DNA of 48,997 nt from assembly GCF_029889805.1 (NCBI RefSeq), contig NZ_JARANT010000009.1:1-48997 (forward strand), read 5' to 3'. The notes beneath the pieces were generated by a model. The model ran no database searches, was not told the DNA's origin, and was given only the letters and a program-made list of their open reading frames with translations. Shown here piece by piece: positions 1 through 48,997 of the stretch. Origin of the DNA: Halorubrum sp. Boch-26 (lineage in GTDB: Archaea; Halobacteriota; Halobacteria; Halobacteriales; Haloferacaceae). The translations under genes and the position numbers were made by a program. Position 1 is the first letter of the stretch, and every line of letters begins with the position of its first letter.

Positions 1-1148
1 CCCACGCCCCCCGCCTTCGGCGCCTCGGCGCGGAGACGTGTATAACCGACTGCCCGGACCCCCCGTCGCCCCCGCGAGTGGGCCGACGGGCCCGAAGAGG
101 CGGTCGCGTCGGCGCTCCCGCCGTCGCTTCGGTACGCGCGGCCACCGGATGGCGCGGGTGCGTGGACCCTCGACGTGAGCGCCTCGACGGCGTCCCAGGC
201 CCTCGGCGGAAAGAACAGGAGCAGGACCGCGATCATGACGAACGGGAACACGCCGAGCCGCATCGTCGCGGCCATGCCCAAGTGCGCGGAGACGAACGCG
301 AGGGCGGCCCCGACCCTGAGCCGTTCGTCGGGGGCGATCAGCAGGACGGACACGGAGAGCAGCGCGATCCAGAGCCAGTTCATCGCCGCGAGGACCGCGG
401 CCCGTTCGGCGACGAACGGGCCCAAGAACACGACGAACTCCTCCACTTGGAATATCCGGGGAACAGCGATGCCCGACATCCACGCGTCGCTCCGGTACTT
501 GGACACCACGTTCGCCGCGTAGATCGACACGAGCGTCAGGAGGGTGACGACCGTCCCGAGCGAACAGACCCGGTGATCGACGCCGTCGTTCCCTTCCTCC
601 TCACCTCGCGCGGTGATCTCGATCCGGTCGCTGCGGACCTTCCGGCGGCTCGAACCGAGCGACCAGCGGGCGTCGAGGGGGAGAAAGAGGCCCAAGAACA
701 GGAACACGACAAGGATTGTGTTCCCGCCGTTGATCACGTACGGGTTCCGCGCGTACAGCGACGCGAGCAGGACGAGGGAGACACCGGTCGACGCCCGCGT
801 TCGATAGCCGACGAGCAGGGAGACGGCGGCGACGGCGGCGATCGCGAGCAGCCCGGCTTGTACCCACGTCGAACCGGACACCGCGTGGATCGAGACGGTC
901 TCCAACAGCGGATACAGCTCGGCGAGCGTCGACCGCGTCAGGACGCCGTCGTCGGTGTAGAACGCGCGCATCCCCGGGAGCCGGTAGCGGAGTAGGTCGC
1001 CGAGGAGCAGGAGCGCCAGCGCGACCCGGAACGCGCCGAGCGCGCGCGGATCGATCCCGAGGTACGGCGCGGCGCGCTCGCGGAGGGACTCGCGCGCCGC
1101 CGCGTAGCGGGAACCGACGTTCGAGAGCGGCTGGCGTGGTGGCGTCAT
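1..1148 (-). CDS. HTTM-domain membrane protein, 3' end missing
   Basis: The reading frame starts at the ATG complementary to 1146-1148 and stays open to the left edge, so about 382 codons are seen and the C-terminus is missing. Near residues 30-60 the sequence PRALGAFRVALALLLLGDLLR has the arginine-plus-hydrophobic pattern that opens the HTTM (horizontally transferred transmembrane) domain. Several further hydrophobic helices follow, one of them with FLFLGLFLPLDARWS. HTTM proteins are related to the membrane part of vitamin K-dependent gamma-carboxylase; their role in archaea is unknown. The gene is divergent from the shikimate-pathway gene at 1304. The family call is fairly sure; the function is not known. 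Confidence 0.75.
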   Translation of the reverse strand, partial: MTPPRQPLSNVGSRYAAARESLRERAAPYLGIDPRALGAFRVALALLLLGDLLRYRLPGMRAFYTDDGVLTRSTLAELYPLLETVSIHAVSGSTWVQAGLLAIAAVAAVSLLVGYRTRASTGVSLVLLASLYARNPYVINGGNTILVVFLFLGLFLPLDARWSLGSSRRKVRSDRIEITARGEEEGNDGVDHRVCSLGTVVTLLTLVSIYAANVVSKYRSDAWMSGIAVPRIFQVEEFVVFLGPFVAERAAVLAAMNWLWIALLSVSVLLIAPDERLRVGAALAFVSAHLGMAATMRLGVFPFVMIAVLLLFFPPRAWDAVEALTSRVHAPAPSGGRAYRSDGGSADATASSGPSAHSRGRRGVRAVGYTRLRAEAPKAGGV

Positions 1149-1270
1149 TCGGAGGTGTACGTCGTAGGATACGATCTCAGTGATAAGTGCTTTGTCGTCT
1201 TCGGGCCGAGCCGTCGCCCGCGGCGTCCGATCGCGTCGAGCCGTCGTCCGCAACGCGCGACCCTTCCGCA

Positions 1271-1279
1271 GTTTTCAAG
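1271..1279 (+). promoter_or_regulatory. TATA-box-like element of the 3-dehydroquinate synthase gene
   Basis: An A/T-rich GTTTTCAAG lies in otherwise GC-rich sequence 25-33 nt before the ATG at 1304. This is the spacing expected for a leaderless haloarchaeal transcript, and it supports 1304 over the longer in-frame opening at 1187. Confidence 0.5.
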
Positions 1280-1303
1280 CCCGCCCGCCGTGAGGTTTCG
1301 ACA

Positions 1304-2476
1304 ATGACACGCACGGTCTGGGTGAAAGCCGACGGGAGCGTCGGCGACTGGGAGGCGCGCAAGCGACGGATCACGGCCGCCATCGAGGCCGGCGCGGACT
1401 GGGTCCTCGTCGACGAGGCCGACGTGGGCCGCGTCAGAGAACTGGGGGACGTCTCGGTCGCGGCGTTCCGCTCCGAGGCGGACGTCATCGACGACGCCGA
1501 GAGCGACGCCGAGGCCGACGCTTACTTCGTCGGCAAGGGCGGTGAAGGCGACGGGACGATCGACCTCCCAGACGACTTCTCCGGCTCTGCGGACCTGACG
1601 ACGGTCCGGCGGCGCGACGACCGCGCGCAGGGCGTCTACGTCCGCGTGCTCGGGACCGAGTACGAGCGGTTCGCCGAGGAGGCGGCGGACGACGCCGAGT
1701 ACACGATCGTCGTCGGCGAGGACTGGTCGATCATCCCGCTGGAGAACCTGATCGCGCGGGTCGGCGAGGAGACGCACCTCGTCGCCGGCGCGACGACCGC
1801 CGCGGAGGCCCGGACCGCCTTCGAGACGCTGGAGATCGGCGCCGACGGCGTCCTCCTCGATTCCGACTCTCCCGACGAGATCCGGGGCGCGGTCGAGGCC
1901 CGCGACGCCGCCGACCGCGAGACGCTGGACCTCCGGCACGCCGAGGTGACCGAGATCGAACAGACCGGGATGGCGGACCGCGTCTGCATCGACACGGGGT
2001 CGCTGATGGACGACAGCGAGGGAATGTTAGTCGGCTCGATGTCGCGGGGGCTCTTTTTCGTCCACGCGGAGACCGCGGAGTCGCCGTACGTCGCCTCGCG
2101 GCCGTTCCGCGTGAACGCGGGCGCAGTCCACGCGTACGTCCGCAATTCCGAGGGCGGCACCAACTACCTCGCGGAGCTGTCGAGCGGCGACGAGGTCCAG
2201 GTCGTCGACACCGACGGCCACACCCGCGAGGCCGTGGTGGGTCGGGTGAAGATCGAGAAACGCCCGATGTTCCGGATCCAAGCGGAAGTCGAAACCGAGG
2301 ACGGCTCCGACCGGATCGAGACGCTCATCCAGAACGCCGAGACCGTGAAGATCGCCACGACCGAGGGCCGGAAAGCCGTCACCGACGTCGAGCCGGGCGA
2401 CGAGGCGCTCGTCTACTACGAGGACGTCGCGCGCCACTTCGGGGAGGCCGTCGAGGAGAGTATCATCGAGAAGTGA
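1304..2476 (+). CDS. aroB': 3-dehydroquinate synthase II (archaeal type)
   Basis: 390 residues. The N-terminus MTRTVWVKADGSVGDWEARK and the internal GADWVLVDEADV pattern are typical of the archaeal alternative 3-dehydroquinate synthase. Family knowledge: this enzyme uses NAD to oxidatively deaminate and cyclise 2-amino-3,7-dideoxy-D-threo-hept-6-ulosonate to 3-dehydroquinate, replacing the DAHP/AroB entry into the shikimate pathway in archaea. The C-terminal segment with SRGLFFVHAET and NAGAVHAYV is also characteristic. The frame is open from 1187, but the ATG at 1304 has a TATA-like element at the right distance and gives the family length. The partner enzyme (2-amino-3,7-dideoxyheptulosonate synthase) is not in the window. 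Confidence 0.93.
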   Translation: MTRTVWVKADGSVGDWEARKRRITAAIEAGADWVLVDEADVGRVRELGDVSVAAFRSEADVIDDAESDAEADAYFVGKGGEGDGTIDLPDDFSGSADLTTVRRRDDRAQGVYVRVLGTEYERFAEEAADDAEYTIVVGEDWSIIPLENLIARVGEETHLVAGATTAAEARTAFETLEIGADGVLLDSDSPDEIRGAVEARDAADRETLDLRHAEVTEIEQTGMADRVCIDTGSLMDDSEGMLVGSMSRGLFFVHAETAESPYVASRPFRVNAGAVHAYVRNSEGGTNYLAELSSGDEVQVVDTDGHTREAVVGRVKIEKRPMFRIQAEVETEDGSDRIETLIQNAETVKIATTEGRKAVTDVEPGDEALVYYEDVARHFGEAVEESIIEK

Positions 2477-2587
2477 GGCCGGGCCGCCGTCCCGGTCGCG
2501 GAACGGTGACCGCGCCGCGGGCGCACGAAACCGGCCGGGATCGTGTCGACCAGAACGCATTTCACCGTCACTCCGCATCCGGTTCCC

Positions 2588-3202
2588 ATGACAGTCGCTA
2601 ACGAAGGCGATCGTCGCGTCGCGGAGTCGGGCGTCGTCGAACGGATCCGCCACCTCGCGGACGCCGCGAATCCGGCGTTCGCGGCCGGGAGCATTCTCGT
2701 GCCGCTGGCGTTTTTCGCCGCGAGCCTCGCGCTCGCGAGCACCGGACTGCTCTTTTACACGCACGTCGCGGCGGGCGCCGTGTGGTTCGGGTTCGCGCTG
2801 ATCTTCCCGGCGATCATCGGCCCGACCCTCGGCGGACTCGACGAGGAGGCGTCGGCCGCGGTGACGGCCACGCTCGTCCCGAAGGCCGTCTTCTTCCTCG
2901 TCGGCTTCTCGCTCACGACGGTGCTCTCGGGCACGGTGCTGTTGACGTCCGACCTCGGGCTCGGCTACGGGTTCGCGAGCCGCTGGTCGTCGGCCGCGCT
3001 CGGCGTCGGCTGGGGGCTGTTCGCGTTCGGTCTCGTGGTCCCACACCGGCTCCAGCTCCGCGCGTACTACGAGACGCTGACGCCGGATCCGGACGCCGCC
3101 CGACTCGAATCGATCGAGAAGAAGAACCTCGTCGTCGGGCTGTTCGAGGGCGCCGTGATGCTCGCGCTCATCGTCCTGATGAGCGGGTTCCGGCTCGGGT
3201 AG
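2588..3202 (+). CDS. Conserved membrane protein, about five helices
   Basis: 204 residues. Hydrophobic segments lie near residues 33-60, 62-82, 92-115, 130-152 and 183-200, so this is an integral membrane protein with a short acidic N-terminal tail. The helix containing FYTHVAAGAVWFGFALI, with one histidine inside the membrane, resembles CopD-like or DUF2269-like small membrane proteins, but I cannot assign a family. The start at 2588 was chosen over the frame opening at 2543 because CGCATTTCACC lies about 25-30 nt upstream. It ends 28 bp before the convergent M32 carboxypeptidase gene. No function is proposed. Confidence 0.65.
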   Translation: MTVANEGDRRVAESGVVERIRHLADAANPAFAAGSILVPLAFFAASLALASTGLLFYTHVAAGAVWFGFALIFPAIIGPTLGGLDEEASAAVTATLVPKAVFFLVGFSLTTVLSGTVLLTSDLGLGYGFASRWSSAALGVGWGLFAFGLVVPHRLQLRAYYETLTPDPDAARLESIEKKNLVVGLFEGAVMLALIVLMSGFRLG

Positions 3203-3230
3203 CCCGGCGCAGATATCGGGAGTCCCCGCC

Positions 3231-4757
3231 TCAGATATCGTACAGCTCGCCGTACTTCTCCTCGACGTAGTCGACGAACGCGTCAGCCGAGAACTCCTCG
3301 CCGGTCGCGCGTTCCACCAGCTCGTTCGTCTCGTAGCGCGAGCCGTGCCGGTGGACGTTCTCGCCGAGCCACGCCTGGAGATCGCCGAAGTCGCCGTCGG
3401 CGATCTTCGCGTCGAGGCCGTCGATCTCACTCTCGGCGGCGTCGAACAGCTGCGCGGCCATGACGGATCCGAGCGAGTAGGTGGGGAAGTAACCGAAGTT
3501 CCCGTGGCTCCAATGGATGTCCTGCAGACAGCCTTCGCTGTCGGTCTCGGGGCGGATCCCGAGGTACTCCTCGTACTTGTCGTTCCAGACCTCCGGCACG
3601 TCCTCGACCGCGAGGTCGCCGCGGATCAGGTCGCGCTCGATCTCGAACCGGACGATGATGTGGAGGTGGTAGGTGAGCTCGTCCGCCTCGACGCGGATGA
3701 AGTTGTCCTCGTACACCTGATTGAACGCCTCGTAGGCGTCCTCGACGGTCGCCGCCTCGGTCTGGGGGAACTGCTCTTTAAACGAGGGGAGAAACAGCTC
3801 CCAGAACGCCCGACTCCGCCCGACGTGATTCTCCCAGAGCCGCGACTGCGACTCGTGGACGGAGAGGTCGCGCGACTCGCCGAGGGGGGTCGCCCACTCC
3901 TCCTGCGGGAGTCCGAGGTTGTACTGGGCGTGCCCGTACTCGTGGATCGTCGAGCCGATCGCACCGAGCGGATCGGACTCGTCGAACCGGGTCGTCACGC
4001 GGCAGTCGAACTGGTTGCCGGAGGTGAACGGGTGCGAGGAGACGTCGAGCCGACCGCGGTCGAAGTCGTAGCCGACGAGTTCGAGCGCCTCGCGGGCGAG
4101 TGCCTCCTGGTCGTCCTCGGAGAAGGTCCCCTCGAAGGTGTCGACCGCGAGGTCCGCGTCGGCGCCGCGGATCGCGTCGATCATGGGAACGAGCGTCTCG
4201 CGGAGCTCCTCGAGGATGGCCTCGGCGCGGTCGATAGGGAGACACGGCTCGTAATCCTCGAAGAGGACCTCGTAGGGGTCGCGGTCGGGGTCGATGTGTT
4301 CCGCGTACTCCCGCTTGAGCTCGACGTGCTTCTCTAGGTACGGGGCGAACGCCTCGAAGTCGTCCTCGGCTCTCGCCTCCTCCCACGCCTGCAGCGCCTC
4401 GGAGCCGGTCTCGGAGATCTCCTCGACGAGCTCGACGGGCACGGCGTCGGCGCGCTCGTACTCGCGGCGGACCTCGCGGACGACCGCCGCCCGCTCGTCG
4501 GTGAGGTCGGCGTCGTCGAGCTCGGCGAGCAGCTCGCCGGTCTCGCTATCCGTGATCATGTCGTGTTGGATCGACGAGAGCGTCGAGAGCTCCTTCGAGC
4601 GGGCGGGCGTGCCGCCCTCGGGCATCATCACCTGCTGGTCCCACCCGAGCACGCCGGCGGCGCTCCCGACCGTGTTCCAGCGTCGAACGCGGTCCAGGAG
4701 GGCCTCGTACGCCTCGGGGGCGTCGGTCGCGTCGTCGGCCGCGGCTTCCGTTGCCAT
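3231..4757 (-). CDS. Carboxypeptidase M32 (Taq carboxypeptidase family)
   Basis: 508 residues, the usual length for metallocarboxypeptidase family M32. All family signatures are visible: HPF at about 242, DCRVT at 251-255, the zinc motif HEYGH at 272-276, HESQ, IRVEADELTY and GCLQDIHW. Family knowledge: these cytosolic zinc enzymes remove C-terminal amino acids with broad specificity except proline. No signal peptide is seen. The start complementary to 4755-4757 has a minus-strand TATA-like CTTAATCC at 4778-4785. It converges with the small membrane protein at 2588 and is divergent from the threonine aldolase. Confidence 0.93.
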   Translation of the reverse strand: MATEAAADDATDAPEAYEALLDRVRRWNTVGSAAGVLGWDQQVMMPEGGTPARSKELSTLSSIQHDMITDSETGELLAELDDADLTDERAAVVREVRREYERADAVPVELVEEISETGSEALQAWEEARAEDDFEAFAPYLEKHVELKREYAEHIDPDRDPYEVLFEDYEPCLPIDRAEAILEELRETLVPMIDAIRGADADLAVDTFEGTFSEDDQEALAREALELVGYDFDRGRLDVSSHPFTSGNQFDCRVTTRFDESDPLGAIGSTIHEYGHAQYNLGLPQEEWATPLGESRDLSVHESQSRLWENHVGRSRAFWELFLPSFKEQFPQTEAATVEDAYEAFNQVYEDNFIRVEADELTYHLHIIVRFEIERDLIRGDLAVEDVPEVWNDKYEEYLGIRPETDSEGCLQDIHWSHGNFGYFPTYSLGSVMAAQLFDAAESEIDGLDAKIADGDFGDLQAWLGENVHRHGSRYETNELVERATGEEFSADAFVDYVEEKYGELYDI

Positions 4758-4777
4758 ACGTCACGGATCGGTCGCGC

Positions 4778-4785
4778 GGATTAAG
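4778..4785 (-). promoter_or_regulatory. TATA-box-like element of the M32 carboxypeptidase gene
   Basis: On the minus strand the sequence reads CTTAATCC, 21-28 nt before the ATG at 4757, which fits a leaderless transcript. Confidence 0.45.
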
Positions 4786-4871
4786 AAGGGACCGAATCCG
4801 GAACGGACGCGACGACGGGTCACGGAGGCCGTCCGCCGCGCGGATCCGGGCGAACCGGCCCCGAGCGCGAC

Positions 4872-4880
4872 CTATTTCAG
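4872..4880 (+). promoter_or_regulatory. TATA-box-like element of the threonine aldolase gene
   Basis: CTATTTCAG lies 27-35 nt before the ATG at 4907. It supports this start over the much longer open frame that begins at 4751. Confidence 0.45.
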
Positions 4881-4906
4881 AGAGGCCGCCGAACCGCCGG
4901 CAACGA

Positions 4907-5956
4907 ATGAAGACCGACGAGGACACCATCGACCTGCGATCCGACACCGTCACGACGCCCTCGGACGAGATGCGCGAGGCCGCTCGCGACGCCGAGGTCG
5001 GCGACGACGTGTACCGCGACGACCCGACCGTCAACGAGCTGGAGCGCCGCGCCGCCGAGGCTGTCAGCACCGAGGCCGCGCTGTACGTCCCTTCCGGGAC
5101 GATGGCGAACCAGATCGCCGTCCACGTTCACACGGAGCCCGGCCAGGAGCTCCTCTTGGAACGCGAGTCGCACATCTACCGGTGGGAGCTCGCGGGCGCG
5201 GCGAAGCTCTCGGGCGCGCAGACCCGGACGATCGACGCCGGCGAGCGCTGCGTTCCGACCCCGGACGCGGTCGCCGAGGGACTCGTGAGCGAGGACCTCC
5301 ATCGGCCCGGGACCGGCCTCCTCTCGCTGGAGAACACCCACAACTACCGCGGCGGGGTCGCGGTCCCGGTCGAGGAGATCGCCGCGGCCGCCGAGGTCGC
5401 CCGCGACGCCGACGTGCCGGTCCACCTCGACGGCGCCCGCGTGTTCAACGCCGCGGTCGCGCTCGGCGTCGACGCGAGCGACGTCGTCGCGCCCGCCGAC
5501 AGCGTCACTTTCTGTCTCTCGAAGGGACTCGGCGCACCCGTCGGCTCGATCCTCGCGGGCGACGAGGCGTTCGTCGAGGCGGCCCGCCGCGTCCGGAAGC
5601 TGTTCGGCGGCGGGATGCGACAGGCCGGCATGATCGCCGCGCCCGGGCTGCTCGCCCTCGACAACGTCGACCGGCTCGCCGACGACCACGCCAACGCCGA
5701 GCGGCTCGCCGCCGGTCTCGACGCGCTGAACGGGGTCGACGCGCCCGCGCCGGACACCAACATCGTCGTCGCGCACACCGAAGACGCCGGGATCCCAGCC
5801 GCGGACCTCGTGGAGGCCTGCAAGGCGGCCGGCGTCGGCTGCGTCGAGTTCGACGAGTACACGACCCGCTTCACGACGCACCTCGACGTGGACGCCGCCG
5901 ACGTGGACGCCGCCGTCGACCGGATCGGCGACGCGGTCGCGGCGCTGTCGGCCTGA
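4907..5956 (+). CDS. ltaE: Low-specificity L-threonine aldolase (PLP enzyme)
   Basis: 349 residues. The N-terminal IDLRSDTVTTPSDEM and GDDVYRDDPTVNELE, the HLDGAR motif at 173-178 and the Schiff-base lysine K206 in CLSKGLGAPVGS are diagnostic of the threonine aldolase / beta-eliminating lyase family. The enzyme cleaves L-threonine or L-allo-threonine to glycine and acetaldehyde and is cytosolic. The start at 4907 gives the correct N-terminus and has a TATA-like element upstream. The last 16 bases of the gene, including the stop codon, form part of a 30-bp tandem repeat that continues downstream. Confidence 0.93.
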   Translation: MKTDEDTIDLRSDTVTTPSDEMREAARDAEVGDDVYRDDPTVNELERRAAEAVSTEAALYVPSGTMANQIAVHVHTEPGQELLLERESHIYRWELAGAAKLSGAQTRTIDAGERCVPTPDAVAEGLVSEDLHRPGTGLLSLENTHNYRGGVAVPVEEIAAAAEVARDADVPVHLDGARVFNAAVALGVDASDVVAPADSVTFCLSKGLGAPVGSILAGDEAFVEAARRVRKLFGGGMRQAGMIAAPGLLALDNVDRLADDHANAERLAAGLDALNGVDAPAPDTNIVVAHTEDAGIPAADLVEACKAAGVGCVEFDEYTTRFTTHLDVDAADVDAAVDRIGDAVAALSA

Positions 5957-6030
5957 GGCGGCGCGGTCACGGCGCTGTCGGCCTGAGGCGGCGCGGTCAC
6001 GGCGCTGTCGGCCTGAGGCGGCGCGGTCGG
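5941..6030. repeat. Three tandem copies of a 30-bp unit spanning the ltaE stop codon
   Basis: Units at 5941-5970, 5971-6000 and 6001-6030. The first two are identical; the third differs only in its last two bases. The first copy contains the end of ltaE (Ala-Leu-Ser-Ala-stop), so the other two look like duplications of the gene's 3' end. Because 30 is a multiple of three, each copy carries an in-frame TGA. Confidence 0.95.
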
Positions 6031-6084
6031 AGATCAGACGCACGCACGGAAACGTTCAATTCGGCGGGCGATCAACCCGGTCGT

Positions 6085-6153
6085 ATGGGCACAGCACCCG
6101 TGGGCTCGGAACAGCTCCCCGGCCGAACCGAGGTGGCCGGCGCCCGTCCCTGA
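6085..6153 (+). other. Possible short upstream ORF (22 codons) before the DUF2209-type gene
   Basis: An ATG at 6085 opens a 22-codon frame (MGTAPVGSEQLPGRTEVAGA, then two more residues) ending with TGA at 6151-6153. GTTCAAT at about 6053-6059 sits near 30 nt before this ATG, as expected for a leaderless start. The stop is one base before the GTG start of the next gene. It could be a coupled leader peptide, a trace of a frameshifted N-terminus, or chance. Confidence 0.35.
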
Positions 6154-6154
6154 G

Positions 6155-6520
6155 GTGGTCGGCGTCGACATCAGCGGCCGCCACGAGGAGGACGGCGAGT
6201 ACCTGATGGTCGCGGCCGCGGTGCACGCCCGGATCGACTCGACCCGGATCCGGTCGGTCGAGGGGACCGGCTTCGCCGCCGCGCGCGAGGGACCGACGCT
6301 CGACGCGACGCTGGCAGTCGTGGCGACCGCCGTCGGGAACCTGCCGGAGCCACCGGCGGGACCGATCGTCGCGGAGCACGGCGAGTTCTACGAGGAACCC
6401 CCCGAGCGGGTCGGGCTCAGCTTCCGACCCGAGTTTAAATACGTCGAGAGCATAGGTGAGCGCGAAACAGTGCAGGCAGCACACCACGCCGCGTACGCCG
6501 CCCGAGACCTCCTCTTATGA
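6155..6520 (+). CDS. DUF2209-type conserved archaeal protein
   Basis: 121 residues from a GTG start. The opening VGVDISGRHEEDG and the C-terminal FRPEFKYVESIGERETVQAA match my recollection of the haloarchaeal DUF2209 family, whose function is unknown. The first strand, GVDISG followed by acidic residues, is reminiscent of an RNase H-like fold with an early aspartate; that is inference only. Its stop overlaps the start of hflX (ATGA), so the two are probably cotranscribed and translationally coupled. The start is uncertain: the best promoter signal points to an ATG at 6085 in another frame. Confidence 0.65.
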   Translation: MVGVDISGRHEEDGEYLMVAAAVHARIDSTRIRSVEGTGFAAAREGPTLDATLAVVATAVGNLPEPPAGPIVAEHGEFYEEPPERVGLSFRPEFKYVESIGERETVQAAHHAAYAARDLLL

Positions 6521-7872
6521 CCGGGAGCGTCGAGGGGGCGAACGCCGACGGAACCCACGAATCGGTCCCTCGAGAGCGGCGCGCGGTCGTCGCCAAGCGC
6601 GTCGATTCCGGCAACGCCGACCTCACCGAGATCACCCAGCTCGCCGCGGCCGCAGGCTACGAAGTGGTCGGCGAGCTCTCGCAGACCCGCACGGAGGACG
6701 CCGCGTTCATGTTCGGTGAGGGGAAGGTCGCGGAGCTGCGCGACCGGGTCCGCCGGACCGACGCCGGCGCCGTCATCGTCGACAACGACGTGGGGCCGTA
6801 CCAGACGTTCAACATCGGCGGGGAGCTCCCCGAGGGCGTCGAGGTGATCGACCGGTTCACGCTCATCCTCGAGATCTTCGGCCAGCGCGCGAACACTCGG
6901 AAGGCGCAGCTGCAGGTCGAGCTCGCCGAGCTCCGGTACGAGCTCCCGCGCGCCGAGGCGAAGGCGAGCCTCGCGAAGCGCGACGAGCGCCCCGGGTTCA
7001 TGGGGCTCGGCGAGTACGACGAGAGCGTCGAGCGCGACATCAAACGACAGATCTCCGAGATCCAAGACGAGCTGGAGTCGATCGCCGAGAAGGAGGAGGC
7101 GCGCCGCGAGCAGCGCCGCGACTCCGGCTTCGATCTGGTCGCGCTCGCGGGCTACACCAACGCCGGCAAGTCGACGCTGATGCGCCGGCTCGCGGCCGAG
7201 ATCGACGTCGACGAGAACGTCGACCGACACCCCGACCTCGACACGACCGCCGAGTCGCAGGACATGCTGTTCACCACCCTCGGCACGACGACCCGCCGGG
7301 CCGCGATGGAGAAGCGCGACGTGCTCCTCACGGACACGGTCGGGTTCATCGCCGACCTCCCCCACTGGCTCGTGGAGTCGTTCGAATCGACGCTCGACTC
7401 GGTGTACCGGGCCGACCTCGTGCTGCTCGTCGTCGACGCGAGCGAGCCGGTCGAGGCGATGCGCGAGAAGCTCGTCACGAGCCACGATACCCTCTACGAG
7501 CGCAACGAGGCCCCCGTCGTCACCGTGTTCAACAAGGTGGACCGGCTCGTGCCCGGCGAGCTGGCGGACAAGCGCGGCGCGCTCTCCGGCGTCGCGCCCG
7601 ACCCCGTCGCCGTCTCGGCGAAGACGGGCGCGGGCGTCGCGGAGCTTCGCGACCGCGTCGAGGACGAACTCCCCGACTGGGAGCGCGAGCGGCTCGTCCT
7701 CCCCGTCTCCGACGAGGCCATGAGCCTCGTCTCGTGGATCCACGACCACGGCCACGTCGACGAGGAGTCGTACGCGAGCGACCAGGTGACCGTCGACTTC
7801 GAGGCCAAACCCTCGATCGTGGCCCGCGCCCGATCGAAAGCGGCCGCGCTCGCCCCCGCGGAGTCGCCGTAG
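6517..7872 (+). CDS. hflX: GTPase HflX
   Basis: 451 residues. The N-terminal HflX domain (about 20-200) has the GEGKVAELR and DRFTLILEIFGQRA signatures, the latter followed by an Arg/Glu-rich helical stretch. The GTPase domain begins near 206 with G1 GYTNAGKST (212-220), then G3 DTVGF followed by ADLPHWLVESF, and G4 NKVD. HflX binds the ribosomal large subunit; in bacteria it splits stalled ribosomes. The gene overlaps the DUF2209-type gene by 4 nt. A 20-bp tandem repeat begins at its stop codon. Confidence 0.95.
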   Translation: MTGSVEGANADGTHESVPRERRAVVAKRVDSGNADLTEITQLAAAAGYEVVGELSQTRTEDAAFMFGEGKVAELRDRVRRTDAGAVIVDNDVGPYQTFNIGGELPEGVEVIDRFTLILEIFGQRANTRKAQLQVELAELRYELPRAEAKASLAKRDERPGFMGLGEYDESVERDIKRQISEIQDELESIAEKEEARREQRRDSGFDLVALAGYTNAGKSTLMRRLAAEIDVDENVDRHPDLDTTAESQDMLFTTLGTTTRRAAMEKRDVLLTDTVGFIADLPHWLVESFESTLDSVYRADLVLLVVDASEPVEAMREKLVTSHDTLYERNEAPVVTVFNKVDRLVPGELADKRGALSGVAPDPVAVSAKTGAGVAELRDRVEDELPDWERERLVLPVSDEAMSLVSWIHDHGHVDEESYASDQVTVDFEAKPSIVARARSKAAALAPAESP

Positions 7873-7920
7873 GCGGCGAGTCGGCGCGCCGGGCGGCGAG
7901 TCGGCGCGTCGGGCGGCGAG
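7872..7920. repeat. 20-bp tandem repeat, about 2.4 copies
   Basis: Units at 7872-7891 and 7892-7911 differ at one base, followed by a 9-base partial copy at 7912-7920. The unit is GGCGGCGAGTCGGCGCGCCG. It starts at the last base of the hflX stop codon and fills most of the short gap before acs1. This looks like local slippage rather than a mobile or regulatory repeat. Confidence 0.9.
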
Positions 7921-7975
7921 GACTCACGCGACGTCGCGGACGGGCATGACGGATCGGGCGCGCGTGGCATCGGAC

Positions 7976-7987
7976 AAAGTATACATT
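7976..7987 (+). promoter_or_regulatory. TATA-box-like element of acs1
   Basis: AAAGTATACATT is centred about 28 nt before the ATG at 8010. It supports 8010 over the upstream in-frame TTG at 7995. Confidence 0.55.
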
Positions 7988-8009
7988 CCTCCACTTGCGA
8001 ACAGGTATC

Positions 8010-9968
8010 ATGGACGACGCCGGAGTCGACGGCCGGCGGCGGGACCGACTCGTCGCCGCCGACGACGCTATCGAGCCGCCGACGGGGTTCCGCGAGCGGG
8101 CCGTCGCGAGCGACGCGGGGGTGTACGACGCGTTCGCGGCCGACGGGCCCGACGCCTGGCGGCGCGCCGCCGACCTCCTCGACTGGGAGACCGAGTACGA
8201 CGCGGTGCTCGACGACGCCGACCCGCCCTTTTATCAGTGGTTTCCGGGCGGGCGGCTCAACGCGTCGGTGAACTGCGTCGACCGACACCTCGACGAGCGG
8301 CGCAACCAGCTCGCGATCCGGTGGTTCGGCAAGCGCGGCGAGCGGCGGTCGTACACCTACCTCGACCTCCACCGCGAGGTGAACGCCGTCGCGGCGGGGC
8401 TACGGGAGCTCGGCGTCGAGGAGGACGACGTCGTGACGCTGTACCTCCCGATGATCCCGGAGCTCCCGGTCGCGATGCTGGCGTGTGCGCGGATCGGCGC
8501 GCCCCACAACGTCGTCTTCGCGGGGCTCTCGGCGGAGGCGCTGGCGACCCGCCTCGACGCGGCCGACTCGTCGTACCTCGTCACCTGCGACGGCTACTAC
8601 CGGCGGGAAGACGCGTTCAACCAGAAGTCGAAGGCGGACAACGCCCGACTCCGGGCCGACGCCGATCTCGCGGCGACGGTCGTCGTCGACCGGCTCGGGG
8701 ACGCGCTCGACGTGTCCCTCGGCGACGACGAGTACGGGTACGAGTCCCTCGTCGACGCGCACGACGGCGAGACGGTCGAGCCGGTCGCGCGCGACGCCAC
8801 CGACCTGCTGTTCGTGATGTACACCTCCGGGACGACCGGCCGACCGAAGGGCGTCGAGCACGCGACCGGCGGCTACCTCTCGCACGTCGCGTGGACTACC
8901 CGGAACGTCCTCGACGTGCGCCCCGACGACACCTACTGGTGTGCGGCCGACATCGGCTGGATCACGGGTCACTCCTACGGCGTGTATGGGCCACTCTCGG
9001 TCGGGACCACGACCGTCCTCTACGAGGGCTCGCCAGACTACCCGGACCGGGACCGCGTGTGGGACCTGATCGAGCGCAACGCGGTCAGCGTCTTCTACAC
9101 CTCGCCCACCGCGATCCGGTCGTTCATGAAGTGGGGCGCGGAGTACCCCGACCGCCACGACCTCTCGTCGGTCCGCCTGCTGGGCACCGTCGGCGAGTCG
9201 ATCACGCCGAAGGCGTGGCGCTGGTACCGCGAGCACGTCGGCGGCGGCGAGGCGCCGATCGTCGACACGTGGTGGCAGACGGAAACGGGGGCCATCGCGC
9301 TCGCGACGCTGCCCGGGATCACGCCGATGAAGCCGGGGAAGGTCGGGCCGCCGCTGCCCGGGATCGACGCGCGCGTCGTCGACGAGGACGGCGAGCCGGT
9401 CGCCCCCGGCGATCCGGGGTACCTCACGATCGGGTCGCCGTGGCCCGGGATGCTGCGCGGGCTCCGCGAGGGCGACGAGCGCTACCGCCGCGAGTACTGG
9501 GTCGAGGCCGAGGACGGGTGGCGCTACCGGACCGGCGACGGCGCGACGGTCGACGAGGACGGCTACGTGAGCATCCTCGGTCGCGTCGACGACGTGATCA
9601 ACGTGCGAGCGCGACGGTTCAACACCGCCGAGTTGGAGTCGGCGATCGTGGGCGTCGAGGGCGTCACCGAGACCGCGGTCGTCGGCGACGACGACGGCGA
9701 CATCGTCGCCTACGTGACCACCCGGAGCGACGTCGAGCCCGGGGAGTCGCTCCGGGCCGCGATCGGCGAGGAGCTGGCCCGCTCCGTCGGCGACGTGGCG
9801 CGCGCGAACCGGATCGTGTTCACTCCGGACCTCCCGAAGACGCGCTCGGGGAAGATCATGCGCCGCCTGCTGGAGGACATCGCTCGCGGCGAGGAGTTCG
9901 GCGACGTCAGCGCGCTCCGGAACCCGGAGGTCGTCGGTGAGATCGAGTCGTCAGTTCGCGAGGAGTAA
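8010..9968 (+). CDS. acs1: Acetyl-CoA synthetase paralogue with divergent A8 motif
   Basis: 652 residues, AMP-forming acyl-CoA synthetase family. The A3 motif YTSGTTGRPKG, GWITGHSYGVYGPLSVGTTT, DTWWQTETG (keeping the Trp linked to acetate selection in Acs) and the C-terminal KTRSGKIMRR with adenylation lysine K615 are all present. The enzyme should activate acetate or a small acid with ATP and CoA. Two points differ from canonical Acs and from acs2: the hinge region keeps GRVDD (524-528), but the usual SGHRLGT after it is RARRFNT (533-539), and the loop that normally reads HxIKG is shortened to GDDDGD. Substrate or regulation may therefore differ. Start ATG 8010 has a TATA-like box upstream. 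Confidence 0.88.
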   Translation: MDDAGVDGRRRDRLVAADDAIEPPTGFRERAVASDAGVYDAFAADGPDAWRRAADLLDWETEYDAVLDDADPPFYQWFPGGRLNASVNCVDRHLDERRNQLAIRWFGKRGERRSYTYLDLHREVNAVAAGLRELGVEEDDVVTLYLPMIPELPVAMLACARIGAPHNVVFAGLSAEALATRLDAADSSYLVTCDGYYRREDAFNQKSKADNARLRADADLAATVVVDRLGDALDVSLGDDEYGYESLVDAHDGETVEPVARDATDLLFVMYTSGTTGRPKGVEHATGGYLSHVAWTTRNVLDVRPDDTYWCAADIGWITGHSYGVYGPLSVGTTTVLYEGSPDYPDRDRVWDLIERNAVSVFYTSPTAIRSFMKWGAEYPDRHDLSSVRLLGTVGESITPKAWRWYREHVGGGEAPIVDTWWQTETGAIALATLPGITPMKPGKVGPPLPGIDARVVDEDGEPVAPGDPGYLTIGSPWPGMLRGLREGDERYRREYWVEAEDGWRYRTGDGATVDEDGYVSILGRVDDVINVRARRFNTAELESAIVGVEGVTETAVVGDDDGDIVAYVTTRSDVEPGESLRAAIGEELARSVGDVARANRIVFTPDLPKTRSGKIMRRLLEDIARGEEFGDVSALRNPEVVGEIESSVREE

Positions 9969-10011
9969 CCGGATACGGATTCCCCACACCGTTTCAGCAC
10001 CGTCTCAAACG

Positions 10012-10019
10012 TTCATATG
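10012..10019 (+). promoter_or_regulatory. TATA-box-like element of the DUF2061 gene
   Basis: TTCATATG lies 22-29 nt before the ATG at 10041. It overlaps an earlier in-frame ATG at 10017, so it argues for the later start. Confidence 0.5.
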
Positions 10020-10040
10020 GGCGGGCTCCGAGGAACCGGT

Positions 10041-10277
10041 ATGGGAACGCTCGTCTCTCGCTCGGCGCTCCACGATCGGAAGCGGGCAGTCGCCAAGGCG
10101 CTCTGTTACCGCGTCTTCATGGTCATAATTACCGTATTCGTGGCGTGGGCGGTCGTCGAGGACGTGGGCGCCGCCGTGAACATCGGGCTGTTCACCAACG
10201 TCGTCAAGACCGCGACGTACTACGCCTACGAGCGGCTGTGGGACCACGTCGCGTGGGGCGTCGCCGACGGCGTCTGA
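10041..10277 (+). CDS. DUF2061 small membrane protein
   Basis: 78 residues. KRAVAKALCYRVFMVIITVFVAW at 14-36 followed by NIGLFTNVVKTATYYAYERLW is the DUF2061 pattern: two helices, a conserved basic start and a final YxxERxW. The family is found in bacteria and archaea as a predicted membrane protein of unknown function, sometimes near sulphate or nucleotide metabolism genes. The in-frame ATG at 10017 would add eight residues, but the TATA-like element overlaps it, so 10041 is preferred. Confidence 0.8.
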   Translation: MGTLVSRSALHDRKRAVAKALCYRVFMVIITVFVAWAVVEDVGAAVNIGLFTNVVKTATYYAYERLWDHVAWGVADGV

Positions 10278-10330
10278 GTCGGTCACCCCTCCGGTGGAGG
10301 TGTCAGCCCGTTCGAGAGGAGTCGTCACGT

Positions 10331-10358
10331 GTTTCGGAAATGAATTGTATACCGAAAC
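10331..10358. promoter_or_regulatory. Inverted repeat upstream of the integrase-Bat regulator
   Basis: GTTTCGG (10331-10337) and its exact complement CCGAAAC (10352-10358) flank a 14-nt A/T-rich spacer. The arms are 21 bp apart centre to centre, two helical turns, as expected for a dimeric regulator binding one face of DNA. It lies about 120-150 nt before the regulator gene at 10479. Confidence 0.5.
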
Positions 10359-10363
10359 AATGC

Positions 10364-10373
10364 GTCTCGAGAC
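10364..10373. promoter_or_regulatory. Palindrome GTCTCGAGAC
   Basis: A perfect 10-bp palindrome six bases after the inverted repeat. With one mismatched base on each side it extends to TG-N-GTCTCGAGAC-N-CA (10361-10376). It may be part of the same control region; no binding protein is known from the sequence alone. Confidence 0.35.
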
Positions 10374-10478
10374 ACATCCGTTGAGCAGACCGAATAGAGA
10401 GGCCGTGGATCGGTACACGCGAGAAAAGCAGGACGTGCGAAGATTTTTCTTTCGGCTTTTCGTCTGTTCACGAAGTAG

Positions 10479-12215
10479 ATGGTCGACGCGATCGACGCCG
10501 ACGCGTACGACGCCCTCGTGGCCGCGGCCGAGACGTACCGCGCCGCGGTCGTGGTTCGGCTCGCCGGGGAGGCCGGACTCCGGACCGGCGAGATCACCCG
10601 CGTCGCGCCGCGGCACCTCCGGGATGCGGGCGTCGCCTCCGAGGCGTCACTCCTCGCCGTTCCGGCCGAGAACGCGGCCGAATCTATCGACCGCGAGACG
10701 GTCGTCCCGGCCTCGCTGGCGGCCGAGCTCCGGCGGTACGCCGAGAGCGAGGGGCTCGGCGAGGCGGAGCCGTTCGTCGGCGTCTCGCCCCGCCGGGTCC
10801 AGATGATCGTGAACGAGACCGCCGGGCGGGCGGCGGCGCGGACCGACGGCGCGGTCCCGGCCGACGTCACGCCTCGCGACCTCCGCGACGCCTTCGCGCG
10901 CCGACTCCTCGTCGACCGCGGCGTCGACCCCCACGCGGTCCGCGAGGCCGGTGGCTGGGAGACGCTCGGAACCTTGGACGAGTTTCTCGGCCCGCTCGAC
11001 GGCCGGGAGATCGCCGAGGCGTTCGCGGTCGCCGGGACCGCTGGGTCCGCCGGAGCCGCCGATCCGGCCGCCGGTACCGACGGAACGACACCGACCGCGC
11101 TCGGCGGGTTCGAGGCGCTCGCCGACGGCGAGGACCGCGGGTCGCCGCTGGCGACGGTCCCGGAGCGACTGGTCGAGTCCGACCGGTGGGTCGAGGCGTG
11201 GGTGGTCCGCGGGTCGGTCGACGGCGGCCGGACCGAGGTCGTGGGCGCCGCTGGCGTCGACCGGGAGGTCCTCGTCGACCGCGGCGTCACGCGGGACGGG
11301 CCGTGGCTCGACGCGGTCGAGACGGGAGACCCGGTCCTCGCAGACGACGAGCCGACCGCCGACGGGCGGCCGGGAATCGCCGTCCCCGCGAGCTACCGGG
11401 ACGTGACGCACGGCGCGCTCTGCGTCGTCGCCGACGAAGCGGCCGTTTCGGAGACCGAGCGCCGCGAACTCGTCGCGCTCGGGCGGTGTCTCGGCTGGGC
11501 GGTGACGGCCGGCCGGTGGCGCGACCTCCTCCACTCCGACGCCGTCACCGAGGTCGAGTTCCACACAGCCGACGAGGGGGCGTTTCTCGCCCGGGCTAGC
11601 GCCGGCCTCGGCTGTCGGATCGCACTCGACTCGACCGTCGGCGTCACCGACGACGCCTCTCGGCTGTACCTCTCCGTCGCGGGAGCGAGACCGCAGGGCG
11701 TCGCCGAGGTCGTCGACGGCGCTGACGGCGTTTCGGACCTCCGAGTGATCGAGACGCGCGAGGACGGCTGCTCCGTGTCGGTGCACGTCGAGGGCGGGTC
11801 GGCCGTCCGAACGCTCACGGAACACGGTGCGACCGTCCGCGACGCGGTCGGGGAAGACGGCCGCGTCCGCGTCGTCGCCGACCTCCCCGAGGGCGCCGAC
11901 GTCAGACCGGTGGCCGACGGCCTCCGCGCCGCGTTCGCCGACGCCCGTCTCGCGAGCAAGGAGTCCGTCGGCCGGTCGGCGCGGTCCGAGTCCTCCTTCC
12001 GCGAAGGGGTCGCGGACCGGTTCACCGACCGCCAGTGGGCCGCCCTGTCGGCCGCGTACCACGGCGGCTACTTCGACTGGCCCCGCGGGAGCACCGCCGA
12101 GGAGGTCGCCGACGCGATGGACGTCTCCTCGCCGACGTTTCATAACCACCTCCGCAAGGCGCAACGCGCGCTCCTCGACGGCCTCTTCGAGGAGGAGCAC
12201 CGGGATCGGATCTGA
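10479..12215 (+). CDS. Bat-type HTH regulator fused to a catalytically dead integrase-like domain
   Basis: 578 residues. Residues 1-180 follow the tyrosine recombinase catalytic domain: GLRTGEI with R35, then TPRDLRDAFARRLL where HxxR has become RxxR (133-136), a tryptophan at 160 in GGW, and a phenylalanine (F169) where the nucleophilic tyrosine is expected. Recombination activity should be lost, leaving a probable DNA-binding or dimerisation module. A GAF-like region (about 215-355) and a Bat-associated region (about 355-500) follow, then a C-terminal HTH_10 (about 515-573) with LTDRQ-like FTDRQWAALSAAYHGGYFDWPR and SSPTFHNHLRKAQ. It lies directly before acs2 and the symporter genes, so it is a candidate acetate regulator (inference). 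Palindromes lie in its upstream region. Confidence 0.85.
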   Translation: MVDAIDADAYDALVAAAETYRAAVVVRLAGEAGLRTGEITRVAPRHLRDAGVASEASLLAVPAENAAESIDRETVVPASLAAELRRYAESEGLGEAEPFVGVSPRRVQMIVNETAGRAAARTDGAVPADVTPRDLRDAFARRLLVDRGVDPHAVREAGGWETLGTLDEFLGPLDGREIAEAFAVAGTAGSAGAADPAAGTDGTTPTALGGFEALADGEDRGSPLATVPERLVESDRWVEAWVVRGSVDGGRTEVVGAAGVDREVLVDRGVTRDGPWLDAVETGDPVLADDEPTADGRPGIAVPASYRDVTHGALCVVADEAAVSETERRELVALGRCLGWAVTAGRWRDLLHSDAVTEVEFHTADEGAFLARASAGLGCRIALDSTVGVTDDASRLYLSVAGARPQGVAEVVDGADGVSDLRVIETREDGCSVSVHVEGGSAVRTLTEHGATVRDAVGEDGRVRVVADLPEGADVRPVADGLRAAFADARLASKESVGRSARSESSFREGVADRFTDRQWAALSAAYHGGYFDWPRGSTAEEVADAMDVSSPTFHNHLRKAQRALLDGLFEEEHRDRI

Positions 12216-12235
12216 GCCGAGACGCACCTGAGAGG

Positions 12236-12270
12236 CACCCGATACCGGGGCGATAGACACCAGATACCGG
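12236..12270. promoter_or_regulatory. 22-bp-spaced direct repeats upstream of acs2
   Basis: CACC-N-GATACCGG occurs at 12236-12248 and again at 12258-12270, a 13-bp near-perfect direct repeat with a 22-bp period. The repeats end about 60 nt before the acs2 TATA box, where an archaeal activator would bind. They are candidate sites for the adjacent Bat-type regulator. The core GATACCGG is also found before cspA at 19149-19156. Confidence 0.45.
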
Positions 12271-12330
12271 CGAGAACCGGCGCGCGCGACGGTGCGAGAT
12301 TATCACGATTTTTCGTATTTAGCGCCAGCG

Positions 12331-12339
12331 TTTATATGG
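12331..12339 (+). promoter_or_regulatory. TATA box of acs2
   Basis: TTTATATGG lies 27-35 nt before the ATG at 12366, the clearest TATA box in the acetate block. It sits over the earlier in-frame ATG at 12336 and so rules out that longer start. Confidence 0.7.
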
Positions 12340-12365
12340 TGAGATTGGGTGGATACGACCGTACC

Positions 12366-14360
12366 ATGACAGAGGACGACGGACAACTGGAAGCGAGACT
12401 GGAAGAGCAGGAGGTGTTCGAGCCGCCGGAATCGTTCGTATCGGGGGCCAACGTCTCCGACCCCGAGATCTACGAGGAGTTCGAGGAGAACTGGCCGGAG
12501 TGCTGGGAGGCCGCGGCCGACCTCCTCGACTGGGAATCGAAGTACGATCAGGTGTTGGACGACAGCAACCCGCCATTCTACGAGTGGTTCACCGGCGGCG
12601 AACTGAACGCGTCGGCTAACTGCCTCGACCGACACCTCGACGAGCGCGGCGACGAGGCCGCGATCGAGTGGGTCGGCGAGCCGGTCGACGAGGACGATCG
12701 CACGTACACGTACGAGGAGCTCCACCGAGAGGTGAACGAGTTCGCGTCCGCGCTCCGCGAGCAGGGCGTCGAGGAGGACGACGTCGTGACGATGTACATG
12801 CCGATGATCCCGGAACTGCCGATCGCGATGCTGGCGTGCGCCCGCATCGGCGCCCCCCACAGCGTCGTTTTCGCCGGGTTCTCGGCGGACGCGCTCGCGA
12901 CCCGGATGAACTCCGCGGAGTCGGAGTACCTCGTCACCTGCGACGGCTACTACCGGCGCGGCGACCCGCTCGACCACCTCGACAAGGCGAACGAGGGGCT
13001 CGCGGGCGTCGACCACGGCACCACGACCGTCGTCGTCGATCGGCTCGGGCCGAACGGCGACGACTTCGGCCACGAGCTCGGCGACGACCAGCTCGACTAC
13101 GGAGACCTCGTCGCGGACCACGAGGGCGCCGAGGTCGAGCCGGTCACCCGCGACGCCGAGGACATGCTGTTCCTGATGTACACCTCCGGGACGACGGGGA
13201 AACCGAAGGGCGTGAAACACACCACGGGCGGCTACCTCTCGTGGGTGTCGTGGACCTCGCAGTCCGTCCTCGACATCAAGCCGGATGACACGTACTTCTG
13301 TTCGGCCGACATCGGCTGGATCACGGGTCACTCGTACATCGTCTACGGGCCGCTCGCGCTCGGGACGACGACGATGATGTACGAGGGCACGCCGGACCAC
13401 CCGGAGCAGGACCGCCTCTGGGAGATCGTCGACGAGTACGACGCGACCCAGCTGTACACGGCTCCCACGGCGATCCGCGCGTTCATGAAGTGGGGACAGA
13501 AGTTCCCGGACCGTCACGACCTCTCGTCGCTGCGGCTGCTCGGGACGGTCGGCGAGCCGATCAACCCCCGCGCGTGGAAGTGGTACTACCAGCACATCGG
13601 CGACGAGGAGTGTCCGATCGTCGACACGTGGTGGCAGACCGAGACCGGCGGGATGATGGTGACGACGCTGCCCGGGATCAAGGACATGAAGCCGGGCGCC
13701 GCCGGACCCCCGCTCCCGGGGCTCGACGTCCAGATCCTCGACACGCTCGGCGACGAGGTCGAGCCCGGAAAGGCCGGCTACCTCACGGTGCAGAAGCCGT
13801 GGCCCGGCATGCTCCGGACGCTGTACAACAACGACGAGCGCTACATCGAGGAGTACTGGGCGGAGTACTCGGATACCGACAGCGACGACCCCGACGACTG
13901 GGTGTACTTCCCGGAGGACGGGGCGAAGATCGACGAGGACGGCTACATCACCGTGCTCGGCCGCGTCGACGACGTGCTCAACGTCTCCGGCCACCGGCTG
14001 GGGACGATGGAGATCGAGTCCGCGATCGTCGGCGTCGAGGGGGTCGCGGAGGCCGCCGTCGTCGGCGGGAACCACGACATCAAAGGCGAGGCGGTCTACG
14101 CGTACGTGACCACCGAGGACGGGTACGAGGGCAACGACGAGCTCCGCGACGCGATCATCGCCGGTGTGGAGGACGCCATCGGTCCGATCGCTCGGCCGGA
14201 GCAAGTCGTGTTCACGCCCGACCTGCCGAAGACCCGTTCGGGGAAGATCATGCGCCGCCTGCTGGAGAACATCGCTGACGGCAAGGAACTCGGTAACACG
14301 AGCACGCTCCGGAACCCGGAGATCGTCGAAGAGATCCAGCAGAAAGCGGACGGCGAATAG
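12366..14360 (+). CDS. acs2: Acetyl-CoA synthetase (AMP-forming)
   Basis: 664 residues, the usual Acs length. The complete motif set is present: A3 YTSGTTGKPKG, the acetate-pocket segments GEPINPRAWKWYY and DTWWQTETGG, the hinge and A8 region GRVDDVLNVSGHRLGTMEIE, HDIKGEAVYAYV, and the adenylation lysine in KTRSGKIMRR. The enzyme converts acetate, ATP and CoA to acetyl-CoA, AMP and pyrophosphate in the cytosol. The lysine is a known acetylation control point in bacterial Acs. It is followed by the DUF4212/SSS symporter genes and preceded by a Bat-type regulator, which supports a role in acetate growth. The start is set by the TATA box at 12331. Confidence 0.95.
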   Translation: MTEDDGQLEARLEEQEVFEPPESFVSGANVSDPEIYEEFEENWPECWEAAADLLDWESKYDQVLDDSNPPFYEWFTGGELNASANCLDRHLDERGDEAAIEWVGEPVDEDDRTYTYEELHREVNEFASALREQGVEEDDVVTMYMPMIPELPIAMLACARIGAPHSVVFAGFSADALATRMNSAESEYLVTCDGYYRRGDPLDHLDKANEGLAGVDHGTTTVVVDRLGPNGDDFGHELGDDQLDYGDLVADHEGAEVEPVTRDAEDMLFLMYTSGTTGKPKGVKHTTGGYLSWVSWTSQSVLDIKPDDTYFCSADIGWITGHSYIVYGPLALGTTTMMYEGTPDHPEQDRLWEIVDEYDATQLYTAPTAIRAFMKWGQKFPDRHDLSSLRLLGTVGEPINPRAWKWYYQHIGDEECPIVDTWWQTETGGMMVTTLPGIKDMKPGAAGPPLPGLDVQILDTLGDEVEPGKAGYLTVQKPWPGMLRTLYNNDERYIEEYWAEYSDTDSDDPDDWVYFPEDGAKIDEDGYITVLGRVDDVLNVSGHRLGTMEIESAIVGVEGVAEAAVVGGNHDIKGEAVYAYVTTEDGYEGNDELRDAIIAGVEDAIGPIARPEQVVFTPDLPKTRSGKIMRRLLENIADGKELGNTSTLRNPEIVEEIQQKADGE

Positions 14361-14430
14361 GCGTCCGACGCCCCCGTTTTCAGATCGGCACGACGACCTC
14401 GATACGCGAACGAACGTCACGATCGAATCA

Positions 14431-14437
14431 GATATAC
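14431..14437 (+). promoter_or_regulatory. TATA-like element before the symporter genes
   Basis: GATATAC in a 114-nt gap lies about 38-44 nt before the ATG at 14475. This is slightly farther than for a leaderless gene, so a short leader of roughly ten bases is possible. Read-through from acs2 is also possible. Confidence 0.4.
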
Positions 14438-14474
14438 GACGTACGACGAGTCTCACAACGACACACCACGATAG

Positions 14475-14870
14475 ATGACAGATAGTAGCTCACACGACTC
14501 CGGCGACGCTGCCACCGACGGTGGCGTCGCGGCGGGTGCGGCACAGAAGCACAGACAGACCGACTACCTCAGCTCGGAGGTGAACCTGCTGAATCCGAGC
14601 ACGCCGTACATGCGCGAGCACCTCCGGATCGTCTGGACGGGGTTCGCGATCTGGGCCGTTATCGTCTTCGGTCCGGTGACGGCCACCTATCTGGCCCCCG
14701 GGACGATGACGACCGCGATGCCGGTCATCGGCTTCCCGCTCCACTACTTCCTCATCGCCATCGGCGCACCGGGGGGTGCGCTGATCTTATCAGCGTGGTA
14801 CGCCCAGCGGCGGGACGAGCTCGACAGTAAGTACGGGATCGATCACGACAGCACGGGGGGTGACGCATGA
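14475..14870 (+). CDS. Sodium:solute symporter small subunit (DUF4212)
   Basis: 131 residues with two membrane helices: IVWTGFAIWAVIVFGPVTAT and FPLHYFLIAIGAPGGALILSAWY. The latter, followed by AQRRDELDSKYGID, is the DUF4212 signature. The family is the small partner of a subclass of solute:sodium symporters. The hydrophilic N-terminal 45 residues are rich in Ser, Asp and Gly. The stop codon overlaps the start of the large subunit by 4 nt (ATGA), so the two products are probably made in equal amounts. Confidence 0.88.
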   Translation: MTDSSSHDSGDAATDGGVAAGAAQKHRQTDYLSSEVNLLNPSTPYMREHLRIVWTGFAIWAVIVFGPVTATYLAPGTMTTAMPVIGFPLHYFLIAIGAPGGALILSAWYAQRRDELDSKYGIDHDSTGGDA

Positions 14871-16621
14871 CGGCGCTCGCCGCAATGCTGCTCCAGAGCG
14901 GACTGCTCCCCGAGGAGTTCACCGTCTCGTTCAAGGCGCTCCCATCGATACTGGTGATCGGCATGCTCCTCGTGTTCATCGCCATCGGATTCGTCTTCCG
15001 CGTGGCCGACACGGAGGACATGTGGGTCGCCGGGCGCTCGATCGGGAACGTCGAGAACGGGATGGCGATCGGCGCCAACTGGATGTCCGCCGCGTCGTAC
15101 CTCGGGATGGCGGCGCTGATCGCGACGGCCGGCGTCTACGGGCTCGCGTTCGTCGTCGGGTGGACGACCGGTTACTTCATCCTGCTCATCTTCCTCGCCG
15201 CGCAGCTGCGTCGGTTCGGGAAGTACACGGCGCCGGACTTCGTCGGCGACCGCTTCAACTCCGACACCGCGCGCGCTATCGGCGCGGTCACGACGTTCCT
15301 CATCGGATTCGTCTACGCGATCGGACAGGCCCGCGGGATGGGGCTCGTCGGGCTGTACATCTTCGGCGACCTCGGGGTCTTTGGACTGAGCGGGTACCAG
15401 GCGATGGTCATCATCATGATGACGATCACGGTGGGATATCTCACGCTGTCCGGCATGCTGGGCGCGACGAAGAACATGGCCGTCCAGTACGTCATTCTCA
15501 TCGTCGCGTTCGTCGCCGGGCTGTTCGCGGTCGGGTTCACGAACGACTACTCGACGATCCTGCCGCAGATCGAGTACGGGGCGCTGATAGCCGACCTGAG
15601 CGCCGAGTTCTCCGAACCGTTCATCAACCAGAGCTACTACCTGTGGATCGCGACGGCGTTCTCGCTCATCGTCGGGACGTGCGGGCTCCCGCACGTGCTG
15701 GTCCGCTTCTACACGGTCGAAAACGAGCGGACGGCCCGCTGGTCCACCGTCTGGGGACTGTTCTTCATCTGTATCCTCTACTTCAGCGCGCCGGCGTTCG
15801 CTGCGTTCGGAACCGACCTGTACGCGCGAAACATCGGCGCGGTGTACGGCGACCCGGGGATGACGAGCGAGGCGGCCGACGTGATCGTCGTGTTGGCCGC
15901 GGAGCTGTCGAACCTGCCGCAGTGGTTCGTCGGATTCGTCGCCGCCGGCGGGATCGCGGCCGCCATCGCGACGACCGCCGGGCTGTTCATCGCCGGCTCC
16001 TCGGCGATCTCCCACGACATTTACACCAACATCATCAACCCCGACGCGACCCAGCGCCAGCAGGTGCTCGTCGGTCGACTGAGCATCGTCGCGCTCGGCG
16101 TGCTGACGACGCTGGCGGCGCTCGACCCCGCGGCGCCGATCGCCGCGCTGGTCTCGTACGCGTTCTCGCTGGCCGGCGCGGTGCTGTTCCCGATGTTCTT
16201 CCTCGGCATGTGGTGGGAGAACACGAACCGCGAAGGGGCGCTGGCCGGCATGACCACCGGGCTCACCATCTGGGGTATCTCGATGGTCAACGAGGTCGTT
16301 CCGACGTACATCGGCGGGGTGGAGGCTCCGCTCAACGCGACGCTCGCGGCGTGGATGCCTGCGATCGGCTCCGCGCTCATCGCCGTGCCGGTCGTCTTCG
16401 CCGTCACCATCGTCGTCTCGATGGCGACCGACGATCCGCCGATTGAGACGAAGCGGATCGTCCGACAGTGTCACAGCCCGGAGCCGATGCGCCAACAGCA
16501 GACGGCAGAGGACGTCGTCGCCGACGGTGGCGAGGACGTGGCGACGGACGGGGGCCGCGCAGCGGACGACGCGGGTATCGATGTCGATCGTGCGGGAGAC
16601 GACGCGACCACGGAGGAGTAA
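14867..16621 (+). CDS. Sodium:solute symporter large subunit (acetate-type)
   Basis: 584 residues with about 13 hydrophobic helices. WVAGRSIGNVENGMAIGANWMSAASYLGM is the N-terminal SSS signature shared with ActP and VC_2705-like transporters; further matches are GQARGMGLVGLY and the helix with SSAISHDIYTNIINPDA. These carriers use the sodium gradient to import solutes, and those paired with DUF4212 beside acs genes are usually taken as acetate or short-chain acid transporters. The last 60 residues are hydrophilic and acidic with no membrane segment. It is followed four bases later by a uspA gene. Confidence 0.9.
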   Translation: MTALAAMLLQSGLLPEEFTVSFKALPSILVIGMLLVFIAIGFVFRVADTEDMWVAGRSIGNVENGMAIGANWMSAASYLGMAALIATAGVYGLAFVVGWTTGYFILLIFLAAQLRRFGKYTAPDFVGDRFNSDTARAIGAVTTFLIGFVYAIGQARGMGLVGLYIFGDLGVFGLSGYQAMVIIMMTITVGYLTLSGMLGATKNMAVQYVILIVAFVAGLFAVGFTNDYSTILPQIEYGALIADLSAEFSEPFINQSYYLWIATAFSLIVGTCGLPHVLVRFYTVENERTARWSTVWGLFFICILYFSAPAFAAFGTDLYARNIGAVYGDPGMTSEAADVIVVLAAELSNLPQWFVGFVAAGGIAAAIATTAGLFIAGSSAISHDIYTNIINPDATQRQQVLVGRLSIVALGVLTTLAALDPAAPIAALVSYAFSLAGAVLFPMFFLGMWWENTNREGALAGMTTGLTIWGISMVNEVVPTYIGGVEAPLNATLAAWMPAIGSALIAVPVVFAVTIVVSMATDDPPIETKRIVRQCHSPEPMRQQQTAEDVVADGGEDVATDGGRAADDAGIDVDRAGDDATTEE

Positions 16622-16624
16622 TCC

Positions 16625-17086
16625 ATGTACGAACGCATTCTGATCCCGACCGACGGAAGCGACGTCGCAGAGTCCGCGGTCGAGCACGCGCTCGATCTCG
16701 CTGAGAAATACGAGACCGAGGTCCACGCGCTGTACGTGGTCGACATCGATTCGGTCAACCTCAGTCTCGGCACCGAGCAGGTCGACCGGCTCAAGCAGGG
16801 TCGGTTCGGCGAGATGGAAGAGCTGAAACAGAAGGCCGACGAGGCGACCGGCACCGTCGCCACCCGCGGTGCGGACCGCGATATCGACGTCGTAGAACAC
16901 ATCTCCGGCGGCCGCCCGCACAAGGTGATCGCCGACTACGCCGACGACCACGAGATGGACCTCATCGTTATGGGGAGCCACGGGCGCGCCGGCGTCCGGC
17001 GCGCGCTCCTCGGGAGCGTCACCGAGCGCACGCTCCGCTCGACGCACGTGCCCGTCCTCGTCGTCGACTACCTCGACCAGGACTGA
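16625..17086 (+). CDS. Universal stress protein, UspA family
   Basis: 153 residues, a single Usp domain. MYERILIPTDGSDVAESAVEHAL opens the fold, and GSHGRAGVRRALLGS matches the ATP-binding pattern G-x2-G-x9-G-S exactly, followed by VTERTLRSTHVPVLVV. ATP-binding Usp proteins are often cotranscribed with transporters and may control them. The gene starts four bases after the symporter stop, so it is in the same operon. Its target is probably the symporter, which is inference from context. Confidence 0.92.
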   Translation: MYERILIPTDGSDVAESAVEHALDLAEKYETEVHALYVVDIDSVNLSLGTEQVDRLKQGRFGEMEELKQKADEATGTVATRGADRDIDVVEHISGGRPHKVIADYADDHEMDLIVMGSHGRAGVRRALLGSVTERTLRSTHVPVLVVDYLDQD

Positions 17087-17182
17087 GCCGCCACCGCGTC
17101 GGGTCGTCCGGCGTCCCGTTATCACGGCGCCGTCTCGGTCCGTTTCCGGAACACCGACGTACCCCGACCGACACCCACGTTC

Positions 17183-17440
17183 ATGACCGAGACCGACCCG
17201 ATCGGCGACCCGGACGAGGAGGGCCTCGTCGACCGCCTCCGATCGCACGTGAGCGAGAACCGAGGCGGCATGTTCCAGGACCTGGTGTTCGCGATCGCGT
17301 GGGTGACGCTCGTGTCGCTTCTGTACGACTTCGCGTTCGCGAGCGCGCCGCAGTGGGTGCTGTACATGTTCATGCTCGCCGGGATTCCAGCGTACTTCGG
17401 CTTCTTCATCTCCCTGGAGCTGGCGAAGCAGCGGCGGTAG
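17183..17440 (+). CDS. Small two-helix membrane protein
   Basis: 85 residues. An acidic N-terminal 30 residues is followed by two hydrophobic helices (about 33-54 and 57-76) and a short basic tail ELAKQRR. I recognise no named family, but similar short proteins occur in haloarchaeal acetate/symporter neighbourhoods as I recall them. It ends 21 bp before the convergent MATE gene. The function is unknown. Confidence 0.6.
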   Translation: MTETDPIGDPDEEGLVDRLRSHVSENRGGMFQDLVFAIAWVTLVSLLYDFAFASAPQWVLYMFMLAGIPAYFGFFISLELAKQRR

Positions 17441-17461
17441 TCACGGATCTCGTTTCCTCGT

Positions 17462-18991
17462 TCAGTCGTCGAGCGTCTCGGCGGACGACTCCGGACTCTC
17501 TCCGCCGTCCTCGTCGTCGGCGTCCGCCTCGGGCGCGACCGCCGCGTCGTCCGACTCGCCGACGATCCTCGCCGTCCACGTCCCGCGCAGGAACCACGCC
17601 ACGCCGACCGCGAAGGAGGCCACGGCGGCCGTCGCGTACGCCCACCACAGCCCCACGACGCCCCAGTCGAGGCCGACGTAGCCGACCTCGACTACAGGGA
17701 TGTCGACGGGGCCCACCGCGGTCCCACCGAGCGTGACCCCGACGGCGCCGAACGCGAGCAGGGCGGCGAGCGGGATCCGGACGCCCCACCGAGAGAGCAG
17801 GGACAACACGAGCGCCGCCTTGGTGTGGCCCGCGCCGCGGAACGCGCCCTGTATCACCATGAGGCCGCCGAAGAAGGCCCACGACAGGGCGATGACGCGA
17901 AGGAAGACCACACCCTCGGCGACCGTCGCCGGGTCGTCGATGAAGACGCCGATCGCGACCGCCGGGAACAGCCAGACGGCGCCCCCGGCGACGCCCAGAA
18001 GCGCCATGGTCCCGAGGGTGGCGACGCGGGTGACGGCGACGGCGCGGTCGGGCGTCCCCGCGCCGAGGTTCTGTCCGACGCCGGTCGCGGTCGCCTGTCC
18101 GACCGCGCCCGCGACCGACCACGAGACGGACATCAGTCTGACGCCGATCCCGTAGGCCGCGGTCGCGGCCGGGCCGAACCGCGCGACCAGCGCCGCCATG
18201 AAGACGGCGGCGAACGACCGCGCCCAGCCGTCGAGCGTCGCCGGATACCCCACGCCGATCAGCTTGCGGAGTATCTCCGGGTTCGGCACGAGGTCGCGGA
18301 CGTACAGCTTCACCCCCCAGTCGCCGCGCAGCAGGATTCCGATCCCCACCGCGGTCGCGAACAGGCGCGCGACGAGCGTCGCGATCGCGGCTCCGCGCGT
18401 GCCGAGCGCGGGCACCGGTCCCCAGCCGAGGATGAAGACGGGGTCGATGACGATGTTGATACCGGCGGAGATCCCGACCAGCCACATCGCCGTCGTCGTG
18501 TCGCCCGCGCCCTGCAGCGAGGCGCGGAACGCGAAGAAGAGGAACGTGAGCGGAAGGGTGAGGAGGATCACCTCGATGTACGCGAGCGCCTCGACGAACA
18601 CCGCGTCGCGGGCGCCGATCCAGTACAGTAACCGGTGGCGCGCCGCGAAGCCGAGGACCGCGAGGGCGACGGAGACGGCGATGGCGAGCAGCACCGTCTG
18701 CCCCACGACCTCGTCGGCGCGTCGGTCGTTGCCGGCGCCGACGTGCTGGGAGACCAACGCGATCGTCGCGGCCGTGAGTCCCATCGCCGTCGACACGAAC
18801 AGCCACGAGAGCGGGAACATGAGCGAGACGGCGGCGACGGCCTCGGTGCTCACCCGCCCGACCCAGAACATGTCCGCGAGGTTGTACAGGGTCTGGAGGA
18901 GGTTCCCGAGCACCAGCGGCCACGCGAGGTCGAACAGCTTCGGGGAGATCGCCCCCGTCGTCATGTCGACTCGGGCGTCGTCGTTTCCCAC
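17462..18991 (-). CDS. MATE family efflux transporter
   Basis: 509 residues from a GTG start; twelve hydrophobic helices arranged as two similar halves. The N-terminal AWPLVLGNLLQTLYNLADMFWVGRVS is the classic MATE opening. MATE proteins export cationic drugs, metabolites or toxins in exchange for Na+ or H+. The last 40 residues are an acidic hydrophilic tail. A start at the internal ATG (18964) would remove nine residues. The GTG is chosen because a minus-strand CGTTAGG lies about 36-42 nt upstream; this is weak support. It faces the convergent small membrane gene at 17183. Confidence 0.9.
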   Translation of the reverse strand: MGNDDARVDMTTGAISPKLFDLAWPLVLGNLLQTLYNLADMFWVGRVSTEAVAAVSLMFPLSWLFVSTAMGLTAATIALVSQHVGAGNDRRADEVVGQTVLLAIAVSVALAVLGFAARHRLLYWIGARDAVFVEALAYIEVILLTLPLTFLFFAFRASLQGAGDTTTAMWLVGISAGINIVIDPVFILGWGPVPALGTRGAAIATLVARLFATAVGIGILLRGDWGVKLYVRDLVPNPEILRKLIGVGYPATLDGWARSFAAVFMAALVARFGPAATAAYGIGVRLMSVSWSVAGAVGQATATGVGQNLGAGTPDRAVAVTRVATLGTMALLGVAGGAVWLFPAVAIGVFIDDPATVAEGVVFLRVIALSWAFFGGLMVIQGAFRGAGHTKAALVLSLLSRWGVRIPLAALLAFGAVGVTLGGTAVGPVDIPVVEVGYVGLDWGVVGLWWAYATAAVASFAVGVAWFLRGTWTARIVGESDDAAVAPEADADDEDGGESPESSAETLDD

Positions 18992-19168
18992 GGCGAGTTC
19001 TGACTGAGGGCACGCCCGCTCGCGACCTAACGTTTCGGGAACCGGTTCGCGGTGGGATCGCCCGTCGGCGAAACGCTCCGTTCACTGACTTTTCGCCCCG
19101 GAAAACCCGTATCAGCGACGAGAAGGGCAGAGAACGTCCGAATACGGGGATACCGGTGCGCACACAAC

Positions 19169-19178
19169 ACTTATCACC
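19169..19178 (+). promoter_or_regulatory. TATA-like element of cspA
   Basis: ACTTATCACC lies 25-34 nt before the ATG at 19203, as expected for a leaderless transcript. A GATACCGG octamer, the core of the direct repeat before acs2, lies 13 nt upstream at 19149-19156. Confidence 0.5.
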
Positions 19179-19202
19179 CAGTCGGGAGTTATCTCGAGTG
19201 CG

Positions 19203-19397
19203 ATGGCGACAGGCAAGGTCGACTTCTTCAACGACACCGGCGGCTACGGATTCATCGAGACCGACGAGGCTGACGAGGACGTGTTCTTCCACATGGAAGA
19301 CGTCGGCGGCCCGGACCTCGAGGAAGGCCAGGAGGTAGAGTTCGAGATCGAGGAGGCGGACAAGGGTCCGCGCGCGACGAACCTCACTCGGCTGTAG
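19203..19397 (+). CDS. cspA: Cold-shock protein CspA
   Basis: 64 residues, a single cold-shock domain. RNP1 is GGYGFIE (in place of KGFGFI) and RNP2 is VFFHM. The opening [20 protein letters not shown] is typical of haloarchaeal CspA. The family binds single-stranded nucleic acid and acts as an RNA chaperone. The high Glu/Asp content is a halophilic adaptation. Monocistronic by spacing. Confidence 0.95.
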
Positions 19398-19513
19398 CTC
19401 GCTCGGCCGTATCCACGACCGGCGACGACGGACAGCTCTCGAAACGCGTTCCGCGTATATGACACCGCGAGCGACGGCGCCGGGATTTTGGTCGCCGAGC
19501 GCGGAGTCCCGGT

Positions 19514-20095
19514 ATGGACGCCGCCGACCTCGACGCGGACACCGCCGACCTCGACGCGGACACCGACGACCTCGACGCGTTCGTCGCCGAGAACCTCGCC
19601 CGCTACGCCGAGACGCAGGGCGTCCTCCCCGAGCGGCTCGACGAGTTCGGCGAGCGGTACCGCTCGCAGGGGCACCTGACGCGCGAGGAGCTGTACGAGG
19701 TCGCCTACGAGTCGTCGACGCGGAGCGCCCACCACGTCCGGACGAACCCGGCGGAGCGCTGCCGGGAAGTGACTCGTAACGCGCGCCTCGTCGACGGCGA
19801 CTTCTCGACGGTCCACCTGCTCACCGGACTCTCCGGGTTCAGGGCGCCGACCGCGTCGTGCGTGCTCGCCGCGCTCGACGGCGACCGGCACGCCGTCGTC
19901 GACACCCGCGTCTGGGCGTCACTGGATCGATTGGGGTACGTCGACGAGCGGAAGGAGTCGTTCGACGCCGCCGACTACGTCACCATGATCGAGCCGATCC
20001 GCGAGATCGCGGACGATACCGGCTACCGCGCGGTCGACGTCGGCTACGCGCTGTTCGCACACGACGATACCGTCCGAGAAGGGACGTTGCACTAG
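19514..20095 (+). CDS. HhH-GPD-like protein of unknown function
   Basis: 193 residues, no named family recognised. Residues 103-136 (LTGLSGFRAPTASCVLAALD, then VVDTRVW) resemble the helix-hairpin-helix and catalytic-Asp segment of HhH-GPD DNA glycosylases such as endonuclease III. D130 lies 18 residues after P112, the same spacing as the catalytic Lys and Asp of endonuclease III (K120/D138), but proline replaces the lysine. There is no C-terminal Fe-S cluster motif. A monofunctional glycosylase-like or DNA-binding role is inference. The first 22 residues are an acidic ADLDADT repeat encoded by a 21-bp tandem repeat. GATTTTGG at about 19483-19490 could be the TATA box. Confidence 0.6.
   Translation: MDAADLDADTADLDADTDDLDAFVAENLARYAETQGVLPERLDEFGERYRSQGHLTREELYEVAYESSTRSAHHVRTNPAERCREVTRNARLVDGDFSTVHLLTGLSGFRAPTASCVLAALDGDRHAVVDTRVWASLDRLGYVDERKESFDAADYVTMIEPIREIADDTGYRAVDVGYALFAHDDTVREGTLH
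19523..19585. repeat. 21-bp in-frame tandem repeat at the 5' end of the HhH-GPD-like gene
   Basis: Units at 19523-19543 and 19544-19564 are identical; the third at 19565-19585 is partial. Each encodes ADLDADT. The repeat extends the acidic N-terminus and probably varies in copy number between strains. Confidence 0.9.
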
Positions 20096-20143
20096 TTCTC
20101 TGGACACTGACGGTCACGCCCGGCCGGCGGAGTTCTGGCGAGG

Positions 20144-21124
20144 CTACAGCGGGAACTCGACGCCCGTCGCCTCCTCGGAGTACTCCCAGAGGCGGCGGGC
20201 GTCCTCGCGGTCGTAGGAGGCGTCGTTCGACCGTCCCACGGTCGGCGTCCCGCGCATGTTCATGAAGCCGCTCGGCTCGACGTAGGCACCGCCGTCGACG
20301 TCGGCGGTGGCGGCGTACAGCATGGGGAGCGCGCCCGTCGCGGCGTCCTGCCCGAGGACCGCGTTCGCGGCCTTCATCCCGACTCGTAGCAGGGGGTTGC
20401 CGCTCTCCTCTGCGGTGCGGTGCTGGAGGTTCGTGGCCGCGTAGCCCGGGTGGCAGGCGACGCTCCGGAGGTCGACTTCGTTGCTCGCGCGGTTCCTACC
20501 GCCCTCGCTGGCGTCGTCACCGTCGTCGATCCGACGCTGGAGCTCGTAAGCGAACAGCAGGTTCGCGAGTTTGCTCCGGCCGTACGCCTTCCACTTCCCG
20601 TACGACTCCTCCCAGTTGAGGTCGGAGAAGTCCATCTCGCCCTGCTCGTGGGCGCCCGACGACTGCGTGACGACGCGGGCCTCCCCGTCTATCCCCTCGG
20701 CGGCGTCGAGCAGCGGGAACAGTCGGCCAGCGAGCGCGAAGTGGCCGAGGTGGTTGACGCCGAACTGCGTCTCGAAGCCGTCTTCGGTCTCGCTCCGCGG
20801 GATCGCCATCACGCCGGCGTTGTTACAGAGGGCGTCCACCGCGTCGTAGTCGGCGGCGAGCCCCCCGGCGAACGACGCCACCGAGTCGAGCGACGCGAGA
20901 TCGCACTCGCGCACGTCGAGTTCGCCGGCAACGTCGCCGGCGTCGGCGCGGATCTCGTCCGCTGCGCGCTCGCCGCGCTCGACGCTCCGACAGGCCATCA
21001 CCACGGTGGCACCCTTCGCGGCGAACGCGCGCGTCCCCTCGTGGCCGAGCCCGCTGTTCGCGCCGGTGACGACTACCGTCTTTCCGTCCAACTTCGGCAT
21101 GTCTTCGGCGGTCCATTCTACCAT
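20144..21124 (-). CDS. Short-chain dehydrogenase/reductase
   Basis: 326 residues. A Rossmann NAD(P)-binding motif TGANSGLG lies at 20-27, NNAGVM in mid-sequence, and the catalytic tyrosine-lysine pair in YGRSK. Length and the segment FGVNHLGHFALAGRL match the classical SDR subgroup related to protochlorophyllide reductase and WW-domain oxidoreductases. The substrate is not predictable. Start ATG at 21124 has a minus-strand GGTTTCTCC about 26-32 nt upstream. It converges on the HhH-GPD-like gene with a 48-nt gap. Confidence 0.92.
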   Translation of the reverse strand: MVEWTAEDMPKLDGKTVVVTGANSGLGHEGTRAFAAKGATVVMACRSVERGERAADEIRADAGDVAGELDVRECDLASLDSVASFAGGLAADYDAVDALCNNAGVMAIPRSETEDGFETQFGVNHLGHFALAGRLFPLLDAAEGIDGEARVVTQSSGAHEQGEMDFSDLNWEESYGKWKAYGRSKLANLLFAYELQRRIDDGDDASEGGRNRASNEVDLRSVACHPGYAATNLQHRTAEESGNPLLRVGMKAANAVLGQDAATGALPMLYAATADVDGGAYVEPSGFMNMRGTPTVGRSNDASYDREDARRLWEYSEEATGVEFPL

Positions 21125-21294
21125 ACGTCACGGAAGGAGCGTTACAGGGAGAAACCTGTCGGCGGGATCCGGCGTTTCCCGTTCGTGCGAGATATTCCCG
21201 ATCAGGCCGACGAGACGGCGTCTGACGCGGGGATTCACTTTCACCTCGCTGCCGGTGCGTTTTTAGGTGCTTCGGCGGAAAGTACCCACACCGA

Positions 21295-23802
21295 ATGACG
21301 TCCTTCCAGTCGACTATCGGCGACGAGGAGGGGATCGCGGAGGAGCTGGCCGAGGGCCAGCGCGAGATCTCCATCGCCGAGTTCTTCGAGAAGAACAAAC
21401 ACATGCTCGGGTTCGACTCGGGCGCCCGCGGGCTCGTCACCGCCGTCAAGGAGGCGGTCGACAACGCCCTCGACGCGACCGAGGAGGCCGGGGTCCTCCC
21501 CGATATCTATATCGAGATCGAGGAGGTGGGCGACTACTACCGGCTCGTCATCGAGGACAACGGGCCGGGCATCACGAAAGAACAGCTCCCGAAGGTGTTC
21601 GGAAAGCTCCTGTACGGGTCGCGGTTCCACGCCAGAGAGCAGTCACGTGGACAGCAAGGAATCGGGATTTCAGCGGCTGTGCTGTACTCTCAGTTGACTT
21701 CCGGCCAGCCCGCGAAGATCACCTCGCGCCCGAAGGGGCAGTCGCGGGCGCAGTACTTCGAGCTCATTATCGACACCGACACCAACGAGCCGGAGATCAA
21801 GGCGGACGATGAGACGACGTGGGACCGCCCCCACGGGACGCGGATCGAGCTGGAGATGGAGGCGAACATGCGCGCCCGCGGCCAGCTCCACGACTACGTG
21901 AAACACACCGCGGTCGTCAACCCCCACGCCCGGATCGAGCTCCGCGAACCCGGGCTCGACGAGCCGATGAAGTTCGAGCGGGCGACGGACGAGTTGCCGG
22001 CGGAGACGAAGGAGATCCGCCCGCACCCCCACGGGGTCGAGCTCGGCGCGCTGATCAAGATGCTGGAGGCGACCGAGTCGTACTCGGTCTCCGGATTCTT
22101 ACAGGAGGAGTTCACGCGGGTCGGCAAGAAGACCGCCGACAGCGTCATCGGCAACTTCCGGGACGTGTACTACGGCCGCGAGCTCTCGTGGACGCCGCCG
22201 CGCGCCCACGACGACCGCGACGTCGCGGCCGCGGTGGGCGAGGCGGTCGCCAACAAGGGGAAGGCGGCGACGGCCGACTTCGCCGAGGGCGTCGCGGAGA
22301 CGGTCGCGAACAACGACCGCCTCTCGCGGTCCGAGCTGGCGACGATCGTCGGGAACGTCGCGGAGACGGTCGAGGACGACACGGGCAAGACGTTCGGCGG
22401 GACCGTCCGCGAGAACGCGGTCGACGCGGCGTGGCGGGCGATCACCGGCGTCGACGCCGACGGTGACGCGACCGGAACCGCCGGAGATGTGACCGGAACC
22501 GTCGGGGACGCGGGCGGCGAGGAGGCGGGCGACGAGGAGGCGGGCGACGAGGGCGCGGAATCGCCGCTCGTCGCCGACGTATACGCCCTCGTCGACGAGG
22601 CGACCTCGACTCGGAAAGACGACGCCGCGGTGCAGGCGATGGCCGACGCCCTGACGCGTCGGTTCCTGAACCTCGATGGCGACGCGTTCCGAATCGCTCG
22701 CGACGACCTCGAACGGCTCGTCGCCGACGCGGCCAATTTCGTCGCCGAGCAGCACGACGCGACGTTCGGCGAGACCGCCCGCGAGAACGTCGTCGAGGCG
22801 TTCTGGTCGCGGGCGCGCACCGTACCCGACGACCCGCCGAAGGTGCGTGACGTCGCCGGCGACCGCGACACGTCTGCCGACCTGCTGGCCGCGATGCGGG
22901 CCACCGACATCCTCGCGCCGCCGACCGACTGTCTCGCGCCGATCACGGCCGAGTTGGTCGAGGCCGGCCTGCGCAAGGAGTACGACGCCGACTTCTACGC
23001 GGCGGCGACCCGCGACGCCGAGGTCCACGGCGGGGACCCGTTCATCGTCGAGGCCGGCATCGCCTACGGCGGGTCGATCCCGGCCGAGGGCTCCGTGGAG
23101 CTGCTCCGGTTCGCGAACCGCGTCCCGCTCGTCTACCAGCGGGGCGCCTGCGCGACGACCGACGTGATAAAGCAGATCGGCTGGCGGAACTACGGGCTCG
23201 ACCAGCCCGGCGGGTCGGGGTTACCCAACGGCCCGGCCGTCATCTCGATCCACGTCGCGTCCACCAACGTCCCGTTCACGAGCGAGTCGAAGGACGCGCT
23301 CGCGAACGTCCCCGCGATCGAAGACGAGATCGAACTCGCCGTGCGGGAGGCCGCTCGGGAGCTGAAGTCGTTCCTCAACAAGCGCCGCTCGATGCAGCAG
23401 CGCCGCGAGAAGCAGGACGTGCTCGGCAAGATCCTCCCGGAGATGGCCGACAAGGTCTCCGAGGTCACGGGTCGCCCGCGCCCCGACATCGACGGCGCGC
23501 TGGCCCGGATCATGAACAACGTCAGCGTCGAGCGCGAGGTGTCGGACGGCACCGTGACGCTGGTCGTCGAGAACCACTCCGACGTGAACGAGCAGCTGGA
23601 TATCACCGACATCGTCTCGACCGAGCCGACGGACCCCTCGGAGGGAACGGTCGTCGACATGGACGGCGAGTGGTTCGTCCAGTGGAAGCCCGAGGTCCCC
23701 TCGGGCGACGAGCGGGAACTGACGTACGCGGTCGACGGCGACGCCGAGTTCGAGGTCAGCGTCGGCGGCGTCGAGACGGAGAAACTCACGGTGAACGCAT
23801 AA
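21295..23802 (+). CDS. top6B: DNA topoisomerase VI subunit B
   Basis: 835 residues. The GHKL ATPase domain has E53/N57 in [15 protein letters not shown] at 88-93 and GQQGIGIS (119-126). The transducer domain includes [20 protein letters not shown] (about 642-661) and a C-terminal Ig-like region. Subunit B binds ATP and drives strand passage in the type IIB topoisomerase that relaxes and decatenates archaeal DNA. The H2TH region (around 275-545) is expanded by roughly 200 residues, with two similar segments, [15 protein letters not shown] (366-380) and [15 protein letters not shown] (490-504), and an acidic low-complexity linker between them. A GTTTTTAGG at about 21259-21267 lies upstream of the start. 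It overlaps top6A by one base (TAATG). Confidence 0.97.
22532..22561. repeat. 15-bp in-frame direct repeat inside the top6B linker
   Basis: Two near-identical 15-bp units (GGCGGGCGACGAGGA type) encode the [10 protein letters not shown] stretch of the acidic linker in the Top6B insertion. This is simple local slippage. Confidence 0.7.
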
Positions 23803-24887
23803 TGACGACCGAAAGCGACGCACGAGACGAGCTGATCGACCTGGCCGCCGACTTCTACGACCAGTTCGCGGGCGGGAAGATCCCCGAGTTACAGCTTCCG
23901 ACGCGGACGAAGAGCAACATCGAGTACGACACCGAAAGCGGCGTGTGGACGTACGGCGACCGCACGTCGACGCGCAGCGCCAACTCGGTGCGGGGCGCCC
24001 GCAAGCTGCTGAAGGCCGCGTACACGATCGAGTTCCTCGCGAACCAACTCGACGAGGGGCGCTCCTCGACGCTGCGGGAGCTGTACTACCTCTCGGAGTC
24101 GTGGGACAACGACGAGGCGCAGTTCAAGTCGCAGAACGAGTCCAACGACCTCGTGGAGGACCTGGAGATCGTCACGGGCGTCACCCGCGAGGACTTCCAC
24201 ATGCGCCCGGAGGAGTCGGGCGCGACCCTGATGGGACCGTTAGAGATCCGCGAGCAGACCCGCCGCGGCGAGCGCGAGATCCACTGTCAGGAGGACGTCG
24301 GCGAGGGGGGGTACCAGATCCCGAACAACCCGGACATGATCGAGTTCCTCGACGACGACATCGACTTCGCGCTCGCGGTGGAGACCGGCGGGATGCGCGA
24401 CCGGCTCGTCGAGAACGGGTTCGACGAGGCGTACAACTGCCTCGTCATCCACTTAAAAGGTCAGCCGGCGCGGGCGACCCGCCGGATCACGAAGCGCGTC
24501 CACGACGAGCTCGACGTCCCCATCGCCGTCTTCGCCGACGGTGACCCGTGGTCCTACCGGATCTACGGCTCCGTGGCGTACGGCTCGATCAAGTCCGCGC
24601 ACCTCTCGAAGTACCTCGCGACGCCGGAGGCGCAGTTCGTCGGGATCCAGCCCGAGGACATCGTCGAGTACGACCTCCCGGCCGACCCGCTCTCCGACTC
24701 GGACGTGAACGCCCTCGAATCCGAGCTGGACGACCCGCGCTTCCAGACCGACTACTGGGAGGAACAGATCGAGCTCCAGCTCGACATCGGGAAGAAGTCC
24801 GAACAGCAGTCGCTCGCGAGCCGCGGCCTCGACTTCGTCACCGACACCTACCTCCCCGAGCGGCTCGGAGAGATGGGCGTGATCTGA
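23802..24887 (+). CDS. top6A: DNA topoisomerase VI subunit A (Spo11-like)
   Basis: 361 residues. The catalytic tyrosine lies in [13 protein letters not shown] (Y95/Y96; by comparison with Spo11 the second is expected to attack DNA). The Toprim metal ligands are visible as E194 in LAVETGGM and D246/D248 in FADGDPWS, followed by [11 protein letters not shown]. With Top6B it forms the A2B2 heterotetramer that makes double-strand breaks with two-base overhangs. The start overlaps the top6B stop by one base, which gives tight coupling. The frame is open from 23670 but the ATG at 23802 gives the family N-terminus. Confidence 0.97.
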
Positions 24888-24901
24888 GCAGCGAGTGCAG
24901 C

Positions 24902-25921
24902 ATGCCGTATAATCGGCTGCGGCGGCGTCTCCGCGAATCGGGGTCCCCGGCGGTGACGACGCTCCCAGACGGAAGTGTCGACCACTTCTGTACGGTGGTC
25001 GGAGACGCCGCCGGGTCGATTGAGACCCGTGACGCGTTCGGCCGCGAGATTCTGGGAGATCGGTCGTCGTTCTCGTTCGCCGTCGAGACGACTGAGCCCG
25101 GGGGACAGGCGGTCAATACAGCGAAACAGCTGCACGCACTCGGCGGATCGGTCACCTGTTACGGCTATCTCGACGCGCCGATATTCGAATCGCTGCCGTT
25201 CACCACGGTGTCGATGGGATCGCCTGCGCTCGTGTACGTGTTCAGCTTCAGCGATAGAGACGTAATGTTCGTCGAGACCGCCGAGGTCACGGAGTGGACC
25301 CTCGCGGAGTTACGCCGTTTCGGTGACCTCTCGGACGTGTTCACGGGCGACGCGGTCTGCTGTAGTAACTGGGGCTCCGTGAGGGGGCTCGAGAGCGCGT
25401 TTTACCAACTGAGCGACACACGCTTGTCACGGGTTCCGTTCGTTTTCGATCCGGGTGACATCGTCGGGGTCCGGCCCGACGAAATCGGCGCGTTACTCGA
25501 CGCGATCGCCGCCCTCCAAGACACGTTTGACGTGGTGTATTCTGCCAACCGGCAGGAAGTGCGGACGACGGCTGCAGCCCTGTCTGGACCGTTCGACGAC
25601 GACCTCGCGCGGCTCGCCGCGATCCGAGAGGAAACGGGTATCACGGCCGCGGCGATGCATGCGAGAGATGAGGCTGCCGTCGTCACGTGCGACGACCAAC
25701 TGCGGGTCAGCAACTATCGCGTCGAGCGTCCAGTCCGGCACACCGGTGGCGGCGATCGGTTCACCGGCGGGCTCGGCCACGCGCTGGCGTGTGGTTGGGA
25801 TTGGGATCTCGCGTTGGCGTGCGGAAACGCCTGTGCCGCCTACTACGTCGACTCCGGCAGAACCGGCGATGCGAACGACATTACTGCGTTTCTCAGGGAA
25901 CGGCCCCCGGTCGAGTCTTGA
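24902..25921 (+). CDS. PfkB family carbohydrate kinase
   Basis: 339 residues. The C-terminal PfkB signature is HTGGGDRFTGGL (280-291) with the catalytic base D285; the usual first residue Asp is His here. An N-terminal GGQAVNTAKQLHALGG matches the sugar-binding GGxxxN segment. The substrate could be a sugar, nucleoside or other alcohol and cannot be told. It begins 14 bp after top6A, so may be cotranscribed. Codons such as TAT, AAT, AGT and TGT are more frequent than in neighbours, suggesting a different history. ATG at 24902 is the first suitable start. Confidence 0.82.
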   Translation: MPYNRLRRRLRESGSPAVTTLPDGSVDHFCTVVGDAAGSIETRDAFGREILGDRSSFSFAVETTEPGGQAVNTAKQLHALGGSVTCYGYLDAPIFESLPFTTVSMGSPALVYVFSFSDRDVMFVETAEVTEWTLAELRRFGDLSDVFTGDAVCCSNWGSVRGLESAFYQLSDTRLSRVPFVFDPGDIVGVRPDEIGALLDAIAALQDTFDVVYSANRQEVRTTAAALSGPFDDDLARLAAIREETGITAAAMHARDEAAVVTCDDQLRVSNYRVERPVRHTGGGDRFTGGLGHALACGWDWDLALACGNACAAYYVDSGRTGDANDITAFLRERPPVES

Positions 25922-25963
25922 GTGGCTGCCACCCTCTCCGACCCCTGAACGCATTACGTCCGC

Positions 25964-26200
25964 TTATCCGCTTTCGTACTCGATCGCGGCAATCTCGCGA
26001 CGCTTTCCGTCCGGGTCGTCGCCGTCGTACTTATAACGGACATCGTCCGCCTCGTCGGTCGTCGCGTTGTGCGATCCGTCACAGAAGGGCTTCGATCCCG
26101 AGAGGCCGCACTGACAGACGTATATCATATCGTCGTCACCCATATCCGATTCGTCGAGTCGTGCCGGTCCCCGCTCTTCGTGAGTTACCTCGCGTGCCAT
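25964..26200 (-). CDS. CDGSH iron-sulfur domain protein
   Basis: 78 residues. CQCGLSGSKPFCDGSH gives the ligands C29, C31, C40 and H44 of a [2Fe-2S] cluster with the unusual Cys3-His coordination (mitoNEET type). These small proteins take part in redox sensing or Fe-S transfer. The frame is open further upstream, but ATG at 26200 gives the normal length and a minus-strand TATA-like GTATAC is centred 26 nt before it (about 26217-26232). It is divergent from msrB. Confidence 0.88.
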   Translation of the reverse strand: MAREVTHEERGPARLDESDMGDDDMIYVCQCGLSGSKPFCDGSHNATTDEADDVRYKYDGDDPDGKRREIAAIEYESG

Positions 26201-26286
26201 GTTCGGACATCCGCGTCGGTCGGTATACGGTTTGTGGCGACCTCGGTCGCCGCAACCGCCTTGAGCATGGGTCCCGTATCCGTTGT

Positions 26287-26706
26287 ATGAGCGAAACCGA
26301 CGAGCGAAAGGGAATCGATCCCGAGGAACTGACCGACGAGGAGTGGCGCGAGCGACTCTCCGAGGAGGAGTACCGCGTGCTTCGCGAGAGCGGCACGGAG
26401 GCGAAGTTCTCCGGCGAGTACGTCGACCACCACCCAGACCACGGGGAGTACCGCTGTCGGGCCTGCGGGGCGGTGCTGTTCGACGCCGAGACGAAGTACG
26501 AGTCCGGCTGCGGCTGGCCCGCGTTCTACGCCGCCGAGGAGGAGTCGGTGACGACGACGGTTGACACCAGTCACGGGATGCGCCGCACCGAGGTTCGGTG
26601 TGCGAACTGCGACTCGCACCTCGGGCACGTGTTCGACGACGGCCCCGAGCCAACCGGCGAACGGTTCTGCATCAACTCGGTCGCGATGGAGTACGACGAG
26701 GAGTAG
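26287..26706 (+). CDS. msrB: Peptide methionine-R-sulfoxide reductase MsrB
   Basis: 139 residues. Zinc-binding pairs C57/C60 (CRAC) and C105/C108 (CANC), the GCGWPAF segment, HLGHVFDDGP and the catalytic Cys C128 in RFCINS are all present. MsrB reduces the R form of methionine sulfoxide in oxidised proteins. C75 in GCGWP may serve as the resolving cysteine. The gene is divergent from the CDGSH gene, a shared oxidative-stress theme (inference). The ATG at 26287 gives the family N-terminus although the frame opens earlier. Confidence 0.95.
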   Translation: MSETDERKGIDPEELTDEEWRERLSEEEYRVLRESGTEAKFSGEYVDHHPDHGEYRCRACGAVLFDAETKYESGCGWPAFYAAEEESVTTTVDTSHGMRRTEVRCANCDSHLGHVFDDGPEPTGERFCINSVAMEYDEE

Positions 26707-26766
26707 GTCGCTCCCGACGGCCGGGGGACTCGTCGCGCGAGACGGACGGAGAGGAATTACAGGGCG

Positions 26767-27501
26767 TCAGTCCTCGTATATCGGAAGCGTGAGGACGAAC
26801 ACGGTGCCTTTCGGCTCGTTGTCCTCGATCCGCACGTCGCCGCCGTACAGGTCGACGAGCGACTGTACCAGATAGAGCCCGATCCCCGCACCCGGACTGT
26901 CGAGCCCTTTCTCGCCTTTCCCGAACACCTCCTCGCGGTGGTCTTCGGGGATTCCCGGCCCGTTGTCGGCGATCCGCACCTCGACGATGCCGTCGCGCTC
27001 GACGGCGGATACGTCGACCTCCGCCGGCGTCTCGTCGTTGTGCTGGATCGCGTTCCGGAGGACGTTCCGGAACACCGAGCCGAGCAGATCGTCGCCGACG
27101 ACTCTGCGCTCCGGGAACGACCCATCGACCGTCACGACCGCTCCCGGATAGGCCGACCTGACCTCCTCGACCTGCTGGGCGAGCACCCGATCGAGCGGGA
27201 CGCTCGTCGGATCGGCCTCGTCGCGAAGCATCACCTGCGCGAGGTCGCGCGCGGAGGTCGTCAGTCCGACGGCGTTGTGCGCGCTCTCTTTGATCACCGA
27301 GAGGTACTCCTCGCCCTCCTCGTCGACGTGACCGTCGAGCAGCTCCGCGTATGCCTCCACGAGCTGGAGATCGTTGCGGATGTCGTGGCGCATAACCTGA
27401 TTTAACAGTCGGAGGTCGTCGCGCTGGCGCTTGAGACGCTCCTCGGCGTTCGCCTCGCGATCGGAATCGGTCTCGGTGCCGTCGCCACAGGCGTCGTCCA
27501 T
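26767..27501 (-). CDS. Histidine kinase without sensor domain
   Basis: 244 residues. HisKA phosphoacceptor is H39 in MRHDIRNDLQL; the ATPase domain has the N-box NVLRNAIQHND, G1 DNGPGI and G2 GAGIGLYLV. No transmembrane or PAS domain is present, only a 30-residue acidic/coiled N-terminus, so input must come from a partner or from a soluble signal. No response regulator is adjacent. An upstream ATG at 27522 would add seven residues, but the TATA box at 27527-27537 is only 5-15 nt from it and about 32 nt from the ATG at 27501, so 27501 is preferred. Confidence 0.88.
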   Translation of the reverse strand: MDDACGDGTETDSDREANAEERLKRQRDDLRLLNQVMRHDIRNDLQLVEAYAELLDGHVDEEGEEYLSVIKESAHNAVGLTTSARDLAQVMLRDEADPTSVPLDRVLAQQVEEVRSAYPGAVVTVDGSFPERRVVGDDLLGSVFRNVLRNAIQHNDETPAEVDVSAVERDGIVEVRIADNGPGIPEDHREEVFGKGEKGLDSPGAGIGLYLVQSLVDLYGGDVRIEDNEPKGTVFVLTLPIYED

Positions 27502-27526
27502 CGATGGTTGGTTGGTCTTCATGCCG

Positions 27527-27537
27527 TTTTTATATAT
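27527..27537 (-). promoter_or_regulatory. TATA box of the histidine kinase gene
   Basis: The minus strand reads ATATATAAAAA. Placed about 26-36 nt before the ATG at 27501, it decides that start over the ATG at 27522. It lies in the 72-nt gap after the acyl-CoA dehydrogenase, so the kinase has its own promoter. Confidence 0.65.
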
Positions 27538-27573
27538 CGACTGCGGGGATGCCGGCGTTGGGAGCGTCCGCGC

Positions 27574-28728
27574 TCAGATCCCGTCGTCGAGCAGTTCGCG
27601 GGCGATGATGTTCTTCTGGATCTCCGTGGTCCCCTCGTATATCTGAGTGATCTTCGCGTCGCGGTAGAGCCGCTCGACGTCGTGGTCGTTGACGAAGCCG
27701 GCGCCGCCGTGGACCTGGACCGCCTCGTCGGCGACGTCGACGGCGACCCGCGAGGCGAACTCCTTGGCCATCGACGCGAGGGCCGTGAGGTCCCCCGACT
27801 CGTTGTCGACGGCCCACGCGGAGCGATAGGTGAGCCACCGGGCTGCCTCCGTGTTCGTGTGCATCTCCGCGAGTTTGTGTTTAATTGCTTGGAAGTCGGC
27901 GATCGGGCGGTCGAACTGCTCGCGCTCCTCGGCGTACTCGAGCGCACGCTCGGCTGCGCCTCGGGCGATCCCGACGCCCTGCGCCGCGACTGCGGTGCGC
28001 GTCTCGTCGAAAAACTGCATGAGTTGAAGAAAGCCCATCCCGCGCTGGCCGATCAGGTTCTCCTCCGGGACGCGGACATCGTCAAAGCGGAGCTCCGCGG
28101 TGTCGCTCGCGCGGATCCCGAGCTTGCCAGTGATCTTGTCACGGGTGAGCCCGTCGCGGTCGCCCTCGACGAGGATCTGCGAGTAGCCGGAGTAGCGGTC
28201 GTCGATCTCCGGGTCGGTCTCGCAGACGACGACGAAGTAGTCCGCGACGGTGCCGTTCGTGATCCACATCTTCGAGCCGTTGATCACCCACTCGTCGCCG
28301 TCCTTCTCGGCCCGGGTCGCGACCGAGGTCACGTCCGAGCCCGCCTGCGGCTCCGAGATGGCCGAGCCCATCACCGCGTCGCCGGCGGTCACCTCGGGGA
28401 GGACGCGCTCCTTCTGTGCTTCCGTGCCGAACTCCATCAGCGCCTCGGCGCCGAAGCCGGCACTGGAGACGCTGAGGCCGATCCCGGGGTCGGCCGCGAA
28501 CAGCTCCTCCGTGAGGATCGCGTTCTCTAGCGAGGAGTAGCCGACGCCGCCGTACTCCACCGGGACGTGCGGCGCGAGCAGTCCCATGTCGGCCGCCTTC
28601 TCCATCACCTCGTAGGGGTACTCCTCCTCCACGTCGTATTCGGTCGCCACCGGCCGGATCTCCTCGTCGGCGAACTTCCGTACCTCCTCGCGTAGCTGCT
28701 TCTGTTCGTCCGTTAGCTGGAACTCCAT
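27574..28728 (-). CDS. Acyl-CoA dehydrogenase
   Basis: 384 residues, normal for the family. FAD-binding segments VTAGDAVMGSAISEPQAGSD and WVINGSKMWITNG, the HGGAGFVNDHDVERLYRDAK helix and IYEGTTEIQKNIIAREL with catalytic Glu (about E365) are all visible. The enzyme oxidises an acyl-CoA to the trans-2-enoyl-CoA in fatty acid or branched-chain amino acid breakdown. Chain-length specificity cannot be read. A minus-strand GATTATCA at about 28752-28759 lies about 25-31 nt before the start. Confidence 0.95.
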   Translation of the reverse strand: MEFQLTDEQKQLREEVRKFADEEIRPVATEYDVEEEYPYEVMEKAADMGLLAPHVPVEYGGVGYSSLENAILTEELFAADPGIGLSVSSAGFGAEALMEFGTEAQKERVLPEVTAGDAVMGSAISEPQAGSDVTSVATRAEKDGDEWVINGSKMWITNGTVADYFVVVCETDPEIDDRYSGYSQILVEGDRDGLTRDKITGKLGIRASDTAELRFDDVRVPEENLIGQRGMGFLQLMQFFDETRTAVAAQGVGIARGAAERALEYAEEREQFDRPIADFQAIKHKLAEMHTNTEAARWLTYRSAWAVDNESGDLTALASMAKEFASRVAVDVADEAVQVHGGAGFVNDHDVERLYRDAKITQIYEGTTEIQKNIIARELLDDGI

Positions 28729-28850
28729 ACCTCGAGTATCAGCGTAAACCGTGATAATCGTTGGCGAACGCCGAACAATTCGAAAAGAGTTGTCCGTTTA
28801 TATGCCGGTCCCCCCACTCCGATCAGCGAACGCGACCGTCGAGAGTCGCC

Positions 28851-29990
28851 TCAGCGGTTCTCGACGAACGTCGCGATCCGATCGGTCGCCTCCTTCAGCT
28901 CGCGCATCGAGGTCGCGTACGAGACGCGGAGGTGCCCCTCCCCGCCCGCGCCGAAGACGGAGCCGGGGACGACCGCGACGCCCTGGGCCTCCAGCAGCTC
29001 CTCGGCGAAGGCCTCGTCGTCGCCGCCGCAGTCGGGGAACGCGTAGAACGCGCCGCCGGGCTCGAACGTGTCGAGCCCCATCTCGTTGAACCGAGAGACG
29101 ACGAGCCGGCGGCGGCGGTTGTACTCGTCGATCATCTCCTGAACCTCGTCGTCGCAGCGGTCCAGCGCCTCGATGGCCGCGTACTGGGGCGTCGTGGGCG
29201 CCGACAGCATCGTGTACTGATGGATCCGGTTCATCGCGTCGATCGCTTCGCTCGGTCCGAGGGCGTACCCCAACCGGAGCCCGGTCATGGCGTACGCCTT
29301 CGAGAAGCCGTTGACGACGACGGTCCGCTCGCGCATCCCCGGCCGCGTGGCGATGGAGGCGTGGTCGGCCCCGTAAGTAAGCGCGGCGTAGATCTCGTCG
29401 GCGATCACCCGGAGGTCCTCGTCGCGACAGAACGCCGCGACCTCGGCGTACTCCTCCTCGGTCATCGTCGCTCCCGTCGGGTTGTTCGGGTAACAGCAGA
29501 CGAGGAGGTCCGCGTCGGCGGCGCCGGACGCCTCCAGCGCCTCCCGCGTGAGCGCGAAGTCGTCCTCGGCCCGCGTGGGGACCGTCAGCTGCTCGCCGCC
29601 GGCCAGTTCGATCCCCGGTCCGTAGGAGATGTACGTCGGCTCGTGGACCGCGACCGTGTCGCCGGGGTCGACGAGCGCGCGGAACGCCAGATCGACCGCC
29701 TCGCTCGCGCCGGTGGTGACGAGCACCTCGTCGGTCGGGTCGTACGACTGGTCGTAGCGCTCGTGGTGGGCGGCGATCCGCTCGCGGAGCGCGGCCATCC
29801 CGCGGTTTGACGTGTAGGAGGTCTTCCCGCGTTCGAGCGAGTCGATCGCGGCGGTGCGGGCCGCCCACGGCGCCGAGAAGTCGGGCTCGCCGACGCCCAG
29901 CGAGATCACGTCGTCGCGCGCCTCCGCGAGCTCGAAGAACTTCCGGATCCCCGACTCCGGGAGGTCGCTGGCGCGGTCCGAGAGCCTCAT
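28851..29990 (-). CDS. Class I/II PLP-dependent aminotransferase
   Basis: 379 residues. SLGVGEPDF near residue 30, CYPNNPTGATM (166-176), ADEIYAAL and the Schiff-base lysine K231 in NGFSKAYAMTGLRLGY are diagnostic of the aspartate aminotransferase fold I family. Substrate could be aspartate, aromatic or branched amino acids. The start overlaps the stop of the Lrp gene by 4 nt (ATGA), so the pair forms an operon. The regulator therefore probably responds to the amino acid this enzyme handles. Confidence 0.92.
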   Translation of the reverse strand: MRLSDRASDLPESGIRKFFELAEARDDVISLGVGEPDFSAPWAARTAAIDSLERGKTSYTSNRGMAALRERIAAHHERYDQSYDPTDEVLVTTGASEAVDLAFRALVDPGDTVAVHEPTYISYGPGIELAGGEQLTVPTRAEDDFALTREALEASGAADADLLVCCYPNNPTGATMTEEEYAEVAAFCRDEDLRVIADEIYAALTYGADHASIATRPGMRERTVVVNGFSKAYAMTGLRLGYALGPSEAIDAMNRIHQYTMLSAPTTPQYAAIEALDRCDDEVQEMIDEYNRRRRLVVSRFNEMGLDTFEPGGAFYAFPDCGGDDEAFAEELLEAQGVAVVPGSVFGAGGEGHLRVSYATSMRELKEATDRIATFVENR

Positions 29991-30475
29991 GGCGACACGG
30001 AGAGGCGGTCGTCGTCGTCGCCGTCCTCGAACCGGATCCCGCCGTCCTTGTAGGTCTCCATGATGTAGTGGGTCACCGTCTGGGTGACCTCCGGCATGGG
30101 CGCGACCTGTTCGGAGATGAACCGCGAGACGTCCTGCATCGTCTCGCCGAGGACCTCGACGGCGAAGTCGTAGTCCCCGGAGACGAGGTGGAGGGCGTCG
30201 ACCGCGGGGAACTTCGCGATCCGGTCGGCGACCTGCTCGTAGCCGGTCTCGCGGTCGAGTTCGACGTTGATCTCGACGACCGCACGGATCTTCCCCTCGT
30301 CGACGCGGTCCCAGTCGACGACCGCCTGGTAGCCGTGGACCACGTTGTCCGCCTCCAGCGCGTCGATCGCGTCCGCTACCGCGTCCGCGTCGAGGCCCGT
30401 CTGGGCCGCGATGTCGTCGATGTCCTCGCGGGCGTTCCGCGCCAACACGTCGAGTACCTCGCGCTCGGCGTCCAT
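29987..30475 (-). CDS. Lrp/AsnC family transcriptional regulator
   Basis: 162 residues. An N-terminal winged helix (about 1-50: LDVLARNAREDIDDIAAQTGLD, ALEADNVVHGYQAVVDW) is followed by the RAM/AsnC ligand-binding domain with VSGDYDFAVEVLGETM. Such proteins sense amino acids and control their metabolism. The ATG at 30475 is chosen over an upstream in-frame start at 30490 because of the TATA box at 30497-30506. It is the first gene of an operon with the aminotransferase. Confidence 0.92.
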   Translation of the reverse strand: MDAEREVLDVLARNAREDIDDIAAQTGLDADAVADAIDALEADNVVHGYQAVVDWDRVDEGKIRAVVEINVELDRETGYEQVADRIAKFPAVDALHLVSGDYDFAVEVLGETMQDVSRFISEQVAPMPEVTQTVTHYIMETYKDGGIRFEDGDDDDRLSVSP

Positions 30476-30496
30476 ACTTACCGATCGCACGGGGGC

Positions 30497-30506
30497 GGTT
30501 TATTAG
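30497..30506 (-). promoter_or_regulatory. TATA box of the Lrp-aminotransferase operon
   Basis: The minus strand reads CTAATAAACC, 22-31 nt before the ATG at 30475, an excellent haloarchaeal spacing. It removes the earlier start at 30490 from consideration. Confidence 0.65.
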
Positions 30507-30616
30507 TAGCGACGTGCGCAAGACGGGCGAGCGCTCCGGACGGCGGACCGCGGCCGTCCGGCGACGCTCCTTCCGCCATCCCCACGGCTTTCAGCGTGGC
30601 GCGCGATCGCTCGACC

Positions 30617-31483
30617 ATGGCTTCAGACACCACGGCTCGGAGCGACACGTTCGACGTCGGCGGCGAGCTGACCGTCAACCGCCTCGGCCTCGGCGCGATG
30701 CGGATCACCGGCGACGACATCGTCGGTCGGCCCGACGACGAGGACGACGCGAAGGCAGTCCTCGAACGGGCCGTCGAGCTCGGCGTCGATTTCGTCGATA
30801 CCGCCGACTCCTACGGACCGGGCGTCTCGGAGCGCCTGATCGGTGAGGCGCTCGGCGACCGCGACGACGTGGTCGTCGCCTCGAAGGCCGGCCTGCTCCG
30901 CAACCGCGACGGCGACTGGCTCCCCCACGGCGATCCGGACTTCCTCAAGAATCAGGTGCTGTGTAGCCTCGACCGGCTCGATACCGACACGATCGACCTC
31001 TACCAGTATCACCGGCCCGATCCGGACAGCGATTTCGAGGCGTCGGTCCACGCGTTCGCGGAGATGAAAGACGCCGGGCAGATCGCTCACGTCGGGCTCT
31101 CGAACGTCACCGTCGAGCAGTTGGAGACCGCGACCGATATCGTCGATATCGCCACCGTCCAGAACCGGTACAACGTCGGGCACCGCGACGACGAGGACGT
31201 CCTCCGCGCCTGCGAGCGCACCGAGGTGGGGTTCATCCCGTGGGGGCCGATGTACACGGTGGACGAGGCGGGCGTCGCGGGCGCGCTCGCTGCGGTCGCC
31301 GACCGGAACGACGCGACGGCGCGGCAGGTCGCGCTCGCGTGGCTCCTCGACCACTCCGACGTGACGCTCCCGATCCCGGGCACGTCCAGCGTCGAGCACC
31401 TCGAATCGAACGTCGCGGCCGCGGAGCTGTCGCTGACGGACGAGGACGCGGCCGCGCTGAACGAGATCGACCCGCAGCCGTAG
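30617..31483 (+). CDS. Aldo/keto reductase
   Basis: 288 residues. The (beta/alpha)8 AKR fold is shown by GLGAMRITG, the catalytic set D61 and Y66 in VDTADSYGPGVSE, K90 in VVASKAG and H132 in QYHRPDP, and by the C-terminal PIPGTSSVEHLESN that binds NADPH. It reduces aldehydes or ketones; the substrate is unknown. The ATG at 30617 gives the expected N-terminus although the frame is open from 29807, antisense to the aminotransferase. It is divergent from the Lrp gene and converges on purA with a 34-nt gap. Confidence 0.92.
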   Translation: MASDTTARSDTFDVGGELTVNRLGLGAMRITGDDIVGRPDDEDDAKAVLERAVELGVDFVDTADSYGPGVSERLIGEALGDRDDVVVASKAGLLRNRDGDWLPHGDPDFLKNQVLCSLDRLDTDTIDLYQYHRPDPDSDFEASVHAFAEMKDAGQIAHVGLSNVTVEQLETATDIVDIATVQNRYNVGHRDDEDVLRACERTEVGFIPWGPMYTVDEAGVAGALAAVADRNDATARQVALAWLLDHSDVTLPIPGTSSVEHLESNVAAAELSLTDEDAAALNEIDPQP

Positions 31484-31517
31484 CGGCGACTCAGCTTAAA
31501 AGGGGTAGTCGGACGAC

Positions 31518-32873
31518 CTACTCGTCGAACGGGTTGGTCAGCTCGACCGTCTCCTCCCGGTCGGGGCCGACGCCGACCGCGTAGACGGGCGTGTCGATCT
31601 CGTCGGCGACGAACTTCAGGTACTCGCGGGCGGCCTCGGGGAGGGCGTCGTAGCCGCCCTCGGCGACCGCGGCCGAGTCGAACTCCTCCCAGGTGTCCAG
31701 CTCCGCGAACACCGGGTCACAGCGCTCCCAGCGGTCGGTCGTGGTGGGGACGGTGTCGATCACTTCACCATCGAGCTCGTAGCGGGTACACACCTTCAGC
31801 TCGTCGAGCCCGGCGAGCACGTCGACGTGGTTGACCGCGACGCCCGTGAAGCCGGAGACGCGCGCGGCGTGGCGGAGCATCGGGAGGTCGAGCCACCCGA
31901 TCCGGCGCGGGCGACCCGTGACGGTTCCGAACTCGCCGCCCTTCTCGCGGATCTCGTCGGCGAGCGCCTCCTCGTCGGTGTCGCCGTCGAGCTCGGTCGG
32001 CATCGGTCCTTCGCCGACCCGCGAGAGGTACGCCTTCACGATGCCGACGACCTCGCCGTCGCCGACCGTCGTGATGCCGACCCCGGAGCCGACGGCCGCG
32101 GCGCCCGCGGTCGGGTTCGAGGACGTGACGAACGGGTAGTTCCCGTGATCGACGTCGATGTGCGTCCCCTGCGCGCCCTCGAAGAGGATCTGATCGCCGG
32201 CCTCGCGGCGGCGGTAGAGGTAGTCGCTGCAGTTGACGGTCATTCCCTCGTCGGCGAGGCGCTCGCCGATCGCGGTGAACTCCTCGTGGAGCGCGTCGAC
32301 GTCGAACGCCTCGGCGCGCTCCTCTTCGGCGTCGATCTCGAGCCCGTACACGTCCTCGACGAGCGCGCGCTTCTGCGGGACGGCGTACTCCAGCTTCTCT
32401 CGGAGCACGTCGGGGTCGAGCAGGTCGGCGACCCGGACCCCCCGTCGCCCCGCCTTGTCCTCGTACGTCGGGCCGATTCCGCGGCCGGTCGTGCCGACCT
32501 CGTCGCCGGCGTCGTCGTCCGCTTTGACCTCCTCTTCGATCCCGTCCAGCACGCGGTGGTACGGCATGATGACGTGCGCTCGGCGGGCGACCCGCACGTC
32601 GGGGTCGAGCCCGCGCTCGCGCAGGTCATCGATCTCGGTGAACAGCGTGCGCGGGTTGACGACGCAGCCGTTGCCGAGAATGCCGACCGTGCCCCGGACG
32701 GCGCCGCTCGGGACCAGCGACAGCTTGTACTCTGCGCCTCCCTCGACGACGGTGTGGCCGGCGTTGTCGCCGCCCTGATAACGGACTACGACGTCCGCGT
32801 CCCCTCCCCACCGGTCGACGAGCGCGCCCTTGCCCTCGTCACCCAGCTGGGAGCCGACGATGGTGAGTGTCAT
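31518..32873 (-). CDS. purA: Adenylosuccinate synthetase
   Basis: 451 residues. GSQLGDEGKG near the N-terminus supplies the catalytic D12 and the P-loop; GGDNAGHTVV with H40, GTTGRGIGPTYEDKAGRRGVR, FEGAQGTHIDVDHGNYPFVTSSN and GRPRRIGWLDLP are all classic PurA motifs. The enzyme joins IMP and aspartate with GTP to form adenylosuccinate, the first committed step to AMP. The frame is open 21 codons upstream, but the ATG at 32873 gives the family start and a minus-strand TTTTAC lies at 32899-32904. Confidence 0.97.
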   Translation of the reverse strand: MTLTIVGSQLGDEGKGALVDRWGGDADVVVRYQGGDNAGHTVVEGGAEYKLSLVPSGAVRGTVGILGNGCVVNPRTLFTEIDDLRERGLDPDVRVARRAHVIMPYHRVLDGIEEEVKADDDAGDEVGTTGRGIGPTYEDKAGRRGVRVADLLDPDVLREKLEYAVPQKRALVEDVYGLEIDAEEERAEAFDVDALHEEFTAIGERLADEGMTVNCSDYLYRRREAGDQILFEGAQGTHIDVDHGNYPFVTSSNPTAGAAAVGSGVGITTVGDGEVVGIVKAYLSRVGEGPMPTELDGDTDEEALADEIREKGGEFGTVTGRPRRIGWLDLPMLRHAARVSGFTGVAVNHVDVLAGLDELKVCTRYELDGEVIDTVPTTTDRWERCDPVFAELDTWEEFDSAAVAEGGYDALPEAAREYLKFVADEIDTPVYAVGVGPDREETVELTNPFDE

Positions 32874-32898
32874 ACGGCCCGCAACTTCCGGCCGGGGG

Positions 32899-32904
32899 GT
32901 AAAA
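32899..32904 (-). promoter_or_regulatory. TATA-like element of purA
   Basis: The minus strand reads GGTTTTACCC with its A/T core 26-31 nt before the ATG at 32873, fitting a leaderless transcript. Confidence 0.5.
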
Positions 32905-33140
32905 CCGATTACGGTCCGCGGACGCGAATACCCCACGGACGTGTATCACATCGAGGTGCGTTCGCGTGAGATGTCCCCGTTCGTGCTGTCGATCGCCCGC
33001 TCTCCCCGCTCGCTGTGATCGACCCCGACCGATCGCTCCGGCCGACTCGCGAACCGCGCTGACTCGAGCCGATCGAACACGTTAACTACTGTCACGTCGA
33101 ATCGTGGGATCGAGCGACCCCGACCCGGCCGCCGACAGCA

Positions 33141-33150
33141 ACTTTTAAAC
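33141..33150 (+). promoter_or_regulatory. TATA box of the small winged-helix gene
   Basis: ACTTTTAAAC lies 27-36 nt before the ATG at 33177. An out-of-frame ATG at 33170 lies between them. Confidence 0.65.
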
Positions 33151-33176
33151 CGGGGCACGACGAGTTAACATGTGCC

Positions 33177-33482
33177 ATGATAGATCGACTAGAGAAGGAG
33201 GTAGACATGCTGGAACGACACCTCCAGGTTCTGCGGATGGTCATCGAAAACGAACCGATCGGCATCGTAAAGATGTCGAACGAGACCGGCTACCCCCACC
33301 ACAAGGTCCGCTACTCGCTGCGCGTGCTCGAGGAGGAGAACCTCATCGAGCCGTCCAGCCAGGGAGCCATCACGACCGAGCGCACCCACGAGTTCGTCGA
33401 CGAACTCGACGAGAAGCTCGACGAGACGGTCGAGAAGCTCGGGTCCATGCGGATCGACGACGCCGCCGAACTCGAGAACTGA
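33177..33482 (+). CDS. Small winged-helix regulator, haloarchaeal
   Basis: 101 residues. MLERHLQVLRMVIENEPIGIVKMSNETGYPHHKVRYSLRVLEEENLIEPSSQGAITTE in residues 10-67 has the helix-turn-helix plus wing layout of an ArsR/MarR-like winged helix. The remaining residues form an acidic amphipathic helix (HEFVDELDEKLDETVEKL) likely to dimerise. Similar proteins are widespread in haloarchaea as predicted regulators; targets are unknown. A clear TATA box lies upstream, and the gene is alone between purA (divergent) and the convergent multidomain gene. Confidence 0.75.
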   Translation: MIDRLEKEVDMLERHLQVLRMVIENEPIGIVKMSNETGYPHHKVRYSLRVLEEENLIEPSSQGAITTERTHEFVDELDEKLDETVEKLGSMRIDDAAELEN

Positions 33483-33616
33483 ACGTTCGCGTTCGCACGT
33501 ACCGCCGGCCGAGAGTCCGTGTTTTGACTGTGGTCCGTTCGCGTCGGTAGCCCGTCGCCTCAGCGGAGAATCCGTTCGGAGCCGGGCCCCCGCTCTCCGT
33601 CTCGGATGGAACAGCG

Positions 33617-35959
33617 CTACAGGTCGGGGACCGTCATGTGGAAGCCGCCGTCGCGGGCCTCGACCAGACAGAGGTGGTACCCCCGTTTGCGCGAGAGCTT
33701 CACGAAGCTCGCGCGCTTCGACCGACTGAACAGCCCGCCGCCGACGGCGTCGCTCGCGGTCTCCAACGCGCCCGGCTCGAAGAAGCTCTCCGTCACCGCG
33801 AACGCCCCCGCGAACGAGTCGTTGGACTCGGCGATGTCGCGGCCGTTGCCCACGAGCGACTCCAACGTTCCCTTGGCGGTCGGGTCCCGGCTGTCGTTGA
33901 GGTCGGCGACGAACAGGGGGTTCCCCATCCGGTCGCGCAAGACGAGATCGAACGCGCGCTGCTCGCGCGTCTCCTCGCCGTTTTCGCGGATCGCGATCGA
34001 CACCGAGCCGCCGATCTCGGCGCGGTCGATCTCGGGGAGCGCGTCGTAGAGGTCGCGGAGGACGCTCTGGTTGCCGGTCCCGCTCACCTCGAACGGGAGG
34101 TCCTCGACGAGCCACCGAGTGAAGCCGTATTCGATCGTGTTCCGCAGGAACTCCTCGTACGGTTTCCCGTCGACCGAGAGCCCGTCCGTCTCGAAGCTCG
34201 TGTGGTGCTCGATCCGCAGGTTCTCGCGGAGCATGTCGCGGTCCACCGCCCCGCCGTGAGCGTCCTCCAGCGTCGCGCCGCCCTTGGAGTCGTACCTGAC
34301 GAAGAGATTCGTCCCGCTCCGTGCCTCCGCGGGCGAGAGCGATCGGTCGCTCTCGGGGAGCTGGTCGCGGGCCGCGGCGAGTTCGTCGCGGAGCTGGTCC
34401 CGCTCCTCCCGGAGAGTCGAGACCTCGGACTCCAAGCGATCGACTTCGGCGACCAGTTCGTCGCGTTCCGCGGCGACGTCGTCTCGCTCCGCAGCGACCT
34501 CGTCTAACTCCGCCGCCAGCGACTCGCGCTCCCGCTCGGACTCCTCCAGCGCGCCCTCCAGTTGCCGAAGGCGCTCTCCCCGGGACCCCTCGCCGCGCGA
34601 CTGGTCGGGCCCCCGAGAACGCTGCGACACGGCCGACCGGTTCGATTCGGTCCGGCCGGTGGAACGCGGCTCCGGCGACGGCTCCTCCGCGGACCGCCCG
34701 GCCCGATCGGCGTCGTCGCGACGTGCGGCCTCGTTCGACCCGTGCGACTGCCGGGACCCGCGCGCGGCGGTCGTCCCGTTGCGGTCGGGGGCGCTCGACG
34801 GATCGCTCGCCTCCGACGGGTCGAGCGCCGGGATCGACTTCTGCTCGCGCCACTGCTCCTCTTCCGAGAACACGTCGTCGTTCGGGTGCGGCTCGTCCCC
34901 CGCGTCTCCGGATCCGTCTCGGTCGGCGGCGTCGGCGACCCCGACCTCGTCGCTCCGGTCGGCGGTGGCGTCGGCCGATCGCGCACTGGTGGCGTTCCCC
35001 GCGCTTTCGGAGTCGTTCGCGCGCGGCGTCTCATCCGCGGTCCGGGGTCCGCCGCTCTCGTCATCCGCGGTCCGGGGTCCGCCGCTCTCGTCGTGATCAT
35101 CCGCCGCACCGACCTCGACGGGCGACTGCCGCGCGTCGGTGTCGGACTCGTCCTCGCTCCGGCCGTCGGAATCTTTGCGGGTTCCGTCGGCCGCCTCGGC
35201 TCCGCCGACCCCCGAGGCTCGGCCCCCTTCGGCGACGCCGTTCGAATCGTCGGGGGTCGGCTCGTCGGACGCGGCGATGTCGTCGGGCTCCGACCGGTCG
35301 CCGGCACCCGTCTCGTCGGACGCGGACCGGTCGTCGGACTCCGCGTCGTCGGTTCCCCCGTCGTCCGACGCGGTCTCCGTCGACGCGGTGCTCGCCGACG
35401 CCCCGGTCCCGGCGTCGTCTCCGGAGGGGATCTCGCGGACGTTCAGATCGACCTCGTAGACGGTGTAGATGCCGACCTCGTCGTCGGCCAGCGAGAATGC
35501 CTTCTCGCCGGTCTCCAGCCGTCGAGAGTTGCCGACGTACGCAGCGGCCATCGATTCGCCCGCCGTGTACGTGACGTAGTAGTCGCCCGAGAGCACGTTC
35601 TCCGAGAGTTCGACGTAGCCGGTGAACCCCCCCTGCGAGAGCTTGCGGTCCGCCTCCGAGAGCGGGGTGTCGTTCGTGTAGTACTGCGCCCGCGGCTCGC
35701 CGCCTCGCTCCTGCATGGCGAACAGGACTGGGAGGACCGCTTCGGGGGCCTCGTACAGCGTGCCGGAGGCTTCCGCGAACGCCTCTAGGTCGCCGTCTAC
35801 CGCCCCGACGACGCGGCCCTCGAACACGAACAGCCACGCCGTGCCGTCGGTTACCGCGCCGGAGAACCCGCGGTCGACGAGCCGCCCGAGCTCGGCGAAC
35901 CCGCCAGAGAACTCGCGGGCGTCCCACCCGGTGATCTCCGATCGTCGCTCTGCGTCCAT
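33617..35959 (-). CDS. Multidomain coiled-coil protein (DUF7527-type, unknown function)
   Basis: 780 residues, recalled as DUF7527 but not checkable here. Residues 1-180: two similar alpha/beta halves, each with a GFSGAV/GFTGYV strand and a sensor-like layout. Residues 180-460: acidic Ser/Asp/Gly-rich linker with a duplicated ten-residue unit. Residues 460-540: coiled coil (LEGALEESERERESLAAELD and similar heptads). Residues 548-780: a globular domain with RAFDLVLRDRMGNPLFVADLND, a strand-turn-strand with aspartates that recalls a PD-(D/E)xK nuclease core in which the lysine is replaced by Asn (weak inference). No membrane helix or signal peptide. A minus-strand GGTATTTGGG at 35984-35993 is the probable TATA box. 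Confidence 0.75.
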   Translation of the reverse strand: MDAERRSEITGWDAREFSGGFAELGRLVDRGFSGAVTDGTAWLFVFEGRVVGAVDGDLEAFAEASGTLYEAPEAVLPVLFAMQERGGEPRAQYYTNDTPLSEADRKLSQGGFTGYVELSENVLSGDYYVTYTAGESMAAAYVGNSRRLETGEKAFSLADDEVGIYTVYEVDLNVREIPSGDDAGTGASASTASTETASDDGGTDDAESDDRSASDETGAGDRSEPDDIAASDEPTPDDSNGVAEGGRASGVGGAEAADGTRKDSDGRSEDESDTDARQSPVEVGAADDHDESGGPRTADDESGGPRTADETPRANDSESAGNATSARSADATADRSDEVGVADAADRDGSGDAGDEPHPNDDVFSEEEQWREQKSIPALDPSEASDPSSAPDRNGTTAARGSRQSHGSNEAARRDDADRAGRSAEEPSPEPRSTGRTESNRSAVSQRSRGPDQSRGEGSRGERLRQLEGALEESERERESLAAELDEVAAERDDVAAERDELVAEVDRLESEVSTLREERDQLRDELAAARDQLPESDRSLSPAEARSGTNLFVRYDSKGGATLEDAHGGAVDRDMLRENLRIEHHTSFETDGLSVDGKPYEEFLRNTIEYGFTRWLVEDLPFEVSGTGNQSVLRDLYDALPEIDRAEIGGSVSIAIRENGEETREQRAFDLVLRDRMGNPLFVADLNDSRDPTAKGTLESLVGNGRDIAESNDSFAGAFAVTESFFEPGALETASDAVGGGLFSRSKRASFVKLSRKRGYHLCLVEARDGGFHMTVPDL
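35031..35090. repeat. Exact 30-bp tandem duplication in the linker of the multidomain gene
   Basis: Units at 35031-35060 and 35061-35090 are identical and in frame, encoding a repeated DESGGPRTAD-type decapeptide in the acidic linker. A recent slippage event; copy number may vary between strains. Confidence 0.95.
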
Positions 35960-35983
35960 CTTGGTTTATGTCGCCTACAACGG

Positions 35984-35993
35984 CCCAAATACC
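35984..35993 (-). promoter_or_regulatory. TATA-like element of the multidomain gene
   Basis: The minus strand reads GGTATTTGGG, 25-34 nt before the ATG at 35959. Confidence 0.5.
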
Positions 35994-36092
35994 TTCCGGA
36001 CCGTCTGACGCCGATCGGACGGAGTTCGGTCGGGGACGGTCGGCGCGTCGCCCGGCGCGATTCGGACCGGAATCCGTCACGCCGTCGATCGG

Positions 36093-36566
36093 CTACGCGT
36101 CCTCGACCGCCGCGATCGCCTCGCGTCCGAGCTCGATCACGTCCGGCTGGAGATCGCTCGCCGCCAGTTCGGCCGGAGTGTACCAGCGCCACGCGTCCGG
36201 GTCGGCCTCGTCGTCGCCGTCGGGCGCTATCTCGCGGGAGCCGACGCGAGCGTAGTAGAGGTGGTCGACGTGCTGGTGGCCCACGGAGCCGTCCTCGTGG
36301 ACGTTGATGTCGTGGAGCATGAGATGCGCCGGCTCCGGCAGCCCGCGCGTGTTGGGCCCCGCTATCGGCGACCGGGTCGCGACCAGCTCGGCGGTCAGGC
36401 CGGTCTCCTCGCGGACCTCGCGAAGGGCCGCCTCGTGGGGCAGCTCGTCGCGGTCGACGTGGCCGCCCGGCGGGAGGTGTATCCCGAGCCGATCGTGGGC
36501 GTGAAGCGCGGTCGCACCGTCGTTGACGACGTACGTCGTCGCGGTGAAGTGACGGGTTGTCTCCAT
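36093..36566 (-). CDS. NUDIX hydrolase
   Basis: 157 residues. The Nudix box G-x5-E-x7-R-E-U-x-E-E-x-G-U runs from G35 to L57, within PPGGHVDRDELPHEAALREV and REETGL. The family hydrolyses nucleoside diphosphates linked to another group, such as oxidised nucleotides or NADH-like compounds. A HIHLPPGGHVD opening and the HQHVDHLYYARV strand are typical of haloarchaeal members. Specificity is not predictable. It ends 64 nt after the tfb stop in transcription order, so it may be cotranscribed or use a minus-strand CCGTTTTTCC near 36600. Confidence 0.93.
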   Translation of the reverse strand: METTRHFTATTYVVNDGATALHAHDRLGIHLPPGGHVDRDELPHEAALREVREETGLTAELVATRSPIAGPNTRGLPEPAHLMLHDINVHEDGSVGHQHVDHLYYARVGSREIAPDGDDEADPDAWRWYTPAELAASDLQPDVIELGREAIAAVEDA

Positions 36567-36630
36567 ATCTGTGGCTCGGCCCGCTGTGGCTTGGGCGTTC
36601 GGAAAAACGGCGGGCGTCGACGGCCTCGGT

Positions 36631-37602
36631 TCAGTTCAGCGCGACGCCGTCCTCGGCCTCTAACAGCTCGTGGTAGCGGTTCCGGATCGTGACCTCGCTG
36701 ATGTTCGCCACGTCGCTGACCTCGCTCTGGGTCACCTTCTCGTTGACCAGCAGGGAGGCGGCGTACACCGCCGCGGCCGCGAGACCGACCGGCGACTTGC
36801 CGGAGTGGATCCCCTGCGACTTCGCGGTGCCGAGCAGCGACCGGGCGCGGCGCTCGGCCTCGTCCGAGAGGCCGAGGTCGGAGGCGAACCGCGGGACGTA
36901 GCTCTCGGGGTCCGCGGGCTGGATCTCAAGCTTGAGCTCGCGGACGACGTAGCGGTACGTCCGGGCGATCTCGTCCTTCTCGACGCGGGAGACGGCCGCG
37001 ATCTCGTCGAGGCTGCGCGGCGTGCCCGCCTGCCGGGCGGCCGCGTACAGCGACGCGGTCGAGACGCCCTCGATGGAGCGCCCCGGCAGGAGATCCTCGT
37101 CGAGCGCGCGGCGGTAGATGACGGAGGCGGTTTCGCGGACGTTGTCCGGGAGGCCGAGCGCCGAGGCCATGCGGTCGATCTCGCCGAGCGCCTGTTTCAG
37201 GTTCCGTTCCTTGGAGTCGCGGGTTCGGAACCGCTCGTTCCAGGTGCGGAGCCGCTGCATCTTCTCGCGCTGGCGGCTGGACAGCGACTTGCCGTAGGCG
37301 TCTTTGTCCTGCCAGCCGATGTTCGTCGAGAGCCCCTTGTCGTGCATCATGTTCGTCGTCGGGGCCCCGACGCGGGACTTGCTGTCCTTCTCCTTGGAGT
37401 CGAACGCGCGCCACTCCGGCCCGCGGTCGATCTCGTCTTCCTCGACGACGAGCCCGCAGTCGACACACACCGTTTCGCCGTGCTCCGTGTCGGTCGCGAG
37501 CTGACCGTTGCACTCGGGACATCGCAGTTCTTCGTCCGACGACTCGGTCTCCTCCTCGTCGTCGACGTGCTCCGCCGTGTACGTTCGAACGTTTTCGCTC
37601 AT
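36631..37602 (-). CDS. tfb: Transcription initiation factor IIB (TFB)
   Basis: 323 residues. The zinc ribbon uses C28, C31, C46 and C49 (CPEC and CVDC); the B-finger/linker has GPEWRAFDSKEKDSKSRVGAP; two cyclin-like repeats follow (about 120-215 and 220-315), with SLDEIAAVSRVEKDEIARTYR and VTQSEVSDVANISEVTIRNRY as the helix-turn-helix that contacts BRE. TFB bridges TBP-DNA and RNA polymerase. Haloarchaea carry several tfb copies; this one's speciality is unknown. The leader contains a hairpin, and the A/T-rich promoter elements lie 70-90 nt upstream, so unlike its neighbours this mRNA has a leader. Confidence 0.96.
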   Translation of the reverse strand: MSENVRTYTAEHVDDEEETESSDEELRCPECNGQLATDTEHGETVCVDCGLVVEEDEIDRGPEWRAFDSKEKDSKSRVGAPTTNMMHDKGLSTNIGWQDKDAYGKSLSSRQREKMQRLRTWNERFRTRDSKERNLKQALGEIDRMASALGLPDNVRETASVIYRRALDEDLLPGRSIEGVSTASLYAAARQAGTPRSLDEIAAVSRVEKDEIARTYRYVVRELKLEIQPADPESYVPRFASDLGLSDEAERRARSLLGTAKSQGIHSGKSPVGLAAAAVYAASLLVNEKVTQSEVSDVANISEVTIRNRYHELLEAEDGVALN

Positions 37603-37914
37603 TGGTTGGTTCAGATGGAGGGAACGAGGGGACCGAGGGACGCGCCTCGGCTGGTTTCCTCACTAACAGATAAGGGTCGAGAGCATTTAAATCCTTGTGC
37701 CGATCTCAGAATTGAAAACCGGCGGAAGAGGGCATCGCAAACGCCATCACGGCGATCATAGCCGAGAGCTGATCTGAGTTCGCCAACTGCGGACGGATCT
37801 CGGCGGTGCGTCGAGCGCTACTATATAGATATTTCGTGATAGCCGATCCGGCTCGTTGCGGGGACGGGGTTCCGCGAGGGCAACCGATTTGGGGATCGCC
37901 CGAGCAACTCGCGT
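37603..37914. other. 312-nt divergent promoter region between tfb and the M24 peptidase gene
   Basis: On the minus strand, GGATTTAAATGC (about 37683-37694) and CCTTATCTG (near 37670) are candidate tfb TATA boxes. On the plus strand, ACTATATAGATATTT at about 37820-37834 is the strongest A/T element and lies about 80 nt before the M24 start, while a weaker GATTTGG lies about 25 nt before it. A 73-codon minus frame here has no coding signs. Confidence 0.45.
37633..37650. other. Hairpin in the probable tfb 5' leader
   Basis: CCGAGG (37633-37638) and CCTCGG (37645-37650) are complementary around a six-base loop. On the minus strand this lies about 30-50 nt before the tfb start. It could affect translation; the evidence is only the stem. 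Confidence 0.35.
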
Positions 37915-39102
37915 ATGAACCGGACACGCCTCAACGAGACGCTCGCCGACCTCGACACCGACGGCTACCTGCTCGACGCCTCGCAGGAGGACGCGAACCA
38001 GCTGTACCTCTCCGGGTTCACCGGCCCAGACCCCTTCCTGACGCTGTACGCCGGCGGCGAGGTTCACGTGCTCGTCTCCGGGCTGGAGTACGGGCGGGCG
38101 CGAACGGAGGCCGCCGCCGACACCGTCGAGCGCCACGCCGACTACGGCTACGAGTACGGCGGCCGCGAGGAGCGCTACGACATGTACGCCGCGTTCGTCC
38201 GCGACAAGGGCGTCGAGTCGGTGTCGATGCCGCCCCGCGGCCCGGTGGGCACCGCCGACGCGATGCGCGAGCGCGGGGTCGACGTCGCGGTCGACGGCGA
38301 CGACCTCCTCCGGGAGGTCCGCGCCGTGAAGACCGACGAGGAGGTCGACGCGATCCGCGAGGCCCAGCGGGCGAACGAGGCCGCGATGCGCGCCGCCGAG
38401 GAGCTGCTCGCGAGCGCGGACGTGGCGGGCGAGGACGCGCCTGTCGACGGCGACGTGGAGGCCGGGACGCTCCTGCTCGCGGACGGAAAGCCGCTCACCA
38501 GCGAGCGCGTCGCGGAGGAGATCGAGGCGACCCTGCTCCGCAACGGCTGCGCGCTCGACGAGACGATCGTCGCCGGCGGCGCGCAGGCGGCCGACCCCCA
38601 CGACCGCGGCTCCGGCCCGCTCCGGGCGAACGAGGCGATCATCGTCGACGTCTTTCCCCGGTCGAAGGCGACGAAGTACAACGCCGACATGACCCGGACG
38701 TTCTGCGTCGGCGAGCCGCCGGCCGCGCTCCGAAAGTGGTACGATCTCACCGAGCGCGCGCTGGTCGCCGCCCTCGACGCCGTCGAGCCGGGCGCGACCG
38801 GCGAAGACGTCCACGCCGCCGCCTGTGAGGTGTACGAGGACGCCGACGAGCCGACGTTCCGCACCGACCCCGAGACGGAGACGGGGTTCATCCACTCGAC
38901 CGGCCACGGCATCGGCCTCGACGTCCACGAGTCTCCCCGACTCGCGAGCGGCGGGGGCGAGTTGGAGCCGGGCCACGTGATCACCGTCGAACCGGGGCTG
39001 TACGACCCGGACGTCGGCGGCGTCAGGATCGAGGACCTCGTGGTCGTCACCGACGACGGGTACGAGAACCTCACGGAGTACCCGATCGCCTTCGAGGTCT
39101 GA
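37915..39102 (+). CDS. M24 family metallopeptidase (Xaa-Pro aminopeptidase type)
   Basis: 395 residues. The N-terminal creatinase-like half (NQLYLSGFTGPDPFLTLY) is followed by a pita-bread catalytic domain. Metal ligands are visible in IVDVFPRSKATKYNADMTRTF (two Asp), STGHGIGLDVHESPRL (His) and VITVEPGLYDPDVGGVRIED (two Glu). Members cleave the N-terminal residue before proline, or other dipeptides. Cytosolic, no signal peptide. It is divergent from tfb and followed 109 nt later by an MFS gene. Confidence 0.93.
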   Translation: MNRTRLNETLADLDTDGYLLDASQEDANQLYLSGFTGPDPFLTLYAGGEVHVLVSGLEYGRARTEAAADTVERHADYGYEYGGREERYDMYAAFVRDKGVESVSMPPRGPVGTADAMRERGVDVAVDGDDLLREVRAVKTDEEVDAIREAQRANEAAMRAAEELLASADVAGEDAPVDGDVEAGTLLLADGKPLTSERVAEEIEATLLRNGCALDETIVAGGAQAADPHDRGSGPLRANEAIIVDVFPRSKATKYNADMTRTFCVGEPPAALRKWYDLTERALVAALDAVEPGATGEDVHAAACEVYEDADEPTFRTDPETETGFIHSTGHGIGLDVHESPRLASGGGELEPGHVITVEPGLYDPDVGGVRIEDLVVVTDDGYENLTEYPIAFEV

Positions 39103-39211
39103 GGGGGTTCGGGCGTCGGTCCCGCCGCGGTTCGGTGACCGGTCGCACACCACATCCGGCCCGGCTGGCCGCGACCGGAACCCGCTTCCACCCGGGTCGA
39201 GAACGGCGACC

Positions 39212-40396
39212 GTGAACTGGCGGTATCGGCACACCGCGCTCGCCCTCTGTACGCTCGCGTTCACCGCGACGATGGTCGCGCGGCTGGCCATCAGCCCGCT
39301 GGTCCCGCGGATCACGACGCAGTTCGGCGTCACGAACGCGACCGTCGGTCTCGCGCTCTCGGGAATGTGGCTGGCGTACGCGCTGGCGCAGTTCCCCTCC
39401 GGGGTGCTCGGCGACCGGTACGGGGAGCGCGCCGTCATCCTGACCGCGGTCGGCGCCACCGCCGTCTCCTCCCTCCTCATCGCCGTCTCGCCGTCGATCG
39501 GCGTCTTCATGCTGTTCACCGTGGTCCTCGGCGCGGGCGCCGGCCTCCATTACTCGGTGGCGACGACGTTCCTCGCGAAGCAGTTCGACGACATCGGCCG
39601 CGCGATCGGGGTTCACGTCGCCGGGGGACCGATCGCCGGGCTCGCCGCGCCGCCCGTCGCCGCGCTCGTCGGCTCGCGGTACGGCTGGCGCGCCGGGATC
39701 CTCCTCGGCGTCGCGGTCGCGGTTCCCGTGTTCGCCCTGTTCGCGTGGCGGGTGCGGCCCACCGAACCGATCCGTCCCGATCAGCCGATGCGCGAGAGGT
39801 TCGCGCTCGCGCCGCTCGTCGAGCTGCTCTCGCGGCCGCCGATCCTCTACACGACCGCGCTGGCGACGATGGGCGCGTTCACGTGGCAGGCGACCGCCTC
39901 CTTCCTCCCGACGTTCCTCGACGTCGGGAGCGGGCTCTCGACGGCGCTGTCGGCGCTGCTGTTCTCGCTGTACTTCCTCGTCCACGGCGGGACCCAACCG
40001 ATCACGGGCTCGCTCTCCGACCGGTTCGGCCGCGACGTGACGGCGATGGGCACGATGAGTACGGGAATCGTCGGCTACGCCCTCCTCGTCGCGACGGCGC
40101 GGTTCGATCTCGGCCTCGCGCCGACGGTCGTCGCCGTCTGTCTCGTCGGCGTCGCGATGTCGTGGGGCGCGCCCGTTCAGTCGCGGTTCATGGACCTGCT
40201 CTCGGACGAGGAGCGCGGCGCCGGGTTCGGGCTCGTCCGGACCGCCTACATGGTCGTCGGCGCGTCCGGCAGCGTCGTCGTCGGGACGGTGTCCGACGCG
40301 GCCGGCTGGGGTGCCGCGTTCGGGCTGCTCGCGGGCGTGATGGCGCTCGGGCTAGCCGCGCTCCTCGCGAACCGGCTGCTCGGGCTCGGGTACTGA
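39212..40396 (+). CDS. MFS transporter
   Basis: 394 residues from a GTG start, with twelve hydrophobic helices. The motif-A loop between helices 2 and 3 is FPSGVLGDRYGERAV and the second-half equivalent is ITGSLSDRFGRDV, both typical of the major facilitator superfamily. The substrate is not predictable; many haloarchaeal relatives are annotated as sugar or drug carriers. No ATG near gives a better start, and the frame opens directly at the GTG. It lies in the same direction as the M24 peptidase and might export or import its products, which is speculation. Confidence 0.9.
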   Translation: MNWRYRHTALALCTLAFTATMVARLAISPLVPRITTQFGVTNATVGLALSGMWLAYALAQFPSGVLGDRYGERAVILTAVGATAVSSLLIAVSPSIGVFMLFTVVLGAGAGLHYSVATTFLAKQFDDIGRAIGVHVAGGPIAGLAAPPVAALVGSRYGWRAGILLGVAVAVPVFALFAWRVRPTEPIRPDQPMRERFALAPLVELLSRPPILYTTALATMGAFTWQATASFLPTFLDVGSGLSTALSALLFSLYFLVHGGTQPITGSLSDRFGRDVTAMGTMSTGIVGYALLVATARFDLGLAPTVVAVCLVGVAMSWGAPVQSRFMDLLSDEERGAGFGLVRTAYMVVGASGSVVVGTVSDAAGWGAAFGLLAGVMALGLAALLANRLLGLGY

Positions 40397-40427
40397 CGGA
40401 GCAGACTCGGTGTGAAAGCGGACCCGC

Positions 40428-40664
40428 TTACAGCCGGTCGTCTTCGAGGCTACCGGGGTCTTGTGCGGTGTCGAACATGTTGTTCTCCGCGCCGTCGAGC
40501 ATCTCGTCGCGCGGCTCGTCGTCGACGACGCTCACGTTGTACGCCTCGATGCCGGAGGCGATGAGGTCCTCTGCGGCCTGTTCCTCGGAGACGAACTCCT
40601 GGTCGGCGAGCTGCTGGAACTCCGCGTAGACGTCGTCCGAGAGGTTCAGTTCGAAGGTGGGCAT
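40428..40664 (-). CDS. DUF7120/CopG-like small acidic protein
   Basis: 78 residues. MPTFELNLSDDVYAEFQQLAD followed by FVSEEQAAEDLIASGIEAYN has the strand-helix-helix layout of a ribbon-helix-helix DNA-binding domain; the rest is a disordered acidic tail. I recall the haloarchaeal label DUF7120 for such proteins. No toxin partner is adjacent. TATA-like TTTTTAAAC (minus strand GTTTAAAAA) lies at 40686-40694. It is divergent from the NarO-like gene. Confidence 0.65.
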   Translation of the reverse strand: MPTFELNLSDDVYAEFQQLADQEFVSEEQAAEDLIASGIEAYNVSVVDDEPRDEMLDGAENNMFDTAQDPGSLEDDRL

Positions 40665-40685
40665 ACCCCTCGTTCCGGCCGGATG

Positions 40686-40694
40686 TTTTTAAAC
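40686..40694 (-). promoter_or_regulatory. TATA box of the DUF7120-like gene
   Basis: The minus strand reads GTTTAAAAA, 22-30 nt before the ATG at 40664. Confidence 0.6.
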
Positions 40695-40773
40695 GTTCCC
40701 TCGTTGGCGACCGCCGCGTGCGGGGCGGCAGCGCGCTCTTCGAGCGGGGACACCCGATCGAGGCTGACTCCAA

Positions 40774-40784
40774 TCTTTTTGAAA
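40774..40784 (+). promoter_or_regulatory. TATA-like element of the NarO-like gene
   Basis: TCTTTTTGAAA lies 25-35 nt before the GTG at 40809 and so supports this start over the earlier opening at 40461. Confidence 0.55.
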
Positions 40785-40808
40785 CCGCCCTCCGTACGTG
40801 CGAACGGC

Positions 40809-41450
40809 GTGGTCGACACGATCCAAGTCCAACTGGCGGCCGCCGCCTGCGATCGCTGTCCCGTAGCCGCGCTTTCAGAACGGACAACCCTGCGAGAGGT
40901 CCGAGTCGACCCCGACGACGAGCGCGTCGAGTTCGTCGCGAGCGACCCTCCCCCCGACCCGCCGAGCGAACTGGATGTGGTGGAGTTCGCCGGCGAGTCG
41001 CACGGGCGGTACGACCTCAACGGCGGCGCCCGCGGTGGCTGCGCCTGCGCCCGGTTCCCGCCGGCGTTCGCCAGCTTCCCGGTGTTGCCGCGAAAGACGC
41101 GGATCGACGACGGGGAGCTGATCGCGACGTTCGTGTTGACCGGCTACGGAGAGCTACAGGCGATCGTCGACGCGCTCGGTACGGTGGAGGTCCGGCAGAT
41201 CCTCGTCGACAGGGACGCGGGTGACGGGGAAGACGACGGACGACCGACCGTGATCCCGATCGACCTCTCCGGCGTGACGGAGCGACAGGCGACGGTCGCC
41301 GCCGTCGCGGTCGAGAAGGGATATTTCGAGCCGGACGCCGCCACTGCCGACGAGATCGCCGCCGACCTCGGTCTGGCCAAGTCGACCGTCTCGGAACACC
41401 TTCGGCTCGTGACGGCGACCGTGCTGTCCCAGCTGTTCGGCGACGACTGA
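40809..41450 (+). CDS. Bat-type HTH regulator with paired cysteines (NarO-like)
   Basis: 213 residues from a GTG start. The C-terminal HTH_10 domain has LSGVTERQATVAAVAVEKGYF and LAKSTVSEHLRLV. The N-terminal part has two cysteine pairs, C14/C17 (CDRC) and C78/C80 (CAC), suited to metal or Fe-S binding or to redox sensing. Family knowledge: the denitrification activator NarO of Haloferax is a Bat-type regulator with an N-terminal cysteine motif and lies near nar genes. This protein sits directly before the nar operon, so it is very probably its oxygen/redox-responsive regulator. The cysteine spacing is not identical to what I recall for NarO (no Cys seven residues after C80), so I leave the symbol blank. 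Confidence 0.82.
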   Translation: MVDTIQVQLAAAACDRCPVAALSERTTLREVRVDPDDERVEFVASDPPPDPPSELDVVEFAGESHGRYDLNGGARGGCACARFPPAFASFPVLPRKTRIDDGELIATFVLTGYGELQAIVDALGTVEVRQILVDRDAGDGEDDGRPTVIPIDLSGVTERQATVAAVAVEKGYFEPDAATADEIAADLGLAKSTVSEHLRLVTATVLSQLFGDD

Positions 41451-41464
41451 GAAGCTGCCATGTC

Positions 41465-41475
41465 TGTCCCGGACA
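41465..41475. promoter_or_regulatory. Short palindrome TGTCC-C-GGACA
   Basis: An 11-base perfect dyad 14 bases after the stop of the NarO-like gene and 11 bases before the TATA-like element at 41487. It could be a terminator stem or an operator for the nar operon. Confidence 0.35.
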
Positions 41476-41486
41476 TCCGGCGACCG

Positions 41487-41495
41487 TATTTAAAT
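41487..41495 (+). promoter_or_regulatory. TATA box candidate 1 of the nar operon
   Basis: TATTTAAAT is a strong A/T element, but it lies 210 nt before the first nar gene, which would give a leader of about 190 nt. A second candidate, TAATTAAC at 41570-41577, would leave a leader of about 105 nt. No TATA box is at the leaderless distance. Confidence 0.4.
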
Positions 41496-41497
41496 CA

Positions 41498-41510
41498 CCG
41501 AATAGTTCGG
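41498..41510. promoter_or_regulatory. Inverted repeat CCGAA-TAG-TTCGG before the nar operon
   Basis: Perfect five-base arms around a three-base centre, two bases after the TATTTAAAT element and about 60 nt before TAATTAAC. It is a likely regulator site, probably for the adjacent Cys-rich Bat-type protein if the second TATA box is the true one. Confidence 0.45.
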
Positions 41511-41704
41511 GAGTAGCTAGTTGTTCGTTTCCGGTCCAACGTTACAGTATGTCAGGGGTCTGTCCACCGTAATTAACACCGACCAGACGCCCACGGGGTA
41601 TCGAGATCTCACGAGCGATCACCGCGGCGGACGGCGGGCCGGCGCCGCGGGAGCGCGTTCGCGCCGCTGAGCCGGCTCATCGACACGACACACGATACAA
41701 CACA

Positions 41705-42343
41705 ATGGACCGACGAACGATTGCCATCCTCCTCATCGTGCTCGCCGTGCTGCTGCCGACGTGGTACGTCGGGCTCCACGGCGAGCCGCCGTCGGAGGAG
41801 GTTCGGATCGACCAGAGCGTGAGCGAGATGCAACCGCTGGAGGGGTTCGTAGACACGCCGAACAAGCTCTCGCCGAGTCAGGTCGGCGTGATCGTCTGGG
41901 TCGCGCTGCTGGGTCTCTTGGGAGCCATGGCCTTTTTCCACCGCTTCATGAACCGGGCCGCGCGGCCCGACGCGAGCGGCGGGGGCCCGGGTGATGCGGC
42001 CGACACAACCGAGGCAGCGGCCACAGACGGCGGCGGACTCGACGCACCGCCGCCGGAGGGAGTGAATCGAGCGACGTTCCCCTGGTTCGAGACCGAGGAC
42101 CGGTGGGTCGTCGAGTACCACGACGCGAGCGACGCCATCGAGGGGCTCGTCGCGATGGGCGGGCTCACCGCCCTCGCCATCGTGTTCTCTGCGCTGCTCA
42201 CCGCCGAGTACCTCACGCTCGCCCGGACCCAGTACTTCGGGATCTACGCCTTCGGGCTGTTCATGTCGCTGCTGGGCTCGACGGTGTCGTACTACGCGTG
42301 GTTCATGCCCCACGTCGAAGTCGCCGAACGGAGGGACCACTGA
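41705..42343 (+). CDS. Membrane protein, first gene of the nar operon (NarA position)
   Basis: 212 residues. An N-terminal helix IAILLIVLAVLLPTWYVGL is followed by an exposed loop, a second helix VGVIVWVALLGLLGAMAFF, a Gly/Asp/Ala-rich linker, and two more helices near the C-terminus (about 145-165, 175-195). From its place before the Rieske and cytochrome b genes it corresponds to the narA position of haloarchaeal nar clusters. The function is unknown; a stabilising subunit of the quinol-oxidising complex is plausible. The stop overlaps the Rieske start (TGATG). Confidence 0.72.
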   Translation: MDRRTIAILLIVLAVLLPTWYVGLHGEPPSEEVRIDQSVSEMQPLEGFVDTPNKLSPSQVGVIVWVALLGLLGAMAFFHRFMNRAARPDASGGGPGDAADTTEAAATDGGGLDAPPPEGVNRATFPWFETEDRWVVEYHDASDAIEGLVAMGGLTALAIVFSALLTAEYLTLARTQYFGIYAFGLFMSLLGSTVSYYAWFMPHVEVAERRDH

Positions 42344-43092
42344 TGGAAGACGACGTAACCGACCCACGACCGACGGGAGACGGCACCGACGCCCCGCCGA
42401 GCGCCGCGTCGCACGGCGACGAGGGCCCGAGCGGGCGGACCGACGCCGGCGGCGGCGAGCTGTGCGACGCGTGCCCGGAGAACGACGACGGGCTCGCGGT
42501 CAACCCGAGCATCTACCGGCCGTTCTGGCGGGACGCGCGCGCCGAACTCAAGCGCCGTGACTACGCGAAGATCCTCGCGACCGTCGGGGGGATCACCGCG
42601 GTCGGGAGTCTCGCAGCCCCCGTCGCCGGGCTCACTCGGGTGTTCGACACGAAGTATCGGGGGCCGGTGTACGAAGACGGGATCCCCCTCGTCGACGACG
42701 CCGGCGAACGGATCGCGGAGGACCGCATCGCTCCGGGCGAACAGCTCACGGTGTTCCCCGAGCCGCGTCCGGGGGTCGAGGACGCCCCGACGCTGCTCGT
42801 GCGCTTCGAGGAGTCGGCGTACAGCGACGACGTGCGCGACGAGTACACCGTCGGCGGGTACGCCGCGTTCTCGAAGGTGTGTACTCACGCGGGCTGTATG
42901 GTCGCCGACCGCGACGGCGACGTGCTCGTCTGCCCGTGTCACTCCGGGCGGTTCGACCCGGTAACCGGCGGACAAGTCGTCGGGGGGCCGGCGCCGCGGT
43001 CGCTGCCGCAGCTCCCGATCACGCTCTCGGGCGACGGCTACCTCGTCGCCACGGGCGACTTCCGGGGGCCGGTCGGCCCGGGGGGTGAGTGA
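42343..43092 (+). CDS. narB: Rieske iron-sulfur protein of the nar complex
   Basis: 249 residues. The [2Fe-2S] ligands are C180 and H182 (CTHAGC) and C197 and H200 (CPCHSG), with C185 and C199 placed to form the usual disulfide. [20 protein letters not shown] (70-89) is a twin-arginine signal anchor, so the cluster domain faces outside. An unusual CDAC pair at 41-44 lies in the cytoplasmic N-terminal tail. It should carry electrons from quinol in the cytochrome b subunit to the exported nitrate reductase. Overlaps of one base on both sides show tight translational coupling. Confidence 0.92.
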
Positions 43093-44564
43093 TGTCCCGG
43101 ATCGACGCCGCGACCGACCGGGCCGAGTCAGCCTACGACTGGGTCGACTCGCGGCTGGACCTGGAGGGCGGGAGCGACTTCCTCGGGAAGGCGTTCCCCG
43201 CGGAGGACTCCTTCCTGCTCGGCGAGGTCGCGCTGTTCTGTTTCGCCATCCTCGTCTCGACCGGAACGTTCCTCGCGTTCTTCTACGAGCCGAGCACGGC
43301 CGCCGTCGAGTACGGCGGCAGCGTCGCGCAGTACCAAGGCCAAGAGGTGCCGGCGGCGTTCAAAAGCGTCCTCAACATCACCTACGACGTGCCGTTCGGG
43401 ATGTTCCTGCGGCGCATGCACCACTGGGCGGCGCACCTGTTCGTCGCCGCGATCGCCCTGCACATGCTCCGCGTGTTCTTCACCGGGGCGTATCGCAACC
43501 CGCGCGAGCCGAACTGGCTCGTCGGGACCGGCCTCGCCGGGCTGGCGATGTTCGCCGCGTACACCGGGTACTCGCTCCCGTACGACGAGTTCGCGAGCAC
43601 GGCGGTCGGCATCGGCTACAACGTCGCCGCCTCTGTCCCGATCGTGGGCGACCCGCTCGCGAGCATCGTGTTCGGCGGGCAGTTCCCGACGAGCGCGACG
43701 ATCCCGCGCCTGTTCTTCCTCCACGTCTTCCTCATCCCGGCCGCGATCGCGGGACTCATCGCGGTACATATGGCCATCCTCGTCCGGCAGAAACACACCG
43801 AGGCGCAGCGCGACGGGGACGTGGCCGCCGCCGAGACGAGCGGCGGCACCGCGGCCGCGGGCGGAGGCGCCGAGGCGACCGACGGCGGCGCGCGCCTGAT
43901 CGACCGCGACGACGACAGCGTCGTTATCGGGCTCCCCGCGTTCCCGAACCAAGCCGCCGTGAGCGCGGTCGTGTTCTTCCTCACGATGGCCGTGCTCTCG
44001 CTGCTCGCGGGGCTGCTTCCCGTTCACAACATCGCCGAGTACGGCCCGAACGACCCGGCGTCGACGCCGTCGCTCGTCATGCCGGACTGGTTCCTGATGT
44101 GGGGGTACGGATTCTTAAAGCTCACTCCCTCGTGGCTGAGCTTCGACGTGCTCGGGATCCACGTCAGCTCGGAGTTCGTGGGCGGCCTGCTCTTGCCCGG
44201 GCTGGTGTTCGTCGCCGTGGCGGTCTGGCCGTTCATCGACCGCGCGGAGAAGCCGGAACACTTCACCCGGAACTACCTCGACCGCCCGTTCCCGACCGCG
44301 GTCGGCATCCTCGGGGTCACGCTCGTCATGGTGGCCTCTATCGCCGGGATGGACGTGATCCTCGCCGAGATACTCGGTACGTCGACGGCGGTGCTCCGGC
44401 CCTACCTGACCGCGGCGCTCGTGCTCGTCCCGGCCGCGGCCGGCACCCTCACCTACGCCATTCTCGGCGGCTTCGAGGACGATTCGGGAGAGGGCGGCGC
44501 GGAGCCGACGATGTCGGAAGACGACGGAACCGCGTCGGCCACGGAGGGATCGAGCGATGACTGA
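43092..44564 (+). CDS. narC: Cytochrome b of the nar complex
   Basis: 490 residues. The N-terminal four-helix part carries haem histidines H110 and H124 in helix B, and H211 and H226 in helix D. The 15-residue spacing of the second pair is the cytochrome b6 pattern rather than the 14-residue mitochondrial one. The Q-oxidation site motif is PDWF in [15 protein letters not shown], within the C-terminal half, so b6-like and subunit IV-like parts are fused. It oxidises quinol and passes electrons to the Rieske protein. Start ATG at 43092 overlaps the Rieske stop. The last 40 residues are a hydrophilic acidic tail. Confidence 0.93.
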
Positions 44565-44754
44565 GTCGAGCGCGTTCCGGCTGGCCGAGCTGTCGCCCCG
44601 TCGGTACCGCTGGGCGGATCGAGCGACGAAACTGGCCGGCGTGGGGCTGATCGCCGCCGGGCTGGACGCGGGCGGCGGTACCCCCGAGGGCGTCGCGTTC
44701 GCGGCGCTCGGCGTCGCGCTCGGCCTCGCAACCGTTCTCATAGAGAAACAATGA
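44557..44754 (+). CDS. 65-residue membrane peptide between narC and narG
   Basis: [20 protein letters not shown] opens a basic N-terminus; one or two hydrophobic stretches follow (about 25-38 and 44-61). It overlaps narC by 8 nt and narG by 4 nt, so it is translated as part of the operon. It matches the position of orf1 in haloarchaeal nar clusters. The function is unknown; a small accessory subunit or assembly factor is possible. Confidence 0.72.
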
Positions 44755-47741
44755 CTGACACGACAGATACACCGAACGAATCGACACGCGACGGCAGCGG
44801 CGCCGCGCGCCGCGACTTCCTGAAGGGGGTCGGGGCGGCGGCCGCCGTCGGCGCCACCGGGCTGGGATCCGCGCAGGACCTCACGGAGATGACCGCGCTG
44901 GACGTCGTCGACGACCCGATCGGGAACTACCCGTACCGCGACTGGGAGGACCTCTATCGCGAGGAGTGGGACTGGGACGACAAGGCCCGCTCGACGCACA
45001 GCGTCAACTGTACGGGCAGCTGCTCGTGGCAGGTGTACACGCGGAACGGGCAGGTATGGCGCGAGGAGCAGGCCGGTGACTACCCGCGCTTCGACGAGTC
45101 GCTTCCCGACCCCAACCCGCGGGGCTGTCAGAAGGGGGCGTGTTTCACCGACTACGTCAACGCGGACCAGCGCGTCACACACCCGCTCCGCCGGACCGGC
45201 GAGCGCGGGGAGGGCAAGTGGGAGCGGATCTCTTGGGACGAGGCGCTCACCGAGATCGCCGAGGAGGTCATCGACACCGTGGAAGACGAGGAGTACGACG
45301 CGATCAGCGGTTTCACCCCGATTCCGGCGATGAGCCCGGTGTCGTTCGCCTCGGGGAGTCGACTCGTCAACCTGCTCGGCGGCGTCAGTCACTCCTTTTA
45401 CGACTGGTACTCCGACCTTCCGCCGGGACAGCCGATCACGTGGGGGACCCAGACCGACAACGCCGAGAGCGCGGACTGGTACAACGCCGACTACATCATC
45501 GCGTGGGGCTCGAACATCAACGTCACGCGGATCCCCGACGCGAAGTACTTCCTCGAAGCGGGGTACGACGGCGCCAAGCGCGTCGGGATCTTCACCGACT
45601 ACAGCCAGACGGCCATCCACTGCGACGAGTGGATCGGGCCGGAGCCCGGGAGCGACACCGCGCTCGCGCTCGGGATGGCGCGCACCATCGTCGACGAGGG
45701 GCTGTACGACGAGGAGCACTTGAAAGAGCAGACGGACATGCCGCTGCTCGTCCGCGAGGACACCGGGAAGTTCCTCCGCGCGAGCGAGGTGTCCGGGCTC
45801 GACGTCGACGCCGACCGGCCGGAGAAGGTGTTCGTCATGCAGGACGCCGACGGCACCCTCCGCACCGCGCCCGGATCGCTGGGCGAGCGCGACGGCCAGA
45901 ACGACCACTCCGTGAGCATCGAGCTCGACTTCGACCCCGAACTCGCCGTCGAGCGCACGGTCGACACGACCGACGGCGACGTCGAGACGCGCTCCGTGTG
46001 GTTGAACCTCCGCGACGAGCTGTCGGAGTACACCCCCGAGCAGGTCAACGAGATCACCGGCGTCGGCGAGCGGACCCACCAGAAGATCGCCCGCGAGTTC
46101 GCCGACGTCGATCGCGCGAAGATCATCCACGGCAAGGGGGTAAACGACTGGTACCACAACGACCTCGGAAACCGCGCGATCCAGCTGCTCGTCACGCTCA
46201 CGGGGAACCTCGGCCGACAGGGGACCGGCCTCGACCACTACGTCGGTCAGGAGAAGATCTGGACGTTCAACGGCTGGAAGAACCTCTCGTTCCCGACCGG
46301 AAGCGTCCGGGGCGTCCCGACGACGCTCTGGACGTACTACCACGCCGGGATCATGGAGAACACCGACCCGGACACGGCGGCGAAGATCCGGGAGTCGATC
46401 GACAAGGGGTGGATGCCGCTGTACCCGAGCGAGCGCGACGACGGCAGCCGCCCCGACCCCAGACTCATGTTCGTCTGGCGCGGGAACTACTTCAATCAGG
46501 CCAAAGGGAACATCGCGCTCGAAGAGGAGCTGTGGCCGAAGCTCGATCTGGTCGTCGACATCAACTTCCGGATGGACTCGACGGCGCTCAACAGCGACAT
46601 CGTCCTGCCGACGGCGAGCCACTACGAGAAACACGACCTGTCGGTGACGGACATGCACACCTACGTGCACCCGTTCACGCCGGCTGTCGAGCCGCTGGGC
46701 GAGTCGAAGACGGACTGGCAGATCTTCCGTGAGCTCGCCGCGAAGATCCAGGAGCTGGCCGCGGAGCGCGGCACGGAGCCGGTCGACGACCGGAAGTTCG
46801 ACCGACAGATCGATCTCCAGTCGATTCACGACGACTACGTCCGCGACTGGCTCGACGAGGAGCCCGGCGCCCTCGCGGAGGACAAGGCGGCCGCGGAGTT
46901 CATCCTCGATAACTCCGAAGAGACCAATCCCGAGGGGACCGACGAGCAGCTCACGTTCGACGACATCGACGAGCAGCCGCGGCGCCTCCTCGAAGCCGGC
47001 GACCACTGGTCGTCGGACATCGAGGAGGGCGAGGCGTACGCGCCGTGGAAAGACTACGTGCAGGACAAGAACCCGTGGCCGACGTTCACCGGACGGCAGC
47101 AGTACTACATCGACCACGACTGGTTCCTGGAGCTCGACGAGCAGCTCCCGACGCACAAGGAGGCTCCGGTGTTACAGGAGAAGTCGGAGTACCCGCTCGG
47201 CTACAACACGCCCCACAGCCGCTGGGCGATCCACTCGACGTGGCGCGACGACAGCAAGATGCTCCGACTGCAGCGCGGCGAGCCGACCGTCTATCTCAAC
47301 CCCGAGGACGCCGAGGAACGGGGGATCGAGGACGGCGACACCGTGCGGGTGTACAACGACCTCGACTCCGTGGAGGTGCAGGCGAAGATCTACCCGAGCG
47401 GGGAGCCGGGAACTGTCCGGCACTTCTTCAGCTGGGAACGGTTCCAGTATCCCGACCGGAACAACTTCAACTCGCTCGTGCCGATGTACATGAAGCCGAC
47501 GCAGCTCGTCCAGTACCCCGAAGACACGGGCGAGCACCTCCACTTCTTCCCGAACTACTGGGGACCGACCGGCGTGAACAGCGACGTTCGGATCGAAGTC
47601 GAGAAGGTCGAAGCGGAGGCGGCGTCGATCGTTTCCGACTCGCTCGGGGCGTCGGAAGCGGGGTCAGCGTCGCTCCGTTCGGGGTCCGAGTCGCGCGGCG
47701 CGTTGGGTCGCATCTCGGACCTACTCGGAGGTGACGACTGA
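44751..47741 (+). CDS. narG: Respiratory nitrate reductase alpha subunit (Tat-exported)
   Basis: 996 residues, molybdopterin oxidoreductase family. ARRDFLKGVGAAAAVGATGL (19-38) is a twin-arginine signal, so the enzyme faces outside the cell. The FS0 cluster is supplied by H83, C87, C91 and C126 (HSVNCTGSC and CQKGAC), with the His ligand typical of NarG. The Mo ligand Asp is D218 in SFYDWYSDLPP, followed by YNADYIIAWGSN. It reduces nitrate to nitrite. It is shorter than bacterial NarG (about 1240). It overlaps narH by one base (TGATG). Confidence 0.96.
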   Translation: MTDTTDTPNESTRDGSGAARRDFLKGVGAAAAVGATGLGSAQDLTEMTALDVVDDPIGNYPYRDWEDLYREEWDWDDKARSTHSVNCTGSCSWQVYTRNGQVWREEQAGDYPRFDESLPDPNPRGCQKGACFTDYVNADQRVTHPLRRTGERGEGKWERISWDEALTEIAEEVIDTVEDEEYDAISGFTPIPAMSPVSFASGSRLVNLLGGVSHSFYDWYSDLPPGQPITWGTQTDNAESADWYNADYIIAWGSNINVTRIPDAKYFLEAGYDGAKRVGIFTDYSQTAIHCDEWIGPEPGSDTALALGMARTIVDEGLYDEEHLKEQTDMPLLVREDTGKFLRASEVSGLDVDADRPEKVFVMQDADGTLRTAPGSLGERDGQNDHSVSIELDFDPELAVERTVDTTDGDVETRSVWLNLRDELSEYTPEQVNEITGVGERTHQKIAREFADVDRAKIIHGKGVNDWYHNDLGNRAIQLLVTLTGNLGRQGTGLDHYVGQEKIWTFNGWKNLSFPTGSVRGVPTTLWTYYHAGIMENTDPDTAAKIRESIDKGWMPLYPSERDDGSRPDPRLMFVWRGNYFNQAKGNIALEEELWPKLDLVVDINFRMDSTALNSDIVLPTASHYEKHDLSVTDMHTYVHPFTPAVEPLGESKTDWQIFRELAAKIQELAAERGTEPVDDRKFDRQIDLQSIHDDYVRDWLDEEPGALAEDKAAAEFILDNSEETNPEGTDEQLTFDDIDEQPRRLLEAGDHWSSDIEEGEAYAPWKDYVQDKNPWPTFTGRQQYYIDHDWFLELDEQLPTHKEAPVLQEKSEYPLGYNTPHSRWAIHSTWRDDSKMLRLQRGEPTVYLNPEDAEERGIEDGDTVRVYNDLDSVEVQAKIYPSGEPGTVRHFFSWERFQYPDRNNFNSLVPMYMKPTQLVQYPEDTGEHLHFFPNYWGPTGVNSDVRIEVEKVEAEAASIVSDSLGASEAGSASLRSGSESRGALGRISDLLGGDD

Positions 47742-48820
47742 TGAGTAAGACCACCGACGACACGGTTCATCAGACCGAGGACGGCGACGTCCCGCTCGCG
47801 GAGGGCGTCGATCACCAGGTGGCGATGGTGATGGACCTGAACAAGTGCATCGGCTGCCAGACGTGTACGATCGCGTGTAAGACCAACTGGACCGAGTCCG
47901 GGGGGCGCGAGTACATGTACTGGAACAACGTCGAGACGAAGCCCGGCGCCGGCTACCCGCGCGACTGGGAGGAGATGGGCGGCGGCTGGGATGAGGAGGG
48001 GCAGTCCCGAACGCCCGGCGAACTCCCGGAGCAAGAGGACTACGGTCGCGCGTGGGACTTCAACCACGAGGCGATCATGTACGAGGGCAGCGACGAGCCG
48101 CTCCGCCCCATGGAGAACGCCGACTGGGGGCCGAACTGGGACGAGGACGAGGGCGCCGGCGAGTACCCGAACTCGTACTACTTCTACCTCCCACGGATCT
48201 GCAACCACTGCACGCACCCCTCCTGCGTGGAGGCGTGCCCGCGCTCCGCGATCTACAAGCGCGAGGAGGACGGCATCGTTCTGGTCGATCAGGACCGCTG
48301 TCGCGGCTACCGCTACTGCGTCGAGGGGTGCCCCTACAAGAAGGTGTTCTACAACGCGCAGACGAAGACCAGCGAGAAGTGCATCTTCTGTTACCCCCGG
48401 ATCGAGGGGGAGGGGCCAGAGGGCGAGGTCCGACCGCCGTCGTGCGCCGAGGACTGCCCGCCGCAGCTCCGGCACGTCGGCTTCCTCGACGACGAGGACG
48501 GCCCGATACACAAGCTCGTCAACGAGTACGAGGTCGCCCTGCGGCTCCACCCCGAGTACCGGACGGAGCCGAACGTCTACTACATCCCGCCGTTCGCGCC
48601 GCCGCAAACCTCGGAGAGCGGCGAGACGGTGGACGCCGACCGCATCCCGCGCAACTACCTGGAAGAGCTGTTCGGCCCCGAGGTCGAGTCGGCGCTCAAC
48701 ACGATCACCCGCGAGCGGGAGAAGGCCGAGCGCGGCGAGGAGAGCGAACTCATGGAGATCCTCTCGACCGTGAACAACGACGACCAATACCGGCTGGAGG
48801 TGTTCGACGATGACGGCTGA
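47741..48820 (+). CDS. narH: Respiratory nitrate reductase beta subunit
   Basis: 359 residues. Four ferredoxin-like cysteine clusters are visible: CIGCQTCTIAC (36-46), CNHCTHPSCVEACP, CRGYRYCVEGCPY and CIFC with a distal CAEDC. In the third, the position of one normal Cys is occupied by Tyr (W in bacteria), as in the [3Fe-4S] centre of NarH. It transfers electrons from the membrane side to NarG and is carried out of the cell in complex with it, as it has no signal of its own. It is shorter than bacterial NarH (about 510). It overlaps the following gene by 11 nt. Confidence 0.96.
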   Translation: MSKTTDDTVHQTEDGDVPLAEGVDHQVAMVMDLNKCIGCQTCTIACKTNWTESGGREYMYWNNVETKPGAGYPRDWEEMGGGWDEEGQSRTPGELPEQEDYGRAWDFNHEAIMYEGSDEPLRPMENADWGPNWDEDEGAGEYPNSYYFYLPRICNHCTHPSCVEACPRSAIYKREEDGIVLVDQDRCRGYRYCVEGCPYKKVFYNAQTKTSEKCIFCYPRIEGEGPEGEVRPPSCAEDCPPQLRHVGFLDDEDGPIHKLVNEYEVALRLHPEYRTEPNVYYIPPFAPPQTSESGETVDADRIPRNYLEELFGPEVESALNTITREREKAERGEESELMEILSTVNNDDQYRLEVFDDDG

Positions 48821-48997
48821 CGATGCGACGGCTCTCGGCGGAATCGGGTCGCGGGAGCTCGCCGTTGCGGCGGCGCTCGCGCTCGCCGTCGTGGTCGCGA
48901 CCGCGGCGTTCCCGATGATCGTCGACGCCCGCGCGGCCTACGAGATCCCGGTCGAGCAGCAGACAACTGCCGGCAACCTCGCAAAACCGCCCGGCGA
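48810..48997 (+). CDS. Start of a probable membrane/haem subunit of nitrate reductase, truncated by the window
   Basis: 62 codons are visible. ATG at 48810 overlaps the end of narH. Residues 14-37 form a hydrophobic helix (ELAVAAALALAVVVATAAFP) that may be a signal peptide or anchor, and the next part DARAAYEIPVEQQTTAGNL is hydrophilic. In haloarchaeal nar clusters the gene after narH encodes a DMSO/ethylbenzene dehydrogenase gamma-like haem b protein; that identity is inference from position only. Confidence 0.6.
   Translation, partial: MTADDATALGGIGSRELAVAAALALAVVVATAAFPMIVDARAAYEIPVEQQTTAGNLAKPPG

Follow-up and report, generated by a model that had tools for sequence, protein, structure and literature searches.

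What work might be done by a large acidic protein in which two small N-terminal units are joined, through a long tether and a coiled coil, to a nuclease-like domain that has lost its catalytic motif? This question is raised by a gene of Halorubrum sp. Boch-26, found in a stretch of 48,997 nucleotides that was analyzed as a whole (contig NZ_JARANT010000009.1; hereafter the window). The gene lies on the reverse strand (33617..35959) and encodes a protein of 780 residues starting with ATG, as supported by the open reading frame, a Pfam match and orthologues. Its parts are, in order, a two-unit N-domain, an acidic linker, a coiled coil and a pseudonuclease-like DUF7527 domain. Since the N- and C-terminal parts are conserved across haloarchaea, this architecture is not a product of chance. 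The initial annotation had described a large soluble multi-domain scaffold, and this description is supported by the degenerate nuclease-like fold of the C-terminal part together with the adaptor-like N-terminal units. The literature search returned no paper on DUF7527, none on DUF2226 (see below) and no report on the 780-residue protein. In the literature searched, the combination of parts and a short motif of the linker thus appear to be undescribed; the single parts are of recognizable kinds. An Rfam search gave no match, and a scan for promoters and terminators found none.

The C-terminal domain (aa 541-780; 33620..34339, reverse strand) matches the Pfam family DUF7527 (PF24371) over its full length (profile positions 1-237 of 237, E 1.2e-108, 362.6 bits for a cut-off of 27), and the cut-off is passed by all 50 of the 50 aligned family members. 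The Pfam entry differs in that it spans the C-domain only, with no function given, and the N-domain is without a Pfam model. A sequence search of the PDB with the C-domain gave nothing credible (best E 1.3). The structural model of the domain (pLDDT 86, pTM 0.86; residues 202-217 and 238-240 below 50) contains a helix (95-103), three strands (106-119, 122-135 and 141-148), a second helix (156-172) and a fourth strand (178-183), with short breaks. The core of this model is thus alpha-beta-beta-beta-alpha-beta, which fits the fold of the PD-(D/E)XK superfamily. The best VIA-align matches were AF1548 (1y88; Z 8.2, rmsd 4.3, 113 residues aligned), the NucS repair endonuclease of P. abyssi (2vld; Z 7.6, rmsd 3.7, 106 residues aligned) and EndoMS (Z 7.2), at Z values of 7-8 that are, by the tool's own note, the usual top values for models without a clear match. 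The other matches listed include Can2/Cdn1/Card1, NucC, RPB5, YaeQ and restriction enzymes, and nearly all of the best 50 rows are what we take to be PD-(D/E)XK folds, active or dead. Foldseek gave a probability of 1.00 for 1y88 (E 3.4e-3) and of 0.96 for 2vld_A, with no E-value below 0.001. A PD-(D/E)XK-type fold is therefore predicted for the C-domain on the basis of the model, because nearly all of the top rows belong to one superfamily and the motif lies at the expected site, the single Z values being modest. The initial annotation had held that a clear family match together with a C-terminal fold unrelated to nucleases would speak against it; a clear match to DUF7527 was found, yet the predicted fold is nuclease-like. 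A derivation of DUF7527 from NucS by sequence was also considered and rejected, as hhalign sets FDLVLRDRMGNPLFVA against the NucS stretch IDIFGKDKNQNRVIIE in an alignment that is not significant (score 16.1, equaled or bettered by 21 of 60 column shuffles).

The state of the catalytic residues was followed in 127 distinct C-domains, which represent 152 sequences (151 loci and the window, two distant homologues included). A degenerate PD-(D/E)xK-like pattern had been noticed in the initial annotation, and the relatives bear it out. In the segment concerned (aa 670-688, FDLVLRDRMGNPLFVADLN; 33896..33952, reverse strand), the first Asp, D131 in C-domain numbering, is kept in 126 of 127 domains. 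Although the predicted core topology and the structural alignment are shared with NucS/EndoMS and AF1548-type nucleases, (D/E)xK is present in 0 of 127 domains here, having mostly become (D/N)-x-N. The second acidic position is occupied by D (64 domains), N (44), E (9), T (5), A (3) or R (2), and the position of the Lys is Asn (N148) in 117 of 127 and never Lys. Because the motif is lost throughout, the DUF7527 domain is probably, as judged by sequence, an inactivated nuclease domain or pseudonuclease. Inactivated PD-(D/E)xK domains with binding roles are exemplified, in the available text of one survey, by the C-terminal domain of RecC and the N-domain of RPB5, in which the fold is kept and the catalytic residues are lost (PMC1185551). 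RPB5 chains also turned up in the fold search made here, and the comparison with RecC draws on its published description.

A second property of the C-domain is a conserved basic loop (aa 742-759; 33683..33736, reverse strand), whose 18 residues have a net charge of +7, as against -92 for the protein as a whole. Among the 34 predicted genes of the window, 2 reach such a value, the target included (joint highest). At residues 203-219 of the C-domain, the 127 sequences have a median net charge of +6, with a range of +1 to +8, and the low pLDDT at residues 202-217 indicates that the loop is flexible.

The N-terminal tandem unit (aa 1-178; 35426..35959, reverse strand) comprises unit 1 at about aa 8-88 and unit 2 at about aa 88-172, and its AlphaFold model, computed with 49 sequences, has a pLDDT of 92 and a pTM of 0.87. 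In this model, both units display a similar order of consecutive predicted elements, beta-alpha-beta-beta-beta-alpha-beta. Comparison of unit 2 with the N-domain of DUF2226 by hhalign gave a probability of 85% and a score of 36.6, for a maximum of 19.0 among 60 column shuffles, and comparison of unit 1 gave a weak score of 22.6 over 18 columns only, for a maximum of 16.7 among 60 shuffles. The description of two similar N-terminal domains given earlier stands, because the predicted element order is shared and both units score above all 60 shuffles against DUF2226-N, but mutual similarity in sequence is not demonstrable (hhalign probability of about 1% between the units). At the level of sequence profiles, unit 2 is related to the DUF2226 N-domain; this is a relationship beyond shuffled columns, not membership. 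No Pfam model matched the N-terminal 181 residues of the window's protein, and 0 of 49 orthologous N-parts match either DUF2226 (PF09987) or DUF4388/PATAN (PF14332). The distant homologue L053 remains below the DUF2226 cut-off (14.8 bits for 22), and the full-length profile of both distant homologues reaches 1.3% against DUF2226-N. Fold searches with the N-domain yielded no clear match, the best Z being 6.5 for acetolactate decarboxylase over 83 residues and the Foldseek probability at most 0.38 among the best 50 rows listed; by sequence, nothing credible was found in the PDB (best E 0.46).

The connection with DUF2226 extends weakly to DUF4388, since 4 of 6 DUF2226-like archaeal proteins that were scanned match DUF4388 below the cut-off (best E 6.8e-5). 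Across Halobacteriota, DUF4388 was found in 1 of 60 genomes, with a score under the cut-off. The DUF4388 group is presumably PATAN-like. In cyanobacteria, response regulators with PATAN domains act on the pilus machinery, according to the available text of one article (PMC7690835). The link of unit 2 with the DUF2226-N/DUF4388 group is in keeping with an adaptor-like character of the N-terminal units. The protein differs from that group in having neither a receiver nor a Roadblock domain, and in the linker, coiled coil and dead nuclease that follow its N-units. In one of the six DUF2226-like archaeal proteins (L161), the N-domain is followed by a Roadblock/LC7 domain, a possible lead to the partners of such N-domains.

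The two ends of the protein are separated by an acidic low-complexity linker and a coiled coil. The linker (aa 179-455; 34595..35425, reverse strand) has 277 residues, close to the 280 first estimated, with 71 D+E and 28 K+R. The coiled coil, also anticipated at 80 residues, spans about aa 460-540 (34340..34582, reverse strand), and its best heptad score is 0.86, for a maximum of 0.70 with shuffled linkers. Generic coiled-coil families match weakly at aa 461-539. In 75 proteins, the length of the linker including the coiled coil varies between 245 and 555 residues. Within this region, a linear motif is found at aa 363-381 (VFSEEEQWREQKSIPALDP; 34817..34873, reverse strand), the core of which is IPALDP at aa 376-381. 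Of the 91 distinct linkers from haloarchaea, 90 contain the pattern [IV]P[AS][LIV][DN]P, once each, for an expectation of 0.02 in total from shuffles; that figure applies to the final pattern, as the motif was first spotted by eye in the window and the pattern was widened after viewing relatives. An unguided count in 59 linkers from genera other than Halorubrum recovered the reduced pattern VP.V.P, which is present in 58 of them; a single shuffle gave 0. The motif lies 119-211 residues ahead of the C-domain, is extended by W[RQ] in 74 of 91 linkers, and is absent in the sole exception, L069, and in both distant homologues. A degenerate DNA pattern for the motif, in which some Ser codons are excluded, has its sole match in the own genome in this linker. 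On these sequence comparisons, one short motif is strongly conserved within linkers that are otherwise variable.

The set of 91 linkers consists of the window, 74 of 80 loci and 18 further loci, minus 2 with identical C-domains. Of the six loci dropped, the N-terminal part was cut off or missing in two (L073 and L100), and the N- and C-terminal frames differ in four (L083, L086, L099 and L121). In the contigs of the latter four, the different frames of the two parts represent a frameshift, an assembly error or real decay.

The distribution of the family is that of a core gene. Of the 60 genomes sampled within the source organism's own family, 57 carry PF24371, usually as a single copy, with two copies in one genome. 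In a phylum-wide draw it was present in 52 of 294 genomes, which by our own tally of the genome listing correspond to 50 of the 53 genomes from the haloarchaeal order and, outside it, 2 of 241. Both non-haloarchaeal carriers belong to one genus and are the sole matches among 149 genomes of its class. The closest named relatives are Halorubrum species, with 92-95% identity in the C-domain. The family is also present in Haloferax volcanii, in which deletion and point mutants are routine. Across both draws, five haloarchaeal genomes have no match, two of which (G031 and G041) are just 62-70% complete. The target gene is missing in the other three (G005, G187 and G303), which are at least 98% complete, and the neighboring winged-helix gene is kept in all of them. 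In G303 (L196), that gene and purA are still adjacent, the target having gone, and in G005 (L195) purA is not beside the winged-helix gene, of which further copies are found elsewhere. Because near-complete haloarchaeal genomes can thus be without the target and retain its neighbor, the gene can be regarded as core but losable; it is missing in 3 of the 53 genomes of the haloarchaeal order and therefore not universally required. In the distant homologues L052 and L053, the N-domain leads straight to DUF7527 (E 2.7e-18 and 2.6e-17, respectively), with neither linker nor coiled coil, and those parts are therefore not needed in every version of the protein. The tether, its motif and the coiled coil look like haloarchaeal additions, if the comparison of sequences is a guide, or else they were lost in the other lineage, which is represented by two sequences of one genus.

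The neighborhood is similarly stable on one side. A convergent gene for a 101-residue winged-helix protein (33177..33482, forward strand) accompanies the domain at all 80 of the 80 loci compared, and purA, for adenylosuccinate synthetase (31518..32936, reverse strand), was recovered from the flank at 78 of them. The winged-helix protein, which has only a sub-cut-off match in Pfam (CggR_N), shows 84-100% identity at almost every one of the 80 haloarchaeal loci and is better conserved than the target beside it. Upstream, the neighbors seen in the window, NUDIX and TFB, recur in 37 and 36 of 80 loci, respectively, almost all of them from Halorubrum and close relatives. Operon partners were sought in 16 loci and rejected, as the 5' neighbor differs between genera; there is no evidence for an operon, because the winged-helix gene is convergent and the 5' neighbor varies. 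The synteny points to a housekeeping setting rather than to a function in common. In Natronorubrum bangense (L198 1-10169; NZ_CP031306.1), the target, the convergent 101-residue gene and purA are on an 828-kb replicon labeled as a plasmid, which suggests that this replicon is chromosome-like. Elsewhere in the window (21295-24887), adjacent open reading frames resemble both subunits of DNA topoisomerase VI, judging by the appearance of their sequences.

Taken with its build, the gene is ordinary by distribution and unusual in architecture. We lean, by a modest margin, toward a housekeeping adaptor, cytosolic and non-catalytic, that belongs to the core genes of haloarchaea and whose dead nuclease domain would serve in binding, either of nucleic acid or of a partner. 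The coiled coil, to judge by its heptads, would make the protein a dimer. By analogy with the PATAN domains of bacteria, the N-units might read a signaling or motor partner. The dead nuclease domain and the basic loop could together hold nucleic acid, or a complex bound to it, uncut, and the IPxLDP-type motif might serve for docking, either of an additional dedicated partner or of the protein itself. As a first guess, the role would be in the handling of chromosomes or transcripts. A more specific version is rather unlikely: a lineage-defining haloarchaeal hub dimer would link a signaling GTPase or ATPase, through its tandem PATAN-like units, to a dead nuclease domain gripping nucleic acid by the basic loop, and the single motif, in an acidic tether of several hundred residues, would dock a dedicated partner.

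The alternative that survives best is that the C-domain is purely a protein-interaction module and the whole protein a structural or polarity scaffold without any contact with nucleic acid, serving in the control of division, shape or pili. The loss of the catalytic residues would suit such a role, as would the match to RPB5, whose dead domain acts in protein-protein contacts in the available account (PMC1185551), and the work of PATAN-domain regulators on the cyanobacterial pilus machinery (PMC7690835). A conserved, flexible basic loop in an otherwise acidic protein is harder to reconcile with it, and no motility, pilus or division gene was recognized alongside in the loci viewed. This alternative is possible but clearly less probable than the nucleic acid- or partner-binding adaptor. 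That the protein is still an active nuclease, its active site having been moved or altered (with Asp131, Asp136 and His222 of the C-domain, for instance), is improbable: the second acidic position is variable and the Lys has become Asn in most members, even though D136 (126 of 127) and H222 (127 of 127) are as well conserved as D131, and EndA is described, in the text available, as having the same fold with another active site (PMC1185551).

Two further results concern mobile elements and defense. None of 50,697 phage records matches the target, and 1 of 72,556 plasmid records does, again beside purA. PADLOC gave 24 matches with the full protein, the best stretches of which fall within aa 410-574 and center on the coiled coil, and 0 with the C-domain alone. 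A defense role is unlikely, and the defense or stress-signaling adaptor of the initial annotation, which the domain style and the CRISPR ancillary nucleases (Can2, Card1) and NucC among the fold matches would favor, is rejected as scarcely credible, because the distribution is near-universal rather than patchy, the neighborhood is fixed and of housekeeping type, phage and plasmid records are almost devoid of the gene, and what PADLOC matches is the coiled coil.

Many gene families common to most haloarchaea are without a function, a point made for lineage-specific archaeal families in general in the available text of one article (PMC9258230). With the present analysis, one of the widespread haloarchaeal families gains testable handles, namely a predicted dead nuclease fold, an N-domain linked to DUF2226/DUF4388, a basic loop and a motif in its tether.
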